From Wenzhouxiangella sp. AB-CW3 (GTDB taxonomy: Bacteria > Pseudomonadota > Gammaproteobacteria > Xanthomonadales > Wenzhouxiangellaceae), in contig NZ_CP061368.1 in the NCBI RefSeq assembly GCF_014725735.1, positions 1,937,225 through 2,001,224 of the forward strand: a DNA stretch of 64,000 nt, read 5' to 3'. Below the pieces are notes generated by a model that was given only the letters and a program-made list of their open reading frames with translations, was not told the DNA's origin and searched no databases. Of this stretch, positions 1 to 64,000 are shown one piece after another (positions within the stretch are counted from its first letter, which is position 1; each line of letters opens with the position of its first letter). Both the position numbers and the translations under genes were made by a program.

Positions 1-588
1 GATGGCCGGGCCCAGATAACGCTCGCCATTCCACCAGTAGCTGGGGCACGCTGTTGAACAACAGGCGCAGAGGATGCACTCGTAGAGCCCGTCGATATGC
101 TTGCGGTCCTCCGGCGACTGCAACCGTTCCTTGTCGGGCGGAGCCGGACTCTGGGTTCTCAGCCAGGGGCGAATCGAGGCGTACTGGGCATAGAAGTGCG
201 TGAGGTCGGGCACCAGGTCCTTGACCACCGGCATGTGCGGCAGCGGGTAGATCCTGACCTCGCCCTTGACCTCGTCGATGCCCTTGGTGCAGGCCAACGT
301 ATTGGTGCCGTCGATGTTGAACGCACAAGAGCCGCAAATGCCTTCACGGCAAGACCGACGAAAGGTCAGTGTCGGGTCGATCTCGTTCTTGATCTTGATG
401 ACGGCATCGAGCACCATCGGCCCGCAATCATCGAGATCGATGTCGTAAGTATCCACCCGCGGATTCTCGCCGCTGTCGGGATCATAGCGATAGATGCGAA
501 ACGTCTTGACGTTCTGCGCCCCATCCGGTGCCGGAAAGTGCTTGCCCTTGGTGATGCGGGAATTCTTTGGAAGTCTGAACTGTGCCAT
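1..588 (-). CDS. sdhB: Succinate dehydrogenase iron-sulfur subunit (partial, runs off left edge)
   Basis: Iron-sulfur subunit of complex II, carrying electrons from the SdhA flavin to ubiquinone. The visible 196 residues contain the N-terminal ferredoxin domain with [2Fe-2S] ligands C80, C85, C88 and C100 (motif [10 protein letters not shown]), then the start of the second ferredoxin domain with C171, C174 and C177 (CILCACC). The C-terminal part with the remaining cluster ligands lies outside the window. The ATG at 588 follows the sdhA stop after 3 bases, so the minus-strand order is sdhC-sdhD-sdhA-sdhB. The family assignment is secure; only the C-terminus is missing. Confidence 0.97.
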
Positions 589-591
589 GGT

Positions 592-2382
592 TTAGTACGT
601 CCGTGCCTTCGGCGGAATGACATCGATTTCGTCGGTGAGCGTGTACATGTGCACCGGGCGGTAATCGATGTTCGTTGCGCCAGCCTCATCCATCCAGATC
701 AGGGTGTGCTTCATCCAGTTGTCGTCGTCACGCTCGGAGAAATCCTCTCGTGCATGGGCTCCGCGACTTTCCGTGCGGTTCTCGGCGGAAACCATGGTGG
801 TTACGGCATTGCCGAGCAGGTTGCGCAGCTCCAGCGTTTCCACCAGGTCGGAGTTCCATACCATGGAGCGGTCGCTGACCTTGATGTCGGCGAAACAATC
901 GTTGACCTCGGCAATCTTCTGCTTGCCTTCCGACAGGGTCTCACCGGTTCGGAACACGGCCGCATTGTTCTGCATGACCTGCTGCATGGCGTCGCGCACT
1001 TCGGCGGTGGGCGTTGAACCATCGGCATGGCGCAGGCGATCGAACTCGTCGACGATGGCATCGACACGGCCTTCAGGCAGCGGCTTGTGTGATTGACCGG
1101 GCTCGATGGTTTCACCGCAGCGTAGCGCCACGGCGCGACCGAAGACGATCAGGTCGAGCAGCGAGTTCGAACCCAGTCGGTTGGCCCCGTGAACCGAAAC
1201 GCAGGCCGCCTCGCCGATGGCAAACAGGCCGGGCACCACTGCATCCGGATCACCGTCCTTCAGGGTGACGACCTCGCCGTGATAGTTGGTCGGGATGCCG
1301 CCCATGTTGTAGTGCACGGTGGGCAGGACCGGGATCGGTTCTTTCGTTACATCCACGCCGGCGAAGATGCGCGCCGATTCGGCAATGCCGGGCAGACGCT
1401 CGTTGATCACTTCGGCACCCAGGTGTTGCAGGTTGAGGTGGATATGGTCCTTGTTCTCTCCCACGCCGCGGCCTTCGCGAATCTCGATAGTCATGGAACG
1501 CGACACGACATCGCGCGAGGCCAGATCCTTGGCGTTGGGCGCATAGCGTTCCATGAAACGTTCGCCCTCGGAGTTGGTCAGGTAGCCGCCCTCGCCTCGC
1601 ACACCCTCGGTAATCAGGCAGCCGGCGCCGTAGATGCCGGTGGGGTGGAATTGCACGAACTCCATGTCCTGCAGCGGCAGCCCGGCCCTGAGCACCATGC
1701 CGTTACCGTCGCCGGTACAGGTGTGGGCCGAGGTGCAGGAGAAATACGAACGGCCGTATCCGCCGGTAGCCAGTATGACCGCATGCGCACGGAACTCGTG
1801 CAGTGTGCCGGTGGACAGGTCCCAGGCAACTACGCCGCGGCAAACGCCATCATCATCCATGAGCAGATCGATGGCGAAATACTCGATGAAGAACTGCGCG
1901 TCGTGCTTGAGCGACTGCTGGTAGAGGGTATGCAGAATGGCATGGCCGGTACGGTCGGCAGCCGCGCAGGTGCGCTGGGCCGTACCCTCACCATAGTGCG
2001 TGGTCATGCCGCCAAAGGGCCGCTGGTAGATCTTGCCGGCTTCCGTGCGCGAGAAAGGCACCCCGAAGTGCTCCAGTTCGATCACGGCCGGAATGGCGTT
2101 CTTGCACATGTACTCGATGGCGTCCTGGTCTCCCAGCCAGTCGGAGCCCTTGACCGTGTCGAACATGTGCCAGCGCCAGTCATCCTCGCCCATATTGCCC
2201 AGCGCCGCACTCATTCCACCCTGCGCGGCCACGGTATGTGACCGGGTCGGAAAGACCTTGGTGATGCAGGCGGTTTTCAGCCCGGTGGCGGCCAGCCCCA
2301 TGGTGGCACGCAGGCCGGCGCCGCCCGCGCCGATGACCAGCACGTCATATTCGTGCCGGGTAATGTCGTATGCCTTGCTCAC
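592..2382 (-). CDS. sdhA: Succinate dehydrogenase flavoprotein subunit
   Basis: Catalytic flavoprotein oxidising succinate to fumarate on the cytoplasmic side of the inner membrane. The 596-residue product has the dinucleotide-binding motif VIGAGGAG (residues 16-23), the SHTVAAQGG segment whose H49 should carry the covalent FAD, HPTGIYG, and [11 protein letters not shown] near the active site. I chose the GTG at 2382 rather than an upstream ATG at 2415: it begins MSKAYDI, lies 1 base after the sdhD stop, has GGGAG 6 bases upstream, and gives a length close to E. coli SdhA (588). The upstream start would read through the end of sdhD. Confidence 0.97.
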
Positions 2383-2383
2383 T

Positions 2384-2764
2384 TCAGACTCCCAGAGCCA
2401 GTTTGAGAATTGCAATCACGGCCAGCAGGCCGCCGAAAATGGATACCAGACGCACGGCAACCAGGGCCAGGGTCTCCACCAGATGACTGTCGAAGTAGTC
2501 CTCGATAATGACCTGCATGCCCAGCTGCCCATGGTAGATGCCGGAAATCACGAACAGCAGCGCCATGGCGGCATGGAAGGGGTGACTGAGCAGGTCCGCG
2601 GCCTCGGCGTGAGTGGCGCCGACCAGCGAACACATCGCCCAGACCAGCCAGACGGTCAGAACGACCAGGCCGATGGCACTGAACCGCTGTGCCCACCAGT
2701 GAGACACGCCATGGCCGGCCGAGCCATGGTTATGTGCATTTGCGAGTGGATTTCTCAGTCTCAC
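2384..2764 (-). CDS. sdhD: Succinate dehydrogenase membrane anchor subunit D
   Basis: Hydrophobic anchor that with SdhC binds haem b and the quinone and holds SdhAB to the inner membrane. The 126 residues show three hydrophobic helices and the conserved HG...EDY region ([18 protein letters not shown]), where haem and quinone ligands lie in the family. The GTG start at 2764 overlaps the sdhC stop as GTGA, so translation is probably coupled. A longer in-frame extension to 2920 lies wholly inside sdhC and is rejected. The N-terminus is rich in Asn and His and not conserved in any way I recognise. Confidence 0.93.
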
Positions 2765-3135
2765 AGCAGACCTCCCCAAACCACGGCGGTCATCACCACG
2801 CTGGCGATCAGCACAATCCAGCCGGAGGCATAGGCACCCCGCAGGTCCAGCAACCAGCCGGCGTCCCAGAGCAGATGCCGAATGCCGTTGAGCAGGTGGT
2901 AGAACAGCGAAAACGTCCACACCAGCATGGCGACCAGGCCGATTGGCGTGGCCAGCAGTGAATTGATGCGCTCGAAGGCCTCAGGCCCGGAAGCCAGGGC
3001 CAGCACCCACAGCACGACGACCACCATGCCCAGGCTGAGCAGAATGCCGCTGATGCGGTGGGAAAACGACATGACCGAAGTCAACTGCGGCCGGTAGACC
3101 GTATACGGGGAGATCGGGCGGTTATCCGTCACCAT
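2761..3135 (-). CDS. sdhC: Succinate dehydrogenase cytochrome b556 subunit C
   Basis: Large haem-b-binding anchor of complex II. The 124 residues start MVTDNRPISPYTVYRPQ, contain the family signature SHRISG (25-30) and the second signature FYHLLNGIRHLLWD. In the latter, H80 aligns with the axial haem ligand of E. coli SdhC (H84). Three membrane helices are visible, at about 29-50, 62-82 and 104-123. It is the first gene of the sdhCDAB run and lies 33 bases after the small SdhAF4-like gene on the same strand. Confidence 0.95.
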   Translation of the reverse strand: MVTDNRPISPYTVYRPQLTSVMSFSHRISGILLSLGMVVVVLWVLALASGPEAFERINSLLATPIGLVAMLVWTFSLFYHLLNGIRHLLWDAGWLLDLRGAYASGWIVLIASVVMTAVVWGGLL

Positions 3136-3168
3136 GATCCTGTTCTCTTTGTTGTCTGCGAGATATGT

Positions 3169-3342
3169 TCAGAAATCGATGCAGCGACCGTCTTTTTCCC
3201 AGTCGCCGTAGCGGGTCGGCTCCAGTCCCTTGCGCCGTCCGCCAATTTCGACCGGGCGGTCCGGGTCCGGCTGTTCCCGGCGCTCCTCCCGATCGGCTTC
3301 GGCAGGCTTGTCCTGCCGATTTTCATCTTCACGAGCCATCAT
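3169..3342 (-). CDS. Small SdhAF4-type (DUF1674) succinate dehydrogenase assembly factor
   Basis: A 57-residue ORF starting at tandem ATGs (MMAREDENRQ). After a charged, Pro/Glu-rich N-terminus it ends in IGGRRKGLEPTRYGDWEKDG followed by RCIDF. The conserved end GPEPTRYGDWE..GR..DF is the hallmark of DUF1674/SDHAF4, a family that helps protect or flavinate free SdhA during complex II assembly. Its place directly upstream of sdhC on the same strand supports this role. It is easily missed because of its size. The unrelated SdhE-type FAD assembly factor is not seen in this window. Confidence 0.88.
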   Translation of the reverse strand: MMAREDENRQDKPAEADREERREQPDPDRPVEIGGRRKGLEPTRYGDWEKDGRCIDF

Positions 3343-3387
3343 ACAATTGTACCCTGTTTTGCCAGCTCATTTGATGACGGAATAATC

Positions 3388-4179
3388 ATGTCCGAAGGCT
3401 TCAGATTGGATCACCTGGCCGTGGCAACATTGTCCGGACCGGACGCCCTGGCTTTCGCCCAGTCGCAGTTCACCCTGGATTTCGACCATGTCGGGGAAGA
3501 GTCCTGGCACCCGTGTGCCTGGTGTGATCCCAAGGGCAAGGCCCTGATTGTCATGTTGGCATCATGCCGTGAATCCGACATCGATCTGGTGCTGCCAAAA
3601 AGCCAGGCCGAACTGCTCTCGACCCGCCTGCCGCTGTATGCGATTGGCCGAACGGTGAACATCGCGGTCTCTGAACACGCACCGGGCGGATGGAATGCCC
3701 CGAGCGCTCATGCCAGACCCTTGTCCTGGGACGAGCAACGCTCACTGGAACCCGCCACCGCGACGCTGCCCATCGACGGCACAGCCAGTTCAGTCTGGCA
3801 GCGGGCTGATCTGGATCAGCGTATCCCATGGCTTTCGGGGCAGACTTCGGCGCGTCACCTGCCACAGTCCCTGGGGCTTGAGGCGCTGGATGGGCTGAGT
3901 TTCAGCAAGGGCTGTTATCCGGGTCAGGAAGTCATTGCCCGGGTGCACTACCTGGGCAAGGTGCGCTACCGGACAAGCCTGATCGATTTCGGCGGCAACC
4001 CGCTGCCCGAGCCGGCCGAAACCCTGCGCGATCCTGAAGGTCAGCGAGTGGGAGAGTTGCTGTGGGGGTTACAGCAGGACGGCAATGCACGGGGACTGGC
4101 CGTATTGACCGTCGACTGTGATGCCGGGCAGACCGTGGTGAGCGACGGCGGCTCGTCCAGCGGGCAGGTTTTGCCCTGA
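3388..4179 (+). CDS. ygfZ: tRNA-modifying protein YgfZ (folate-binding, GcvT-like)
   Basis: Folate-binding GcvT-like protein that supports Fe-S enzymes such as the tRNA methylthiotransferase MiaB. The 263-residue product carries the diagnostic KGCYPGQE motif at residues 174-181, with the conserved Cys at 176 and IARVHYLGKVRYR following. I start at the ATG at 3388 (MSEGFRLDHL), preceded by GACGGA; an open frame further upstream is antisense to the SdhAF4 gene. It is divergent from the sdh cluster, so the short interval 3343-3387 should hold promoter signals for both directions. A link to Fe-S maintenance fits its neighbours. Confidence 0.93.
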   Translation: MSEGFRLDHLAVATLSGPDALAFAQSQFTLDFDHVGEESWHPCAWCDPKGKALIVMLASCRESDIDLVLPKSQAELLSTRLPLYAIGRTVNIAVSEHAPGGWNAPSAHARPLSWDEQRSLEPATATLPIDGTASSVWQRADLDQRIPWLSGQTSARHLPQSLGLEALDGLSFSKGCYPGQEVIARVHYLGKVRYRTSLIDFGGNPLPEPAETLRDPEGQRVGELLWGLQQDGNARGLAVLTVDCDAGQTVVSDGGSSSGQVLP

Positions 4180-4250
4180 GAAGCCGTATGCTACTATCGG
4201 GAAAGCAATCGACAAATAAAGCGAATCATGCACTTAGAGGGGTCAGTTGA

Positions 4251-5354
4251 ATGAACACTTCAAACCATGCACGGCGCCTGTTCTGCCTTCTGATTTTTCT
4301 CCTTTTTGCCGGAGCCGCAGGGGCCGTGCAGGAAGATGACGAGATCGATGTCGAAGAGGCGGTAGAAGCCGTCGAAGCAATTGAACAGGCCGAAGCAAGG
4401 GATGAGCTTCCGGAAGAAGCGGCCGAGCCCCCGCCAGAAGAAGCCACGGAGCCGGACGATGCCGAACCCGTGCAGGAAGAAGACCTTGTCGAGGAAGACG
4501 TTGCCGCTGACGAACCGGACGCGGCAACAGACCCGCAGCCCGAGCAGGCAGAAGAAAGGCCCGAAACCGGGGAGCCGCCTGCCGAAGCGACTGATCCGGA
4601 CCCCGCCCCGTCGACTCCTGAAACCTTTACATTGCAAGGCCACCCGGTATTCAGCCCCGACCAGGCCGAACGGGTTTACGGACCACTGGTACGCTATCTC
4701 AACGAGACACTGCCTTATCGCTTCGATCTGAGGCTGTCTCGTGACTTCCATCGCTACTGGCTGGATGCGCGCCGTGGCGAAACGCCGGATCTGGTCATCG
4801 AGGAAGCACACATGACCGCGTTTCGCATGCAGCGCGACGACTACTCCCCGCTGGTGGCTGCAGCAGCACCCATGAGCTATTCGCTGATGGCTCGCGCCGA
4901 ACATGAGGGGGCCGGTCTCGCCGACTTCATCGGCCGGCCGGTTTCATCCATGCCCTCTCCCAGCCTGGGCTACCTGGTGCTGGCGCGCTGGTATGACAAT
5001 CCCATGCAGCAACCTGTTGTCCTTTCGAATGCCAGCTCGTGGCTGGATGCCATCGAGATCGTCTTTGCCGCCGAAGCCGAGGCGGCCATCGTGCCGCGCA
5101 CCCTGGCCGAACGCTACGTCAATCTTGAACGGGTACAGACTTCGCGGGAATTTCCCGGACTGACCCTTTCGGCCAGCCCGGCGGTGCCGGAAGGCATACG
5201 CGAAGAAATCCGCCAGGCCATGCTGATATTGCACGAAGACGACGACTACATCGCGGTGTTGCACGAACTCGACCTCGAACAGTTTGTCGAGGCCGAGCCC
5301 GGAGCCTACGAAGGTCTGGAAGAATGGCTCCGTGCAGTGACCAGGGCGTTCTGA
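4251..5354 (+). CDS. Secreted PhnD-like periplasmic binding protein with long acidic linker
   Basis: A 367-residue protein with a signal peptide (about residues 1-25, hydrophobic LFCLLIFLLFAGAAGA), then about 95 residues extremely rich in Glu, Asp, Pro and Ala (26-122), then a globular domain to the end. The latter resembles the PhnD/SsuA-type solute-binding fold: HPVFSPDQAERVYGPLVRYL near 130-150 and a DLVIEEAHM segment at the position where such proteins list a captured substrate region. There is no ABC transporter beside it, so it may be an orphan sensor or binding protein. RBS GAGGGG lies 9 bases upstream. The ligand cannot be told. It stands alone between ygfZ and a convergent methyltransferase. 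Confidence 0.7.
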   Translation: MNTSNHARRLFCLLIFLLFAGAAGAVQEDDEIDVEEAVEAVEAIEQAEARDELPEEAAEPPPEEATEPDDAEPVQEEDLVEEDVAADEPDAATDPQPEQAEERPETGEPPAEATDPDPAPSTPETFTLQGHPVFSPDQAERVYGPLVRYLNETLPYRFDLRLSRDFHRYWLDARRGETPDLVIEEAHMTAFRMQRDDYSPLVAAAAPMSYSLMARAEHEGAGLADFIGRPVSSMPSPSLGYLVLARWYDNPMQQPVVLSNASSWLDAIEIVFAAEAEAAIVPRTLAERYVNLERVQTSREFPGLTLSASPAVPEGIREEIRQAMLILHEDDDYIAVLHELDLEQFVEAEPGAYEGLEEWLRAVTRAF

Positions 5355-5397
5355 TTGCTACAATTATTGACCCGGCACTGTTCCCTGCCGGCCGGTA

Positions 5398-6216
5398 TCA
5401 CTTGCGTGCCACCAGGTAGCAGATCCAGCCGGCATCGGCATCGCCGGTTTCAGCCGGCTCGTAGATGCCGTCGCCCTCGCCCGTTTCCTCGTCGGTGCCT
5501 TCCCAGTACACGGTCACTTCCGAATAGCCGGCCTCATCGAGCAATTCACGAATTTCCGGCAGGGTCCAGAGGCGCCAGTAATACTCGAATGCCCGATCCA
5601 GGCGGGAGCCGTCGGGAAACTCGAAGTGGATCAGGCAGGTCATGTGGTGATGGATGGGATCGAAACTGGCCTGATCCCAGGTGTAGGTGAAGTCGTCGTA
5701 TTCTGTGCTCTCTTCGAGCTCACGATGGGCATCGTATCCACCGAAGGCATCGAGAAACAGAACACCGTCATCGACCAGCGCATCGCGTACGCGGCGGAAG
5801 TAGCCGCGCAGCAGGTCACGCGTGGTAAACAGGTAGTAACTGAAGTTCATGGCCAGCACGGCGTCTGTCGGCTCGGTTGCCACCTGCATGACGTCATCGC
5901 ACACCAGCTGTATCCGGCCGGCCTGATCGTCGGTCAGTTTCGACAGGTGATGACGCCTGCCCCACTCCAGAACCGACTTGTCCAGGTCCACGCCCACGGC
6001 CCGATTGCGCGGACCGGCGGCAACCCAGTGGCTGGCGGTATTGGCGGTGCCGCAGAAATCTTCCCGAATCGATACCAGGGGGCGACCGGTCAAGGACTCG
6101 AAGGTCTCGCTGACGAATTCCAGCTCAGTTTCCGGATCCTGGACGCTGGCTTCGTAGAGTTCATGCCGATCGGCCTGGTCGGCCATCGTGGATTTACGCC
6201 TGCTGGGCTTTGACAA
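5398..6216 (-). CDS. Class I SAM-dependent methyltransferase
   Basis: A 272-residue Rossmann-fold methyltransferase. The SAM-binding region is visible as REDFCGTANTA, followed by AVGVDLD (acidic residue of motif II) and DAVLAMNFSYYLF, then VLFLDAFGG at the later strand. I favour a TTG start at 6216, which has AGGAG 7 bases upstream; an ATG at 6186 (MADQADRHEL) and one at 6246 are alternatives. It is the last gene of the long minus-strand run, downstream of pgsA. The substrate is unknown, and nothing beside it suggests a dedicated pathway. Confidence 0.8.
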   Translation of the reverse strand: MSKPSRRKSTMADQADRHELYEASVQDPETELEFVSETFESLTGRPLVSIREDFCGTANTASHWVAAGPRNRAVGVDLDKSVLEWGRRHHLSKLTDDQAGRIQLVCDDVMQVATEPTDAVLAMNFSYYLFTTRDLLRGYFRRVRDALVDDGVLFLDAFGGYDAHRELEESTEYDDFTYTWDQASFDPIHHHMTCLIHFEFPDGSRLDRAFEYYWRLWTLPEIRELLDEAGYSEVTVYWEGTDEETGEGDGIYEPAETGDADAGWICYLVARK

Positions 6217-6276
6217 TGCTGGGCTCCTGTTGCGTATTGAGAACAAGTAACGGGCCGTGGCCCCGGTCGAAACAGA

Positions 6277-6840
6277 TTATTCGCGCTGCTCGCGGATGGC
6301 GGGCCAGGCGGCACGCAGGTAGGCCAGCATGGACCAGATGGTCAGAATCGCGGCAATCACCAGCAACCAGCGCCCTATCTGCAAAACGGGCAGCCCCCAC
6401 AGGGGCTCACCGTAGAGCAGGAACCCGATCGCGACCATCTGCAATATGGTCTTGAGCTTCCCGGTCCATGCCACCTTGACGCGGGCGGCCTCACCCAGTG
6501 CCGCCATCCATTCACGCAGTGCCGAAATCGTGATTTCACGCCCCAGGATGATGGCCGCGGACAAGGCGATGACGATTTCCGGATGACGCTGAACGATCAG
6601 GATCAACGCCACGGCCACCATGAGCTTGTCGGCCACCGGGTCAAGAAAGGCACCGAAACTGCTGGTCATGCCGAAGCGCCGGGCAATCCAGCCATCCAGG
6701 CCATCGGTGATCGCAGCCAGCACGAACAGGGTCACGGTGAGCAGATTGGCCCATTCCACCGGCAGATAGAACGCCACGACCAGCACCGGTATGAGCACGA
6801 TGCGCAGCAGCGTCAGCAATGTGGGAATGGTCAGGTGCAA
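6277..6840 (-). CDS. pgsA: CDP-diacylglycerol-glycerol-3-phosphate 3-phosphatidyltransferase
   Basis: Makes phosphatidylglycerophosphate, the committed step to phosphatidylglycerol and cardiolipin, in the inner membrane. The 187-residue protein is mostly hydrophobic and has the CDP-alcohol phosphotransferase signature DG(X2)AR(X8)G(X3)D(X3)D, read as DGLDGWIARRFGMTSS then FGAFLDPVADK. The start is a TTG at 6840 (MHLTIPTLLTLLRIVLIP) with GGAGAG 5 bases upstream, and no better ATG fits the family N-terminus. It follows uvrC, an order typical of gammaproteobacteria. Confidence 0.95.
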   Translation of the reverse strand: MHLTIPTLLTLLRIVLIPVLVVAFYLPVEWANLLTVTLFVLAAITDGLDGWIARRFGMTSSFGAFLDPVADKLMVAVALILIVQRHPEIVIALSAAIILGREITISALREWMAALGEAARVKVAWTGKLKTILQMVAIGFLLYGEPLWGLPVLQIGRWLLVIAAILTIWSMLAYLRAAWPAIREQRE

Positions 6841-6894
6841 GTCTTCTCTCCGGTCATTGAGACGCTATTATCCCGCAGTCGGCTGATGGTTTGG

Positions 6895-8745
6895 TCAAGT
6901 CTTGGAACTTTGACCCGATTTGGAGCTTCGGGCAGACACTTCCTTGAGGTGCCCTGCGATCAGCTCGGCGAGCTTGCGCGAGATGCCAGGCACCCGCTCG
7001 ATTTCGTCGACGCCAGCGTCAACCAGACCCTGCAACCCGCCAAAGTGCTTGAGCAACAGCTGGCGTCTTCGCGGCCCGATGCCGGGCACGGCTTCCAGTG
7101 GCGATGACTGGGCACGCTTCTGGCGGCGCTTGCGGTGTCCGCCAATGGCAAAGCGATGCGCTTCGTCGCGAATTTGCTGGATCAGGTGCGATACCGGATC
7201 GTGCGGTCCGGGCACGGCCTGCTGGTCACCGAAAATCAGTGTTTCGTAGCCGGCTCTGCGTGCAGGCCCCTTGGCCACGCCCAGCAAGGGAACCGCATCC
7301 AGCCCAAGTTCCTCCATCACGTCCCGGGCCTGTGACAACTGCCCTTTCCCGCCGTCTACAACAACCAGGTCCGGCAGCACCTGATTGCCTTCCAGGGCCC
7401 GGGAGTAACGCCGCTTGAGCACCTGTTTCATGGCGGCATAGTCGTCGCCAGGAACAATATCGCGAATGTTGTAGCGGCGGTAAGCTTTCTTGTCGGAGCC
7501 ACCGGGGCCAAACACCACGCAGGCGCCCACGGTTTCGGTGCCGGAAATGTGCGAGATATCGAAACACTCGATGCGTTCAGGGGGTGACGGAAGATCGATC
7601 AGTTCGGCCAGCGCCGCCAGACCGCTGCCGATATGATCCCGCTCGGCCTGCCGGCGGCGCAGGGCGTCTTCGGCATTGGCCACGGCCAGCCGAACCCATT
7701 CGGAACGATCCCCCCTGAGGCGCCAGCGCAGCCGGACCGCGCTGCCCCGTCGGCTGCCCAGGGCTTCCTCCCACAGCCGGGCTTGTGCCGGGGACTGTGA
7801 AAGCAGAATCTCGGCCGGGGGCTTGCGCTCGGCATAGTACTGGCCTAGGAAGGCCGACAGCACTTCGGGCTCGGGCATGTCCTCGTCGAGATTGCCGGGA
7901 AAATACGTGCGCCCGCCGACATTGCGTCCGTGCCTGAACTCTACCACGTGCAAGGCCGCGTTGCCGGGCAGAACGCTCATGCCGATCAGGTCGATATCCA
8001 TCGTGCCGCCGGTCACGTACTGGTTGGCACGGACCTGCTGCATGCTGCGGATACGGTCGCGCAAACGGGCGGCCTGCTCAAAGTCGAGTCGACCGCTGGC
8101 TTCCTCCATGCGTTCGGCCAGATACTCGATGACCTCCTCGTTCTTGCCCTGGAGAAAGTCGACCGCGGCCTGAACGTCACGCTGATAGGCTTCTTCGCTG
8201 ATATAACCCACGCAGGGCGCACTGCAGCGATTGATCTGGTACTGCAGGCAGGGCCGATTGCGGTGTGCGAACACGCTGTCGCGACACTGGCGCAGACCGA
8301 AAAGCTGGTAGATCTGATTGAGTGCCTCGCGTACCGAGCCGGCACTGGAAAATGGCCCGAAATACTGGTGCGGCGGCTTGCGCGGACCACGATAGAAGCC
8401 GATGCGCGCAAACGGATGACCGGCTTCCAGCCTGATCCAGGGGTAACTCTTGTCATCGCGCAGGTTAATATTGAAACGTGGCCGGTGGGCCTTGATCCAC
8501 TCATTCTCGAGCAGCAACGCTTCGGCTTCGGTACGGGTCAGACTGACTTCCATCGAATCGACCTTGCGCAGCATCAGGTCGATGCGCGCGCTGCGCGGCC
8601 GGGCACTGAAGTAGCTGGCCACCCGACGACGCAGGTTGCGCGCCTTGCCGACATAGAGCACCTTGCCGTCTGCATCCCGCATCAGGTAGACGCCCGGCCC
8701 GGTCGACAGAGAGGCGGCAAAGGCGCGACCATCGAACCGGCTCAT
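6895..8745 (-). CDS. uvrC: Excinuclease ABC subunit C
   Basis: Nucleotide-excision-repair endonuclease that makes both incisions around damage loaded by UvrAB. The 616 residues show the GIY-YIG nuclease domain at the N-terminus (GVYLMRDADGKVLYVGKARN), a UVR motif with RLDFEQAARLRDRI, the C-terminal RNase H-like nuclease (ECFDISHISG, VVVDGGKGQLSQA) and two helix-hairpin-helix repeats (AVPGIGPRRR, ERVPGISRK). The ATG at 8745 overlaps the phosphatase stop as ATGA; a longer frame to 9192 is antisense noise over that gene. Length matches E. coli UvrC (610). Confidence 0.97.
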   Translation of the reverse strand: MSRFDGRAFAASLSTGPGVYLMRDADGKVLYVGKARNLRRRVASYFSARPRSARIDLMLRKVDSMEVSLTRTEAEALLLENEWIKAHRPRFNINLRDDKSYPWIRLEAGHPFARIGFYRGPRKPPHQYFGPFSSAGSVREALNQIYQLFGLRQCRDSVFAHRNRPCLQYQINRCSAPCVGYISEEAYQRDVQAAVDFLQGKNEEVIEYLAERMEEASGRLDFEQAARLRDRIRSMQQVRANQYVTGGTMDIDLIGMSVLPGNAALHVVEFRHGRNVGGRTYFPGNLDEDMPEPEVLSAFLGQYYAERKPPAEILLSQSPAQARLWEEALGSRRGSAVRLRWRLRGDRSEWVRLAVANAEDALRRRQAERDHIGSGLAALAELIDLPSPPERIECFDISHISGTETVGACVVFGPGGSDKKAYRRYNIRDIVPGDDYAAMKQVLKRRYSRALEGNQVLPDLVVVDGGKGQLSQARDVMEELGLDAVPLLGVAKGPARRAGYETLIFGDQQAVPGPHDPVSHLIQQIRDEAHRFAIGGHRKRRQKRAQSSPLEAVPGIGPRRRQLLLKHFGGLQGLVDAGVDEIERVPGISRKLAELIAGHLKEVSARSSKSGQSSKT

Positions 8746-9212
8746 GGCTGTGGTCGTGCCACCAGCGATTCCACCAGGCGATCGGCCGCCGTTTCGAGCA
8801 TGTCGAGGACCTGCCGGAACCCGTCGTCGGCACCATAGTAGGGGTCGGGCACTTCTTCCAGGCCGTAGTCCGGCACCAGGCTCATGAGCAGATCGACGCG
8901 GGCGGTGGCGTGTGCCGGACGCATGTCCTGCAACACCCGCAGGTTTGATCTGTCCATGACATAGATCTGCTCGAAGCGGGTGAAATCCTCGACCGCGACC
9001 TGGCGTGCGCGTTCGCCGCTCAGGTCCAGGCCGCGCGAGCGGGCGGCCTGCACGGCCCTGGCGTCGGGCGGTGCGCCCACATGGTAGCCGGTGGTGCCGG
9101 CCGAGTCGGTCAACAGCTCCAGCCCGGCCTGCTGCAGGCGATGATCGAATACCACCCGGGCAGTCGGGCTTCGGCAGATATTGCCCAGACAAACAAAAAG
9201 TATGCTTTCCAT
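8742..9212 (-). CDS. Low-molecular-weight protein tyrosine phosphatase
   Basis: Cytoplasmic LMW-PTP of 156 residues. The P-loop CLGNICRS starts at C8, the catalytic nucleophile, with R14 binding phosphate and S15 following. The general-acid loop is DPYYG with D123. The position between kdsB and uvrC mirrors Pseudomonas, where ptpA precedes kdsB in an envelope operon. Family members of this type often act on bacterial tyrosine kinases of polysaccharide export, but no such kinase is in the window, so the substrate is unknown. It overlaps uvrC by 4 bases (ATGA), implying coupled translation. Confidence 0.92.
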   Translation of the reverse strand: MESILFVCLGNICRSPTARVVFDHRLQQAGLELLTDSAGTTGYHVGAPPDARAVQAARSRGLDLSGERARQVAVEDFTRFEQIYVMDRSNLRVLQDMRPAHATARVDLLMSLVPDYGLEEVPDPYYGADDGFRQVLDMLETAADRLVESLVARPQP

Positions 9213-9292
9213 GGCTTTAAATCACTTTGTTGCAGTCAGGTATAAACATGCTTCAACACGCCCGGCCGACGCATGTACAGCCAGGCCCTTGG

Positions 9293-10042
9293 TCAGACTC
9301 GCCTGGCCGAGTGTCGTTCCAGGTAGCGCTGGACGTCCTCGGGTGTGTCGATCCCTGCCGGCACCGGTGATTCAGCCTGTGCGCAGACGATGGTCCAGCC
9401 GGCCTCCAGGGCGCGAAGCTGCTCCAGCGACTCGCAGCTTTCCAGACTGCTCGATGGCAAATCGGGCCAGGCGGCAAGGGCATCGGTGCGATAAGCATAC
9501 AGGCCGATATGGCGCCGCGCCTGTTGCCGAGGCCACTCTCCATCACGCTGGCAAGGCACCGGCGCGCGCGAGAAATACAGTGCGCGACCCCGACTGTCGG
9601 CCAGCAACTTGACCACATTCGGATCTTGCCAGTCGCGCTTTTCTTCGATAGGCCACCACAAGGTGGCCATGCTGGCCGTGGAATGCTGTTGCAGAAGTTG
9701 TGCAACCTGGTGTACGCAACCAGGCGGCATGTCCGGCTCGTCGCCCTGAAGATTGACGACAATGGCATCGTCGGCCAATCCCAGCAACTGGGTGGCTTCT
9801 GACAGGCGATCCGTACCGGAACGGTGATCGCGCGAGGTCATGATGACATCGCCACCGGCGCCTTCCACCGCATCGGCGATTTCTTCACTGTCGGTGGCCA
9901 CGTGGACGCTCATTGCCTCGCAGTCGTGGGCTTTTTCCAGCACGCGAACGATCAACGGCTTTCCCGCCAAATCCACCAGTGGCTTGCGTGGCAGCCGGCT
10001 CGCCTCCAGGCGGGCCGGGATAATGATGTGAAATCGATTCAT
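9293..10042 (-). CDS. kdsB: 3-deoxy-manno-octulosonate cytidylyltransferase (CMP-Kdo synthetase)
   Basis: Activates Kdo with CTP for LPS inner-core synthesis. The 249 residues begin with the nucleotide-binding signature IIPARLEASRLPRKPL, followed by HVATDSEEIADA, SGTDRLSEA and NLQGDEPDMP, where the Asp coordinates Mg2+. Length is usual for the family. The start codon overlaps the lpxK stop as ATGA, and the two enzymes serve the same LPS pathway. The end, RYLERHSARRV, is ordinary. Confidence 0.96.
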   Translation of the reverse strand: MNRFHIIIPARLEASRLPRKPLVDLAGKPLIVRVLEKAHDCEAMSVHVATDSEEIADAVEGAGGDVIMTSRDHRSGTDRLSEATQLLGLADDAIVVNLQGDEPDMPPGCVHQVAQLLQQHSTASMATLWWPIEEKRDWQDPNVVKLLADSRGRALYFSRAPVPCQRDGEWPRQQARRHIGLYAYRTDALAAWPDLPSSSLESCESLEQLRALEAGWTIVCAQAESPVPAGIDTPEDVQRYLERHSARRV

Positions 10043-11034
10043 GTCGAATTAAAGTTTCTCACGTGTTCCAGAACCGGCTGGGTGGCTGATCTTGGCAAGC
10101 TGGCCCGAACCGGCAACACCAGAGTCTCCGGCAGGCCTTCCAGGCTTTCAAGTTTGACTGCGTCCTTCTCGGTCACGATCAGCGGCCCTTCCAGCGACGC
10201 CAGGGCTTGTGAATCGAATACGTGGTGGTCAGGAAATGGGTGACACCGAAAGTACAGCCCCAAATGCTCAAGTGTGGCGAAGAAGCTTTCCGGATTGGCG
10301 ATGCCGCAGACTGCATCAAGCGCTTGATCAGACGGCAGATCAACTGGCTGGCGATCGGCAAGCCGGTAGGCCTGGCCGGGTTCGATGGCGAAAGCCTGGC
10401 CGGGCAATCCCGAAACACTTGCCGATCCTCCGGCCTGTTTGCGCAGCACCAGGTCAACGAGGTCCAGGCGCGCCACGGGTTGACGCAATGGACCGGCCGG
10501 CAAGAGCTGCCCGTTACCGAACCCACGCGCCTCGTCAATCACGCAGATTTCGAAGCTTCGCGGCAACCCGGCATGTTGCAGACCATCATCGGACAACACC
10601 ACATCAGCGCCATCATCGAAGGCGGCATGCATGGCCAGCCCACGTTTGCGACAGACCCAGACCGGACAACCCGTGGTTCGGGCCAGGAGCAGTGGCTCGT
10701 CACCGCATTGTTTCGGATCATCAGCCGGTAGCACCTGAAAGGGCTCATCCGAGGTCCGCCCGCCATACCCCCGGCTGATGATCGCCACGCGCCACCCGGC
10801 CGAAAGCAGCTCGGACGACAAGGCGGCAACCACCGGGGTCTTGCCACCCCCACCCACCGTGATGTTGCCGACCACGATGACCGGGCCTGGCGGCTTGCCA
10901 TAGTCTCTCGCCAGGTGCCTGCGAGCGGCCATCCCATACAAACCGGACAGGGCCCGCCAGCCGAAGCCCGGCCGGGCCTGCTCGTACCACAGCCTGTTGA
11001 AGTAACGCTCGAAGCGATCGTGAAACCGCGTCAT
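10039..11034 (-). CDS. lpxK: Tetraacyldisaccharide 4'-kinase
   Basis: Phosphorylates the 4' position of the lipid A precursor at the cytoplasmic face of the inner membrane. The 331 residues have the atypical LpxK P-loop VVGNITVGGGGKTP, preceded by a WYEQARPGFGWRAL membrane-associating N-terminus, and later SDDGLQHAGL (the DDGxQH motif with the catalytic Asp) and VTEKDAVKL. Start and stop codons overlap both neighbours (msbA as TGATG, kdsB as ATGA), placing it firmly in one transcript with other LPS genes. Confidence 0.97.
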   Translation of the reverse strand: MTRFHDRFERYFNRLWYEQARPGFGWRALSGLYGMAARRHLARDYGKPPGPVIVVGNITVGGGGKTPVVAALSSELLSAGWRVAIISRGYGGRTSDEPFQVLPADDPKQCGDEPLLLARTTGCPVWVCRKRGLAMHAAFDDGADVVLSDDGLQHAGLPRSFEICVIDEARGFGNGQLLPAGPLRQPVARLDLVDLVLRKQAGGSASVSGLPGQAFAIEPGQAYRLADRQPVDLPSDQALDAVCGIANPESFFATLEHLGLYFRCHPFPDHHVFDSQALASLEGPLIVTEKDAVKLESLEGLPETLVLPVRASLPRSATQPVLEHVRNFNST

Positions 11035-12797
11035 CAGCCTGAAGGGTTGCTGGCCAGTTGCAGGCGGTGCAGGTACTGGTAGAGCCCCTCTTCCTGCTCG
11101 AGCAGTTCCTGGTGGGTACCCGACTCGATCAACCGTCCCTGATCCAGCACCACGACCCGATCGGCTTTTTGCACCGTGGCCAGGCGATGTGCGATGACCA
11201 GCGTGGTTCGGTCACGCATCAGATTGTCCAGTGCCGCCTGCACCGTCTGTTCGGATTCCGCGTCCAGAGCCGAAGTGGCTTCGTCCAGGATCAGGATGGG
11301 GGCATCCTTGAGCAGGGCCCGAGCGATCGCGATGCGCTGGCGTTGTCCTCCCGAGAGCAAACCGCCATCCTCGCCGATGGGCGTATCCAGCCCGTTGGGC
11401 AGGCGCTCGATGAACTCCATGGCATGGGCCGCTTCGGCCGCAGCCAGAATGTCCTCGCGCGATGCCGAAGCCGAGGCACCATAGGCGATATTGCGTGCCA
11501 CCGAATCATTGAACAGCACCACGTCCTGGCTGACCATGGCAATCTGACGTCGCAACGCGGCCAGCCGGAAATCCACGATGTCAATGCCATCCACCAGGAT
11601 GGTTCCGCTCGACGGCAGGTAGAAGCGTGGCAACAGCTTGACCAAGGTGCTCTTGCCCGAGCCGGAACGCCCCACCAGTGCCGTCACCTGGCCGGCACCG
11701 ATCTCGAGGTTGACGTTCTGCAACGCCGGTCGTTCGGCGCCCGGATAGGTGAAACTGACATCGCGGAACTCGATCTGGCCGCTGACCCGCTCGGGCTCGG
11801 CCGTGCCAATGTCTGTTTCGGCCGGCGTGTCGATCAGGGTGAAAATACTGTTGGCCGCCGCCACCCCTTTCTCGATCATCACGTGCATCTTGGTCAGACG
11901 CTTGAGCGGGGGGATGCAGGCCGCCATGGCGGCAAGTACCGACATGAAGATGCCGGCGGTCACCTCGGTCTCCATTAGCTGACTGGCAGCGATAATCAGC
12001 AGCAGGATGACAGCGAGCCCTGCGGCCAGTTGCACTAGTGATGAAGACACAAGCTGGGTAGCGACCAGGCGCAGGTGAAGCCGCCGGTTACGGTCATTGA
12101 TGGTGTGAAAGTTTTCACGTTCCTGGGGTTGTCCCCCGAAGACCTTGATGACCTCATGACCGTTGACGGCTTCCTCGGTCACGTGGGTGACATCGCCCAT
12201 CGAGTCCTGGATGCTGGTGGAAATCTTGCGGAAACGACGACTGATGACGGTCACGATCAGGGCAATCACCGGAACCAGCAACAGCATGGTCAGTGTCAAT
12301 CGCCATGACTGGATGAGCATGACACCGACCAGAGCGATAATCGTGAGCACATCGCGGGCAACCCCGATCAGGGCCTTCGTCGCCGCTTCGGCCACCTGCT
12401 CGGTGTTGTATGTCACGCGCGAAATCATCTGGCCCGACGACTCGCGATCAAAATACTCCGCCGGCAATTCGAGATAGCGATAGAACAGCTCTCCGCGCAG
12501 GTCCGCAATCAGACGGCGACCAACCCATTGCATTCCGAACTCGCCACCGAAATTACCGATAATGCGAAGGAAAACGGCACCGAAGACCAGCGCCGGCAGA
12601 ATGAAATCAAATGTCGGATCCGGCGCGGCGATGGTCTCGTCGATCAGGGGGCGTAGCAGGTAAAAGAAGAGGCCCTGCCCGGCCGCGTCCAGGGCAACGG
12701 CCAGCAGTGCCAGCAAGAAAATGGCGCGCTGGCGCATTACATGGGACAGCAGGCGACCGTAAACCTGGCGCCCGGTCATGCGCTCGCGCTCACTCAC
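11034..12797 (-). CDS. msbA: Lipid A export ATP-binding/permease protein MsbA
   Basis: ABC half-transporter that flips core-lipid A across the inner membrane. The 587 residues hold six membrane helices (about 20-320) and an ATPase domain with Walker A GRSGSGKST (377-385), signature LSGGQRQR, Walker B ILILDEATSALD and a switch histidine in LVIAHRLATV. The start is GTG at 12797, overlapping the exbD stop as GTGA. Directly followed by lpxK, as in E. coli. In Pseudomonas the equivalent exbD-lpxK junction has no msbA, so its place here is a local variation. Confidence 0.96.
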   Translation of the reverse strand: MSERERMTGRQVYGRLLSHVMRQRAIFLLALLAVALDAAGQGLFFYLLRPLIDETIAAPDPTFDFILPALVFGAVFLRIIGNFGGEFGMQWVGRRLIADLRGELFYRYLELPAEYFDRESSGQMISRVTYNTEQVAEAATKALIGVARDVLTIIALVGVMLIQSWRLTLTMLLLVPVIALIVTVISRRFRKISTSIQDSMGDVTHVTEEAVNGHEVIKVFGGQPQERENFHTINDRNRRLHLRLVATQLVSSSLVQLAAGLAVILLLIIAASQLMETEVTAGIFMSVLAAMAACIPPLKRLTKMHVMIEKGVAAANSIFTLIDTPAETDIGTAEPERVSGQIEFRDVSFTYPGAERPALQNVNLEIGAGQVTALVGRSGSGKSTLVKLLPRFYLPSSGTILVDGIDIVDFRLAALRRQIAMVSQDVVLFNDSVARNIAYGASASASREDILAAAEAAHAMEFIERLPNGLDTPIGEDGGLLSGGQRQRIAIARALLKDAPILILDEATSALDAESEQTVQAALDNLMRDRTTLVIAHRLATVQKADRVVVLDQGRLIESGTHQELLEQEEGLYQYLHRLQLASNPSG

Positions 12798-13219
12798 GGG
12801 TTATTACCGCTTTCTTCCACGGTCGCGATGCTGACGCGCCGGATGCCCTCGGCGGCAGCCGCATCCAGTGCGCGCACGACCAGGCGATGCGTGGCATTGC
12901 CATCGGCACGGATGACCAGCACCTGTTCCGGGCGTTCGGCGAACCGTTCGCCAAGGGCGGCCTGAATGGTCGAACGGCGCTCGTCGACCAACTGCTGGTC
13001 CCCGAGGTAGATCTGGCCCTCGCCAGTGATGATCAACTCGACCACATCCGGCAATGTCTCGGTCTCGGCGGTTGCAGCCTCGGGCAGATCCAGGCGCAGC
13101 AGTGCATGCTGTTCGAAAGTGGTCGAAACCATGAAGAAGATCAACAGCAGAAAGACCACGTCAATCAACGAGGTCAGGTTGATCTCTGGCTCTTCGCGTT
13201 CTTCGTCCAGCAGTTTCAT
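12794..13219 (-). CDS. exbD: ExbD/TolR family biopolymer transport protein
   Basis: Inner-membrane component of a proton-driven energy transducer. The 141 residues have one N-terminal membrane helix (INLTSLIDVVFLLLIFFMVST) with the conserved Asp in LIDVVF that takes part in proton flow, then a periplasmic domain typical of ExbD. It lies 17 bases after exbB. Which partner it energises (a TonB, or the neighbouring LPS and DNA-uptake functions) cannot be read from the sequence; the exbB-exbD-lpxK arrangement next to comEC is also known from Pseudomonas. TolR is the nearest alternative label. Confidence 0.9.
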   Translation of the reverse strand: MKLLDEEREEPEINLTSLIDVVFLLLIFFMVSTTFEQHALLRLDLPEAATAETETLPDVVELIITGEGQIYLGDQQLVDERRSTIQAALGERFAERPEQVLVIRADGNATHRLVVRALDAAAAEGIRRVSIATVEESGNNP

Positions 13220-13236
13220 GGCAAACGCGATCTGCC

Positions 13237-13866
13237 CTAGGCCGGTGACGGGCGGGATATTGAGGCCCGATGCTCGATGGCCTGCAGCAGGTCGATGGCC
13301 TGTTGCTCCATCTGCACCACGTAGGCCCGAACCAGCCCGCGAAAGTAGCGGTAGAAAAAGAAGGTCGGGATGGCCACGGTGAGGCCGGCGGCGGTGGTGA
13401 TCAGTGCCTCGGAAATGCCACCCGCCAACTGCCCCGGGTCGCCCACCCCGTGGGCAACGATGGCGCTGAACACCTTGATCATGCCGATCACGGTACCCAG
13501 CAGGCCCAGCAGCGGAGTGATGCCGGCGATGGTGCCAAGGGTGTTGAGAAAGCGTTCCAGTTCATGCACCACGTGGCGTCCGGTATCCTCGACCGCATCC
13601 TTGATTACCTCGCGACCGCGCTGGCGATTGGCCAGGGCCGCAGCCAGTACACGCCCCAGTGGCGAACTGCGACGCAACTGCTCGATGTGCTTGTCGTCCA
13701 GTTCGCGCTGCTGCGCCCAGTGACGCACCTGGTCGAGGACGCCATCAGGCAGCACGCGCTGGCCACGCAAGGCCACGAAACGTTCGATGATGATGGCGAC
13801 CGCGATGATCGAGCACAGCAGAATGGGCAGCATCAGCCATCCGCCGGCAATGACGATTTCTAGCAT
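13237..13866 (-). CDS. exbB: ExbB/TolQ family (MotA-type) proton channel protein
   Basis: Polytopic inner-membrane protein that forms the proton channel with ExbD. Starting from the ATG at 13866 (MLEIVIAGGWLMLPILLCS), the 209 residues show three membrane helices, a cytoplasmic loop with ERFLNTLGTIAGITPLLGLLG and the family GT(V/I)xGM sequence in LLGTVIGMIKVF. A longer frame begins at 13962 but adds a non-membrane, low-complexity N-terminus unlike the family, and no strong ribosome site decides between them. It is immediately upstream of exbD. Confidence 0.9.
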   Translation of the reverse strand: MLEIVIAGGWLMLPILLCSIIAVAIIIERFVALRGQRVLPDGVLDQVRHWAQQRELDDKHIEQLRRSSPLGRVLAAALANRQRGREVIKDAVEDTGRHVVHELERFLNTLGTIAGITPLLGLLGTVIGMIKVFSAIVAHGVGDPGQLAGGISEALITTAAGLTVAIPTFFFYRYFRGLVRAYVVQMEQQAIDLLQAIEHRASISRPSPA

Positions 13867-13980
13867 GTGTCGGGACGATTCCGTGCCGGTTCGAAGTCCA
13901 GCGTGCATGATACCGGGTTTGGACGCCCCGCGTGGGCCGGTGCGGGCGGTCTGTGAGTCCACGAAGAGACTCGGCAGGGG

Positions 13981-16266
13981 TCAGGGACAGTGATCACGCT
14001 GCTTCCAGAACCGGGGCTTGAGCGTGGCCATGGAGCGAATCTCTGGTGCCCTGCCCTCGCTCATTCGCACCCGCAAAGCACCGCATTGACCGGTGCTCAC
14101 CAGCCGGACGCCGGCTGCATCCAGTCGCTGCCTGACCTCGGGATGAGGTCGCTCGAAGCGGTCATGCCGTCTGACCGAAGCAAGCGCCAGGCCGGGCGAC
14201 ACGGCCGCGAGAAAGGATGAGCTGCTGCCGCGGCGATGACCGCCTGCCGATAACACCAGCACATCGGCCGGTGGACCGTTGAACAACTGAACAAGGCGCG
14301 CCTCAACGGCCGCGTCGATCGCGCCGGTCAACAGCATGCTCCCTCCGGGGCCAGCAACATGCAGCACGCACGATGAGTTGGCCCCCAGGTCGGGCAGGCC
14401 CGAGCTGGGATGCAGAATCCTGAAGCGATACTTGCCGGCCTGCCAGGCCTGACCGGCCAGGCAGGGGTTGTCGAAGTGCTCCGGGCTGCCCAGTATCCGC
14501 TCTGGAGGTACGCGATCCTGTATCGAACCCAACCCACCGGCGTGGGCTCGGTGATCGTGGGAGACCACGACCCGGTCAATCCGCCGATGATTCAAACCGG
14601 CCAGCATGCTGTCCAGTTCGCGCCCGATCAGGTCGTTGCCCTGCCCGTCGCCCGGCCCGGTATCGTAGAGCAGCACTTCAGCCTCGTTATGCATCAGCAC
14701 GGCCAGGCCATCGCCGGTGTCCAGCATCCACATCTCCAGTTCGGCTTTGCCCGGGACTCCCGGCCTGGCCGCCAGCAAGGGCAGCAGCAGAATCACCCCA
14801 AGCCCCCGGGCCGGCCAGCCTCGCGGCGCCAGCAGCCACAGGGCGCCGATAGCGGCCAGTAATACCGCTGTTTGACTGCCCGCCACCCACGGCATGTGCG
14901 ACCAGCGCAACTGGTCGATCCACTGCAGACCATGGATCAGCATCATCAGGCCGGTTTCTCCGATTCGGGAAACCCAAGCCGTGCCCAGACCCAGGGCCAC
15001 ACCGACCATCTCCATCAGCAGCGCCGGCAGTATCCATATCCCGACCAGCGGAATGGCCCCAAGATTGGCCAGGAACGCACCCGGGACGAGCTGCTGAAAC
15101 ACACCGATGTTCAAAGGCAACAGCCCCACGGCCACCACCAGTTGGGCCCGCATCAGGCCCACCAGCCACTGCGAGCGAGCGGCCGGCTCAACCGGCCGCC
15201 AGGCGAAGGCCCACACCAGCACGCCGACTGCGGCGAACGACAGCCAGAAACCGGTGGCCAAAGGCGCCATGGGATCGAATAACAGTACCGCGGCCAGGGC
15301 CAGCAACAATGCATGGGCCGGGGCAATACCGCGACGGAAGAAGAAGGCCAGCACCACCGCCGCCAGCATGATCAGGGCTCTTTGCGTGGGCAGCGTGAAA
15401 CCGGCCAGCATGGCATAGCCCATGGCCGCGAGCAGTCCGCCGGCCAGTGCGATCCGACGCCTGTCCAGCCGGCCTCCGAGCAGTACCAGCGGTGCCAGAA
15501 TCAGGCTGCAAAGCAGCGTGACCATGCCCGCTACCATGCCGACATGCAGCCCGGAGATGGCCAGCAGATGAGCCGTACCCGTGCGTCGCAGCAAATCCGA
15601 TGTATCAGCCTGCATGGCCGACCGATCCGCCAGCCCCAGCGCTCGCTTGAGGGCCGCGGCGTCGCGGTGCTCGGTTTCGGCCTGGAGAATGCTGGCCAGC
15701 CGCTGGCGCTGGCGGTCAGCCAGACCACGGGGTGAATCCGGCAATGCCTCGAAGTCGTCGCGCACCGCGGCCGTGGCCCCGATCCGCTTCGACAGAAGGT
15801 CACGCCGGCTGTCAAACCCGAACGGATTGTCCCGCCCGGCGGGTGGACGCAGTTCAAGCTCCAGGTTCCAGCGCGAACCGGGCTGGACATGCACCGGCGG
15901 CCGAAACCAACTCACCTGAATGCGACGGGGGACATTCGCGTTGTTTGCACCACGATCAGTTCTGATCTCAAACCGCAGGCTCTGTTCATGCTGAACAGGC
16001 AGGCCCGCGACCGTGCCGGTCACCCGCTGCCGATCGCCGGCGCGGTCTTCCGGCCACTGCCGGTCGGTCAACCACTGAGCATGGCCCAGAAACCAGGCCA
16101 TGCCGAGCAGAAACAGGGCTGGAGCGCGCGAGATCCTGAATCCCAGCCCTGCCAGCGATAGCACCAGGATCAGGAGCAGCCCGCCCCACCCTGGCAGAAC
16201 CGGCAGCATGGCGGCCGCAACGCAGCCGGTTGCCGGCAGAAGGAGAAAACGCCAGCCCCTGCCCAT
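13981..16266 (-). CDS. comEC: DNA internalisation competence protein ComEC/Rec2
   Basis: Inner-membrane channel for single-stranded DNA uptake in natural transformation. The 761 residues show an N-terminal hydrophobic pair and OB-like region (DUF4131), the Competence domain (from about 215, with TAHLLAISGLHVGM and TLPTQRALIML), many membrane helices, and a C-terminal metallo-beta-lactamase-like domain from about 510. In the latter the expected metal motif is altered: SHDHRAHAGG (569-578) has Ala574 where homologues usually keep Asp, and the later motif reads SAGGHRRGSSSS. It sits between lolD and exbB, as in Pseudomonas. Whether the strain is competent depends on pilus genes outside the window. 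Confidence 0.93.
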   Translation of the reverse strand: MGRGWRFLLLPATGCVAAAMLPVLPGWGGLLLILVLSLAGLGFRISRAPALFLLGMAWFLGHAQWLTDRQWPEDRAGDRQRVTGTVAGLPVQHEQSLRFEIRTDRGANNANVPRRIQVSWFRPPVHVQPGSRWNLELELRPPAGRDNPFGFDSRRDLLSKRIGATAAVRDDFEALPDSPRGLADRQRQRLASILQAETEHRDAAALKRALGLADRSAMQADTSDLLRRTGTAHLLAISGLHVGMVAGMVTLLCSLILAPLVLLGGRLDRRRIALAGGLLAAMGYAMLAGFTLPTQRALIMLAAVVLAFFFRRGIAPAHALLLALAAVLLFDPMAPLATGFWLSFAAVGVLVWAFAWRPVEPAARSQWLVGLMRAQLVVAVGLLPLNIGVFQQLVPGAFLANLGAIPLVGIWILPALLMEMVGVALGLGTAWVSRIGETGLMMLIHGLQWIDQLRWSHMPWVAGSQTAVLLAAIGALWLLAPRGWPARGLGVILLLPLLAARPGVPGKAELEMWMLDTGDGLAVLMHNEAEVLLYDTGPGDGQGNDLIGRELDSMLAGLNHRRIDRVVVSHDHRAHAGGLGSIQDRVPPERILGSPEHFDNPCLAGQAWQAGKYRFRILHPSSGLPDLGANSSCVLHVAGPGGSMLLTGAIDAAVEARLVQLFNGPPADVLVLSAGGHRRGSSSSFLAAVSPGLALASVRRHDRFERPHPEVRQRLDAAGVRLVSTGQCGALRVRMSEGRAPEIRSMATLKPRFWKQRDHCP

Positions 16267-16274
16267 CCCCGGTG

Positions 16275-16958
16275 TCAGTCGATGGGCTGGAGCAGTCCCC
16301 CGGTCATCTCCAGGCGCCGATCCATGCGTTTGGCCAGCTGGGGGTCGTGCGTGACCAGCACAACACTGGTGCGGAACTCGCGATTGAGATTCAGCATCAG
16401 GTCGTAGACCTGGGCGGCATTGCGCTCATCGAGGTTGCCGGTCGGCTCATCGCCGAGAATGCAGGCCGGCCGGTTGATCAAAGCACGCGCCACGGCAGCA
16501 CGCTGGCGTTCCCCGCCCGACAGCTCACCGGGCTTGTGATGAAGGCGCTCCCCCAGCCCAACGGTTTCGAGCAACTCACGCGCCGCCTCGGTGGCCTGCT
16601 CGGCGGGCTGCTTGCCGATCAGCAGCGGCATGGCCACGTTCTCCAGTGCACTGAACTCCGGCAGGAGATGATGAAACTGGTAGATGAAGCCCAGGTGCCG
16701 ATTGCGAATCCTGGCCCGCTGCTTTTCATCGCCGGACGCCATATCGGCCCCGGAAACGAAAACCTGTCCCGAGGTGGGCTTGTCCAGCCCGCCCAGCAGG
16801 TGCAGCAAAGTGCTCTTGCCCACACCCGATGCGCCAACAATAGCTACGCTCTCGCCCGGTGCAATATCCAGGTCGATACCGCGCAGTACATGCAGGCTGG
16901 TATCGCCCTGGACATAGGTTCGGGTCAGGGCACGGGCCTGAATGACGGCATCACTCAT
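16275..16958 (-). CDS. lolD: Lipoprotein-releasing system ATP-binding protein LolD
   Basis: ATPase that powers release of outer-membrane lipoproteins from the inner membrane to LolA. The 227 residues have Walker A GASGVGKST (42-50), the YQFHHLLPEFSALENV Q-loop region typical of LolD, signature LSGGERQR, Walker B CILGDEPTGNLD and H-loop VTHD. The ATG at 16958 overlaps the permease stop by 8 bases (ATGAGTGA); a longer frame to 17033 lies inside the permease gene. LolA is encoded in the same window at 48928-49530. Confidence 0.96.
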   Translation of the reverse strand: MSDAVIQARALTRTYVQGDTSLHVLRGIDLDIAPGESVAIVGASGVGKSTLLHLLGGLDKPTSGQVFVSGADMASGDEKQRARIRNRHLGFIYQFHHLLPEFSALENVAMPLLIGKQPAEQATEAARELLETVGLGERLHHKPGELSGGERQRAAVARALINRPACILGDEPTGNLDERNAAQVYDLMLNLNREFRTSVVLVTHDPQLAKRMDRRLEMTGGLLQPID

Positions 16959-18195
16959 GACGCAGGGCCTCCACCGGCTCGGTCCGCGAGGCTCGCCAGG
17001 CCGGGTAAATGGTCGAAAGGAAGGAAAGGACAAGGGCCAGGGACCCGAAGCGAACCACGTCGCTCATGCGCAATTCCGAGGGCAGATCGCTGATGTAGTA
17101 AATTTCGGCAGAAAGAAATTCGACGCTGAACAGCGTCTCGAGGCTGGCCACGACGGATTCGACATTCAGTGCCAGAACAATGCCGAGCACGACCCCGATC
17201 AGGGTGCCGATAACCCCGATCAGGGAACCCTGGACCATGAAGATTCCCATGATGCGCCGCGGACACAGACCCATGGTCTTGAGAATGGCGATATCACCCT
17301 GCTTGTCGGTCACCACCATGACCAGCGTGGAGATGATGTTGAAGGCGGCCACCGCGATGATCAGCGACAGGATGATGAACATGACTGTCTTTTCAGTCTG
17401 CACGGCGCGGAAGAAGTTGGCATGCTGCTGGGTCCAGTCCCGAACCTGGTATATGCCAGGCAACTGATCGGACAGCTCCAGTGCCACCCAGCGTGCCCGC
17501 ATCATGTCATCGAGCTTCAGGCGGATACCGCCAACATTCTCGCCCAACCGGAACAGGCGCTGGCCATCCTGGTAGTGGATGACGGCCAGGGCGGTATCGT
17601 ACTCGTGCACGCCGGCCTCGAAGATTCCGGCCACGGTAAAGCGTCGTACCTGCGGGACCACGCCGGCCGGTGTCGCCCTGATCTCGGGAGCGAATATGGT
17701 CACTGGATCACCCGGCCCCACCCCCAGGCGATTGGCCAGGCCGGAACCCAGCAGCACCTGCCACTCTCCGGGCACCAGATCCTCGATCTGACCGATGCGC
17801 ATGAGCTCATGCACCTCCGAGACTTCGGGTTCCAGCGCCGGGTCGACACCACGAACCAATGCACCCGCCGTTCGCCGGCCACGCAGCATGGTTTCCTGTT
17901 CGACATACGGCGCGGCGCCGCGCACCTCGGGGTGTTCGTTGGCCAGGTCCAGCACGTCCTGCCAGTCGGCAAACGTGCCGTCATAGCCCTGGATGGTGGC
18001 GTGGGAGATCATTCCCAGTATGCGCTCGCGCAGTTCGCGTTCGAACCCGTTCATGACGCTCAACACGGTAATCAGCGTCATGACCCCAAGCGCGATGCCG
18101 GCCATGGAGATCAGGGAAATGAATGAGATGAAGTGATTGCGGCGCTTGGCACGCAGGTAACGCAATCCAACAAAGATGCTCAAGGGGTGATACAT
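16951..18195 (-). CDS. Lipoprotein-releasing ABC transporter permease, LolC/E/F type
   Basis: Inner-membrane permease of the Lol system, 414 residues. It starts MYHPLSIFVGLRYLRAKRR with the membrane helix FISFISLISMAGIALGVMTLITV and VMNGFERELRERI, which is the LolC/LolE N-terminus. A periplasmic domain (about 50-265) is followed by three C-terminal helices including DKQGDIAILKTMGLCP and PAWRASRTEPVEALRHE. Only one permease gene accompanies lolD here, whereas E. coli has lolC-lolD-lolE. That suggests a homodimeric LolDF-type exporter, unless a second permease lies elsewhere. It begins 6 bases after rluC and overlaps lolD. Confidence 0.93.
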   Translation of the reverse strand: MYHPLSIFVGLRYLRAKRRNHFISFISLISMAGIALGVMTLITVLSVMNGFERELRERILGMISHATIQGYDGTFADWQDVLDLANEHPEVRGAAPYVEQETMLRGRRTAGALVRGVDPALEPEVSEVHELMRIGQIEDLVPGEWQVLLGSGLANRLGVGPGDPVTIFAPEIRATPAGVVPQVRRFTVAGIFEAGVHEYDTALAVIHYQDGQRLFRLGENVGGIRLKLDDMMRARWVALELSDQLPGIYQVRDWTQQHANFFRAVQTEKTVMFIILSLIIAVAAFNIISTLVMVVTDKQGDIAILKTMGLCPRRIMGIFMVQGSLIGVIGTLIGVVLGIVLALNVESVVASLETLFSVEFLSAEIYYISDLPSELRMSDVVRFGSLALVLSFLSTIYPAWRASRTEPVEALRHE

Positions 18196-18201
18196 GGATG
18201 C

Positions 18202-19128
18202 TCAGCTCGGCGACATCTGTCGCAAATGGTCAAGGACGCTGCCCAGCGCTTCGGGCAGTGGCGCATCAAACACACGCTCTTCCGGCCACGGCAGATGCAG
18301 GTAGTGGGCGTGCAGGAACAGCCGATCCAGCCTGTCCGGTCCGGACTGTGGATTGTAGCGCTCGTCGCCGGCGATCGGGTGGCCGATATGGGCGGCATGG
18401 GCGCGAATCTGATGGGTGCGGCCGGTTTCTATGACCGCCTCGACATAACTGTAGCCCGGCAAGGCCTCTAGCACGCGGAACACGGTTCTCGCCTCTTGCC
18501 CGTCTTCTGCGACGATGACTCGATGCTGGCCACTGCCGTCGCGAATTTTCTTTAGCGGCGCATCGATAGGCATCTGGGCCTGAGACAGATTGCCCGACAG
18601 CAGGGCCAGGTAGCGCTTGTCTACCGCGCGGGTCGTAAAGGCTTCCTGCAGTGCCACGCTGGCCTGGCGACTGGCCGCGAAAACCACCACTCCGCTGGTG
18701 GGCCGATCGAGCCGGTGAACCGGTTTGAGCCCCTCTCTGATTCGCTCCAGCACATCGATCAGGCCGAACTTCAGTCCACTGCCGCCATGCAATGCAATGC
18801 CGGATGGCTTGTCCACCACCAGCAGGTCGTCATCCTGGTAAAGAATGCGAGCGCGGATGTCCTCGATCAGGCCCAGTGGGATGGACGGCTGTCCGGAGCG
18901 GCGGGTGTCGACCGGTGGAATGCGTACCTGGTCACCGGTCTGGAGCTTCTTCATCGGCTTGGCTCGCCGGCCGTTGACCCGTACCTGCCCGGTCCGTACC
19001 AGTCGGTAGACGAGACTGCGGGGCACGCCTTCGAGGCTGCCGATCAGAAAGTTGTCCAGTCGCTGCCCGGCCTGGTCGGCCGACACGGTGGCATGTCGAA
19101 CTGCCGGCCGCTGCGTTGCTTCACCCAT
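18202..19128 (-). CDS. rluC: 23S rRNA pseudouridine synthase RluC
   Basis: Converts uridines 955, 2504 and 2580 of 23S rRNA to pseudouridine in E. coli. The 308 residues comprise an S4 RNA-binding domain (about 18-75, QRLDNFLIG... and VRVNGRRAKP) and the RluA-type catalytic domain with HRLDRPTSG, catalytic D141, and later GRTHQIRAHAAHIGHPIAGD. The ATG at 19128 (MGEATQRPAV) is preferred over one at 19161 that adds 11 residues. It is divergent from rne across a 598-base interval, exactly the rluC/rne arrangement of E. coli and Pseudomonas. Confidence 0.94.
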   Translation of the reverse strand: MGEATQRPAVRHATVSADQAGQRLDNFLIGSLEGVPRSLVYRLVRTGQVRVNGRRAKPMKKLQTGDQVRIPPVDTRRSGQPSIPLGLIEDIRARILYQDDDLLVVDKPSGIALHGGSGLKFGLIDVLERIREGLKPVHRLDRPTSGVVVFAASRQASVALQEAFTTRAVDKRYLALLSGNLSQAQMPIDAPLKKIRDGSGQHRVIVAEDGQEARTVFRVLEALPGYSYVEAVIETGRTHQIRAHAAHIGHPIAGDERYNPQSGPDRLDRLFLHAHYLHLPWPEERVFDAPLPEALGSVLDHLRQMSPS

Positions 19129-19726
19129 CTCTCGGAGCTTCCTCGGGGAAATGCAAGTCACCGCCTTCAGACTATCATCGAAGGGTGCGCAATGATAAGA
19201 TAATCGGGTTAAGTTCGGGCCATTGGACCAGCCGGCCGGAAATGGTGAATGCCGCTTCCGCCAACCGGCCCGCCCGACTCAACCAGAAAATGGACTCATG
19301 CCCGGCGATGTTTGCTTCAAGCCTTGCGCCGGGCGTCCGTCAGACGGACCAAGACAAGCCCGATTCGGTGCCCTGATAAGGTTCCGGGTCGTGAAATCAA
19401 CAGTGTGGCCGCCGGCCCTTTCAGGTCGGGCGACCGCCCAAAAAGTTACGCGTTCCGCTTCGGCCAGAAGAGACTTGCCGCCGGGGACCGTGCCAGATAT
19501 TTCAGGTGCGCGCTATCGCGCGACCGCCAGTCCGCGAAGCCCGCCGAATGTTGGCTGATGCCTCGCGAGGATTTTGGCGGCGAGACTCCGGTCTCGTCGC
19601 GCCGGCAGCCCGCCGCTGCCCGAACACTGGCTCTCACCAGCCGCCTCTCTTGGGGAGCGCGGCCCTGTCAGGCACTGACCCCCTGGGCAATTCCCCGGTC
19701 GAGCGGACGCCGGAGGAACAATACGA
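19129..19726. promoter_or_regulatory. 598-base rluC/rne intergenic region: divergent promoters and long structured rne leader
   Basis: No convincing gene lies here. AT-rich tracts near 19174-19204 (ATGATAAGATAAT) are the best place for promoters of rluC and rne, though no clear -35 stands out. Downstream, GC-rich inverted repeats are dense: GCGCG-CTAT-CGCGC near 19510, the palindrome CCTCGCGAGG at 19561-19570, and CGAGAC-TCCG-GTCTCG at 19581-19596. The rne ribosome site GGAGG precedes the ATG by 10 bases. E. coli rne has a long leader whose hairpins are cut by RNase E itself for autoregulation; the same function here is inference. Confidence 0.55.
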
Positions 19727-22498
19727 ATGAAACGCATGCTGATCAACGCGACTCAGCCAGAAGAGTTGCGCGTGGCCATTGCCGATGGCCAGACCCTGCT
19801 GGACCTCGACATCGAAGTCCCGGCCCAGGAACAGAAGAAAGCCAACATCTACAAGGGCCGCATCACGCGTGTCGAACCGAGCCTGGACGCCTGTTTCGTC
19901 GAATTCGGATCGGAGCGGCACGGTTTTCTGTCGATGAAGGAAATCAGTCGCGAGTACTTCAGCGAGGCGGCGATCAAGCAGCTCGAGGCCGGTGAGCGAG
20001 TCGAGATCAAGGACGCGGTGTCCGGTGGCCAGGAGATCATCGTCCAGGTCGACAAGGAAGAGCGTGGCACCAAAGGTGCGGCACTGACCACCTTCATCAG
20101 CCTGGCAGGGCGCTACCTCGTGCTGATGCCGAACAATCCCCGTGCCGGCGGCGTGTCGCGCCAGATCACCCGTGATGAACGCAAGGAGCTGCTCGAAACC
20201 CTGAGCGCCATCCGGATTCCCGAGGGCATGGGCGCCATCGTGCGAACCGCGGGCGTCGGCCGCGACAGCGAAGAGCTGCAGTGGGACCTCGACTACCTGC
20301 TGCATCTGTGGAGCGCCATCCAGGAGGCGGCGCGCTCACGCAAGGCCCCCTTTCTGATCTACCAGGAAAGCAACCTGATCATCCGTGCGCTGCGCGACTA
20401 CCTGCGCGAGGATATCGGTGAAATCCTGATCGACGACGAAAAGGTCTTCGAGGACGCACGCGAGTTCATGCAGCAGGTCATGCCGCATAATCTGCGCAAG
20501 CTCAAGACCTACAACGACGCGACCCCGCTGTTCTCCCGATTCCAGATCGAAAGCCAGATCGAGTCGGCTTTTGCCCGCGAGGTGCGACTGCCGTCGGGCG
20601 GCGCCCTGGTCATCGACCATACCGAGGCATTGCTGTCGATCGATATCAACTCGGCCCGAGCCACCAAGGGGGCCGATATCGAAGAGACCGCGCTGCAGAC
20701 GAATCTGGAAGCGGCCGACGAGCTGGCCCGCCAGTTGCGGCTTCGTGACCTGGGCGGTCTGGTGGTTGTCGATTTCATCGACATGATGAGCAAGGACGCG
20801 CAGCGTCAGGTCGAGAATCGTCTGCGTGATGCCATGCGCATGGACAAGGCGCGGGTACAGATCGGGCGCATTTCGCGGTTCGGTTTGCTGGAGATGTCGC
20901 GTCAGCGACTGAGGCCGTCACTGGGTGAATCCAGCTATATCACCTGCCCTCGCTGCGACGGATACGGTGCCATTCGTTCCATTGAATCGCTGGCGCTGTC
21001 GATCCTGCGCCTGGCCGAAGAGGAATCGATGAAGGAACACACCTCACGGGTCATCGTGCAGGCACCCATCGAGGTCGGCAACTTCCTGCTCAACGAAAAG
21101 CGCGATGCCATGGCCGAGCTGGAACAGCGCAACAAGGTGCCGATCACCATCGTCGCCAATCGCTACCTGGAAACCCCGCGTTTCGACATTCAGCGCCTGC
21201 GCAGCAGCGAATCGATTGACGAGCCGAGCTACGCCCTGGCCACCGGGGAGGACCTGGAGGCCACAGCCGGACAAGGGGATGTACAGGGTCAGGCAGCGCC
21301 TCCGCCGCCACCACCGCCGGCTGCAGTCAGCGGCGTTCGGCCACGTGCACCGGCCCCGGCCCGCAAGAACGATGGTTTCATCGCTCGCTTGATAGCCGTG
21401 TTGCGCGGCTGGTTCGGGGGTGGCGACGATGGCGAGGGCCGCAAACAGCGCGGCAAGCAGCGCCGACACGATCGCAAGCGATCGGGCAAGGCCGTCAGTG
21501 GCCAGCATCGACGCCCGAATCGAGGCAAGCCACAGGACGGCAAAGGCAAGTCGGGACCGGAGAAGTCCGGTTCTCCGGCGCGCAAGAAGAAGGGCAGCAA
21601 GAAGAAGGCAGCCCAGGCCCGCAAGGGACCGGACGATTCCAACCGCCCGTCGGATGGTGGCACGCCCGAAGCACCCAAAAAGAAGAAGAAGCGGCGTCGG
21701 CGCGGTGGCAAGAAACGCCGCGCTCGCGGCGATGGTCAGCAGCAGGATGCTGGTTCGGGCAAGGAACAGCACAGTCAAGGCTCGGACAAAGCGCAGCAGA
21801 ACCAAGGCTCCGGAAAAGAGCAGCAGAGTCAGGCTGAGCCACAGAGCCATAAGCGGCAACAGAAGCAGTCGCAACAGAAGTCACGCCCGCCGCAGACTGA
21901 TTCGCCTGGCAAGGGCGAACAGGCTAGCGGCAGCGAAGGCAAGGTTGGCGGCAAGGAGCAGAGCGGTCAGAAAGCCGACGACACCGCATCGAGCAGCCCG
22001 ACGACTGCGCCTGCCGCGCAGCAGCCAGTCCGAAATCAGGATGATGCAGCGAAGCGGAAAGAGCCGTCGACCAAGTCGCACACCGGGGCTGCTGAGAACA
22101 GCAGGAATGAAACCCCAGCGCCCGCTGCCGAGCCGAAGAAGGCGCCAGAAGACAGCAAGTCTACTTCCGAACGCTCGAAGCAGCGTGCTGACGATCAGAA
22201 GCCCGACAATTCTCGGAGCGGGGAGTCATCGGCGGACAAGACATCGCCACAGCAGCAAGGTGAAAAGCCCTCCTCGCCGAGCAAGACATCCGCGGATGGC
22301 GGCAAGCAATCCGTGGCCGGTGAGAGCAGCACAAAGGCATCCTCGGACAGCGGCGAATCGCGCAAGGACAAGAAGCCGGCACCGGACCCTGCTAGCAGCA
22401 ACAGCCGGAAGGCCGACTCCGAATCACGTCCACAGGCGGTGCCCGAAGGTGGCGGCATCTACCGCCTGAACAAGGACGGCGAAGACAAGAAAGACTGA
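19727..22498 (+). CDS. rne: Ribonuclease E
   Basis: Essential single-strand endoribonuclease and scaffold of the RNA degradosome. The 923 residues begin with the S1 domain ([21 protein letters not shown] near 40-60), then the DNase I-like catalytic domain with D306 in [14 protein letters not shown] and D349 in VVVDFIDM, matching E. coli D303 and D346, and the zinc-link CPRC (C407, C410). From about 520 to the end the protein is disordered: Pro-rich, then a strongly basic Arg/Lys block (about 565-675), then a Gln/Ser/Lys/Glu-rich tail ending [16 protein letters not shown]. The tail should carry RNA and partner binding sites, but I cannot name individual motifs. Start ATG has GGAGG 10 bases upstream. 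Confidence 0.96.
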
Positions 22499-22504
22499 CA
22501 CTCA

Positions 22505-22558
22505 CCAGGCCGTCTGGCCTGGAGGACGGCCTGACCGGAAATCGTTCCGGTCAGGCCG
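22505..22558. terminator. Tandem hairpins between convergent rne and uvrY
   Basis: Two perfect inverted repeats follow the rne stop: CCAGGCC-GTCT-GGCCTGG (22505-22522) and a 14-base-pair stem CGGCCTGACCGGAA with loop ATCG (22527-22558). The second includes the stop codon of the convergent response-regulator gene. There is no U-tract on either strand, so this is not a canonical intrinsic terminator. It could act as a bidirectional 3'-end stabiliser or a pause site for factor-dependent termination. Confidence 0.55.
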
Positions 22559-23195
22559 AGTCGGCGCTGACCAGCCCGTAGCGCAATGCCATGCGCAGCA
22601 GCTCCACCTCGCTGTTGACCCCGATTTTTTCATAGATCCGGTACTTGTAGGTCGCCACGGTCTTGGGGCTGACCTTGATGACCTCGCCGATAGAAGGCAT
22701 CTTCATCCCCTGGATCAGCATCAGGGCAATCTCCAGCTCCCTGCCGGTCAGTTCCTGAAACGGCGACTGCGGCGTACCCGGCAACAGGGACAGCGCCAGT
22801 TGCTGCGCGATATCGGCGCCAATGTAGCGTTCACCCCGCCGTACCGTCCTGACGGCATTGATCAGCTCCTGTGCATTGCAGGCCTTGGTCAGGTAACCGG
22901 TCGCGCCAATATCGAGCAATCGCGCCGGAAGCGGCGGCTCGCTGTGCGCTGTCAGCACAATCACCCGAATGTCGGGCTGAACCTTGAGAATGCGTTCCGT
23001 GGTTTCCAGCCCTGACAGTCCGGGCAGCCCGACATCCATCAGAATCACATCGGGTTCCAGATCGCGGGCGAGATGGATGGCCTCCTCCCCGGAACTTGCC
23101 TCACCGACCAACTCGAAATCTTCGGCATCGGCCAGTATGTTCTTCAGTCCCGTACGAACCAGATCGTGATCATCGACAATCATTATTGCAGTCAC
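22551..23195 (-). CDS. uvrY: NarL/FixJ-family response regulator, GacA/UvrY type
   Basis: DNA-binding response regulator, probably the partner of a BarA/GacS kinase controlling CsrA/RsmA-binding small RNAs. The 214 residues (GacA is about the same length) have a receiver domain with acidic pocket DD at 8-9, phosphoacceptor D54 (VILMDVGLPG), a Thr in VLTAHS and K in YLTKAC, and a LuxR-type helix-turn-helix (LTGRELEIALMLIQGM, SPKTVATYKYRIYEKIG). The start is GTG at 23195, with AGGAGG 10 bases upstream. In Pseudomonas and E. coli this gene precedes uvrC and pgsA; here it stands alone, about 14 kb away from them. Confidence 0.87.
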   Translation of the reverse strand: MTAIMIVDDHDLVRTGLKNILADAEDFELVGEASSGEEAIHLARDLEPDVILMDVGLPGLSGLETTERILKVQPDIRVIVLTAHSEPPLPARLLDIGATGYLTKACNAQELINAVRTVRRGERYIGADIAQQLALSLLPGTPQSPFQELTGRELEIALMLIQGMKMPSIGEVIKVSPKTVATYKYRIYEKIGVNSEVELLRMALRYGLVSADSA

Positions 23196-23381
23196 GTGAA
23201 CAGCCCCTCCTGCTGCGTAATTGGTGGTTCTTGCCAATCATTAACTTACAGCAATTCCCGACCGGGCGGCAATCCGGGGTACTGCCGGGCCGTCATCCCC
23301 ATCCACAACAATACCCCGCCCAACACGGTATCATCTGCCGTTCATCCAAACTGACCAGAATTCTGGCCAATGGAGTCACCA

Positions 23382-24527
23382 ATGCAGAAATCCCGTTTCC
23401 CCGCAGTTGCATCCCTGTTGCTTGGGGCCGGCCTTGCCTCGTCGCTGGCGCTGAGTGCCAGCACGGAGAGCATCAGCACCGAGTACCAGGGCTTTGAGCT
23501 CACCACCGTCGCCGAAGGGCTGGAACACCCCTGGTCAATCGCCTTCCTGCCTGACGGCGACATGCTGGTCACCGAACGACCCGGGCGACTCAATCGCATC
23601 GATGCCGATGGCAATACCACGGTGATCGAAGGCACACCCGAGGTAGTTGCCCGTGGACAGGGTGGTCTGCTGGAGGTCGTGCTGCACCCCGCCTTTGAAG
23701 ACAATGGCACCATCTACCTGACCTACTCCAAGGGCGGTGATGGCGAGGACACGGCCACCGCCCTGGCGCGCGGACGACTGGACGGTGATCGTCTGCACGA
23801 TGTCGAAGACATCTTCGTACAGAACCGTTATTCCCAACCGGGCCGACATTACGGTTCAAGGCTGGCCTGGCTGTCTGACGGTACGCTGCTGATGAGCATC
23901 GGTGACCGTGGCGCCGAGCCACCGCGGGCGCAGGATCCGCTCGATCATGCCGGCACGCTGTTGCGCCTGAACGACGACGGAAGCATTCCGGCCGACAACC
24001 CCTTTGTCGACGATGACGATGTCGCTTCCGAGATCTACTCCATGGGGCACCGGAACATTCAGGGTCTGGTCGTCGATCCCGAATCCGGCATAATCTGGGC
24101 CACCGAGCATGGTCCGAGGGGCGGAGATGAACTCAACCGTATCGAGCCCGGCCTCAACTACGGCTGGCCGGTGCAGAGTCGTGGACTGGATTATCGTACC
24201 GGAGAACAGTTCGGCGATAGCGTTCGCGACCATCCTGACATGGTCAACCCGGTTGTCGACTGGACACCCAGTCTCGCCGCATCCGGCCTGGCCTTGCTGG
24301 TTGACGACCACTTCGCTGCCTGGCAGGGCAATCTGCTGGCCGGTGGCCTTCGGTCTGAGCACATCCGCCGTGTCGAACTGCGTGACGGCGAGGTCGTCCA
24401 CGAGGAAGAACTGCTGCGCGGGCATGTGGGCCGTATCCGGGATGTGCGTGTTGGACCCGACGGCAATATTTACGTTGCCACCGACAGCAGCGATGGCGCG
24501 ATCTACAGGATGTCACCCGAGAGCTGA
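23382..24527 (+). CDS. PQQ-dependent soluble aldose sugar dehydrogenase (YliI-like)
   Basis: Periplasmic quinoprotein of the GDH-B/Asd beta-propeller family oxidising aldoses. The 381 residues start with a signal peptide (MQKSRFPAVASLLLGAGLAS), then VAEGLEHPWSIAFLPDGDMLVTER, the standard opening of the family. GQGGLLEVVLHPAF contains the catalytic-site region, and GHRNIQGL, TEHGPRGGDELN and a final DGNIYVATDSSDGAIYR repeat follow. The ATG at 23382 has GGAG 6 bases upstream and is preferred to one at 23370. The PQQ source is not encoded nearby. The same-strand neighbour coaE follows after only 11 bases. Confidence 0.9.
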   Translation: MQKSRFPAVASLLLGAGLASSLALSASTESISTEYQGFELTTVAEGLEHPWSIAFLPDGDMLVTERPGRLNRIDADGNTTVIEGTPEVVARGQGGLLEVVLHPAFEDNGTIYLTYSKGGDGEDTATALARGRLDGDRLHDVEDIFVQNRYSQPGRHYGSRLAWLSDGTLLMSIGDRGAEPPRAQDPLDHAGTLLRLNDDGSIPADNPFVDDDDVASEIYSMGHRNIQGLVVDPESGIIWATEHGPRGGDELNRIEPGLNYGWPVQSRGLDYRTGEQFGDSVRDHPDMVNPVVDWTPSLAASGLALLVDDHFAAWQGNLLAGGLRSEHIRRVELRDGEVVHEEELLRGHVGRIRDVRVGPDGNIYVATDSSDGAIYRMSPES

Positions 24528-24538
24528 ATCGCGACTTG

Positions 24539-25213
24539 ATGCAACGCATAAAGTCTGATCGCACCGACGAGCGGGGGCAACTGCCCCTGCTCGTCGTGCT
24601 GACCGGCGGTGTGGCCAGCGGCAAAAGCCTCGCCGCCGACTACTTTGCCGAACTGGGAGCAGCGGTCATCGATACCGACCTGATCGCGCGCGAGGTCGTG
24701 GCTCCCGGCTCGGACGGACTGGCCGAGGTTGCCCGTGTCTTTGGCCCGGAAATGATAGACGAAAACGGTGAACTGAACCGTCGCCGCCTGCGTGAACAGG
24801 TCTTTGCCGACGACCAGTCCCGTCAGCAGCTCGAAGACATGCTGCATCCGCGCATCGAGCGCCGCGCACGTGAGCATATTGCTGCAGCCGGCAGCCACCA
24901 TGACTACATCGTGCTGGTCGTTCCGCTGCTGGTTGAAACCGGCCTGTTTCCCGAGGCTGATGTCGTGGTGGTGATTGATGTCCCCGAAATAGTACAGATC
25001 GAGCGCCTGACCGGGCGCGACCGCATCGATCACCAGCAGGCAAAGGCCATGCTCAATGCACAGGCCAGCCGGGAGCAGAGACGGGCAGCCGCCGACGAAG
25101 TGCTCGACAACACCGGCAGCCCTGACGATCTGCACAAGTCCGTGCGGGCACTGCACGACAAGCTGCGAGAAACCGCACGGCGCAGGCGATCAGCAGGTTC
25201 CCGACCGGCCTGA
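24539..25213 (+). CDS. coaE: Dephospho-CoA kinase
   Basis: Last enzyme of coenzyme A synthesis, phosphorylating the 3'-hydroxyl of dephospho-CoA. The 224 residues have the P-loop LTGGVASGKS, then VIDTDLIAREVV (DxD of the substrate site), HPRIERRARE, VVPLLVETGLF and a Lid-containing segment RLTGRDRIDHQQA. In many gammaproteobacteria coaE lies in the pilBCD cluster; here it follows the sugar dehydrogenase instead. It ends 1 base before the convergent EF-G-like gene. The first ATG at 24539 is used; a TTG directly before it is possible. No strong ribosome site decides the start. Confidence 0.94.
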   Translation: MQRIKSDRTDERGQLPLLVVLTGGVASGKSLAADYFAELGAAVIDTDLIAREVVAPGSDGLAEVARVFGPEMIDENGELNRRRLREQVFADDQSRQQLEDMLHPRIERRAREHIAAAGSHHDYIVLVVPLLVETGLFPEADVVVVIDVPEIVQIERLTGRDRIDHQQAKAMLNAQASREQRRAAADEVLDNTGSPDDLHKSVRALHDKLRETARRRRSAGSRPA

Positions 25214-25214
25214 C

Positions 25215-27260
25215 TCAGCTTTCGCCGGCGCTTTCGCCCTGCTTGAATGCTTCGACAATTTCCTTCTGCACATTACCCGGAACGGCCTCGTAGTGGGAGA
25301 AAGACATGGTGTAGCGCCCTTCCCCGCCAGTCAGGCTTTTCAGTTCAGTCGGAAAATCGGTCAGCGCCGAAAGCGGGACCGCCGCCGAAATACTGGTAAA
25401 GCCGCCACGCAGACTGTCGGTTCCCTGTATGCGTGCACGCTTGGATGCCAGTGAACCGGTGACATCGCCCATGGCCGCGTCGGGAACCGTCACTTCCAGT
25501 TCGACTATCGGTTCCAGCACCTGCGGTCCGGCATTGTGCACTGCATCCAGAAATGCGCGTCGACCGGCAATCACGAAAGCCACTTCCTTGGAATCGACCG
25601 GATGGTGCTTGCCGTCATAGACCACGGCCTCGATATCCTGCATCGGATAACCGGCAACGGCCCCCTCCTCGAGCACCTGGCGCACCCCTTTTTCAACGGC
25701 CGGAATCAGACCGGTCGGGATGGCACCGCCGACGACTTCCGAGCGGAAGCTGAAACCCTCGCCGCGGGCCAGCGGCCGCACGCGCATGAAGACTTCGCCA
25801 AACTGACCGGCGCCACCGGTCTGCTTCTTGTGGCGGTAATGGCCCTCGGCCGAGCGGGTAATAGTTTCCCGGTAGGCTACCCGAGGTGTGCGTGTGTTGA
25901 CCTCGGCTCCAAAGCGTTGCTTCATGCGTTCGAGCATGATGCGCAGGTGCATTTCTCCCAGGCCGCGAATAACGGTCTCGTTGAGTTCCTGGTGATGCTC
26001 AACCTGGAAGCAGGGGTCCTCCTCGGCCAGCCGGGCCAGTGCCGATGCCACCTTCTGTTCGCTACCCCGGGTCGTGGCCTCCACGGCCAGGCCGAACATG
26101 GGCTGGGGGAAGTCCACGGGTTTGAGATAGTAGTGATCCTCGTCGTGACTGTCGTGAAGCAAGGCGTCGTAGTGAATGTCATCCACCTTGGCCAGTGCAC
26201 AGATGTCGCCGGGCACGGCCCGCTCGATCTCGATATGCTCCTTGCCGTGTATGCGGTAGAGGTGTGAGACCTTGAAGGCCTTGCGACTGTCGCCGACATA
26301 AAGCTGTGTGTCGGGCGTGATCGTGCCCTGGTAAAGGCGGAAGATACCCAGTTTGCCGGCATAAGGGTCGTTGCTGACCTTGAAGACATGCGCGAGCACA
26401 TGCGCCTCGGGATCGGGTCGAGCCTCGACCCGCTCACCATCGGGCCCCTTGCGAAAAGGCGGCGGGTTGCCCTCTGCGGGACTGGGGAGCAGGCGCTTGC
26501 AAAAGCGCAGGAATTCTCCGCAGCCAGCACCGGTCAGTGCCGAGGTGAAGCAGATCGGCACCAGGTGACCGTCGCGCAGCGCGCGTTCGAAGGCATCGTG
26601 CAGCTCGTCCGGAGAAATCTCCTCGCCTTCCAGGTACTTCGCCATGAGCGCTTCATCGGTTTCGATCACCTGGTCAATGATTTCGGTGTGTGCCTCGGCA
26701 AGCGACAGAACATCGGTCTGTCCATCACTCTTGAAAAAACAGTCGCGCACGGTGGAATAGTTTTCCGCCGGCAGGTTGATAGGCAGGCACTGGGCACCGA
26801 ACTCTTCGCGGATGGCAGCGACCAGCTCCTCCAGGTCGATGCCCTCGGCATCAATACGGTTGATGATGATGATGCGACACAGTCGGCGTTGGCGGGCACG
26901 TCGCATCAGGCGTCGCGTCGACATCTCGATGCCGTTGCTGGCGTTGACCACGATGGCTGCGGTTTCGGCCGCCGCCATGGCCGACAAGGCCTGGCCGCGG
27001 AAATCAGGGTCGCCGGGGGTATCCAGGATATTGATGTGGACGCCATCGTGATCGATCGATGCCAGGGCCGATTCCAGGGAGTGCTGGTAGGCTTTCTCCA
27101 GGGGGTCGTAATCCGACACGGTAGTGCCTCGTTCGAGACTGCCGGGTTCTCCCTGAACCCCGGCCTTGACCATCAGCATTTCGAGCAGGCTTGTTTTCCC
27201 GGCCCCGGTGTGCCCGACCAGGGCCAGGTTACGTATGTCGCCGGTTTCGTTGGCACTCAT
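25215..27260 (-). CDS. Elongation factor G-like translational GTPase (EF-G paralogue)
   Basis: A 681-residue five-domain protein of the EF-G superfamily but distinct from canonical FusA. G1 is GHTGAGKTS; the switch I region reads EKAYQHSLESAL rather than the usual RGITI; G3 is DTPGDPDFRGQ, with Asp where EF-G has the catalytic His of DTPGH; G4 is INRID instead of NKMD. Domains III-V are present (GLGEMHLRIMLERM, GHYRHKKQTGGAGQFGEV, TDSLRGGFTSISAAVPLSAL). I start at the ATG at 27260, with GGAGAG upstream. It stands alone, convergent with coaE. Function is unknown; related EF-G2 proteins have weak or altered GTPase activity. Confidence 0.87.
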   Translation of the reverse strand: MSANETGDIRNLALVGHTGAGKTSLLEMLMVKAGVQGEPGSLERGTTVSDYDPLEKAYQHSLESALASIDHDGVHINILDTPGDPDFRGQALSAMAAAETAAIVVNASNGIEMSTRRLMRRARQRRLCRIIIINRIDAEGIDLEELVAAIREEFGAQCLPINLPAENYSTVRDCFFKSDGQTDVLSLAEAHTEIIDQVIETDEALMAKYLEGEEISPDELHDAFERALRDGHLVPICFTSALTGAGCGEFLRFCKRLLPSPAEGNPPPFRKGPDGERVEARPDPEAHVLAHVFKVSNDPYAGKLGIFRLYQGTITPDTQLYVGDSRKAFKVSHLYRIHGKEHIEIERAVPGDICALAKVDDIHYDALLHDSHDEDHYYLKPVDFPQPMFGLAVEATTRGSEQKVASALARLAEEDPCFQVEHHQELNETVIRGLGEMHLRIMLERMKQRFGAEVNTRTPRVAYRETITRSAEGHYRHKKQTGGAGQFGEVFMRVRPLARGEGFSFRSEVVGGAIPTGLIPAVEKGVRQVLEEGAVAGYPMQDIEAVVYDGKHHPVDSKEVAFVIAGRRAFLDAVHNAGPQVLEPIVELEVTVPDAAMGDVTGSLASKRARIQGTDSLRGGFTSISAAVPLSALTDFPTELKSLTGGEGRYTMSFSHYEAVPGNVQKEIVEAFKQGESAGES

Positions 27261-27488
27261 CTCTACACTCTCCGATTCGGTTGTCAGCCCTGGATCCCGA
27301 GGAGCATGCACCCCGGGCGCGCTGCGTGGGGTTTTACCGGCATGTTAATTGAGCAACTGCAACACGGCAAATCTTGCCCCGGGCGGCCCCTGCACAAATT
27401 GCGGATTCATGATCGGTTCAGTACGACCCACCTAATCTTTGCCTCAGGCATGAGGTTCCCCTGTTTCGCCTGATCAAAGGAGAGAATG

Positions 27489-28010
27489 ATGAAGATGAAA
27501 TCCGCACTGATTACTGCACTGCTGTTGTCGGCCGGCTGGGCACAGGCCGGCGGCATCAAGTATGAACATGCGCCGGTGGTGAGCGTGGAGCCGCGCTACG
27601 AGACTCACCGCACCCCGGTCGATCGGGAAATCTGCTGGGAAGAACAGGGTTATGAAAGAGTGCGAGAAGGTGGTAACTCCACCACCTCCACCATCGTCGG
27701 CGCCCTGATCGGTGGCGCCGTCGGCAATCGCATGGGCAACAGCCGCAGTAGCCGAAGAGCGGCCACGGCGGCCGGCGCTGCTGTCGGTGGCACCCTGGGT
27801 CACGAAATCGGACGCGAGCGCAATGCCTCGACTCACTACTACCCGGTCAACCGCGAACGCTGCAGCGTGCAGCGAGACTGGCGCGAGGAGCGTGTAGTCA
27901 GTGGGTATCGCGTGGGCTATCGTCATGATGGCCACGTGTACTACACCGACATGCCGCATCATCCGGGCGACAGCATTCGCATCCGGGTCACGGTAACTCC
28001 CGCACCCTGA
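27489..28010 (+). CDS. Secreted glycine-zipper 2TM-domain protein
   Basis: A 173-residue envelope protein with a signal peptide (MKMKSALITALLLSAGWAQA) and a central glycine zipper (TIVGALIGGAVGNRMG... AATAAGAAVGGTLGHEIG, about 70-105), as in Rick_17kDa/YMGG-type outer-membrane proteins. The flanks are Arg/Tyr/His rich, and two Cys (ICWEEQG and RERCSVQRD) could pair. The second of three nearby ATGs is chosen because it lies 6 bases after AGGAG. It may help envelope stability; nothing more specific can be inferred. Strong hairpins follow its stop codon. Confidence 0.8.
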   Translation: MKMKSALITALLLSAGWAQAGGIKYEHAPVVSVEPRYETHRTPVDREICWEEQGYERVREGGNSTTSTIVGALIGGAVGNRMGNSRSSRRAATAAGAAVGGTLGHEIGRERNASTHYYPVNRERCSVQRDWREERVVSGYRVGYRHDGHVYYTDMPHHPGDSIRIRVTVTPAP

Positions 28011-28014
28011 AGCT

Positions 28015-28109
28015 CTCCGGCTCCGTGACGCCGGCACGGGGCCGGAGTCCCGGCCGCCAGCCGGGAATCTGAAAGCTGAAGCGTCGCAAGCACCTGGCAT
28101 CAGGCTTGC
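28015..28109 (+). terminator. Three successive hairpins after the glycine-zipper gene
   Basis: Directly after the stop codon come a 13-base-pair stem with one G-T wobble (28015-28027 with 28035-28047, loop ACGCCGG), a 7-base-pair stem TCCCGGC/GCCGGGA (28048-28066), and an imperfect stem built on GCAAG..CCTG with loop GCAT (28086-28109). No U-tract follows. The set may end the transcript in a factor-assisted way, protect the 3' end, or be part of a structured RNA in the 170-base gap before the next gene. Confidence 0.5.
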
Positions 28110-28180
28110 AAGACTGATAGCTAACTCCAAGCAAGAACATCGCGTCCCCGTATTCCCGGCGAGCCGATCAGCCCGATGCC

Positions 28181-28996
28181 ATGAAGCGTTTGCAATCACA
28201 GCAGCCATTGCCAAAGCCTGTGCCACGTCGGCCGGATCTACGCGTGGCCATTGCCGGTGCCGTCGTGATCTGTGCCTCGCTGGGACTGGCGCTGCTGGCG
28301 GGAAGCCTCGAGGCTGCGGAAACAACCGATCCGACAGCCAAGGGCCTGGGCTGGCCGGCCTGGGCCGGTTTGCTGGGACTGTTGCTGGGTGTGATGCTGA
28401 TGGCGGCAGCCGGATCGAACCGTTCCTGCCCGGCTAGCCGAACCGAAGGGGGCTCGACGGGAGACCGCGATTCCTTTTGCCGTGAACCGGACGATGAAGA
28501 TTTCGATTCGGCATTCCGGAAGCGTTGGCAAACCTGCGCCAGGCAGGCCAGCCACCTCGCCGTCGCGCTGGTACGCATCGACCACTGGGCGGCGATAGTT
28601 GACACTTTTGGTCAGCCCGAGGCACGCAGCCGCCTGAAACAAATGCAGCACTCTCTGTCGAGCCTGGTGGAATGCCGGGGCGGGCTGCTGTTCGTGACCT
28701 GCACTGGTACACGGCCCTGTCTGAAGATCCTGTTTCCCAACACCACACCGGATGGTGCCCTGGCCGATGGCGAAGACCTGCGCATGGCCGTCGAGGACCT
28801 GGGCTTTGATGCTGTTGGCGGCAACGCGCCGGTTATGACCGCCAGCATCGGGATTGGTATCGGTGCACCGGAGCAACACCAGGACCGGCAGCAGCTTCTC
28901 AAGCTCGCTCGCTACAAACTCGATGAAGCTGTTCGGCTGGGCGGCAACCGGGTCGAGGCGGAAATCCTCGACCCGGTGGCCGGATTCCGGGGCTGA
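28181..28996 (+). CDS. Membrane protein with degenerate GGDEF-like domain
   Basis: A 271-residue protein with two predicted membrane helices (about 21-41 and 58-78), a short charged linker, and a cytosolic domain from about 115 that has the GGDEF-fold pattern: LAVALVRIDHWAAIVDTFG, a central LLFVTC...CLKILFPNT strand pair, VTASIGIGIG-like sequence (MTASIGIGI) and LLKLARYKLDEAVRLGGNRVE at the end. The GG(D/E)EF signature itself is missing; at that place the sequence reads TGTRPCLKILFP. It is therefore unlikely to make c-di-GMP. It ends exactly one base before the stop codon of the convergent peptidase gene. Confidence 0.65.
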   Translation: MKRLQSQQPLPKPVPRRPDLRVAIAGAVVICASLGLALLAGSLEAAETTDPTAKGLGWPAWAGLLGLLLGVMLMAAAGSNRSCPASRTEGGSTGDRDSFCREPDDEDFDSAFRKRWQTCARQASHLAVALVRIDHWAAIVDTFGQPEARSRLKQMQHSLSSLVECRGGLLFVTCTGTRPCLKILFPNTTPDGALADGEDLRMAVEDLGFDAVGGNAPVMTASIGIGIGAPEQHQDRQQLLKLARYKLDEAVRLGGNRVEAEILDPVAGFRG

Positions 28997-31021
28997 TCAG
29001 TCCAGGCCGTAGTCGATCGAGTAGTCGGGCGGATCCCCGCCCTCGCCCTTGAGGTAATGATCCATCCAGCGCATCAGGCGCAGGCTGTAATCCCAGCGGG
29101 TGGCCGCCCGCTGGTTTGAATGACCCTCGCCCCGGTAAAGCACCATTCGCAGTGGCGGCGGGTCATCCTGCAGGCTGAGATAGCGATACAGGATGCGCGA
29201 CTGGGTCGGATCGACCCGCGGATCGGCGTCGCCGTGAAGAATCAGAATCGGTGTCTGCGCCTGGCTGGCGTAATAGATGGGGCTGGCCTTGCGATACATC
29301 TCCCAGTCTTCCCACGGCCACGTGAGGTAGTGGACCAGGTAGAGCTCCTGGGGAATATCCGAAGTACCCAGCATCGAAATCTTGTCCGACAGGCCGACAT
29401 TCATGACGGCAGCGGCAAAGCGCTCGGTGTAGTAGGTCGCACCCCAGGCCGAAGCATATCCGCCATATGAGCCGCCGGTAATGCCGACCCGGTCGCCGTC
29501 AACCAGGCCCCGTTCGATCAGGTGGTCCACACCGTCGACCAGGTCGTCGAACTCTTCGGCCGCCGGACGTCCCTGCGATGTCAGCGCGAAGTCAACGCCG
29601 CGCCCGGTGCTGCCGCGGTAGTTCGGATAGAACATGAAGTAGCCTTCCGCCGCGGCATGGTGCGCCGGCAGATTGTAATGGGTCAGCCAGCCGTTGGAAT
29701 AATGCGCCTCAGGCCCGCCATGCACGGCCAGGATCAGGGGATAGCGCTCACCCTCGATGTAGTCCAGAGGCCAGGTCAGCAGACCTTCGATTTCCAGGCC
29801 GTCACGGGCGGTATAGGTCACGACTTCCTGCCGGGCCAGCGTGCGCTCGTCCAACCAGCGATTGCTGTTGGTGAGACGCTCGGCCTGCCCATCCGAGAAA
29901 GCATGGACTTCGCGCGGATAAGACACCGTGGTGGCAGCGAATGCAATCCGTCCGTCATCGGCCACGCTCAGGCTCTCGGGAATCAGACCGTCCTCCTGCA
30001 ACAGAGTGGTCTCACCCTCTCCGTCAGGTCCGATCACGCCGATACGGGCCTCGACGCCTTCGTAACTGACGAAGGCGATCTCACCGGCACTGCGCCAGTC
30101 CACGTGCCAGACATGACCGGCCAGATCGGGCAGCAGATTGGCCCACTGACCGCCGTCGCCACTGGCGACCATCAGGCGACCCTCGCGAGTGTCATGAATG
30201 GTTTCGGTACCGATAAAGGCGATGTGCGCCCCATCCGGGCTCCAGCTCCAGTCACCCAGCTTGCCGGGATTCTCGATCCGGCCGATTTCCTCACCATCGA
30301 GATCGACGATGCGCAGGCGCTGAAACATCAGCGTATCGTCGACGAGCTGGCGAGGTGTGACAGCCATGGCCAGCCGATCGCCGGCCGGCGACCACTCCAC
30401 GCGCTGCACCGAGCCGTCGATATCCAGCGGTTCGATGTCGGCGTCCGGATTCGAACGATCCAGAATCCATACACGGCGAGGCTTCCAGTCCTCTTCGTAG
30501 ATGATCTGGCTGAAACCCTGCTCGCGCTTTTCGCGCAGCTCGTCGGAATCCGGTTCCTGCGAGATCACGGCGACCTGCTCGCCATCGGGGCTGAAGCTGT
30601 AGCCCTGGACACCTGTAGCCACGCTGCCCACGCGACGTGCTTCGCCGCCGGTCACGGGGATCTTGTACAGCGTGGCGTGATCATCGCCGCTGCGCTCGTC
30701 AAGAAAAGTGATCGCCGAGCTGTCGGGCAGCCAGCCGATGGAACGAATGTTCACCTGGCCGCTGATAAACGGCCGGCTCTCGCCCCGGGCGTCAACCAGA
30801 TGCAGCTCGGTCCAGGCTGCACCATCGTCTTCCTTGCGCAGATCGCGCGGGACAATACGCGTATAGGCAATTTTGCTCCCGTCAGGGCTGACGGCAACCT
30901 GGCCGGCCTGCTCAAGCCGGGCGATGTCCTCGAGGGTCATGCCGTCGCCAAAAGCCGGTGCCAGGTAGAACAGAATGACCACCATGACCGGCCAGGTGGT
31001 GAATCGAACGGGTTTTCGCAT
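28997..31021 (-). CDS. S9 family (prolyl oligopeptidase/acylaminoacyl-peptidase type) peptidase
   Basis: Probably a periplasmic serine peptidase of 674 residues. A signal peptide (about 1-25, TWPVMVVILFYLAPAFG) is followed by a seven-bladed beta-propeller (VAVSPDGSKIAYTR, WSPDGAHIAFIG repeats) and an alpha/beta-hydrolase domain from about 430. The nucleophile is S518 in GITGGSYGGYAS, the acid most likely D600 in HGDADPRVD, and the histidine H634 in YRGEGHSNQ. AGAGGAT lies upstream of the ATG at 31021. It is divergent from the CsiV-like gene and convergent with the degenerate GGDEF gene. Confidence 0.9.
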   Translation of the reverse strand: MRKPVRFTTWPVMVVILFYLAPAFGDGMTLEDIARLEQAGQVAVSPDGSKIAYTRIVPRDLRKEDDGAAWTELHLVDARGESRPFISGQVNIRSIGWLPDSSAITFLDERSGDDHATLYKIPVTGGEARRVGSVATGVQGYSFSPDGEQVAVISQEPDSDELREKREQGFSQIIYEEDWKPRRVWILDRSNPDADIEPLDIDGSVQRVEWSPAGDRLAMAVTPRQLVDDTLMFQRLRIVDLDGEEIGRIENPGKLGDWSWSPDGAHIAFIGTETIHDTREGRLMVASGDGGQWANLLPDLAGHVWHVDWRSAGEIAFVSYEGVEARIGVIGPDGEGETTLLQEDGLIPESLSVADDGRIAFAATTVSYPREVHAFSDGQAERLTNSNRWLDERTLARQEVVTYTARDGLEIEGLLTWPLDYIEGERYPLILAVHGGPEAHYSNGWLTHYNLPAHHAAAEGYFMFYPNYRGSTGRGVDFALTSQGRPAAEEFDDLVDGVDHLIERGLVDGDRVGITGGSYGGYASAWGATYYTERFAAAVMNVGLSDKISMLGTSDIPQELYLVHYLTWPWEDWEMYRKASPIYYASQAQTPILILHGDADPRVDPTQSRILYRYLSLQDDPPPLRMVLYRGEGHSNQRAATRWDYSLRLMRWMDHYLKGEGGDPPDYSIDYGLD

Positions 31022-31180
31022 GGAGTGATCCTCTCGCTGATGACAGGGTCTGGGCCCGCATGCTGGCCATTCCGCGGCCCGCGGCCACGGTGCTCGACAA
31101 GTTCGGGCTGGAGGCAGGGAAGATACCAGAATGTCCGTGGGATGACCATGACGGTGCCGGGTCGGTTAAACTTCGGCACG

Positions 31181-32101
31181 ATGAACGCAAGCCTGAACAG
31201 ATTGATCGCCTGCTTGACCGTGGCCATGCTGCCCGGGCTCGGCTCGGCCGAGGCCGAGGTGCCGCATTACCGGGTCGAGATCATTGCCTTCACGCACACT
31301 GCGGGCGCCTCGGATGCCCGGTTGCAGACCGAGCTGGAAGACTATACCTCGTTGATCGATCCGCTGGCGCGGGCGCGGCGGCAACAGGCGGCCGAGACCG
31401 AGGAAGAGCGCAGCCCGGATGATCCCGAATGGCTGGACCGAGTTGACCCGGAGGAAACGGCGCCCGTCGTTGACCAGCCCGAGCAGGAGCGGGAAGCGGA
31501 CATCGAAGCCGTCCTGGAGCTGATCGATACCCTGGCCGACCTGGAGTCCGGAGAGCTGATGCCGGAACTCCCCACCTGGCCGGAAACCTACCTCGCTCTG
31601 GAATCGCCGTCGGGCACCATGGCACGTGCGCTGCAACGGCTCAACGACAGCAGCGAGTATCAGGTGCTGACATGGCGGGCCTGGCACCAGCCTCTGAGCC
31701 GAAGTCTGCCGGGTAAGCGCGTGCGCATGCACGATGAACAGGTTGTAGCCGCCCGCTGGGGCGGCAGTGGCCCGGGCGGCCTGCCCGCCGGTGCCGATGC
31801 ACAGTCCCTGATTCCGGGCTTCGATTACCGGCTCGATGGCAGCATTCGATTGCGTCAGCGCCAGTTCATGCACTTCGATGCCGACCTGGTCTGGCGCCAG
31901 CCACACCAGGCCAGCCCCTGGATGTCGGTGAGTCAGCTGGCACCGGAGCCATCGAATGCCTTCGCCGTGCACCGTCTGCAGCAAAGCCGCGCGGTGCGGC
32001 CGGGCCGGCTGGAGTATTTCGATTCGGAGTGGCTGGGCGTGCTGGTGCTGATCGAGGAGATCAAGCCCCTGGACGGCAGCAACGATTCCGATGGCGATTG
32101 A
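31181..32101 (+). CDS. CsiV-like peptidoglycan-binding/cell-shape integrity protein
   Basis: A 306-residue secreted protein with a signal peptide (LNRLIACLTVAMLPGLGSAEA) and the CsiV start PHYRVEIIAFTH, followed by an acidic, variable middle and a C-terminal part with WRAWHQPL, DGSIRLRQRQFMHFDADLVWR and EYFDSEWLGVLVLIEEI. CsiV of Vibrio binds peptidoglycan and is needed to resist certain D-amino acids. The ATG at 31181 is used. The same frame stays open far upstream, but there it is antisense to the peptidase. The last 11 bases overlap the MFS gene. Confidence 0.8.
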   Translation: MNASLNRLIACLTVAMLPGLGSAEAEVPHYRVEIIAFTHTAGASDARLQTELEDYTSLIDPLARARRQQAAETEEERSPDDPEWLDRVDPEETAPVVDQPEQEREADIEAVLELIDTLADLESGELMPELPTWPETYLALESPSGTMARALQRLNDSSEYQVLTWRAWHQPLSRSLPGKRVRMHDEQVVAARWGGSGPGGLPAGADAQSLIPGFDYRLDGSIRLRQRQFMHFDADLVWRQPHQASPWMSVSQLAPEPSNAFAVHRLQQSRAVRPGRLEYFDSEWLGVLVLIEEIKPLDGSNDSDGD

Positions 32102-33437
32102 CAAGCCCGGCCCGTCCCGCGACCGGCTGTACGCCGAAGGCCCCATCGCCCGCGCCTACCGCAAGCTGGTCAATGAAGAAGATGCCCGGGTCTGTCGGGA
32201 TATCGATGACGACGCCTGCCGCGTCGTTCCCGGCAACTTTTTCCTGCAGATTCTGACCCAGTTCTTTACCAAGCTCGGGGATGCGATCGCCAACCCCAAG
32301 ACTGTGCTGGCGTGGATGCTGAGTGCGCTGGGCGCACCCGGCGTGTTCACCGCCTTCCTGGTCCCCATCCGCGAGTCCGGCTCCCTGCTGCCACAACTGG
32401 TCATCGCCAGTCATGTCCGGCGCCAGGCCATTCGCAAGTGGACTTTCGTACTGGGCTGTCTGCTGCAATCACTGGCCGTCCTGGCCATGGCGTTGGTTGC
32501 CGTGACATTGACGGGCACTGCCGCCGGCCTGGCCCTGTTGGCTGCGCTGGTGCTCTTCAGCCTTTCGCGCGGGCTGTGTTCGGTCGCCTCAAAGGATGTG
32601 CTTGGAAAAACCGTACCCAAGACTCGCCGGGGCCGTGTCAGCGGCTGGTCGGAGTTTCTGGCCGGGCTGGTCACCATCGGTGTGGGCGCGATGCTCCTGC
32701 TCGACGTGCGCGACCCGGGAGACATGGGCACCTACCTGGTGCTGCTGGCCATTGCCGGGGGGCTCTGGTTGCTGGCAGCCGGCAGCTACGCACTGATCAG
32801 AGAGTTCCCGGGGGCAACCAGTGGCGGGGCAAACGCGCTCAGCGAAGCGATATCACGGCTGCAGCTGCTGCGCGACGACCCGCCCTTTCGCAAGTTCGTC
32901 ATCGCCCGTTCCCTGCTGCTGTGCTCGGCGCTGAGTGCACCCTTTTTCATCATGCTGGCCCATGAACAGACCGAGGGCGCTTTGCTGGTTCTGGGCCTGT
33001 TCGTCGTCGCCGACGGCCTGGCCAGCCTGGTCTCGGCGCCCTTCTGGGGCCGATTCTCCGACCACTCAAGTCGTCGGGTCATGATCATTTCCGGTGCCGG
33101 CGCCGCCCTGACCGGCATCCTGCTGGTCACCACGGTTCATGCGGTCCCGGCCCTGGCCGACAGCCAGTGGCTATATCCGGCATTCTTCTTCCTGCTGGCC
33201 ATCCATCATGCCGGGGTCCGACTGGGGCGCAAGACTTACGTGGTCGACCTGGCCGGCGGCAACAAGCGCACCGATTATGTCGCCGTGAGCAATACGGTCA
33301 TTGGCGCGGTTCTTCTGCTGGCCGGACTCACCGGCGCGCTGACAACGATACTGCCCACCACTGCCGTGATCCTGATACTGGCCGGCATGGGGCTGGCCGG
33401 CGCACTTCTGAGCGCTGGACTGCCGGAGGTCAGCTGA
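32091..33437 (+). CDS. MFS transporter
   Basis: A 448-residue polytopic membrane protein with about ten to twelve hydrophobic segments. After a hydrophilic N-terminus with two acidic clusters (EEDARVCRDIDDDACR) come FFTKLGDAIANPKTVLAWML, a central charged loop with DDPPFRKFVIARS, and SAPFWGRFSDHSSRRVM, which fits the MFS motif A (GxxxDRxGRR) after helix 8. Substrate unknown. Its start lies inside the CsiV-like gene, so the two are probably cotranscribed and coupled. It converges with the HIT gene, leaving 15 bases between stop codons. Confidence 0.83.
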   Translation: MAIDKPGPSRDRLYAEGPIARAYRKLVNEEDARVCRDIDDDACRVVPGNFFLQILTQFFTKLGDAIANPKTVLAWMLSALGAPGVFTAFLVPIRESGSLLPQLVIASHVRRQAIRKWTFVLGCLLQSLAVLAMALVAVTLTGTAAGLALLAALVLFSLSRGLCSVASKDVLGKTVPKTRRGRVSGWSEFLAGLVTIGVGAMLLLDVRDPGDMGTYLVLLAIAGGLWLLAAGSYALIREFPGATSGGANALSEAISRLQLLRDDPPFRKFVIARSLLLCSALSAPFFIMLAHEQTEGALLVLGLFVVADGLASLVSAPFWGRFSDHSSRRVMIISGAGAALTGILLVTTVHAVPALADSQWLYPAFFFLLAIHHAGVRLGRKTYVVDLAGGNKRTDYVAVSNTVIGAVLLLAGLTGALTTILPTTAVILILAGMGLAGALLSAGLPEVS

Positions 33438-33452
33438 AGCTGTTGCCGAGCA

Positions 33453-33797
33453 TCACCCCGGCGGCCACTGCATCTGCCGGCCACCGAGCAGGTGCAGATG
33501 GATGTGATAGACCGACTGGCCGCCGCCCGCATTGCAATTGAAAACCAGGCGATAGCCATCCTCGGCCAACCCCTTGTCGGCTGCAATCTGGCGCGCGGTC
33601 AGCACCATTCGACCAACCAGCGCCGAATCGTCGGCTGACAGATCGTTGATCGTGGGAATGCGGCGCTTCGGAATGATGAGCACATGCACCGGCGCCTGGG
33701 GCTGAACATCCCGAAACGCCAGGATGTCGTCATCTTCGTAAACGATGTCGGCCGGGATTTCACGGTCGACTATCTTTAGAAACAAATCATCGGACAT
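33453..33797 (-). CDS. HIT family (HinT-like) protein
   Basis: Histidine-triad nucleotide-binding protein of 114 residues, probably a purine nucleoside phosphoramidase. It has IVYEDDDILAFRDVQPQAPVHVL (the conserved Asp/Asn substrate strand region), LVFNCNAGGGQSV and the catalytic triad motif HIHLHLLGG close to the C-terminus. Length is ordinary for bacterial HinT. A separate minus-strand gene, with the SDR upstream by 30 bases; the two may share a transcript. Confidence 0.94.
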   Translation of the reverse strand: MSDDLFLKIVDREIPADIVYEDDDILAFRDVQPQAPVHVLIIPKRRIPTINDLSADDSALVGRMVLTARQIAADKGLAEDGYRLVFNCNAGGGQSVYHIHLHLLGGRQMQWPPG

Positions 33798-33827
33798 GCC
33801 CTGTCCTCCCTTTCAGTCAAAACTTCA

Positions 33828-34517
33828 TCAGTCTAACCCGGCAGATTCGTTGATGGCATCCAGCACGGCACTGGCGGCCTGTGCCGCGGTTGGCAGCTCA
33901 TCCGGGGCAACCGAGGGACGGGCCGCGGCGTGCAGGCCGCTGTAAAATGGCCCGGGATCGACTTCCAGGAAACGCGGACCATTGGCGCCGGCTTCCGCGG
34001 CGAGCTGGCGCACCAGTTGCCGGCGACCGGCCTGGGCGACGCCATATGCGGCCCAGTTGGCCGGCTTGTCGATGCAGCGTCCGTCATTGACAAAAACCAC
34101 CCTGCCCTGCTCCCCGAGCAGTGGCATCAGTGCCCCGGTGAGCAGAAACGGTCCGGTCAGGGCGGTTTGCAGAATGCGGAACCACTCGTCGGCCGGCTGG
34201 TGAAGCAAGGGCCGCAGGGCGACGAACAGGGCTGCCGCGTGAACCAGTCCGTCGAGCCGTCCGAATGAAGATTCGATGGTGTCAGCCAGCTTTGCATAAT
34301 CATCCGGACCGGCGCCGGCCAGGTCCAGCGGCATCAATGCCGGGGGTGTCAGACCATCGGTCTGCAGTGCATCATGCAGGCGATTCAGTCCGCGCTCGTC
34401 ACGATCCAGCGCGATACAGTCGCGACCCTCGTCCAGCAGTCGGCGAACCACTTCGCTGCCCAGTGCTCCAGCGGCACCGGTGACCAGCCAGACGCCCTTT
34501 TCGGATCGATTTTCCAT
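33828..34517 (-). CDS. Short-chain dehydrogenase/reductase-like protein with degenerate active site (YciK-like)
   Basis: A Rossmann-fold SDR of 229 residues, starting MENRSEKGVWLVTGAAGALGSEV with the TGxxGxxG nucleotide site. The middle reads DGLVHAAAL instead of NNAG, the catalytic Ser position is FVNDG instead of SSxxG, and the active-site tetrad YxxxK is YGVAQ, so the lysine is replaced by Gln. The PANWAAY segment recalls E. coli YciK. It therefore looks like a non-catalytic or reassigned SDR. A frame to 34580 exists; the ATG at 34517 with GGAAAA upstream fits the fold. Confidence 0.82.
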   Translation of the reverse strand: MENRSEKGVWLVTGAAGALGSEVVRRLLDEGRDCIALDRDERGLNRLHDALQTDGLTPPALMPLDLAGAGPDDYAKLADTIESSFGRLDGLVHAAALFVALRPLLHQPADEWFRILQTALTGPFLLTGALMPLLGEQGRVVFVNDGRCIDKPANWAAYGVAQAGRRQLVRQLAAEAGANGPRFLEVDPGPFYSGLHAAARPSVAPDELPTAAQAASAVLDAINESAGLD

Positions 34518-34639
34518 CAAGAGTTTTCCAGAGTGAACGAATATCGGGCCGGAATTGTCGCAGATCATGCGGGGCAACACGAACTTTTATGGTGGCGGTA
34601 TCATTGCCCTTGCAACCGTCCATAGCAGCGCAGGAAAAC

Positions 34640-34924
34640 GTGCCCTTCTACGAATACACCAGCACCGACGAATCGGACTGCCCCCAATGCGCGGGCACGT
34701 TCACGATTTTGCAGCACATCAGCGATTCGGCCCTGAGCACTTGCCCGTGCTGCGGGCAGCCGGTCCGGCGCGTGATATCGGCACCGAACCTGGTGGGTCA
34801 TCCGGGTGATGACCTCAAGCCCTCGAAAATCGAAGAGGCCGGATTCACCCAGTACCGCAAGATCGGCAAGGGCGTGTACGAAAAATCGGCCGGGAAAGGT
34901 CCCGGCATCATCAGTGCAGATTGA
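34640..34924 (+). CDS. FmdB-type zinc ribbon protein
   Basis: Small putative regulatory protein of 94 residues. It begins at a GTG (MPFYEYTSTDESDCPQC) with AGGA 4 bases upstream, which fits the family start MPxYEYxC. Zinc ligands are CPQC near 15-18 and CPCC near 37-40, separated by a short beta segment (TILQHISDSALST). The C-terminal half is Gly/Lys rich. A longer frame from 34589 lacks the family N-terminus. It is followed after 7 bases by the lipoprotein gene. Role unknown. Confidence 0.87.
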   Translation: MPFYEYTSTDESDCPQCAGTFTILQHISDSALSTCPCCGQPVRRVISAPNLVGHPGDDLKPSKIEEAGFTQYRKIGKGVYEKSAGKGPGIISAD

Positions 34925-34931
34925 GACCTCC

Positions 34932-35429
34932 ATGACCGCCCTGTTCCGAACATCCGGCCTCGCGATGATCATTCTCCTGCTCACGGCCGGCTGTGCCACC
35001 TCGCCGGTGGCAACCGATCGCAGCGAGATTGCCCCGCTCGGCCCGGCCCACGTGCTATCCGGCGAGGCACGGAAGGGAGATCGCGTGGTCTGGGGCGGCA
35101 AGATCGTATCGATCGAGCATCTGCCGGATCGCACCGAGCTCGTCATCGCCAGCTATCCCCTGGATCGTGGCGATCGTCCGCGGCTTCGGGCCAAGGCCGG
35201 TGTGCGCTTCGTGCTGGTGGAGCCGGACTTTCTCGAGCCCGTGGACTGGGCACCCGGGCGTTTCGTTACCGCGCTGGGCAACGTCGGTGGTGTCGAGAAA
35301 CGCAGCACCGGCGAGTATCGCCATCCCCACCCCGTACTGCATGCACAGCGCCTGCACCTGTGGCCCGCCGACCCGGCCCGATGGACCACGCAGACATCAT
35401 TCAATATCGGTGTGGGAATCAGACTTTAG
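34932..35429 (+). CDS. Slp family outer-membrane lipoprotein
   Basis: A 165-residue lipoprotein: N-terminal hydrophobic stretch with lipobox LTAGC (Cys about residue 21), then Slp-domain sequence with VRKGDRVVWGGKIVSIE-like text (ARKGDRVVWGGKIVSIEHL), ASYPLDRGDRPRL and FVLVEPDFLEPVDWAPGRFV. Slp proteins are outer-membrane lipoproteins induced by starvation or acid stress in E. coli; here only the family is supported. Its last 33 bases overlap the convergent prenyl-synthase-like gene. Confidence 0.87.
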   Translation: MTALFRTSGLAMIILLLTAGCATSPVATDRSEIAPLGPAHVLSGEARKGDRVVWGGKIVSIEHLPDRTELVIASYPLDRGDRPRLRAKAGVRFVLVEPDFLEPVDWAPGRFVTALGNVGGVEKRSTGEYRHPHPVLHAQRLHLWPADPARWTTQTSFNIGVGIRL

Positions 35430-36260
35430 GGGCACCCTGCGGCGCAACTGACGGGCACAGCGCCAGGCAGTCCATGCATTGCCGAAGTGCCCCGGCAACA
35501 ACCGCTCTGAAAGGATCCGTTCCGGCCGGCGTGCAATCATCAACGCCAGACGCCGATCCAGCGCAAACTGGATCAGCAAGTGACGATGCTGCCAGGCCGA
35601 CCGCGGCATCAGTCGATCCCTGGCCTCCTGGCCACGCCGGAGGCCCTCGGCCAGCCATTGTCGCACCAGCCCCTTGAACCCCGGCCTGGCCGCATTGCCC
35701 AGTGCATCGTTTCTTGAAACCTGGAACTCCGCCTGCAGATCCAGCGGTACCGTCCAGCGATTGGCACGGGCGTCACGGCCCAGATCCCGAATCCGGCGAA
35801 TCTGCCAGCCCACCGCCCCAAGCACGGCCAGCTCATCGGCCAGCGGCGTGCCGGGTTCGACCAGTTGTGCTTCCAGCCTGGCTGCCGTGCCGCCCACGGC
35901 CATGAAATGCGACCAAGCCTCGTCGCGCTGCTCGAAACGGGGGCACTCCAGACTGTACTCCAGCGCATCGATCAGCCCGTTGAACAGTTGGGGATCCGAC
36001 GTTCCGGGTTCTTCTGCGGCCGTCAGCGCCCGCAACGCGGGGTGCGCTGCCGACTCGTGAATGGCACGACGCCACCAGGACAGTTTCGCCAGGGCCGGCT
36101 CGATGTCTTCGACACCGTCGGCTGCCGCCATGATCTCCGAGATGACCGAGCGCAGGGCGAGAATGGCGTTCCGACATTTCTCCGGAGCATACGGCAGCGA
36201 GACAGTCAGGGGCTGGCCGCGGTGCAGCAGGTGCTCGCGGCACCAGGTCAGCGGCTCCAT
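35397..36260 (-). CDS. Squalene/phytoene synthase-like protein lacking the Asp-rich motifs
   Basis: A 287-residue all-helical protein resembling the trans-isoprenyl diphosphate synthase family: AILALRSVISEIM and AAADGVEDIEPALAKLSWWRRAI near the N-terminus, and RRIRDLGRDARANRWTVPLD in the second half, where true synthases have DxxxD with the diphosphate-binding region. The first Asp-rich motif is not recognisable and the second is reduced, so it is probably not a squalene or phytoene synthase. A complex-assembly role, as proposed for NDUFAF6-like proteins, is one possibility. The ATG overlaps the hslO stop as TGATG. Confidence 0.65.
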   Translation of the reverse strand: MEPLTWCREHLLHRGQPLTVSLPYAPEKCRNAILALRSVISEIMAAADGVEDIEPALAKLSWWRRAIHESAAHPALRALTAAEEPGTSDPQLFNGLIDALEYSLECPRFEQRDEAWSHFMAVGGTAARLEAQLVEPGTPLADELAVLGAVGWQIRRIRDLGRDARANRWTVPLDLQAEFQVSRNDALGNAARPGFKGLVRQWLAEGLRRGQEARDRLMPRSAWQHRHLLIQFALDRRLALMIARRPERILSERLLPGHFGNAWTAWRCARQLRRRVPLKSDSHTDIE

Positions 36261-37144
36261 CAATGAACCGTCGGGCTGTCATCCGGCTCCTGACCCTGAA
36301 TCAGGCCCGCCAGGTCGACCTGGTCAAAGCGGTAGGACTCGTTGCAGAACTCGCAACGCACATCGACATGATCCTGAGCCGCCGCCAGACCGCGCAATTC
36401 GTCCACTCCGAGACTGCACAGCACACTGGCCACCCGATCACGGGTGCAGGGGCAGTGAAAGCGCAGAGGGCGTGCGGGAAACGCACGCCGCGTCTCGGCA
36501 TGAAACAGCCGTCGCAGTACCTGAGCGCCATCGCTGTTGAGCATTTCCTCTTCGCTGAGCGTTTCGACAAGATGCTGGAGGCGGTTCCAGCCATCCGCAT
36601 CCTCGTCTTCGCCCGGCATCTTCTGCAGCATCAGCGCGCTGCAGCGTTGCCCATCGAAAGCCAGGCGCAGGCGTGTGGGCAATTGTTCGGAGCGACGGAA
36701 ATAGGCTTCCAGCGCCTGCTCCAGGGTGTCACCTTCCAGCGGCACGATCCCCTGCCAGCGCTGTCCGTGCCGCGTCGGCTCGACGGTCAGAGCCAATGTG
36801 CCATCGGCCGCCAGGCTGCGAAACAGATCCCGCGCATCGGCAGGCAGCTCGGCCCCCTCCTCGATGCGAGCGATGCCGCGAATGCCGCCGGATTCGTCAC
36901 AGTCCGCCAGCAACAGCGACAGCTCCCCGCGGGACTGAAGCTGCATGCTGACCCGCCCCTCGAACTTGATGCCGCTCGACAGTATGGCCGCCATCAGCAG
37001 GGCGCGGGCGAGCTGGTCGGCCACGGCGGGCGGGTAATCACCTCGCGCCAGCACCTGCTGACTGGCCGCATCGAGCTGTACCCATACGCAGCGGGCATGG
37101 ATGTCCTCGAACACCAGTCGTTGCAGATAGTCCTCGCGCATCAT
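36260..37144 (-). CDS. hslO: Redox-regulated chaperone Hsp33
   Basis: Holdase activated by oxidation and unfolding. The 294 residues end in the redox switch CPC...CEFC (CxC, then about 30 residues, then CxxC), which binds zinc in the reduced state. Earlier landmarks are ARALLMAAILSSGIKFEGR, GGIRGIARI and PLEGDTLEQALEAYFRRSEQLPT. It overlaps the upstream phosphatase gene as ATGA and the downstream gene as TGATG, so it is part of the efp-mtaD-ubiG run rather than under its own heat-shock promoter. Confidence 0.96.
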   Translation of the reverse strand: MMREDYLQRLVFEDIHARCVWVQLDAASQQVLARGDYPPAVADQLARALLMAAILSSGIKFEGRVSMQLQSRGELSLLLADCDESGGIRGIARIEEGAELPADARDLFRSLAADGTLALTVEPTRHGQRWQGIVPLEGDTLEQALEAYFRRSEQLPTRLRLAFDGQRCSALMLQKMPGEDEDADGWNRLQHLVETLSEEEMLNSDGAQVLRRLFHAETRRAFPARPLRFHCPCTRDRVASVLCSLGVDELRGLAAAQDHVDVRCEFCNESYRFDQVDLAGLIQGQEPDDSPTVH

Positions 37145-37824
37145 GGCTCCTCCCGCAGCGACGCCGCTTGCGGCGCCAGCATGTCCAGCAGATCGGCGGG
37201 CCGTGCCAGCAGTGCATCAGCGCCCCACTGCCGTGGCTTCTCACCCGGGGGGATATAACCCCAGGTGGCCACGGCCGTGCCTGCTCCTGCGGCACGTCCG
37301 GCATCCACGTCGCGTCGGTCGTCGCCGAGAAACATGACCTGTTCGGGGGCGACATCCAGCACGCGGCAGGCGGTCAGCACCGGCTCGGCATCGGGCTTGG
37401 GACGCGCGACGCGATCCCCGGTCACCAGGCAGTCAAACATCGATTCCCAGCCGGCATGAACCAGTATCGGCTCGGCGAAGCGGCTGATCTTGTTGGTCAC
37501 GATGCCCATGGGAATGCCACTGCGCCCAAGCGCCGCCAGCAGCGCCGTCACACCCTCGAATGCCCGGGTGTGCAGCCACAAATTCCGTTCGTAGTCGTCG
37601 AAAAACTTTTCCCGAAGCTGCTCTTCGTCGATGTCAGCGCGCTCGCCCAGACCGGCTTGCAGCAGGCCGGCGGCGCCGCGCGAGGCATGATGTCGCAATG
37701 CGGCATGGTCCGATGGCGGCAGTCCGAGTCCGGCTCGCAGCCGATCCAGGGTGGCCAGCAGATCGGGCGCACTGTCGAGCAGTGTGCCATCGAGATCGAA
37801 AAGAACGGCCGTGATCTCACGCAT
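37141..37824 (-). CDS. HAD-family phosphatase, Gph/MupP type
   Basis: A 227-residue haloacid-dehalogenase phosphatase starting MREITAVLFDLDGTLLDS, with nucleophile Asp in DLDGT, motif II Thr in IVTNK, motif III Lys in RPKPDAEPVL and motif IV GDDRRDVDAGRAAG. It could be phosphoglycolate phosphatase. However, the position directly after ubiG, with a TRZ/ATZ amidohydrolase before it, matches P. aeruginosa mupP, whose product removes phosphate from N-acetylmuramate 6-phosphate in cell-wall recycling. The sequence alone does not decide. The ATG at 37824 overlaps ubiG by 8 bases; an ATG at 37830 is an alternative. Confidence 0.87.
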   Translation of the reverse strand: MREITAVLFDLDGTLLDSAPDLLATLDRLRAGLGLPPSDHAALRHHASRGAAGLLQAGLGERADIDEEQLREKFFDDYERNLWLHTRAFEGVTALLAALGRSGIPMGIVTNKISRFAEPILVHAGWESMFDCLVTGDRVARPKPDAEPVLTACRVLDVAPEQVMFLGDDRRDVDAGRAAGAGTAVATWGYIPPGEKPRQWGADALLARPADLLDMLAPQAASLREEP

Positions 37825-38563
37825 CGCCATCGGACGGCAACTCCGGCTTGCGGGCATGCAGAAAGTAGTTGATGCGCGGACGCGATCCGATACGCACCGT
37901 GCGTGACACCGGATTGTAGTCCATGCCGTCAATCGCGCACACGCTCAGCCCACTCTGACGACAGGCCCGTGCCAGCTCCTCCGGACGAATCAGGCGATCA
38001 TAGCGATGCGTGCCGCGCGGCAGCAGTCGCAACAGGTACTCCCCGGCCACGATCGCGCCGGCCCAGGCCAGGGCCGAACGATTGATGGTGCTGAAAAACA
38101 GGTCTCCACCCGGTCGCGCCAGACGGGCACAGGCAGTCACCACGCTGACGGGATCGGGCACATGCTCCAGCATTTCCAGGCAGCACACGACATCGAAGCG
38201 CTCCGGCAGGCGGTCGGCCAGTGCCTCGGCCGTACTCTCCCGGTAGTCCAGTGCCAGGCCCGACTCGGACTGATGCATTCGCGCCACGGCCAGGGCCCGA
38301 CCGGCCACATCGATGCCGGTGACCCGGGCACCGGCCCGGGCCAGCGCCTCGGACAGAATGCCGCCGCCACAGCCCACATCCAGCACCTCCCGATCAGCCA
38401 GCTCGGCCCGTTCGGCAATGTAGTCCACGCGCGGGCCATTGATATCGTGCAGCGTGCGGAACTCGCCCTCCGAATCCCACCAGCGTGCCGCCAGGGCATC
38501 GAAATGTTCGGCCTCGCGCGGGTCCATGTTGCCGCGGCCATCCCGGTCCTGAATATGGGTCAT
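37817..38563 (-). CDS. ubiG: Bifunctional ubiquinone O-methyltransferase
   Basis: Performs both O-methylations in ubiquinone synthesis. The 248 residues show EAEHFDALAARWWDSEGEF, the UbiG N-terminal signature, SAM motif I VLDVGCGGGILSEALA, VTGIDVAG, and the later block DPVSVVTACARLARPGGDLFFSTINR with HRYDRLIRPEEL. The start ATG overlaps the mtaD stop as ATGA. Neighbouring genes follow the Pseudomonas order mtaD-ubiG-phosphatase. The product's quinone feeds complex II, encoded at the window's left end. Confidence 0.96.
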   Translation of the reverse strand: MTHIQDRDGRGNMDPREAEHFDALAARWWDSEGEFRTLHDINGPRVDYIAERAELADREVLDVGCGGGILSEALARAGARVTGIDVAGRALAVARMHQSESGLALDYRESTAEALADRLPERFDVVCCLEMLEHVPDPVSVVTACARLARPGGDLFFSTINRSALAWAGAIVAGEYLLRLLPRGTHRYDRLIRPEELARACRQSGLSVCAIDGMDYNPVSRTVRIGSRPRINYFLHARKPELPSDGDA

Positions 38564-39885
38564 TTCTGCTCTCCCGCAGTCAGCCTTTCCGCCCACTGCC
38601 CGGCGGTTCGGTGAATGCTGTCGACATCGAGACGGGTCATCCGTCCCTGCTCATAGACTCTCTGGCCGGCCACCCAGACATCGCTGACCTGTTCGCGCCC
38701 CACGGCATAGACGAGGTGCGAGATGACACTGTTTACCGGCAGGCTGCCGGACCGGTCAAGGGCGATCGCGGCCAGATCGGCCGATTTTCCGACTTCGATG
38801 CTGCCCACCTGCGTTTCCAGACCCAACGCGCGTGCGCCATTAAGTGTGGCCATGGACACTGCCCGGGCAGCCGGAATCGCCTCGGGATCGCCACTGGCAC
38901 CCTTGGCCAGCAATGCCGCCAGGCGCATCTCGGCGAACATGTCCAGTGTGTTGTTGCTGGCAGCACCGTCGGTGCCAATGGAGACATTGACACCCGCTGA
39001 GTCCAGCGCAGCCACCGGACAGATCCCGCTGGCGAGCTTCAGGTTCGATGCCGGACAGTGCAGAACATGCACGCCGGCAGAGGCAATGCGCTCGATGTCG
39101 TCCTCACCGAGTTGCGTCATGTGCACGGCCAGCAGGCTTGGCCCCAGCAGTCCCAGATCAGCGAGCCGATCGAGTGGCCGACGGCCGTGCGCCGCCAGGC
39201 TGTCATCGACTTCCTGCGCCGTTTCCAGAAGATGCAGGTGAATGGGGATTCCCGTCTTGTCGGCCAGCTCGCGCATGCGAGTGAATGCGGCATCGCTGAC
39301 GGTATACGGGGCGTGCGGCGCAAACGCCGTGGTCAGCAGCGGGTCACCCAGGAGATCTTCACGCACCTCCAGCGCCCGCTGAAAATACTCGTCTTCGTTG
39401 CTGGCCCAGGCCGTTGGCAACGAAATGACCGGCAGGCCGATCACCGCCCGCATGCCGGCTTCCCTGGCCACCTCGGCGGTCACATCGGGAAAGAAATAGT
39501 TGTCGTTGAAACAGGTCGTGCCGCCGGCCAGCATTTCGGCCATGGCCAGTTCGCTACCTGCCCTGACAAACTCCGGACCGACCCAGCGCTGTTCGCTGGG
39601 CCAGATGTGATCTTCAAGCCAGGTCATCAGCGGCAGATCGTCGGCCAGACCGCGCAGCAGGCTCATGGCATTGTGCGTATGCGCATTGATAAGGCCGGGA
39701 ATCAGGGCATGGACCGGCAATTCGATGCGATGGGCTTCGGGATACAGCCCCCCGACATCACCGGCACCGATGATGGCCTCGATACGACCATCGACAACGA
39801 TGACCGCGTGGTCCTCCAGGACCTGGCCTTCAGGGCGGACGGGAACCAGCCAGCGCGGCAGGATGGCCTGGACATCGCCTGCCAT
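38560..39885 (-). CDS. mtaD: 5-methylthioadenosine/S-adenosylhomocysteine deaminase (TRZ/ATZ amidohydrolase)
   Basis: Amidohydrolase of 441 residues. Metal ligands appear in NAHTHNAMSLLRGL (HxH), in IHLHLLET and in the AVHMTQL region, with the final Asp in SIGTDGAASNNTLDM. The TRZ/ATZ group that accompanies ubiG in gammaproteobacteria deaminates 5'-methylthioadenosine or S-adenosylhomocysteine, fitting a role in clearing by-products of SAM-dependent methylation such as that by UbiG next door. The ATG at 39885 lies 2 bases after the efp stop with AAGGA 6 bases upstream; a TTG at 39891 is less likely. Confidence 0.88.
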   Translation of the reverse strand: MAGDVQAILPRWLVPVRPEGQVLEDHAVIVVDGRIEAIIGAGDVGGLYPEAHRIELPVHALIPGLINAHTHNAMSLLRGLADDLPLMTWLEDHIWPSEQRWVGPEFVRAGSELAMAEMLAGGTTCFNDNYFFPDVTAEVAREAGMRAVIGLPVISLPTAWASNEDEYFQRALEVREDLLGDPLLTTAFAPHAPYTVSDAAFTRMRELADKTGIPIHLHLLETAQEVDDSLAAHGRRPLDRLADLGLLGPSLLAVHMTQLGEDDIERIASAGVHVLHCPASNLKLASGICPVAALDSAGVNVSIGTDGAASNNTLDMFAEMRLAALLAKGASGDPEAIPAARAVSMATLNGARALGLETQVGSIEVGKSADLAAIALDRSGSLPVNSVISHLVYAVGREQVSDVWVAGQRVYEQGRMTRLDVDSIHRTAGQWAERLTAGEQK

Positions 39886-39887
39886 AC

Positions 39888-40457
39888 TCAATCCTTGGCG
39901 CGACCGATGTATTCACCCTTGCGGGTATCGACCCGTATGATCTCGCCTTCCTGTACGAACAGCGGCACCCGGACAACGGCGCCGGTTTCCAGCGTGGCCG
40001 GCTTGCCACCGCTTCCCGAAGTGTCGCCCTTGAGCCCGGGATCGGTCTCGACCACCTTCAGCTCAACGAAGTTCGGCGGCAACACGATCAGCGGAGAGCC
40101 GTTCCAGAGCGTGACCTGGCAGAGATCCTCTTCCTTCAGCCAGATCTTGGCGTCACCGATGATGTTGGCATCGGCGGCAAGCTGCTCGAACGACTCCGGA
40201 TCCATGAAATGCCAGAACTCGCCATCGCTGTAGAGATACTGAACGTCCTTTTCGAACACATCGGCGGCCTCGACCGAATCGCCCGACTTGAAGGTTTTCT
40301 CGATCACCCGACCGGTCTTGAGGTTGCGCACCCGGACCCGGTTGAATGCCTGCCCCTTGCCGGGTTTGACAAACTCGTTCTCCACGATGCTGTAAGGGTC
40401 GCCATCGAGGATGATCTTGAGGCCCGATTTGAATTCGTTGGTGCTGTAGGTTGCCAT
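39888..40457 (-). CDS. efp: Elongation factor P
   Basis: Rescues ribosomes stalled at polyproline stretches. The 189 residues show the three OB-like domains. The N-terminal domain carries K34 in KPGKGQAF, the residue that is beta-lysylated when EpmA and EpmB are present. GGAG lies upstream of the ATG at 40457. It is divergent from epmB, whose product makes the beta-lysine donor. The first gene of the efp-mtaD-ubiG-phosphatase-hslO run. Confidence 0.97.
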
Positions 40458-40478
40458 GCTTGCTCCGGATTACAATGA

Positions 40479-40503
40479 CGCCCCGGCAGTATGCTCCGGG
40501 GCG
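40479..40503. other. Hairpin in the efp/epmB divergent promoter region
   Basis: A perfect 8-base-pair inverted repeat, CGCCCCGG (40479-40486) and CCGGGGCG (40496-40503), with a 9-base loop, lies 22 bases upstream of the efp ATG and 49 bases before the epmB ATG. On the efp strand it could fold in the leader; as DNA it could also be a dyad for a regulator. Which applies cannot be told by eye. Confidence 0.3.
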
Positions 40504-40551
40504 CGATACGATGAATCAATTCAAGAATTACCAATCAGGTCACTGGTAACA

Positions 40552-41556
40552 ATGCAATCCGATAGTTTAGCGCGAACGGCAGCCTTACCCAAGCGTCCGG
40601 ACTGGCGCGAACAGATACGTTGTGCCTTTCGCCGGGCCGACGAACTGCTCGATCACCTCGGACTGCCGGGCGAGTGCGCACCCGACCCGTCGTTTCCCAT
40701 GCTGGTGCCCGACGCCTTTGCCAGCCGCATGGAACCCGGTAATGCGCGCGACCCACTGCTGCTGCAGGTCCTGCCCGATGCCGACGAACAGACCAGCGAG
40801 CCGGGTTTTGTGGCCGATCCGGTCGGTGACCGGCAGGCGCGCGTTGGCCGCGGCGTCCTTCACAAGTATCACGGCCGCGTACTGCTGGTCTCGACCGGCG
40901 CCTGTGCCGTGCACTGCCGCTATTGCTTCCGCCAGGAGTTTCCCTACGCCGACAATCATGCGACTCGCGCCGGCTGGACCGGCGCCGTGGACTACATCGC
41001 CTCTCATCCAGAAATCGACGAGGTCATCCTGTCCGGCGGCGATCCGCTGATGCTTTCCACCCGACGCCTGGAAGCCCTGACCGGGGAACTGGCCTCGATC
41101 CGTCATGTCAGGCGCCTGCGCATTCATACCCGGCTGCCCGTGGTGCTGCCGGACCGGGTCAATGAATCGCTGCGAGACTGGCTGAGTCAGCTGCCCTGGC
41201 CGGTAGTGGTTGTGATTCACGCCAACCACGCCCGTGAGTTCGACGCCAGCGTCGACTCGGCCCTCGCCGCCCTGCGCGCCAGCGGCTGTCACCTGCTTAA
41301 CCAGGCGGTATTGCTGCGCGACATCAACGGTGGCTATGAAGCGCAACGCGACCTGGTCTGCCGTGGACTGGATGCCGGGGTGATGCCCTACTACCTGCAC
41401 CTGCTCGATCGCGTTCAGGGCGCGAGCCGATTCGAGGTCGGCAAGGCCGAGGCACTGTCACTGCTCGAACGCATGCGTCGTGAACTGTCGGGCTACCTGG
41501 TGCCACGCCTGGTGCGTGAAGAGGCCGGAGCCCCTTACAAACTGCCACTGCTATGA
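40552..41556 (+). CDS. epmB: EF-P beta-lysylation protein EpmB (lysine 2,3-aminomutase)
   Basis: Radical-SAM enzyme isomerising L-alpha-lysine to beta-lysine for EF-P modification. The 334 residues have the CxxxCxxC cluster motif in CAVHCRYCF, followed by FRQEFPYADN, ILSGGDPLML, RIHTRLPVVLP and a PLP-binding C-terminal region (YYLHLLDRVQGASRFEV). The ATG at 40552 (MQSDSLARTA) is used; the frame is open to 40456 but that extends into the efp promoter. Divergent orientation from efp is the same as in E. coli. EpmA must be encoded elsewhere. Confidence 0.95.
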   Translation: MQSDSLARTAALPKRPDWREQIRCAFRRADELLDHLGLPGECAPDPSFPMLVPDAFASRMEPGNARDPLLLQVLPDADEQTSEPGFVADPVGDRQARVGRGVLHKYHGRVLLVSTGACAVHCRYCFRQEFPYADNHATRAGWTGAVDYIASHPEIDEVILSGGDPLMLSTRRLEALTGELASIRHVRRLRIHTRLPVVLPDRVNESLRDWLSQLPWPVVVVIHANHAREFDASVDSALAALRASGCHLLNQAVLLRDINGGYEAQRDLVCRGLDAGVMPYYLHLLDRVQGASRFEVGKAEALSLLERMRRELSGYLVPRLVREEAGAPYKLPLL

Positions 41557-41595
41557 TCAATCGCGTGGCGTCATCACGGACGCAACGATCTGATC

Positions 41596-41604
41596 TGGTA
41601 TAAC
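41596..41604 (+). promoter_or_regulatory. Possible extended -10 promoter upstream of the FimX-like gene
   Basis: TGGTATAAC in the 194-base gap after epmB matches an extended -10 element (TGnTATAAT, one mismatch). No good -35 is seen, as is common with extended -10 promoters. If used, the leader would be about 140 bases. The rest of the gap shows no ORF. Confidence 0.3.
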
Positions 41605-41750
41605 ATGATGGCATCAAGGGGGATGGTTCGGTATCTACCATGAATTGCCAACGAGGTCACTCATCAGCACCGGGTCCGAATAATGGTCACGATTCCTGCC
41701 GCCTCGCGGAACGATGACGTGACCCGACAGAAAAACCAGCGAGATCACTG

Positions 41751-43811
41751 ATGGCCAGACAAGCAGCCGACATTCGCATACTGACGGTCACCGACGACCC
41801 CAGCGCACCGCGGGAACTGGAACAGATGCTCGGGAGCGACAGCGGCGCCCGCATCCTGTTTGCCGACACCACCAATGCGGTGGCCCGTACTTTCGAGGAA
41901 GGAGCGGTCGACATGATCGTCATCCATGTCGACAGCGCCGACATCGGCCTGCTGGACGCCACGGTGCGCCTGGCGCGCGACCAGAAGCATTTTGTGCCCA
42001 TTTTGGCCGTGGTCGACGGCGAGGATGCACGTGCCGTACAGGCCGTGGCCACTCTTGGGGTCGAGGGATTCGTGAGCGCCATCAACATGCGCCAGTTCAA
42101 GCGCCTGGCGCGTTCCCAGCTAGAATCGCTGCAGGCGCGTCTGGATGCCCGCCAGGCACTCAGAAGCCTGGAAGATATCGAGGCACGCTACACGCTGCTG
42201 CTCGACAGTTCCAGCGAGGCCATCGCCTATCTGCACGAAGGCCTGCACATCTATGCCAACCCGGCCTACCTCGAACTGTTCGGTTTTGCCGAATTCGAAG
42301 AACTGGAAGGCCTGTCCATGCTCGACCTGTTCTCAGCATCGCGCGACGGCCAGGACCTGAAGAAGGTGCTCAAGGCCCTGTCGCGCGACGACATCCCCCA
42401 GGATGCCATGCTGCTCAAGGCCCAGCGCCAGGATGGCTCGACATTCAAGGCCTCGGTGGCCTTCTCCCCGGCCCGCTACGGTGGCGAGTACTGTGCCCAG
42501 ATGCTGGTTCACGAAGAGCTGGAACAGGCCGACCCCAAGCTCCAGGCCGAACTGCAGAAACTCAAGACCCAGGACATGCTCACCGGCATGCTCAACTCGG
42601 CGTCCTTCCAGGACAGGCTCAAGGCGCAGGTGGCAGAACGCAACGACCCCAGCGGCCTGTCGGTGCTGCTGTTCTCGCTGGACAAGTTCGACGAGCTGGC
42701 TGAAAAAGTCGGTGTGGGCGCAAGCGACAACCTGATCAGCGAACAGGCCAAACTGTTTCAGTCCATCGTCGGCAAGGACCAGGTGGTCGCCCGGCTGCGC
42801 GATCACACCTTCGGCTTGCTGGCCGACTGCAAGAGTCGCGAGGAGGCCGAGAAACTCGCCACCCGCATCGTCGAGGATTGCAATGGCAAGCTGCTGGAAG
42901 TCCGCGACACCAGCCTGACGGTTTCAGGCAGCGTGGGTCTTGCCGTTGCCGGTAGCGAGGTGCCGGAACCGGTCACACTGATTGACCAGGCCGAGATGGC
43001 GCTGGCCGAAGCCCTTCGATCCGGCGGCAACAGCTTTGCACGATATCGCCCGAAGGTGTCGGGCGAAGGCGACGAAGACGATGCGATCTGGGCCGAACGA
43101 CTGCGGCATGCCATCGACCACGACGAGTTCGGCCTGGTCAGCTCGGCGATTACCTGCATGGAAGACGACAACTTCCTGATCAATGATATCGAAACCAGAC
43201 TTCGCGCCGAAGACAGCGACGAAGTCATCATGCCCGGCACCTACATGCCGGCTGCCAGCCGTGTCGGCATGGCCGCCAGGCTGGACCTGGACATGCTTGA
43301 GCGATTCCGGCAGTTGCTAACCGATCGCAAGCCCGATGACAGTGCACGCTGGCTGATCCCCCTGAGCCTGGACACCATCACGGATTCCGATGCGTTGGCA
43401 AGGGTCGAGACCCTGCTCGAGGAGCTTCCGGTCGATGCCAATCGCATCATCTGGGGGCTGCGCGAACAGGAGATACGAGACAAGCTCCGTCAGGCCCAGG
43501 CCTTCATTGAGCTGTTCCGCGGTCGAGGTTGCCGTTCAGCCCTGTGCGATGTCGAAGCCGGTGTGTCGGTCGACCCCATTCTGCAACACCTCGAGGTCGA
43601 CTTCCTGCGCCTGGCACCTTCAGTGGTCCACGACCTGGGCAACAACGAAAAGCTGCGTGAACAGCTGTCGATCCTGGCCAAGCAGGCACAGGATCGCAAT
43701 GTTCGTGTCATCGCGCCGCGCATCGATCATACCGGCGACCTGGCCACGCTGTGGCAATTCGGCATCACCCTGGTCCAGGGTGACTTCGTGCGCGAGGCTG
43801 CTACGACCTGA
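41751..43811 (+). CDS. FimX-like protein: REC-PAS-degenerate GGDEF-degenerate EAL
   Basis: A 686-residue multidomain signalling protein. In order: a receiver-like domain (about 8-125, ILTVTDDPS and DMIVIHVD), a PAS domain (about 145-260, YTLLLDSSSEAIAYLHEG), a GGDEF-fold domain (about 285-425) whose signature is replaced by LRDHTFGLLADC, and an EAL-fold domain (about 440-680) in which the EAL and metal-binding motifs are lost (FGLVSSAITC). This layout and degeneracy match P. aeruginosa and Xanthomonas FimX, a c-di-GMP effector of type IV pilus function. No pilus gene adjoins it here. Probably transcribed alone. Confidence 0.8.
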   Translation: MARQAADIRILTVTDDPSAPRELEQMLGSDSGARILFADTTNAVARTFEEGAVDMIVIHVDSADIGLLDATVRLARDQKHFVPILAVVDGEDARAVQAVATLGVEGFVSAINMRQFKRLARSQLESLQARLDARQALRSLEDIEARYTLLLDSSSEAIAYLHEGLHIYANPAYLELFGFAEFEELEGLSMLDLFSASRDGQDLKKVLKALSRDDIPQDAMLLKAQRQDGSTFKASVAFSPARYGGEYCAQMLVHEELEQADPKLQAELQKLKTQDMLTGMLNSASFQDRLKAQVAERNDPSGLSVLLFSLDKFDELAEKVGVGASDNLISEQAKLFQSIVGKDQVVARLRDHTFGLLADCKSREEAEKLATRIVEDCNGKLLEVRDTSLTVSGSVGLAVAGSEVPEPVTLIDQAEMALAEALRSGGNSFARYRPKVSGEGDEDDAIWAERLRHAIDHDEFGLVSSAITCMEDDNFLINDIETRLRAEDSDEVIMPGTYMPAASRVGMAARLDLDMLERFRQLLTDRKPDDSARWLIPLSLDTITDSDALARVETLLEELPVDANRIIWGLREQEIRDKLRQAQAFIELFRGRGCRSALCDVEAGVSVDPILQHLEVDFLRLAPSVVHDLGNNEKLREQLSILAKQAQDRNVRVIAPRIDHTGDLATLWQFGITLVQGDFVREAATT

Positions 43812-43813
43812 GC

Positions 43814-43851
43814 CCCCGACACCGGGGAACGGGCGCGGCTACACTGCGCCC
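43814..43851. terminator. Two hairpins between convergent fimX-like and htpX
   Basis: CCCCG-ACAC-CGGGG (43814-43827) and GGGCGC/GCGCCC with a 9-base loop (43831-43851) follow the stop of the FimX-like gene and reach into the end of htpX. No U-tract follows on either strand. This resembles the paired hairpins at the rne/uvrY junction. Confidence 0.4.
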
Positions 43852-44717
43852 TGCTCCAGGGCGCGAATGCGCTCATCCAGCGGGGGATGACTCATAAGCA
43901 GACGCTTGATGCCGCCACCGACCCTGCCGCGAATGCCAAACGCCTCGACCGATTCGGGCAGATGCGCCGGTTGCTGCGCCTGCTTGAGTCGCTTCAGAGC
44001 CGCAATCATGTTGCCTCGCCCGGCCAGCCGGGCACCCCCAGCATCGGCGCGGAACTCGCGCCAGCGGGAGAACGCCATGGTAATCATGCTGGCCAGCACA
44101 CCCAGCACGATCTGCAGAACAATCACGGTCAGGAAGTATCCGGGGCCATAGCCACGTCCCTTGAACACCGCCCGGTCAATGACCTGCCCAATCACACGGG
44201 AGAGCAGCAGTACGAAGGTATTCAATACCCCCTGCAGCAGCGCCATCGTCACCATGTCACCGTTGGCCACGTGCGCGACCTCGTGGCCAAGCACGGCCTC
44301 GACTTCATTCTGGCGCATGCCGCGCAGCAAGCCGGTACTGACCGCAACCAGCGAGTTGCTGCGTGAAGCACCCGTGGCAAAAGCATTGGGATCAGGTGCA
44401 TCGTAGATCGCCACTTCCGGGGTCGGGATCCCCGCCTCGCGCGCCTGTCGGGCCACCGTTTCCACCAGCCAGCGCTCGGTCGGGTTGGACGGCTGCTCAA
44501 TGACCTTCGCCCCCGTCCCCATCAGCGCCAGCCGTTTCGACATCAGCAGCGAGATCATCGCCCCGCCCATGCCGAAGACCAGTGAGAACAGCAGAATAAA
44601 AGCATGGTTGAGCGCAATACCCTGTGCCACAAGCCAGGGTTCAAGCAGATTCATGACCACGCCAAGCACAAGCAGTACCGCCAGGTTGGTTGCCAGAAAC
44701 AGTCCAATTCTTCGCAT
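43839..44717 (-). CDS. htpX: Membrane zinc metalloprotease HtpX
   Basis: Inner-membrane M48B protease that helps degrade misfolded membrane proteins. The 292 residues start [18 protein letters not shown] and have two N-terminal helices, the zinc motif HEVAH (H145, E146, H149), two further helices, and the third ligand region [14 protein letters not shown]. The ATG at 44717 has GGAAG close upstream; a frame to 44843 is not membrane-like. Upstream sequence has a sigma32-like promoter, as expected for a heat-shock gene. Confidence 0.95.
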
Positions 44718-44813
44718 TGTCTTCCGTCTGCCTTTTCCAGTGGTTTCGGTTCCACGGATTCCTGCAAGTAGTGCGCGACCTGAGCCGATCCGCACAGGAA
44801 TCCTTCCAGGCCA

Positions 44814-44844
44814 TAAAATGGCGGCCGTCGATGATGAAAACAAG
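44814..44844 (-). promoter_or_regulatory. Possible sigma32-type promoter for htpX
   Basis: On the minus strand, CTTGTTT (44844-44838), a 13-base spacer, and CCGCCATTTTA (44824-44814) approximate the RpoH consensus CTTGAAA-N13-CCCCATnTA: four of seven -35 bases and seven of eight in the CCCCATnT core. It lies 97 bases upstream of the htpX ATG and overlaps the start region of the divergent gluQ. Confidence 0.35.
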
Positions 44845-44872
44845 CGCTTCAGACCATCAACTCAACCGGCAC

Positions 44873-45754
44873 ATGCGAACCTATATCGGCCGCTTTGCAC
44901 CTTCGCCGACAGGGCCGTTGCACTTTGGTTCGCTCGTGGCTGCTGTCGGCAGCTGGCTGCAGGCCAGGCACCAGCAGGGCCGCTGGTTGCTGAGAATCGA
45001 GGACATCGATCCGCCCCGGGTCGTGCAAGGCAGTGCCGAACAGCAGATTGCCACGCTGACCCGGTTCGGTCTGAAAGCCGACGGGCCGGTGCAGTACCAG
45101 CGTCAGTTCCATGATCGGCATGCAATGGCACTTGAGCGACTCCTGGCGTTAGGCCTGGCCTACCCCTGCGGCTGCAGTCGGCGCGACCTGCCGGCCGATG
45201 GCATCTATCCCGGCACCTGCCGCAACGGCATTCCCGACGGGCGCACCGGCCGCAGCATCCGCATGCGCACCGACCGGGCATCGACCATCGAGATCCATGA
45301 TCGGGTGCAGGGAGACATCAGCGAACATCCGGGACAGCGAACGGGGGACTTTGTCATTCGACGTGCCGACGGCCTGATTGCCTATCAACTGGCCGTGGTG
45401 GTCGACGATCATGCCAGCGGGGTTACCGAAGTGGTCCGGGGCGCCGACCTGATCGGTTCGACAGCGCGGCAGGTTCATGTTTACCAGGCACTGGGGTGGC
45501 AATCGCCGGACTGGATGCACCTGCCGCTGATCGTGGATGAGCATGGCCGCAAGCTCAGCAAGTCCGAGCGTGACGATCCGATTGAAACCCGACCTGACGG
45601 CGAGGCTATGCGACTGGCCCTGAGGGCGCTGGGTCACGAACCGTCGCCGGTCAGGAAAACACTGTCCGGCATGCTCGACTGGGCGCTTGAGAACTGGAAT
45701 CCGGAGCGCATACCACGCGGCCCGGTTGCCATCGGCACTCAGCCCGGACACTGA
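44873..45754 (+). CDS. gluQ: Glutamyl-Q tRNA(Asp) synthetase
   Basis: Attaches glutamate to queuosine at position 34 of tRNA(Asp). The 293 residues are a truncated GluRS-like catalytic core: RFAPSPTGPLHFGSLVAA holds the HIGH-like motif (HFGS), RIEDIDPPR follows, a zinc site is seen as CGCSRRD and YPGTC, and the KMSKS-like motif is KLSKS. There is no anticodon-binding domain, which separates it from GltX. The start is uncertain: ATG at 44873 (MRTYIGRFAP) fits the family, with in-frame ATGs at 44831 and 44834 upstream. In Pseudomonas the gene neighbours dksA; not here. Confidence 0.93.
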   Translation: MRTYIGRFAPSPTGPLHFGSLVAAVGSWLQARHQQGRWLLRIEDIDPPRVVQGSAEQQIATLTRFGLKADGPVQYQRQFHDRHAMALERLLALGLAYPCGCSRRDLPADGIYPGTCRNGIPDGRTGRSIRMRTDRASTIEIHDRVQGDISEHPGQRTGDFVIRRADGLIAYQLAVVVDDHASGVTEVVRGADLIGSTARQVHVYQALGWQSPDWMHLPLIVDEHGRKLSKSERDDPIETRPDGEAMRLALRALGHEPSPVRKTLSGMLDWALENWNPERIPRGPVAIGTQPGH

Positions 45755-45856
45755 TCGCATCACACGGTATTGGGGTTGATCGATAATCATGGCCGGCCCG
45801 CTGGCGATGCCGGTATACTGGAGCGTCCTCAGGCACGCATAAATCCGACTGTTGCA

Positions 45857-46816
45857 ATGAACCCGAACTATCTCGATTTCGAGCAGCCCATTGCCGAGCT
45901 GGAAGCCAAGATCCGCGAGCTGCGCAATGTCAGCAGCGATAATTCGCTCAATATCGACGAAGAGATCCAGCGCCTCGAACATAAGTGTGCCGAGCGCACG
46001 AAGACGATCTTCGCCGAACTCAGCGACTGGCAGATCTCCCAGCTGGCGCGTCATCCGCAGCGCCCTTATACGCTCGATTACATCCCCATGATCTGCGATC
46101 GCTTCGAAGAGCTGCATGGCGACCGGCACTATGCCGATGACCATGCCATAGTTGGCGGGCCGGCGGTCATCGACGGGCGCAGCATCATGCTGATCGGCCA
46201 TCAGAAGGGACGCGACACCAAGGAAAAGGTCTATCGCAACTTCGGCATGCCCCGGCCGGAAGGCTATCGCAAGGCTCAGCGGCTGATGGAGATGGCTGCA
46301 CGATTTCGCATGCCGATCGTCACGTTCATCGACACCCCCGGCGCTTACCCGGGCGTGGGTGCCGAGGAACGCGGCCAGTCCGAAGCCATTGCCCGCAACC
46401 TTGCGGTCATGGCACGCCTGAAAGTGCCGATCATCTGCAATGTCATTGGCGAAGGGGGTTCTGGTGGCGCCCTGGCCATCGGAGTCGGCGATCGCACCAA
46501 CATGCTGCAGTACAGCATCTATTCGGTCATTTCTCCGGAAGGCTGCGCTTCCATTCTCTGGAAGAGCGCCGAAAAGGCACCGACCGCGGCCGAGGCCATG
46601 GGGCTGACGGCCCACCGCCTCAAGAAACAGGGTCTGATTGACGAGATCGTCGCCGAACCTCCGGGCGGCGCCCATCGTTCGGCGCCCGAAGTCGCTGTGC
46701 GCTTGCGCGAAACCATCGTCGATCAACTCGATGCGCTCAGTGCCCATCCGGTAGACGAACTGCTCGAACGCCGCTACCAGGGACTGATGGCTTACGGCGC
46801 TTTCGAAGACCAGTGA
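45857..46816 (+). CDS. accA: Acetyl-CoA carboxylase carboxyltransferase subunit alpha
   Basis: Alpha subunit of the carboxyltransferase that makes malonyl-CoA for fatty-acid synthesis. The 319 residues equal E. coli AccA in length: N-terminal [19 protein letters not shown], then [45 protein letters not shown] and [19 protein letters not shown] sequence at about 45813 may be its -10. The stop overlaps the tilS GTG as GTGA, an order common in gammaproteobacteria. Confidence 0.97.
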
Positions 46817-48111
46817 TCGCAGGCCCGGCCATGCCGGACCTCAACCCTCATCCGAAGCACTGGCCCGGCGACGGCCGGGCGTTACTGGCATTCAGCGGCG
46901 GCCCTGACTCCCTGTGCCTGCTGCATTGCCTGCGGAAAACACTCAACCATCGTCGGCTGATCTGCGTGCATGTCGATCACCGGCTTGATCCCGATAGCGG
47001 AAAGCGCGCACAACAGGCGCGCGCAATGGCCGAAGCGGCCGGCATCGAATGCGTCGTGCTGCCGGGTCAGCACCACGCCGGTCCGGGCCCCGAGGCCAGC
47101 GCCCGCCAGGCCCGTTACCGTGCTTTGGAAGAGTTCATGGACACGGGCGATATCCTGCTGACCGCCCACCATGCCGACGACCAGGCCGAAACCGTGCTGC
47201 TGCGCCTGCTGCGCGGGGCTTCACCGGCTGGGCTGAGCGGCATTCCACGCCTGCGGCGCTTTGCCGGCGGCTGGCTGGCACGACCACTGCTGGACTGGAC
47301 CCGGGAGGACATCGAGCGGCATCTCGATCATCTCGATCTCGATCCCCTGCATGACCCGGCCAATGACGACCCGGCATTCGATCGCAACATCATTCGTCAC
47401 CAGGTCCTGCCCGAGATCTGTCGGCACTGGCCGGGCGCACGGCGCGCCCTGCGACGGACGGGGCGACTGTGTGCCGGTGCTACCGAGACCCTGGCGGTGC
47501 TGACCCGTGAGGATCTGGACACACGGCAACAGCCCGACCTATCGCTCAGCCTCGAAGATACCGGGAATTGGCCGGCCTTCAGGATCGGAGAGATGATTCG
47601 ACAGTGGTGCCATGACGAAGGGCTGGATTCACCCCCGGGGCGGCGCGTCGAACGCTTCGTTGATCAGTTGCGCGATGCGGCCGGTGACCGCCAGCCACAG
47701 CTGAGCTGGTCGGCCGGTCATATCCGATCCTGGCGCAAGCGGCTGTGGTTGAGCCGCCTGCCCGACCCGCCCGAAACCTGGTCATGTCGCTGGACGCAGG
47801 GGCAACGCCTGCAACTTCCCGGCAAGCTGGGAAGCCTGCGCATCGACGGGGCGACAGACCCGCCCCTGCCCCTGGAAGTCCGTTCCGGTCGGGCCGGCGA
47901 GCGCCTGAAGGTCGATGGCTCGTCTCACCATCGCAAAGTCGGCCAGCTGCTGGCCGAAGCGGGCGTACCTCCCTGGGAACGCCCGCACTGGCCGAGAATC
48001 TGGCTGGAAGATCAACTGGCCGGCGTGGGTGAGCGCTGGCTGAGCACCCCGCTCAGGGAGGCACTGGACCAGGCCCGTGCCCGCCTGATCTGGGAGACAG
48101 CATCGGTTTAG
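46813..48111 (+). CDS. tilS: tRNA(Ile)-lysidine synthase
   Basis: Converts C34 of tRNA(Ile2) to lysidine, switching its identity from Met to Ile. The 432 residues have the PP-loop SGGPDS (28-33), then [31 protein letters not shown] (the conserved HHxDDQxET) and a C-terminal domain with RSGRAGERL. The GTG at 46813 overlaps the accA stop; an ATG at 46831 (MPDLNPHP) is an alternative. It follows accA as in other gammaproteobacteria. Confidence 0.95.
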
Positions 48112-48130
48112 GGCTGCTAGAATCGAGCGC

Positions 48131-48382
48131 ATGAAGAAAGAAGACAAGCAAGCGGAATCCGAAGCGCAACCCGCCGACTTCGAATCGGCACTGGGCGAGC
48201 TGGAGGAAATCGTTGAATCCCTGGAATCCGGCGAACTGTCCCTGGCCGACTCCCTGGAGCGCTTCAAGCGCGGGGTGACCCTGAGCAAACAGTGCCACCG
48301 TCTCATCGACGATGCCCGTCAGTCGGTGGAAACGCTTTCAGACCCCGACCGTGAAGACAGCGCCACCGCACAGGACGCTTAG
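48131..48382 (+). CDS. xseB: Exodeoxyribonuclease VII small subunit
   Basis: Small subunit of the ssDNA-degrading exonuclease VII. The 83 residues show the family core FESALGELEEIVESLESGELSLADSLERFKRG followed by a helix with CHRLIDDARQSVE (the first motif is spread over about 17-48). It lies 19 bases after tilS. The partners often found downstream (ispA, dxs) are absent here, and xseA is not in the window. Confidence 0.94.
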   Translation: MKKEDKQAESEAQPADFESALGELEEIVESLESGELSLADSLERFKRGVTLSKQCHRLIDDARQSVETLSDPDREDSATAQDA

Positions 48383-48402
48383 GGACCAGTGGGAGCGCAG
48401 CC

Positions 48403-48906
48403 ATGACCCGACACGGAGTGCTGATTGCCCTATCGACCCTGCTGATTGCCAGCGCGGCCAATGCCGAGATCTACCGCTGCGAGCGGGACAGCCAGGTGGT
48501 CTTCTCAGACCAGCCCTGCGCCGATCAGGTTGAAGTCCACCAGCCCACCAGCACCATCAGCGTGATTGCCCCGGCCGGCGACCTCGATCAGGTGGCCGAG
48601 CGCAACCGGGCATTCATCGAGTCACGGCAGGCGCAGCGCCTGGCCCTGCAACAGGCCCGGCTGGAGCAGCGCAGGCAAGCCGCCGCCGAACCCAGCCAGC
48701 GCACGAGCGAAGCCAACCGCGTGCTCTATGTGCCGGAACGCCATCTCCGCCGAGGACCCGGACCTGTACGCGATCGCCGTGCCGCCCGCCGCGACGCGCC
48801 AGGCGAACGCGAAATACGCGAACGTCAGGCACGACCGTTTTCCGCGCTCAGCGGTCCGTTTCCGGGCACGCAGCGCGATGGACGTCGTTCACGCGTAAGG
48901 GATTGA
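48403..48906 (+). CDS. DUF4124 domain secreted protein
   Basis: A 167-residue exported protein with a signal peptide (MTRHGVLIALSTLLIASAANA) and a short DUF4124 domain EIYRCERDSQVVFSDQPC, whose two Cys may form a disulfide, as in other members with the Y.C...G...FSD.PC pattern. The rest is helical and then very Arg-rich and probably disordered (about 75-167). GGGAG precedes the ATG by 7 bases. It may be cotranscribed with xseB. Function unknown. Confidence 0.83.
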   Translation: MTRHGVLIALSTLLIASAANAEIYRCERDSQVVFSDQPCADQVEVHQPTSTISVIAPAGDLDQVAERNRAFIESRQAQRLALQQARLEQRRQAAAEPSQRTSEANRVLYVPERHLRRGPGPVRDRRAARRDAPGEREIRERQARPFSALSGPFPGTQRDGRRSRVRD

Positions 48907-48927
48907 CCGAGACGGGCCGCTCTCGAC

Positions 48928-49530
48928 TCAATAGCCTTCCAGCACATCGACGCCTGGCGGCGGCTCGAACGTAAAAACCTCGGCATCAATCTCGGGATTG
49001 CGCTGAAGCCGGATAAGACGGATGCGCGTGATCTGACCAAACTGGTCATGCAGCTCCAGCAGTTCGGGCATTTCGTCACGAAAATGCAGGCGTGCCCGCT
49101 CGAAGTCGGCATCATCGGCCAGGGGCAGGAACTGGATGACCTGGTCATCGCCTGTATCCTCGATCGAATAGAAGCGATCCAGCAGCTCCGGGCGCGTCAA
49201 TACCAGTAGCGGCGACTCGGCGGCATCGGGCTGGTCACGCACCGTGACCTGGTCCAGCGATTCATCGAAATGCCAGAGCTGTTCGCCATCCGCCACCATC
49301 TGCTGGGGAAACGGCGACTCGTAGTCCCAGCGGAAACGATCGGGACGACTGAAGTACAGTTGGCCTTCCACTTCCTCAATGACCCGCCCGCTGTCGTCAA
49401 TGGTGACCTGCTCAAATTCACCGGACAGGGTCTCAAGATTCTCGGCAAAGCGCTCGAGTTGTTCGCGGGCATCGGCCCAGCCCAGGGTGGCGGCAGTCAT
49501 CAGTGCCAGCGCAATCAGAGATCTGTGCAT
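48928..49530 (-). CDS. lolA: Outer-membrane lipoprotein carrier protein LolA
   Basis: Periplasmic chaperone that carries lipoproteins from the LolCDE/LolDF exporter to LolB. The 200 residues have a signal peptide (MHRSLIALALMTAATLGWA) and the typical series LSGEFEQVTIDDSGRVIEE, GQLYFSRPDRFRWDYESPF, LWHFDESLDQVTVRD and a final FTFEPPPGVDVL. It lies downstream of ftsK, the usual ftsK-lolA order. GGAG lies upstream of the ATG. The exporter ATPase and permease are at 16275-18195 in the same window. Confidence 0.95.
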   Translation of the reverse strand: MHRSLIALALMTAATLGWADAREQLERFAENLETLSGEFEQVTIDDSGRVIEEVEGQLYFSRPDRFRWDYESPFPQQMVADGEQLWHFDESLDQVTVRDQPDAAESPLLVLTRPELLDRFYSIEDTGDDQVIQFLPLADDADFERARLHFRDEMPELLELHDQFGQITRIRLIRLQRNPEIDAEVFTFEPPPGVDVLEGY

Positions 49531-49616
49531 TCGCTTGGGGCTCCGGTAGATGATTCATGATGTCCGGCAACAGCCTGCCAGCTTCATGCTGAATGGCGGC
49601 TGAGCCGGACCGTGCG

Positions 49617-51914
49617 CTACTTGGGCGGCGCGGGCGCCAGCACTTCACGCTGGCCGTTGTGCTCCGGCGGACTGACCACGCCCTGCGCTTCCATTTCCTC
49701 GATCAGGCGCGCGGCCCTGTTGTAGCCGATTCTCAGGTGTCGCTGGACGCTGGAAATCGAGGCCCGCCGGCTTTCCAGAACATAGGCAACGGCCTTGTCG
49801 TAGAGTTCATCCTCTGAATCCGAACCGCCGCTTTCGGGCAGGCCGGTCACGCCGATCTGCTGGCCGTCAACGGTGGTCTGGGTGTCGGCCAGGACATCCT
49901 CCAGGTAGTCCGGCGGCCCCTGTTGCTTGAGCGATTCAACCACGGCATGGACTTCATGATCGTCGACAAACGCGCCGTGAATGCGCTCGGGCAATCCCGA
50001 GCCCGGCGGCAGGTAGAGCATGTCGCCATGTCCAAGCAGCTGCTCGGCGCCCTGCTGATCGAGGATGGTGCGGGAATCGACACGGGAAGACACCTGGAAG
50101 GCCATCCGGGTAGGAATATTGGCCTTGATCAGACCAGTGATGACATCCACCGACGGGCGCTGGGTGGCCAGGATGAGGTGTATGCCCGATGCCCTCGCCT
50201 TCTGGGCCAGACGCGCGATCAACTGCTCGATCTTCTTGCCCACGATCATCATCATGTCGGCAAACTCGTCGACCACGACCACGATATAGGGCAGTTTTTC
50301 CAACGTGGGCGGTTCTTCGCCCTCGGCCAGCTGGGATGGATCAACCAGCGGATCGGGCAGAGGCTGCCCCTTGTCGGCGGCCTCCTTGACCTTGCGGTTG
50401 TAGCCCGACAGGTTGCGCACGCCCAGTGAGGCCATCAGTCGGTAGCGCCGCTCCATCTCGGCCACGCACCAGCGCAGCGCATTGGCGGCCTCGTTCATGT
50501 CGGTCACGACGGGCGTGAGCAGATGCCGGATGCCCTCGTACACCGACAGCTCCAGCATCTTCGGATCGACCATGATCATTCGCACCTGCTCCGGCGTGGC
50601 CTTGTACAGGAAGCTCAGGATCATGGCATTGATGGCCACCGACTTGCCCGACCCGGTGGTGCCGGCAACCAGCAAGTGCGGCATGCGAGCGACGTCGGCG
50701 ACGACCGGTTTGCCGGCGATGCTCTTGCCCAAGCCCAGGGTCAGTGGCGAGGAGGCGCGCGTATAGGCATCGGAGGCCAGTATCTCGCGCAGGTAGACCA
50801 CCTCGCGGTTCTGATTGGGGATTTCCAGACCGATCACGCTCTTGCCGGGAATGACATCGACCACGCGTACCGAGATCACGCTCAGCCCGCGGGCCAGGTC
50901 CTTGGCCAGGTTGGAGATCTGGGCACCTTTCACGCCCGGGGCCGGTTGCAGCTCGAAACGGGTGATCACCGGGCCCGGATGCACGGCTACCACCTCGACT
51001 TCGACGCCGAAATCAGCCAGCTTCAACTCGACCTGCCGACTCATGGCCTTGAGCGCTTCCTCGGAGTATCCGGCCCGCTGACGCGGCGGGGCATCGAGCA
51101 GATCCAGCGGTGGCAGCTCACCCTCGGACAGGTTCTTGAACAGGGGCTGCTGCCTGGCCTCGCGCTTTTTCGGTTTGGGCGGTTCAGGCTCGACGCGCGG
51201 CTCGATACGCACTTCCGTGCGAGTCTTGCGCCGGTCCTGATCGCGCTTGCGCACTTCCTCGCGCTCGGCCCGGGCGCGTCGGCCGGCAATCCAGTCGCGT
51301 GCCGCCACCATTTTTTCGGCCAGCCAGGCACCGGACAACAGGATGAAACGGCCGGTGTGATCGACCACCCGCAGCCAGCTCAGGCCGGTAAACAGCGTGA
51401 TACCGGCCAGGAACAGCGTAAAACTGAACAGTACCGAACCGGTCAGTCCCATGGTGCTGATCATGGGCGCGGTCAGCACATCCCCGATCACACCGCCAGG
51501 CTGCGTCAGGCTGCCCCGAGACTGCATGGCCAGCAACAGACATCCGGTCACGATGGACATCAGCAGGCCCAGGGTACGCATTCCCCACTCGGGCATGCTG
51601 GCCGGCTCGGTCCGTTCACGCAGAATACGGACACCGGCCATCCCGACCAGGACCGGCGCCACATAGGCCATGTAGCCGAACAGGAACAGGAACAGGTCCG
51701 ACAGCCAGGCACCAAAGCGCCCCCCCAGGTTGCTGACTTCGGAGCCGGCCGTCTCCCGTGACCAGCCGGGATCATCGGGATGGTGACTGAGCAGGGTCAG
51801 CAGCAGGTAGACGGCCACCACCAGGATCACCAGAAACAGCGCCTCGGCCAGGCGCTGCTTCATGGCCTGCCCGGCTTCACTGCTCTTGTCGACCTGCTTG
51901 CCGCGCTTGCTCAC
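49617..51914 (-). CDS. ftsK: DNA translocase FtsK
   Basis: Septum-anchored DNA pump that clears chromosomes and activates XerCD at dif. The 765 residues show four membrane helices in the first 190, a rather short charged linker (about 195-280, rich in Arg/Lys/Glu/Pro), the RecA-like motor with Walker [11 protein letters not shown] and Walker [14 protein letters not shown], and the C-terminal gamma winged helix ([24 protein letters not shown]) that reads KOPS. The start is GTG at 51914. The linker is much shorter than in E. coli (1329 residues total). Confidence 0.97.
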
Positions 51915-51939
51915 TCCGTAGATATCCTGTCAGGTTTCT

Positions 51940-51969
51940 TATATAAATAACTGATTATACTTATTTCAA
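51940..51969 (-). promoter_or_regulatory. Probable ftsK promoter in an AT-rich patch after ald
   Basis: The 46-base gap between ald and ftsK is strikingly AT-rich. On the minus strand TTGAAA (51969-51964, overlapping the ald stop codon) is spaced 18 bases from TATATA (51945-51940). A perfect TATAAT also lies at 51959-51954 but has no -35 at the right distance. Either could drive ftsK-lolA. Confidence 0.45.
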
Positions 51970-53016
51970 TGCCGGGTGCACCAGCTCGCCGGAACGCACG
52001 TTCACACCCCTGGCCAGTGCCTGGCGCTGCTCCCAGTCGGGCCGCGCCATCTGCTGAACATAAGGCAGGATAGCCGCCGAAAGCGCCTGGCTGGAAGTGC
52101 GTGGCACGGCACCGGGCATGTTAGTGACACAGAAGTGGGTCACGCCATCGACCTGGTATGTCGGATCCTTGTAGGTCGTGGGACGGGTGGATTCCACGCA
52201 GCCGCCCTGGTCGACAGAAATATCAACCACAACGCTGCCTTCGTTCATCGAGCTGATCATCTCGCGCGTGACCACGTGCGGTGCCCGCGCACCGGTGACC
52301 AGCACGGCCCCGATGACCATGTCGGCCCGCGAAACATACTCGCCAACGGTTTCAATGTAGGGATAGAGCGCGGTGACATTGGAGCCGATTGCCATCATTT
52401 CCGCCAATCGGTCCTGGCGCTTGTCGAACACCGTCACCCGCGCACCGGATGCGGCGGCCAGCCGAGCGGAATTACCACCCGCCGCACCGGCACCAAGCAC
52501 CACCACATGGCCGCGGTCGGCCGACGGCAGGCCGCCCAGCAGAATGCCACGGCCGCCCTGCGGCTGATGCAGCAGATGCGTGGCCACCTGCACGCCGATG
52601 CGTCCGGCGATGTTGCTCATCGGCGCCAGCAGCGGCAGCGAGCCATCGGCTTCTTCAACAGTTTCGAACGCCACGCCGGTCAGACCGATATCGATCAGCC
52701 GCTCGGTCAGTTTCGGTTCGGCAGCCAGGTGCAGGTAGCAGAACAGCAGGTGGTCGGAGCGCAGGTGATCCAGGTCCCCCTCGATCGGCTCCTTGACCTT
52801 CACCACCAGTTCAGCCTTGCCGTACAACGCGGCGGCATCGGGCAGGATGCCCACACCCACGGCCTCGAAGTCCTCCTCGGTAAAACCGCTCTTGAGGCCG
52901 GCACCCGATTCGATGAACACCTCGTGTCCGGCCCGGACCAGATCACCACAGGCTGCCGGAACCAGGGCAACACGCCCTTCCAGGGTCTTGATCTCACGGG
53001 GGATTCCGATGCGCAT
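51961..53016 (-). CDS. ald: Alanine dehydrogenase
   Basis: NAD-dependent oxidative deamination of L-alanine to pyruvate. The 351 residues start MRIGIPREIKTLEGRVAL, the signature of the AlaDH/PNT family, then VVKVKEP, LFCYLHLAAEP (catalytic His), the NAD-binding motif VVVLGAGAAGGNSAR and FCVTNMPGAVPRTSS. The ATG at 53016 has AAGGAGA 9 bases upstream. It is divergent from trxB with about 260 bases between start codons. A separate unit from ftsK despite the close spacing. Confidence 0.95.
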   Translation of the reverse strand: MRIGIPREIKTLEGRVALVPAACGDLVRAGHEVFIESGAGLKSGFTEEDFEAVGVGILPDAAALYGKAELVVKVKEPIEGDLDHLRSDHLLFCYLHLAAEPKLTERLIDIGLTGVAFETVEEADGSLPLLAPMSNIAGRIGVQVATHLLHQPQGGRGILLGGLPSADRGHVVVLGAGAAGGNSARLAAASGARVTVFDKRQDRLAEMMAIGSNVTALYPYIETVGEYVSRADMVIGAVLVTGARAPHVVTREMISSMNEGSVVVDISVDQGGCVESTRPTTYKDPTYQVDGVTHFCVTNMPGAVPRTSSQALSAAILPYVQQMARPDWEQRQALARGVNVRSGELVHPALK

Positions 53017-53246
53017 TTTCTTGAGTCTCCTTGGAAAACTGCCAAATAAAGTGGTCCCGGACACGGTGCCCGGGCGTCAAAGCGGCGGGACTGCTCCTCC
53101 TGCCGCACCATGAATGAATGCCGGCGATGACTGATGCCTGGAAAGCACCGTTCATCCACCGGCATGCTTGAAAGCGGACCGGACGACCCAAGCTAGTCGG
53201 GTTTGCGGCCCGGGAACCCGGATCGCCGGGTACACTACCCGCCTGA

Positions 53247-55352
<2,106 letters not shown>

Positions 55353-55356
<4 letters not shown>

Positions 55357-56081
55357 CCTCCCCCATTCCCATTCCAGAACTTGGCAGCGCACCCGACAGC
55401 CCGTTCCCCGACCCGGCCGCCTGCATGCATCCCGAGGGACTGCTCGCCTGGGGCGGCGACCTGCACCCTACCCGACTGCTGAATGCCTACCGGCAGGGAA
55501 TTTTTCCCTGGTATGAACTGGATTCGCCCATATTGTGGTGGTCCCCGGAACCGCGGGCGGTCCTTTTTCCCGGCCATATGCACCTGCCCCGGCGGCTGCG
55601 CCGGACCCTGCGCCAGGGCCGCTTCCGGGCGCAAGCCGACACCGATTTCGACGAAGTCATCCGTGCCTGCGCCCAGACCCGGTCGGGCCAGAGCGGCACC
55701 TGGATCACGCCGCAAATGGAAGGCGCCTACCGCCGCCTGCATCGCTTCGGCCATGCCCACAGCATCGAGGTCTTCATGGATGATGAACTGGCAGGCGGGC
55801 TCTACGGCGTGGCGATCGGCCGGATATTTTTCGCGGAATCGAAGTTTCACCGTCGACGTGATGCATCAAAGATTGCCCTGGCCGTACTGATGCGGGCACT
55901 GGAACATTGGGACTACCTGCTGGCCGACTGCCAGTTATGGAATCCGCACCTGGAACGGCTGGGGGTTCGCCTGCTCGCCGGCGAGCATTTTCGCGAGGTC
56001 GTGGCCATCGGGGTGGAGCAGGAGTCGGCAGACGATGCCTGGGACCCGGACCTGGAAGGAGTCAACCTGATCGACTGGTGA
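55353..56081 (+). CDS. aat: Leucyl/phenylalanyl-tRNA-protein transferase
   Basis: N-degron enzyme that adds Leu or Phe to proteins with basic N-termini, marking them for ClpSAP. The 242 residues have GLLAWGGDLHPTRLLNAYRQGIFPWY (split around residue 30-55), PILWWSPEPRAVLFP, SGTWITPQM and DDELAGGLYGVAIGRIFFAESKF. The start overlaps the FemAB-like gene as ATGA. The usual downstream arginyl-tRNA transferase is absent. The end overlaps the convergent DUF2520 gene by 20 bases. Confidence 0.95.
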
Positions 56082-56931
56082 GACTGATCACCGTCTCGTC
56101 GCCCTCGACGGGCCCGCGCTTGATTCGGGCCAGCCGCACCGCGCCCCGGGCCAAGGCGTTGTAGAGATCGGCCTGCGGCTTGTCCAGCACATGGGCCACG
56201 GCCTCGTGCAGCCGTTCGATGGCCTCAGAATCGCCGCGCTCATAGGGTCCGGTCAACGCAGTGGCGGCGGGCCGGTCGGCCAGGGCAGTCAGCGTGCCGA
56301 ACTGCAAGTCGGCCAGCATGTTTTTCGCATCTTCCTCGTCCACGCCGGCGGCAACGGCCAGCTCCCGGGCCAGGCCATTGATCACGACCAGAAAGTTGCT
56401 GGCGGCCACGGTGGCCGCATGCCAGGCGGCCTTGTTGGCCGGCGCAAAGGTCGAAAAGCGGGCCCCGCATTTCTCGAACACCGGGCCGAGACTTTTCAGC
56501 GCCCCGGCATCCCCCTCCCCCAGGCACCAGGTGTTGTCGAAGTGCGCGACGGCATGCTCGGGGTTGGCAAATGCCCGCAGGGGATGGACCGCGGCGTGTT
56601 TACCGCCCAGCGAGACCAGGGCACTGGAAGAGACCGATCCGGACAGGTGAAAAACCAGCTCCGGCTGTCCGGTCAGCTTGCTGGCAGCACGCTCGGCGGT
56701 TTGTTCAATAACGCCGTCGGGCAGCCCCAACAGCAGCCAGTCGCTGCTGATGTCTGGTGGAAGCTGCTCAGCGGCCCGGCCGGCGCCGATAAAGGTCACG
56801 GCCTCCTGCGCGCTTTCCAGCGAACGGTTGACCACGCAGCCAATATCAACCAGCCCGCCCTGATGCATGAGATGTGCAAGCACACGGGCCGTGCGTCCAC
56901 AGCCCAGCACATGCAGGCGCGCCCGGGTCAC
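56062..56931 (-). CDS. Rossmann-like and DUF2520 domain protein
   Basis: A 289-residue NAD(P)-binding protein with N-terminal Rossmann sequence RLHVLGCGRTARVLAHLM and a helical DUF2520 C-terminal domain (HPLRAFANPEHAVAHFDN, KAAWHAATVAASNFLVV, TALTGPYERGD). The layout resembles 6-phosphogluconate or ketopantoate-type dehydrogenases, but no substrate is known. GTG start at 56931 overlaps the SRPBCC stop as GTGA. Its 3' end overlaps aat. Confidence 0.85.
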   Translation of the reverse strand: MTRARLHVLGCGRTARVLAHLMHQGGLVDIGCVVNRSLESAQEAVTFIGAGRAAEQLPPDISSDWLLLGLPDGVIEQTAERAASKLTGQPELVFHLSGSVSSSALVSLGGKHAAVHPLRAFANPEHAVAHFDNTWCLGEGDAGALKSLGPVFEKCGARFSTFAPANKAAWHAATVAASNFLVVINGLARELAVAAGVDEEDAKNMLADLQFGTLTALADRPAATALTGPYERGDSEAIERLHEAVAHVLDKPQADLYNALARGAVRLARIKRGPVEGDETVISLTSRSG

Positions 56932-57521
56932 TCCGGGAAACCCTCCGCTTCGAGAAAATCGGTAACCAGCGATTCCGGCAGGGCCGGCACGTCCCCCCCG
57001 GCGGCATCCAGGTAATCGGCCAGATCATCCAGCCCCTCTTCATAGGACCGTCCGATCATCCCCGGCAGCAGCAGTCCCAGGTAACGTCCCACCAGGTCGA
57101 AGGTTCCAGACTGGATTCCCATGCCCCAGCGCACCCGGTATCCGTCCACATCGTCCTCGATCACGAACCAGCCCCGAGCCTGTCGGTCGCCGAACTCGAG
57201 CGCATAGTCAATTCGCTGCAAGGGATCGATGGATGTAATCCACATTCGGCTGGCCCCGACATCGGCCTCTTCCCGCCATACCAGGGTGCTGCCGATTCCC
57301 GACGGCCTGCCCTCCAGCCGAAACGAATCCGGCGCCTCGTCGGCCAGCCAGGGGCTCCACTGCGTGAAGTGACGCAGGTCCGAGAGTACCGCGAACAGAT
57401 TTTCGCGCGGATGATCGAACACCCGATCGCGCTCGACGGCAACCGTGCGTGGCAACATGAAACCGACGATCACCAGGACAATCACCACGGCCAGAAGTAT
57501 GACCAGCAGACGTCTGAGCAC
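56928..57521 (-). CDS. SRPBCC family (polyketide cyclase/dehydrase-like) protein
   Basis: A 197-residue protein with one N-terminal membrane helix (RRLLVILLAVVIVLVIVGFML) and a START-like SRPBCC domain: VAVERDRVFDHPRENLFAVL, FTQWSPWLADEAP, FVIEDDVDGYRVRWGM and LPGMIGRSYEEGLDDLADYL. GTG start at 57521, with a GGGGG run upstream. It is sandwiched between the rhomboid and DUF2520 genes on one strand and probably cotranscribed. The ligand is unknown. Confidence 0.82.
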   Translation of the reverse strand: MLRRLLVILLAVVIVLVIVGFMLPRTVAVERDRVFDHPRENLFAVLSDLRHFTQWSPWLADEAPDSFRLEGRPSGIGSTLVWREEADVGASRMWITSIDPLQRIDYALEFGDRQARGWFVIEDDVDGYRVRWGMGIQSGTFDLVGRYLGLLLPGMIGRSYEEGLDDLADYLDAAGGDVPALPESLVTDFLEAEGFPE

Positions 57522-57539
57522 GGTCAGCCCCCTTCCCGA

Positions 57540-58241
57540 TCAATGATGGCGGTCATGCTTCCAGGCATCGTGGTCGTGGTCCTGCTCCCATTCAAACTCA
57601 TTGTCCTCATCCTCTTCATCTTCCCAGTCATATCGCTTCAGGGGCGGCAGATCCCAGCGGCGATACAGCACGGCCATGATCACGCCAATCGCCATGCCAC
57701 TGGCGTGCAACTCCCAGCTGGTGCCCGGCTGAGTGGGCAATACACCCCAGACCATCGAGCCGTAGAAAAACCAGATCATCAGCGACACACCCACCGAGCG
57801 CAGGTCACGTCTCAGGATACCCGAGACGAACACGAAGGCCAGAATGCCGTATACCAGCCCGCTGGCACCAATATGGATGCTGGGCCGGGCAAAGATCCAG
57901 GCCAGGGCCGCCGAACCGATGTAGATGGCCGGCAAGGCCCGCAAGGCTGAATTGGGATAGAGAAACAGCATGGCCACGCCGCCGACAAACAGGGGCAGGC
58001 TGTTGGACGCGATATGAGTCAGACTGCCATGCAGCAGGGGCGTGGTCACGAGCCCGAGCAGACCGTCGGCCTCGCGTGGTCGCAGTCCGAACCTGGCCAG
58101 CTCCAGGCCCAGCAGGCGGTCGATCGCATAGACCAGCCAGACCACGGTCACGAAGACCAGCGTCAACCTTATGGCCAGGCGAAAATTGCTACGGGCCCGA
58201 TGCGACGCCGTGAATTCCGGATCGGGGGTACGCAGATCCAT
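57540..58241 (-). CDS. Rhomboid family intramembrane serine protease
   Basis: A 233-residue polytopic protease. The catalytic dyad is visible: S127 in IGASGLVYG (GxSG) and H179 in WELHASG, with H76 and N80 in THIASNS forming the oxyanion/HxxxN element. About six helices span 22-195. A C-terminal tail of about 40 residues is highly acidic and then His-rich (EDEEDEDNEF, HDHDAWKHDRHH) and could bind metal. It directly follows plsC: the two coding regions abut with no gap. Confidence 0.92.
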   Translation of the reverse strand: MDLRTPDPEFTASHRARSNFRLAIRLTLVFVTVVWLVYAIDRLLGLELARFGLRPREADGLLGLVTTPLLHGSLTHIASNSLPLFVGGVAMLFLYPNSALRALPAIYIGSAALAWIFARPSIHIGASGLVYGILAFVFVSGILRRDLRSVGVSLMIWFFYGSMVWGVLPTQPGTSWELHASGMAIGVIMAVLYRRWDLPPLKRYDWEDEEDEDNEFEWEQDHDHDAWKHDRHH

Positions 58242-58997
58242 CTATGCCTCGTGTCCCGTTCTCAGGCCTTCGGCAATGATCTCATGGGCTTGTCGACGGA
58301 GGTCACCGACATCTGCAGCCGACATCCCGGTGGTGTCGATGGGTGCGTGAAAGCGCAGGCGCACTCGGCCCGGCCGCAGTCTCAGGCTGTCGGCCGGCAG
58401 AATATCGCGGCTGCCGATCACCGACACCGGCAGCAGGGGCAACTGCTGGTCGATCGCCACCCGGAACGCGCCCTTCTTGAATCGCATCAGTTCCCCGCTG
58501 CGACTGCGAGTGCCCTCGGGAAAGAACATCAGTCCCGTGCCTGGTTTCAGCCGCTCAACGGCACGATTGATGGCGGTGCGCGCCTGGTCAGGATCGGAAC
58601 GGTTGATGAAGACATGTCCGATGGCGCGACAACCGGCGGCCACGAAGGGAATCCTTCCGACCTCGGCCTTGGCCACCCAGCGCAGATCCAGCCCGCTGAA
58701 TCCGTAGACCACCGGAATATCGAACTGACTCTGGTGATTGGCCACCACGACATAGGAGCGGGACGGATCGACCCCATCCAGTCCTTCCACCGAGACCCTG
58801 ACCGGGACCAGCCAGGCCAGCATTCGACCCCAGTTGGCGGCAATGCAGCGATTGGCCAGCCGGGGTGAAACCAGCAGCGCCAGCGGTACGGCAAGTACGG
58901 CACTGACCAGTGTCGTCAATGCGGCCAGTGGTACGTATACCAGCCACATCCAGATGGGATAGAGACGCGAGAGAAACGATGCGGGAGCGGAAGTCAT
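58242..58997 (-). CDS. plsC: 1-acyl-sn-glycerol-3-phosphate acyltransferase (PlsC family)
   Basis: Adds the second acyl chain to make phosphatidic acid. The 251 residues have N-terminal hydrophobic helices, the HX4D motif NHQSQFD (H88, D93), a second block with GFSGLDLRWVAKAE, the FPEGTRSRSGEL motif at about 159-170, and VSVIGSRDILP. The ATG is at 58997. A strong intrinsic terminator for hsp20 lies just upstream, so it is likely to start its own transcript, going on through the rhomboid gene. Confidence 0.93.
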   Translation of the reverse strand: MTSAPASFLSRLYPIWMWLVYVPLAALTTLVSAVLAVPLALLVSPRLANRCIAANWGRMLAWLVPVRVSVEGLDGVDPSRSYVVVANHQSQFDIPVVYGFSGLDLRWVAKAEVGRIPFVAAGCRAIGHVFINRSDPDQARTAINRAVERLKPGTGLMFFPEGTRSRSGELMRFKKGAFRVAIDQQLPLLPVSVIGSRDILPADSLRLRPGRVRLRFHAPIDTTGMSAADVGDLRRQAHEIIAEGLRTGHEA

Positions 58998-59085
58998 GGA
59001 TCGCTATCCTACACAAATCCCGCCGCAGCCGGTGCCCTGGAGGGAAGGTGGCCCCAGCCTCCCGGACCGACACGAAGCAACGACG

Positions 59086-59112
59086 AAAAAGGGGGCGTCA
59101 TGAGACGCCCCC
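59086..59112 (-). terminator. Intrinsic terminator of hsp20
   Basis: Read on the minus strand: a perfect 9-base-pair stem GGGGGCGTC and GACGCCCCC (59112-59091) with loop TCAT, followed directly by TTTTT (59090-59086). It lies 29 bases after the hsp20 stop codon. It is the only textbook Rho-independent terminator I found in the window. Confidence 0.92.
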
Positions 59113-59141
59113 CGGTATTGCGGTATCGGCGATTGCGCGAG

Positions 59142-59612
59142 TCAGGCCGCTTTGACCTTGCCCTTGCGCTCACCTTCCAGCAGACGTCCCGAACCGATCT
59201 CGATCTTGCGCGGCTTCATCTGTTCGGGCAGTTCACGCACCATGTCGATATGCAGCAGGCCGTTCTCCAGGCTGGCGCCATCCACCTTGACGTGGTCGGC
59301 AAGCTGGAAACGGCGCTCGAACGAACGCGTGGCGATGCCGCGATACAGAAACTCGCGATCCTCGTTGTCATCGCGCTCCTCGTGCTTGCTGCCCGAGATG
59401 GTCAGCGTGTTCTGCTCGCTGGTGATTTCAATCTCGTCCTCGCTAAAGCCGGCCACCGCCATGGTAATGCGGTAGCGATCCTCACCGAGCGACTCGACGT
59501 TATAGGGCGGATAGCCGTTGCTGTCCACGCGCGAGGCGTTAGTCAGCATGTCAGCCAGGCGATCAAAGCCAATCGCCGTCCGATACAGGGGAGAGAGATC
59601 AAACGTATTCAT
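59142..59612 (-). CDS. Small heat-shock protein Hsp20 (IbpA-type)
   Basis: Holdase of 156 residues binding aggregating proteins. It begins MNTFDLSPLYRTAIGFDRLAD as in IbpA, has the alpha-crystallin domain (about 36-130; YNVESLGEDRYRITMAVAGF, LTISGSK, LYRGIATRSFERRFQLADHV, LENGLLHIDM) and a C-terminal PRKIEIGS tail in place of the IxI motif. The ATG at 59612 lies 8 bases after AGGAGG. It has its own sigma32-type promoter, a leader folding like a ROSE thermometer, and its own terminator, so it is a complete heat-inducible monocistronic unit. Confidence 0.95.
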   Translation of the reverse strand: MNTFDLSPLYRTAIGFDRLADMLTNASRVDSNGYPPYNVESLGEDRYRITMAVAGFSEDEIEITSEQNTLTISGSKHEERDDNEDREFLYRGIATRSFERRFQLADHVKVDGASLENGLLHIDMVRELPEQMKPRKIEIGSGRLLEGERKGKVKAA

Positions 59613-59613
59613 A

Positions 59614-59641
59614 ACCGTATCCTCCTTTTGAAGCAATCGGT
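59614..59641 (-). promoter_or_regulatory. ROSE-like RNA thermometer hairpin over the hsp20 ribosome-binding site
   Basis: Minus-strand RNA: arm ACCGAUUGCUUC, loop AAAA, arm GGAGGAUACGGU, ending 1 base before the AUG. Pairing runs A-U, C-G, C-G, G-C, A.A, U.U, U-A, G.G, C-G, U-A, U.G, C-G. The ribosome site AGGAGG is wholly inside the stem and faces UUGCU with an opposed G.G, the signature of ROSE elements (U[U/C]GCU against AGGA) of small heat-shock genes. The weak internal mismatches would allow melting on heating. This is read from sequence and not tested. Confidence 0.65.
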
Positions 59642-59719
59642 CGAATTTTCAGGATGTGCCCGCCTGCGTGGAGGCCGGGCGTTGATTCGAGGTCCCGTTT
59701 CCGGCGACCTCGGTGATAG

Positions 59720-59747
59720 AGGTAGGGACGTGCTGGGGAATTTCAAG
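59720..59747 (-). promoter_or_regulatory. Sigma32 (RpoH) type promoter of hsp20
   Basis: Minus strand: CCC followed by CTTGAAA (59747-59741), exact to the RpoH -35 consensus, a 13-base spacer, and CCCTACCT (59727-59720) as a partial match to CCCCATnT. Transcription would begin near 59713, giving a leader of about 100 bases that includes a CGAGGTC/GACCTCG hairpin and the ROSE-like element. Confidence 0.65.
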
Positions 59748-59768
59748 GGGCTGGGGTTGGTGATGGCC

Positions 59769-59910
59769 AGAGGGGTGGATGGGAAGAGGGAGAGAGGGAG
59801 AGAGGGGTAGAGGAAGAGAGGGTAAAAGCACCGAGCTCCTGGCCCGTCTTCCCTCTTCCCCTCTACTCTTCATCCCCCTCTACCCTCCTCCCCCTCTACC
59901 CGTCCCCATA
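59769..59910. repeat. Purine/pyrimidine inverted repeat with 16-17-base units, upstream of hsp20 and over the greB stop
   Basis: The plus strand is almost pure purine from 59769 to about 59823 (GGGAAGAGGG, GAGAGGGGTAGAGG) and mostly pyrimidine from 59847 to 59910 (CCCTCTTCCCCTCTA, CCCCTCTACCC). The inner arms TAGAGGAAGAGAGGG and its near-complement CCCTCTTCCCCTCTA face each other across a centre near GAGCTC (59833). On the pyrimidine side the unit CCCCTCTAC recurs at 16-17-base spacing. One unit contains the greB stop codon. It could form a cruciform or triplex, or end greB transcription. Confidence 0.75.
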
Positions 59911-60369
59911 CTCCACCGCGATCACCGTCAGCGCACGCTCCCCCGAAGGCGTACGCACCACGGCCTCGTCGTCGATCGCCTTGCCCAGCAGGGCCCGGGC
60001 TACGGGTGAATCCACCGAGATCCAGCCGGCATCGGCATCGGTTTCGTCGGCACCGACGATTCGATAAGTCACCTTGCTGTTGTCTTCCTCTTCCAGGGTG
60101 ACGGTGGCACCGAAGAAGACTTTGCCCGGGTTGTCGGTGCGTGCTGCCACCGGCTGGACTTCGTCGAGGCGTTTCTGCAGGTAGCGGATACGCCGATCGA
60201 TCTCGCGCAACTGCTTCTTGCGATAAATGTACTCGGCGTTCTCCGAGCGATCACCTTCGGCGGCGGCCGCGGCCAGTGCCACGGTCACCTCGCGGCGAAG
60301 CTTCCAGCGCTGCTTGAGTTCATCCTGCAGCCGGCGGTGACCGGCTGCCGTGATATACGGTGAACGCAA
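59896..60369 (-). CDS. greB: Transcription elongation factor GreB
   Basis: Stimulates RNA cleavage by backtracked RNA polymerase. From the TTG at 60369 the 157 residues (E. coli GreB has 158) begin [18 protein letters not shown]. They form a coiled coil with the tip acidic residues in [20 protein letters not shown] (D40, E43), then a C-terminal domain [14 protein letters not shown] and [10 protein letters not shown]. The TTG has AGGTGG 8 bases upstream and lies 1 base after the fumC stop; a GTG at 60381 would overlap fumC. The stop codon lies in the purine-rich repeat. Confidence 0.93.
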
Positions 60370-60370
60370 G

Positions 60371-61747
<1,377 letters not shown>

Positions 61748-61800
61748 GATTGAATTGGTCCTGGTCCTGGTTCTGGATTCTGGCAATGTGGGGTCCCCGG

Positions 61801-61954
61801 CAGGAGGTTCCCGACCTCCTGGATCGCGGGCAGCAGTTAAATCCCTGCAATTATCGGATTCCAGGCCATTTATTTCAATCGGATCTCTGACCGCCCGGAT
61901 ATCAGTGAACCGCCAAGTCCTGAATCCGCGTTTATCTGCGTTCGTCTGCGGCTT
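61801..61954. repeat. fumC/yihG-like intergenic region with hairpin and three tandem decamers
   Basis: The 263-base gap 61748-62010 has no gene. It holds a perfect 8-base-pair inverted repeat CAGGAGGT/ACCTCCTG (61801-61821, loop TCCCG) and, further on, three head-to-tail decamers TCCGCGTTTA, TCTGCGTTCG, TCTGCGGCTT (61925-61954). The stretch between (61840-61880) is comparatively AT-rich and is a likely place for the fumC promoter. Confidence 0.45.
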
Positions 61955-62010
61955 TCAAATCAAACCGGCAACCCGGTCCCTGGATGGATGGTTCGTGCGA
62001 AGATAGCCGA

Positions 62011-62901
62011 ATGTTTGCCGCTATCGTCTTCGCGCTTCGTGTCGCCGGCGCCACCGCGCTGCTGAGTCTCAACACAATTGTTCATGTCGGACCATTGCTA
62101 CTGGTGGCACTGGCCAAACTGGTCGTGCCCGGAAGACGCGTGCGTCGCGGGTTGGATCGGATGCTGATGGCCATTGCCGGCAGCTGGATCGGCGTGAATT
62201 CCTGGATGATCGATCACCTGACCACGACCCGCATCGAGGTCAGTGGCCTGCCCGAGCCCGATCCGGAGGGCCAGATGCTGGTGATCTGCAATCACCAGAG
62301 CTGGGTCGACATTCCGATTCTGCAAAAGCTGTTCAATCGCCGCTTGCCATTGCTGCGCTTCTTTCTCAAAAGGCAGCTGATCTGGGTCCCCCTGCTTGGC
62401 TTGGCCTGGTGGGCGCTGGACTTTCCTTTCATGAAGCGCCACAGCCGCGAGCAGATCAGGCGCCGACCGGAACTGGCTCGCGACGATGTACTGGCGACCC
62501 GCGCGGCCTGCGCCCGTTTCCGCGATCTGCCAGTAGCCATCGTCAACTTCGTTGAAGGCACCCGGTTCAGGCCTGCACGCCATGCCGCCCAGTCCTCACC
62601 CTATCGGCACCTGCTCAAACCCCGCGCAGGCGGTGTGGCGTTTACCTTTGATGCCATGGGTGATGCGCTGGAACGCATTGTCGATGTCACGATCGTCTAT
62701 CCGCACGGCCGGCCGCGCCTGGTCGACCTGTTTGCCAATCGTGTCAGGGAAGTCCGGGTCGCCATACAAAGCTACCCCGTGCCCGACTGGCTGCAAAGTG
62801 GCGACTACCTGGGCGATCCCGAGTTTCGCGACCGCGTACGCGACTGGATCAACACGCTCTGGCAGGAAAAGGACCAGCTTTACAGGCAATTGGCGCGTTG
62901 A
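62011..62901 (+). CDS. YihG-like lysophospholipid acyltransferase family protein
   Basis: A 296-residue membrane acyltransferase distinct from PlsC. N-terminal hydrophobic helices (VFALRVAGATALLSLNTIV, GPLLLVALAKLVVP) are followed by the HX4D motif NHQSWVDIPIL (H95, D100), FLKRQLIWVPLLGLAWWALDFPFMKRHS and the third motif NFVEGTRF. The layout is that of E. coli YihG, which can act as an accessory lysophosphatidic acid acyltransferase. The ATG at 62011 has no strong ribosome site. It stands alone between fumC (divergent) and the kinase. Confidence 0.87.
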   Translation: MFAAIVFALRVAGATALLSLNTIVHVGPLLLVALAKLVVPGRRVRRGLDRMLMAIAGSWIGVNSWMIDHLTTTRIEVSGLPEPDPEGQMLVICNHQSWVDIPILQKLFNRRLPLLRFFLKRQLIWVPLLGLAWWALDFPFMKRHSREQIRRRPELARDDVLATRAACARFRDLPVAIVNFVEGTRFRPARHAAQSSPYRHLLKPRAGGVAFTFDAMGDALERIVDVTIVYPHGRPRLVDLFANRVREVRVAIQSYPVPDWLQSGDYLGDPEFRDRVRDWINTLWQEKDQLYRQLAR

Positions 62902-63074
62902 GAGGGACATTGCAAGGCTGCGGGGTTATGGGCATGCTATCTTTGGCCAATAGCTAACCTGATTATTCGTATTTCACAGTCATACCCTGTTTTTTGCTTG
63001 GGCAAAGCGCAGTTGAAACCAAGGCCTAAAGTTGGCTGAAACATCTGCACAATCAGGTTGATCAACGAGGTGAC

Positions 63075-64000
63075 ATGGAAAGACTTGGCCGCTATCGGAT
63101 TACCCGTGAACTGGGTCGTGGATCGATGTCCATCGTCTACGAAGCCTTTGATCCTCATATTGATCGCCACCTGGCCATCAAGGTGCTGCGCGAACGTTAT
63201 GCCCGCGATGTAAAAAGCCGCCAGCGCTTTCTCCGCGAGGCACGGTCGGCCGGCGGCCTGAGTCATCCGGGCATTGTGACCGTCTTCGATGTAGGCCAGG
63301 CCGATGGCCTGCCCTACATGGTCATGGAAAGACTGCAGGGTCAGAGCCTGGATTCCTATCTTGAAGAAGTGCCGGCACTTGATGCACGACGTGTCATTGA
63401 AATCGGCATTCAGCTGGCCGGCGCTCTCCACTATGCCCATGAGCGAGGCATCGTGCATCGCGATGTCAAACCCTCCAACATCTTCATTGACCCCGAATCC
63501 GGGCTGGTCAAACTGGTGGATTTCGGTATCGCCGCCATTGATCGTCGACTGCGTGAAGGTCAGGCGGGCCAGGATGCGTCCATTGTCGGAACGCCGCGCT
63601 ACATGCCGCCGGAGCAGTTGCAGGGAGAACGCCCCGACCAACGCTCCGACCTCTACAGTCTGGGCGTGGTGCTGTACCGCGCGCTTTCCGGCCATCTGCC
63701 GTTCCAGGGCGAGCCTCTGGCCGCCCTGATCCGCCAGATCGTCAATGATGCCCCGCCACGCTTGAGCGCTCATGATCCCCACACTCCGGTGGAGCTGGTC
63801 GAGCTCGTGACTCGCCTGCTGGCCAAGGAACCGGAGGCCCGCCATGCCGACGGGGCCCTGATCCGGGAAGAACTGCAGGAAATTCGCTCTGACCTTGACC
63901 GGGGACTTCTGAAGCAGGCTCGCGGCGCAGCGCCCGCGTGGCGCTGGCCACTTGCCCTGAGCCTTTGCCTGGCGCTGGTTCTGGGCGCCGGACTCACCTG
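63075..64000 (+). CDS. Membrane-anchored eukaryotic-type Ser/Thr protein kinase (partial, runs off right edge)
   Basis: Hanks-type kinase; 308 residues are visible with no stop codon. The glycine loop is LGRGSMSIVYEA (13-24), catalytic Lys K36 in LAIKVL, alpha-C Glu E55, HRDVKPSN with D130, DFG at 149-151, and the activation segment ends VGTPRYMPPEQL. A hydrophobic helix begins at about 291 (WPLALSLCLALVLGAG), so an extra domain should follow outside the window. GAGGTGAC precedes the ATG. The 170-base gap upstream has a TTTTTT run at 62985-62990 behind a very short stem, perhaps a weak terminator for the acyltransferase gene. Confidence 0.94.
   Translation, partial: MERLGRYRITRELGRGSMSIVYEAFDPHIDRHLAIKVLRERYARDVKSRQRFLREARSAGGLSHPGIVTVFDVGQADGLPYMVMERLQGQSLDSYLEEVPALDARRVIEIGIQLAGALHYAHERGIVHRDVKPSNIFIDPESGLVKLVDFGIAAIDRRLREGQAGQDASIVGTPRYMPPEQLQGERPDQRSDLYSLGVVLYRALSGHLPFQGEPLAALIRQIVNDAPPRLSAHDPHTPVELVELVTRLLAKEPEARHADGALIREELQEIRSDLDRGLLKQARGAAPAWRWPLALSLCLALVLGAGLT

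Follow-up and report, generated by a model that had tools for sequence, protein, structure and literature searches.

A probable three-hairpin ROSE-like RNA thermometer in the leader of an ibpA-type hsp20 gene from a Wenzhouxiangella-type genome

ROSE-like RNA thermometers are characterized by their position in the 5′ UTR of bacterial small heat-shock genes, by two to four hairpins (PMC4166951), and by a U(U/C)GCU motif that pairs imperfectly with the Shine-Dalgarno (SD) sequence in the 3′-proximal hairpin (PMC3669281), the motif G being bulged or non-canonically paired. Such elements have also been reported for ABC transporter genes (PMC11342760). Published ROSE elements carrying the UYGCU motif act as thermometers in reporter and probing assays (PMC3669281, PMC11342760). 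The ibpA leaders of Pseudomonas fit two hairpins into 61-62 nt, according to PMC3669281. When G39 of Pseudomonas putida ibpA was deleted on its own, heat induction rose to 6.8 fold, but expression was shut off when the same deletion was combined with U38C (PMC3669281). In the oppF thermometer of Providencia stuartii, heat induction was lost in a double mutant that carried U43C and lacked G44 (PMC11342760). The structures described for these hairpins disagree. According to PMC11342760, the NMR structure from B. japonicum contains a G83.G94 pair and contacts of C80 and U81 to U96, whereas the oppF crystal structure pairs U43 with G61 and bulges G44, and is said there to differ from the NMR G.G pair. 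The authors of a further type, ROSE-G, draw the motif G opposite an SD G (PMC12857270).

Here, we describe a new example of this known type of switch, a probable ROSE-like thermometer preceding an ibpA-type hsp20 gene in a Wenzhouxiangella-type genome; the literature that we searched yielded no report of an RNA thermometer in Wenzhouxiangella. The locus lies on the minus strand of a 64-kb stretch of DNA, which we refer to as the window, from a genome assembled as a single contig of 3.84 Mb whose nearest named relatives, among the best 80 of 161, are Wenzhouxiangella metagenome-assembled genomes (MAGs) at 97% identity. The gene (59612-59142) encodes a small heat-shock protein of 156 aa (Pfam PF00011, 71.8 bits) for which the closest NCBIfam model is IbpA, with a score of 179.5 bits that falls below the equivalog cut-off of 212. 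Its upstream neighbor is greB (59896-60381). With its observed sequence, covariation, small heat-shock protein context and promoter-like site, the leader of this mRNA is very probably a three-hairpin ROSE-like thermometer in both class and mechanism.

The last of the three hairpins, hairpin III (59613-59642, minus strand), sequesters the SD, and its 3′ end adjoins the start codon. Its 28 bases at 59641-59614 are arranged as a first-pass annotation of this DNA had described them: arms of ACCG and CGGU enclose a stem with a four-base AAAA loop, in which the anti-SD motif UUGCU (59632-59636; U59636, U59635, G59634, C59633, U59632) lies opposite AGGA (59623-59620), part of the SD region formed by GGAGG (59625-59621) and A59620. 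None of 200 dinucleotide shuffles folded as well as the 36-nt hairpin stretch (z = −3.18) or as the 102-nt leader (z = −3.25). The near-zero distance to the start codon noted in that annotation holds for the end of the hairpin but not for the SD, which sits at a normal spacing of 8 nt from the ATG (59612-59610). Nor is the element the compact version it was taken for, as two more conserved hairpins lie upstream of 59641 and the whole leader spans about 100 nt. In this it differs from the two-hairpin Pseudomonas ibpA leaders and resembles Bradyrhizobium hspA ROSE1 (RF00435), a multi-hairpin leader with the SD and UYGCU in the 3′ hairpin. It also shares with the P. stuartii oppF thermometer the UUGCU motif, a U.G wobble beside a bulged G and a U.G just 3′ of the motif (PMC11342760), although oppF is an ABC transporter gene rather than a small heat-shock gene. 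Two other assignments were rejected: a fourU thermometer requires four consecutive U opposite the SD (PMC4166951), and the longest U run in the anti-SD strand here is 2; ROSE-G requires a CUGCU motif, according to PMC12857270, where this leader has UUGCU.

Conservation of the paired positions in related hsp20 leaders had been named beforehand as a test of the thermometer reading, and such conservation was found. We gathered hsp20 loci through the Hsp20 protein or family, without using the RNA sequence in the search. Matches were obtained in 45 of 61, 31 of 274, 189 of 398 and 106 of 200 genomes, and separately among the best 80 of 161 relatives; the leaders used comprise the loci returned plus 114 places (14 + 100) taken by hand from the listed matches, mostly one per genus from the 398-genome search and several per genus from the 200-genome search. 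From 294 loci, 289 with a tblastn match were reduced to 284 and then to 258 distinct leaders, five loci being dropped for a missing leader or start (L008, L010, L037, L039 and L129). The contigs of L037 and L039, from MAGs of close relatives (positions 1-3), break off with 2 nt left before the hsp20 start codon. Of the 258 distinct leaders, 249 have UYGCU no more than 48 nt from the ATG; equally long control windows taken further upstream contain it in 43 of 515 cases. A first, hand-listed set of 44 distinct leaders, from the same order and near kin, carries the motif throughout. The nine exceptions comprise five leaders with no clear motif (L090, L106, L153, L155 and L245) and four (L194, L257, L292 and L293) in which AUGCU faces AGAU in place of UYGCU and AGGA, turning the 59636-59620 pair from U-A to A-U. 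RNAfold bulges the motif G in the optimum of each of these four; since all come from one genus code (g14), the exchange may represent a single event.

Upstream of hairpin III, the leader holds hairpin I (59689-59711) and the GC-rich hairpin II (59658-59680), both on the minus strand. We aligned 22 leaders of the same family, hand-picked with more diverged ones left out, and removed one (L188) whose anchor lay further out. Across the resulting 21 leaders, 97.8% of cells were paired (hairpin I, 100%; II, 98.4%; III, 95.7%) and 11 of 28 pairs had changed on both sides, and none of 500 shuffles reached this covariation on any of five measures. Hairpins I and II account for most of the covariation. 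Changes on both sides were seen at 4 of the 8 pairs of hairpin I, all 8 remaining standard in all 21 sequences, and, in at least one sequence, at 6 of the 9 pairs of hairpin II, as against 1 of 11 in hairpin III. With the partners shifted by one to three columns, only 40-54% of cells were paired; the margin over these slides is partly built in because the structure was drawn by eye from these same rows, which favors it. The leader consists of three hairpins with compensatory changes and carries the SD in the last, within the range of two to four hairpins given for ROSE-like elements (PMC4166951).

A σ32-like site precedes the hairpins on the minus strand (59722-59747), with a −35 element CTTGAA at 59747-59742 and a −10-like element GTCCCTAC at 59729-59722. 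Its spacer of 12 lies just outside the consensus range of 13-18 given in PMC3669281, and it scores 10 out of 13; scores of at least 11 were seen in 55 of 84 Lysobacterales-type leaders, compared with 0.6 per set of letter-shuffled regions. Transcription would start near 59712-59720, and with this predicted 5′ end the leader is the 5′ UTR of a bacterial small heat-shock gene.

Hairpin III alone behaved differently in alignment columns. In the alignment of the 44 leaders of the first set, it showed no excess of both-side changes, with 423 and 176 of 500 shuffles reaching the observed value for two pairing registers, and a one-column slide covaried equally. We therefore tested its outer arms by swapping flanks. 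Using a bulge-tolerant score, we exchanged the 3′ flanks of 97 leaders (60 distinct flank pairs) without regard to kinship and found that outer arms matched their own partners better than in any of 5000 permutations (7.45 versus a mean of 4.94). The same was true of 29 flank pairs from the first set (9.62 versus 6.84, no permutation as good). Alignment columns understate the outer arm, as its register shifts by one base between lineages in both alignments. Together with the UYGCU counts, these swaps give good support to the ROSE-like class that the first-pass annotation had proposed for this gene.

We then considered how UUGCU pairs with the SD, since two registers fit this hairpin. In the register that we judge likely to be the selected one, from the pattern of natural variants, the pairs would be A59637-U59619, U59636-A59620, U59635.G59621, C59633-G59622, U59632-A59623, U59631.G59624 and C59630-G59625, with G59634 bulged and an outer arm of ACCG with CGGU in which A59618 bulges. 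Alternatively, the thermometer could work through a G.G register, the one drawn in the first-pass annotation. There, G59634 meets G59621 and U59635 pairs with A59620, while U59619 and A59618 lie opposite U59636 and A59637. In neither register does G59634 have a Watson-Crick partner, in keeping with the bulged or non-canonical motif G of ROSE-like elements. The G.G register, which by our own mapping of the numbering seems to equal the B. japonicum NMR structure with its G83.G94 pair and its contacts to U96 (PMC11342760), is the RNAfold optimum for the window sequence (−8.0 versus −6.9 kcal/mol at 37 °C) and is also drawn by the RNAalifold consensus. In its favor, the four AUGCU leaders retain the motif G, as do the 249 UYGCU leaders, where the search defined it, and the base opposite this G is a G in 203 of the 249. 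The accompanying U.U and A.A oppositions, which the first-pass annotation had placed in the stem, are common (173 and 134 of 249, both together in 131) but not general.

This register is nonetheless not the one best kept. Its 59635-59620 pair is standard in 191 of the 249 leaders, versus 248 for 59635-59621, and the 59637-59619 pair, which it does not use, is standard in 235; 59636-59620 is standard in all 249. The last two counts lean upward because the score by which the SD tetrad was chosen takes in 59636-59620 together with the outer arm, though it is blind to 59635-59621. At this latter position we counted U.G in 122 leaders, C-G in 81, U-A in 45, C.U in one and C.A in none. The one leader with C.U (L147) was retained although its tetrad appears to have been misassigned, and choosing the tetrad without regard to pairing gave U.G 122, C-G 81, U-A 46 and no other combination. 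As 59621 lies within the SD and is almost always a purine, the real test is whether C ever meets A. With 82 leaders having C at 59635 and 45 having A at 59621, roughly 15 C.A combinations would be expected under independence, and none was found. When one site was evolved independently on the hsp20 tree with the other held, C.A was absent in only 2 and 12 of 3000 simulated runs. Fisher tests, uncorrected for relatedness, gave P = 0.04 for Gammaproteobacteria alone and P = 5 × 10−8 for the remaining leaders, whereas independent-pairs sign tests for this position were not significant (median P = 0.125 and 0.25). Pair counts in the 44-leader alignment could not separate the registers (84.4% and 86.2% paired), which is why the broader set was needed. 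We regard the G.G register as an improbable basis for the switch. The register best kept here bulges the motif G, as in the oppF crystal structure and unlike the NMR structure as described in PMC11342760. We lean, with less assurance, towards the broader reading that natural variation settles which of the two conflicting ROSE structures is selected: the pyrimidine-purine pair with a bulged G would be the general ground state, the G.G pair seen by NMR would be an alternative or local state, and lineages may tune the switch by turning the wobble into U-A or C-G, or by the AUGCU/AGAU flip.

By analogy with studied ROSE elements, we infer temperature-dependent opening, translational control and a scaffold role for this leader. 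At low temperature, hairpin III would pair the SD with UUGCU and hide it from the 30S subunit; upon heating, the imperfect SD/anti-SD helix would open and translation begin, on top of σ32-type transcription, with hairpins I and II serving as stable scaffolds. The motif residues likely share the role seen for their counterparts in the P. putida ibpA and oppF mutants. Folding across temperature, which the first-pass annotation had proposed as a check, did not reproduce such a switch: RNAfold predicts no useful melting of this leader, with pairing of its three middle SD bases never below 82% up to 50 °C and the accessibility of the SD tetrad no higher at 42 °C (0.25) than at 25 °C (0.26). This lack of melting, along with a predicted stability of hairpin III that exceeds that of its counterparts in 97% of the 249 leaders, counts in favor of an ordinary conserved leader whose hairpins stabilize the mRNA or tune translation at all temperatures, SD occlusion serving no thermosensing purpose. 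Yet the opening that RNAfold gives the other leaders is modest as well, the median for unpaired SD going from 0.05 at 25 °C to 0.12 at 42 °C, and a UYGCU/SD core with an imperfect helix in nearly all related leaders, preceded in most by a heat-shock promoter-like site, also speaks against a leader of this kind, which we hold to be very unlikely. A coding role for the motif has still less in its favor. An in-frame TTG at 59636 opens an ORF of 164 aa (59636-59142) that would add eight residues to Hsp20, but UYGCU stands 17 to 32 nt from the ATG across the 249 leaders, which are spread over the three frames (80, 53 and 116), so that the conservation is not coding, and it is the paired bases that are conserved. 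We rejected this reading on these grounds and give it next to no weight against the thermometer.

We also asked how far existing and new covariance models recognize such leaders. The Infernal search with the Rfam ROSE model that the first-pass annotation had suggested scored only 16 bits on this leader (RF00435, E = 5.2), under the gathering cut-off of 45 bits, even though the weak match spans model positions 1-94 of 94, and at gathering thresholds the whole window had no Rfam match. Of 20 other proteobacterial hsp20 loci, the same model recovered a single one at its cut-off (L077, 62.1 bits), and it showed no match in 18 Lysobacterales loci with E limited to 1, a threshold at which a 16-bit match could not appear. 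Because it misses most related loci, the low score reflects the reach of the model and not the class as used in the literature. Searched against 30 sources, a covariance model of the three-hairpin leader had 22 matches at E up to 1. Besides the window, these comprise 19 of 27 hsp20 leaders outside its training set and two sites away from hsp20 leaders (L077 at 3983 and L092 at 4305). The 19 include L056 (4.5 × 10−13), L064 (8.8 × 10−13), L120 (1.8 × 10−11), L122 (2.4 × 10−8) and the alphaproteobacterial L109 (5.1 × 10−5), along with weaker ones. In the source genome, two covariance models, the three-hairpin one among them, listed the leader site only at E up to 5, among the 150 of 292 and 150 of 2572 candidates scored. 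Rfam matches set aside as far under their cut-offs include a Pseudomonas sRNA P36, snoRNAs, a miRNA and HgcE near the leader, the P36 match being essentially hairpin I, and two other places in the source genome that the ROSE model drew in a run lacking the leader site (L001, E = 4.9; L002, E = 6.6).

The locus and its relatives add ROSE-like leaders of Wenzhouxiangellaceae and their kin that lie beyond the cut-off of the Rfam model, many of which are within reach of the three-hairpin model. They show which base pairs evolution keeps, and so bear on the printed disagreement between NMR and crystal structures of ROSE hairpins, and their natural variants (C-G, U.G, U-A and AUGCU) allow switching temperatures to be compared.

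No UYGCU leader was seen at the other two hsp20 genes of the same genome. Between greB and hsp20, a purine/pyrimidine-rich tract (59750-59910) with GAGAGGG and TAGAGG units contains three imperfect inverted repeats and has partial matches at 8 further places in the genome, one of which (3226985-3227099) adjoins another hsp20 gene. A long GAGGAG-type repeat (L003, 1234-1383) precedes the hsp20 gene at 3227432-3227127 and extends into its predicted start. The genome also encodes a 258-aa protein with two Hsp20 domains in one chain (L005, 1384-2160).
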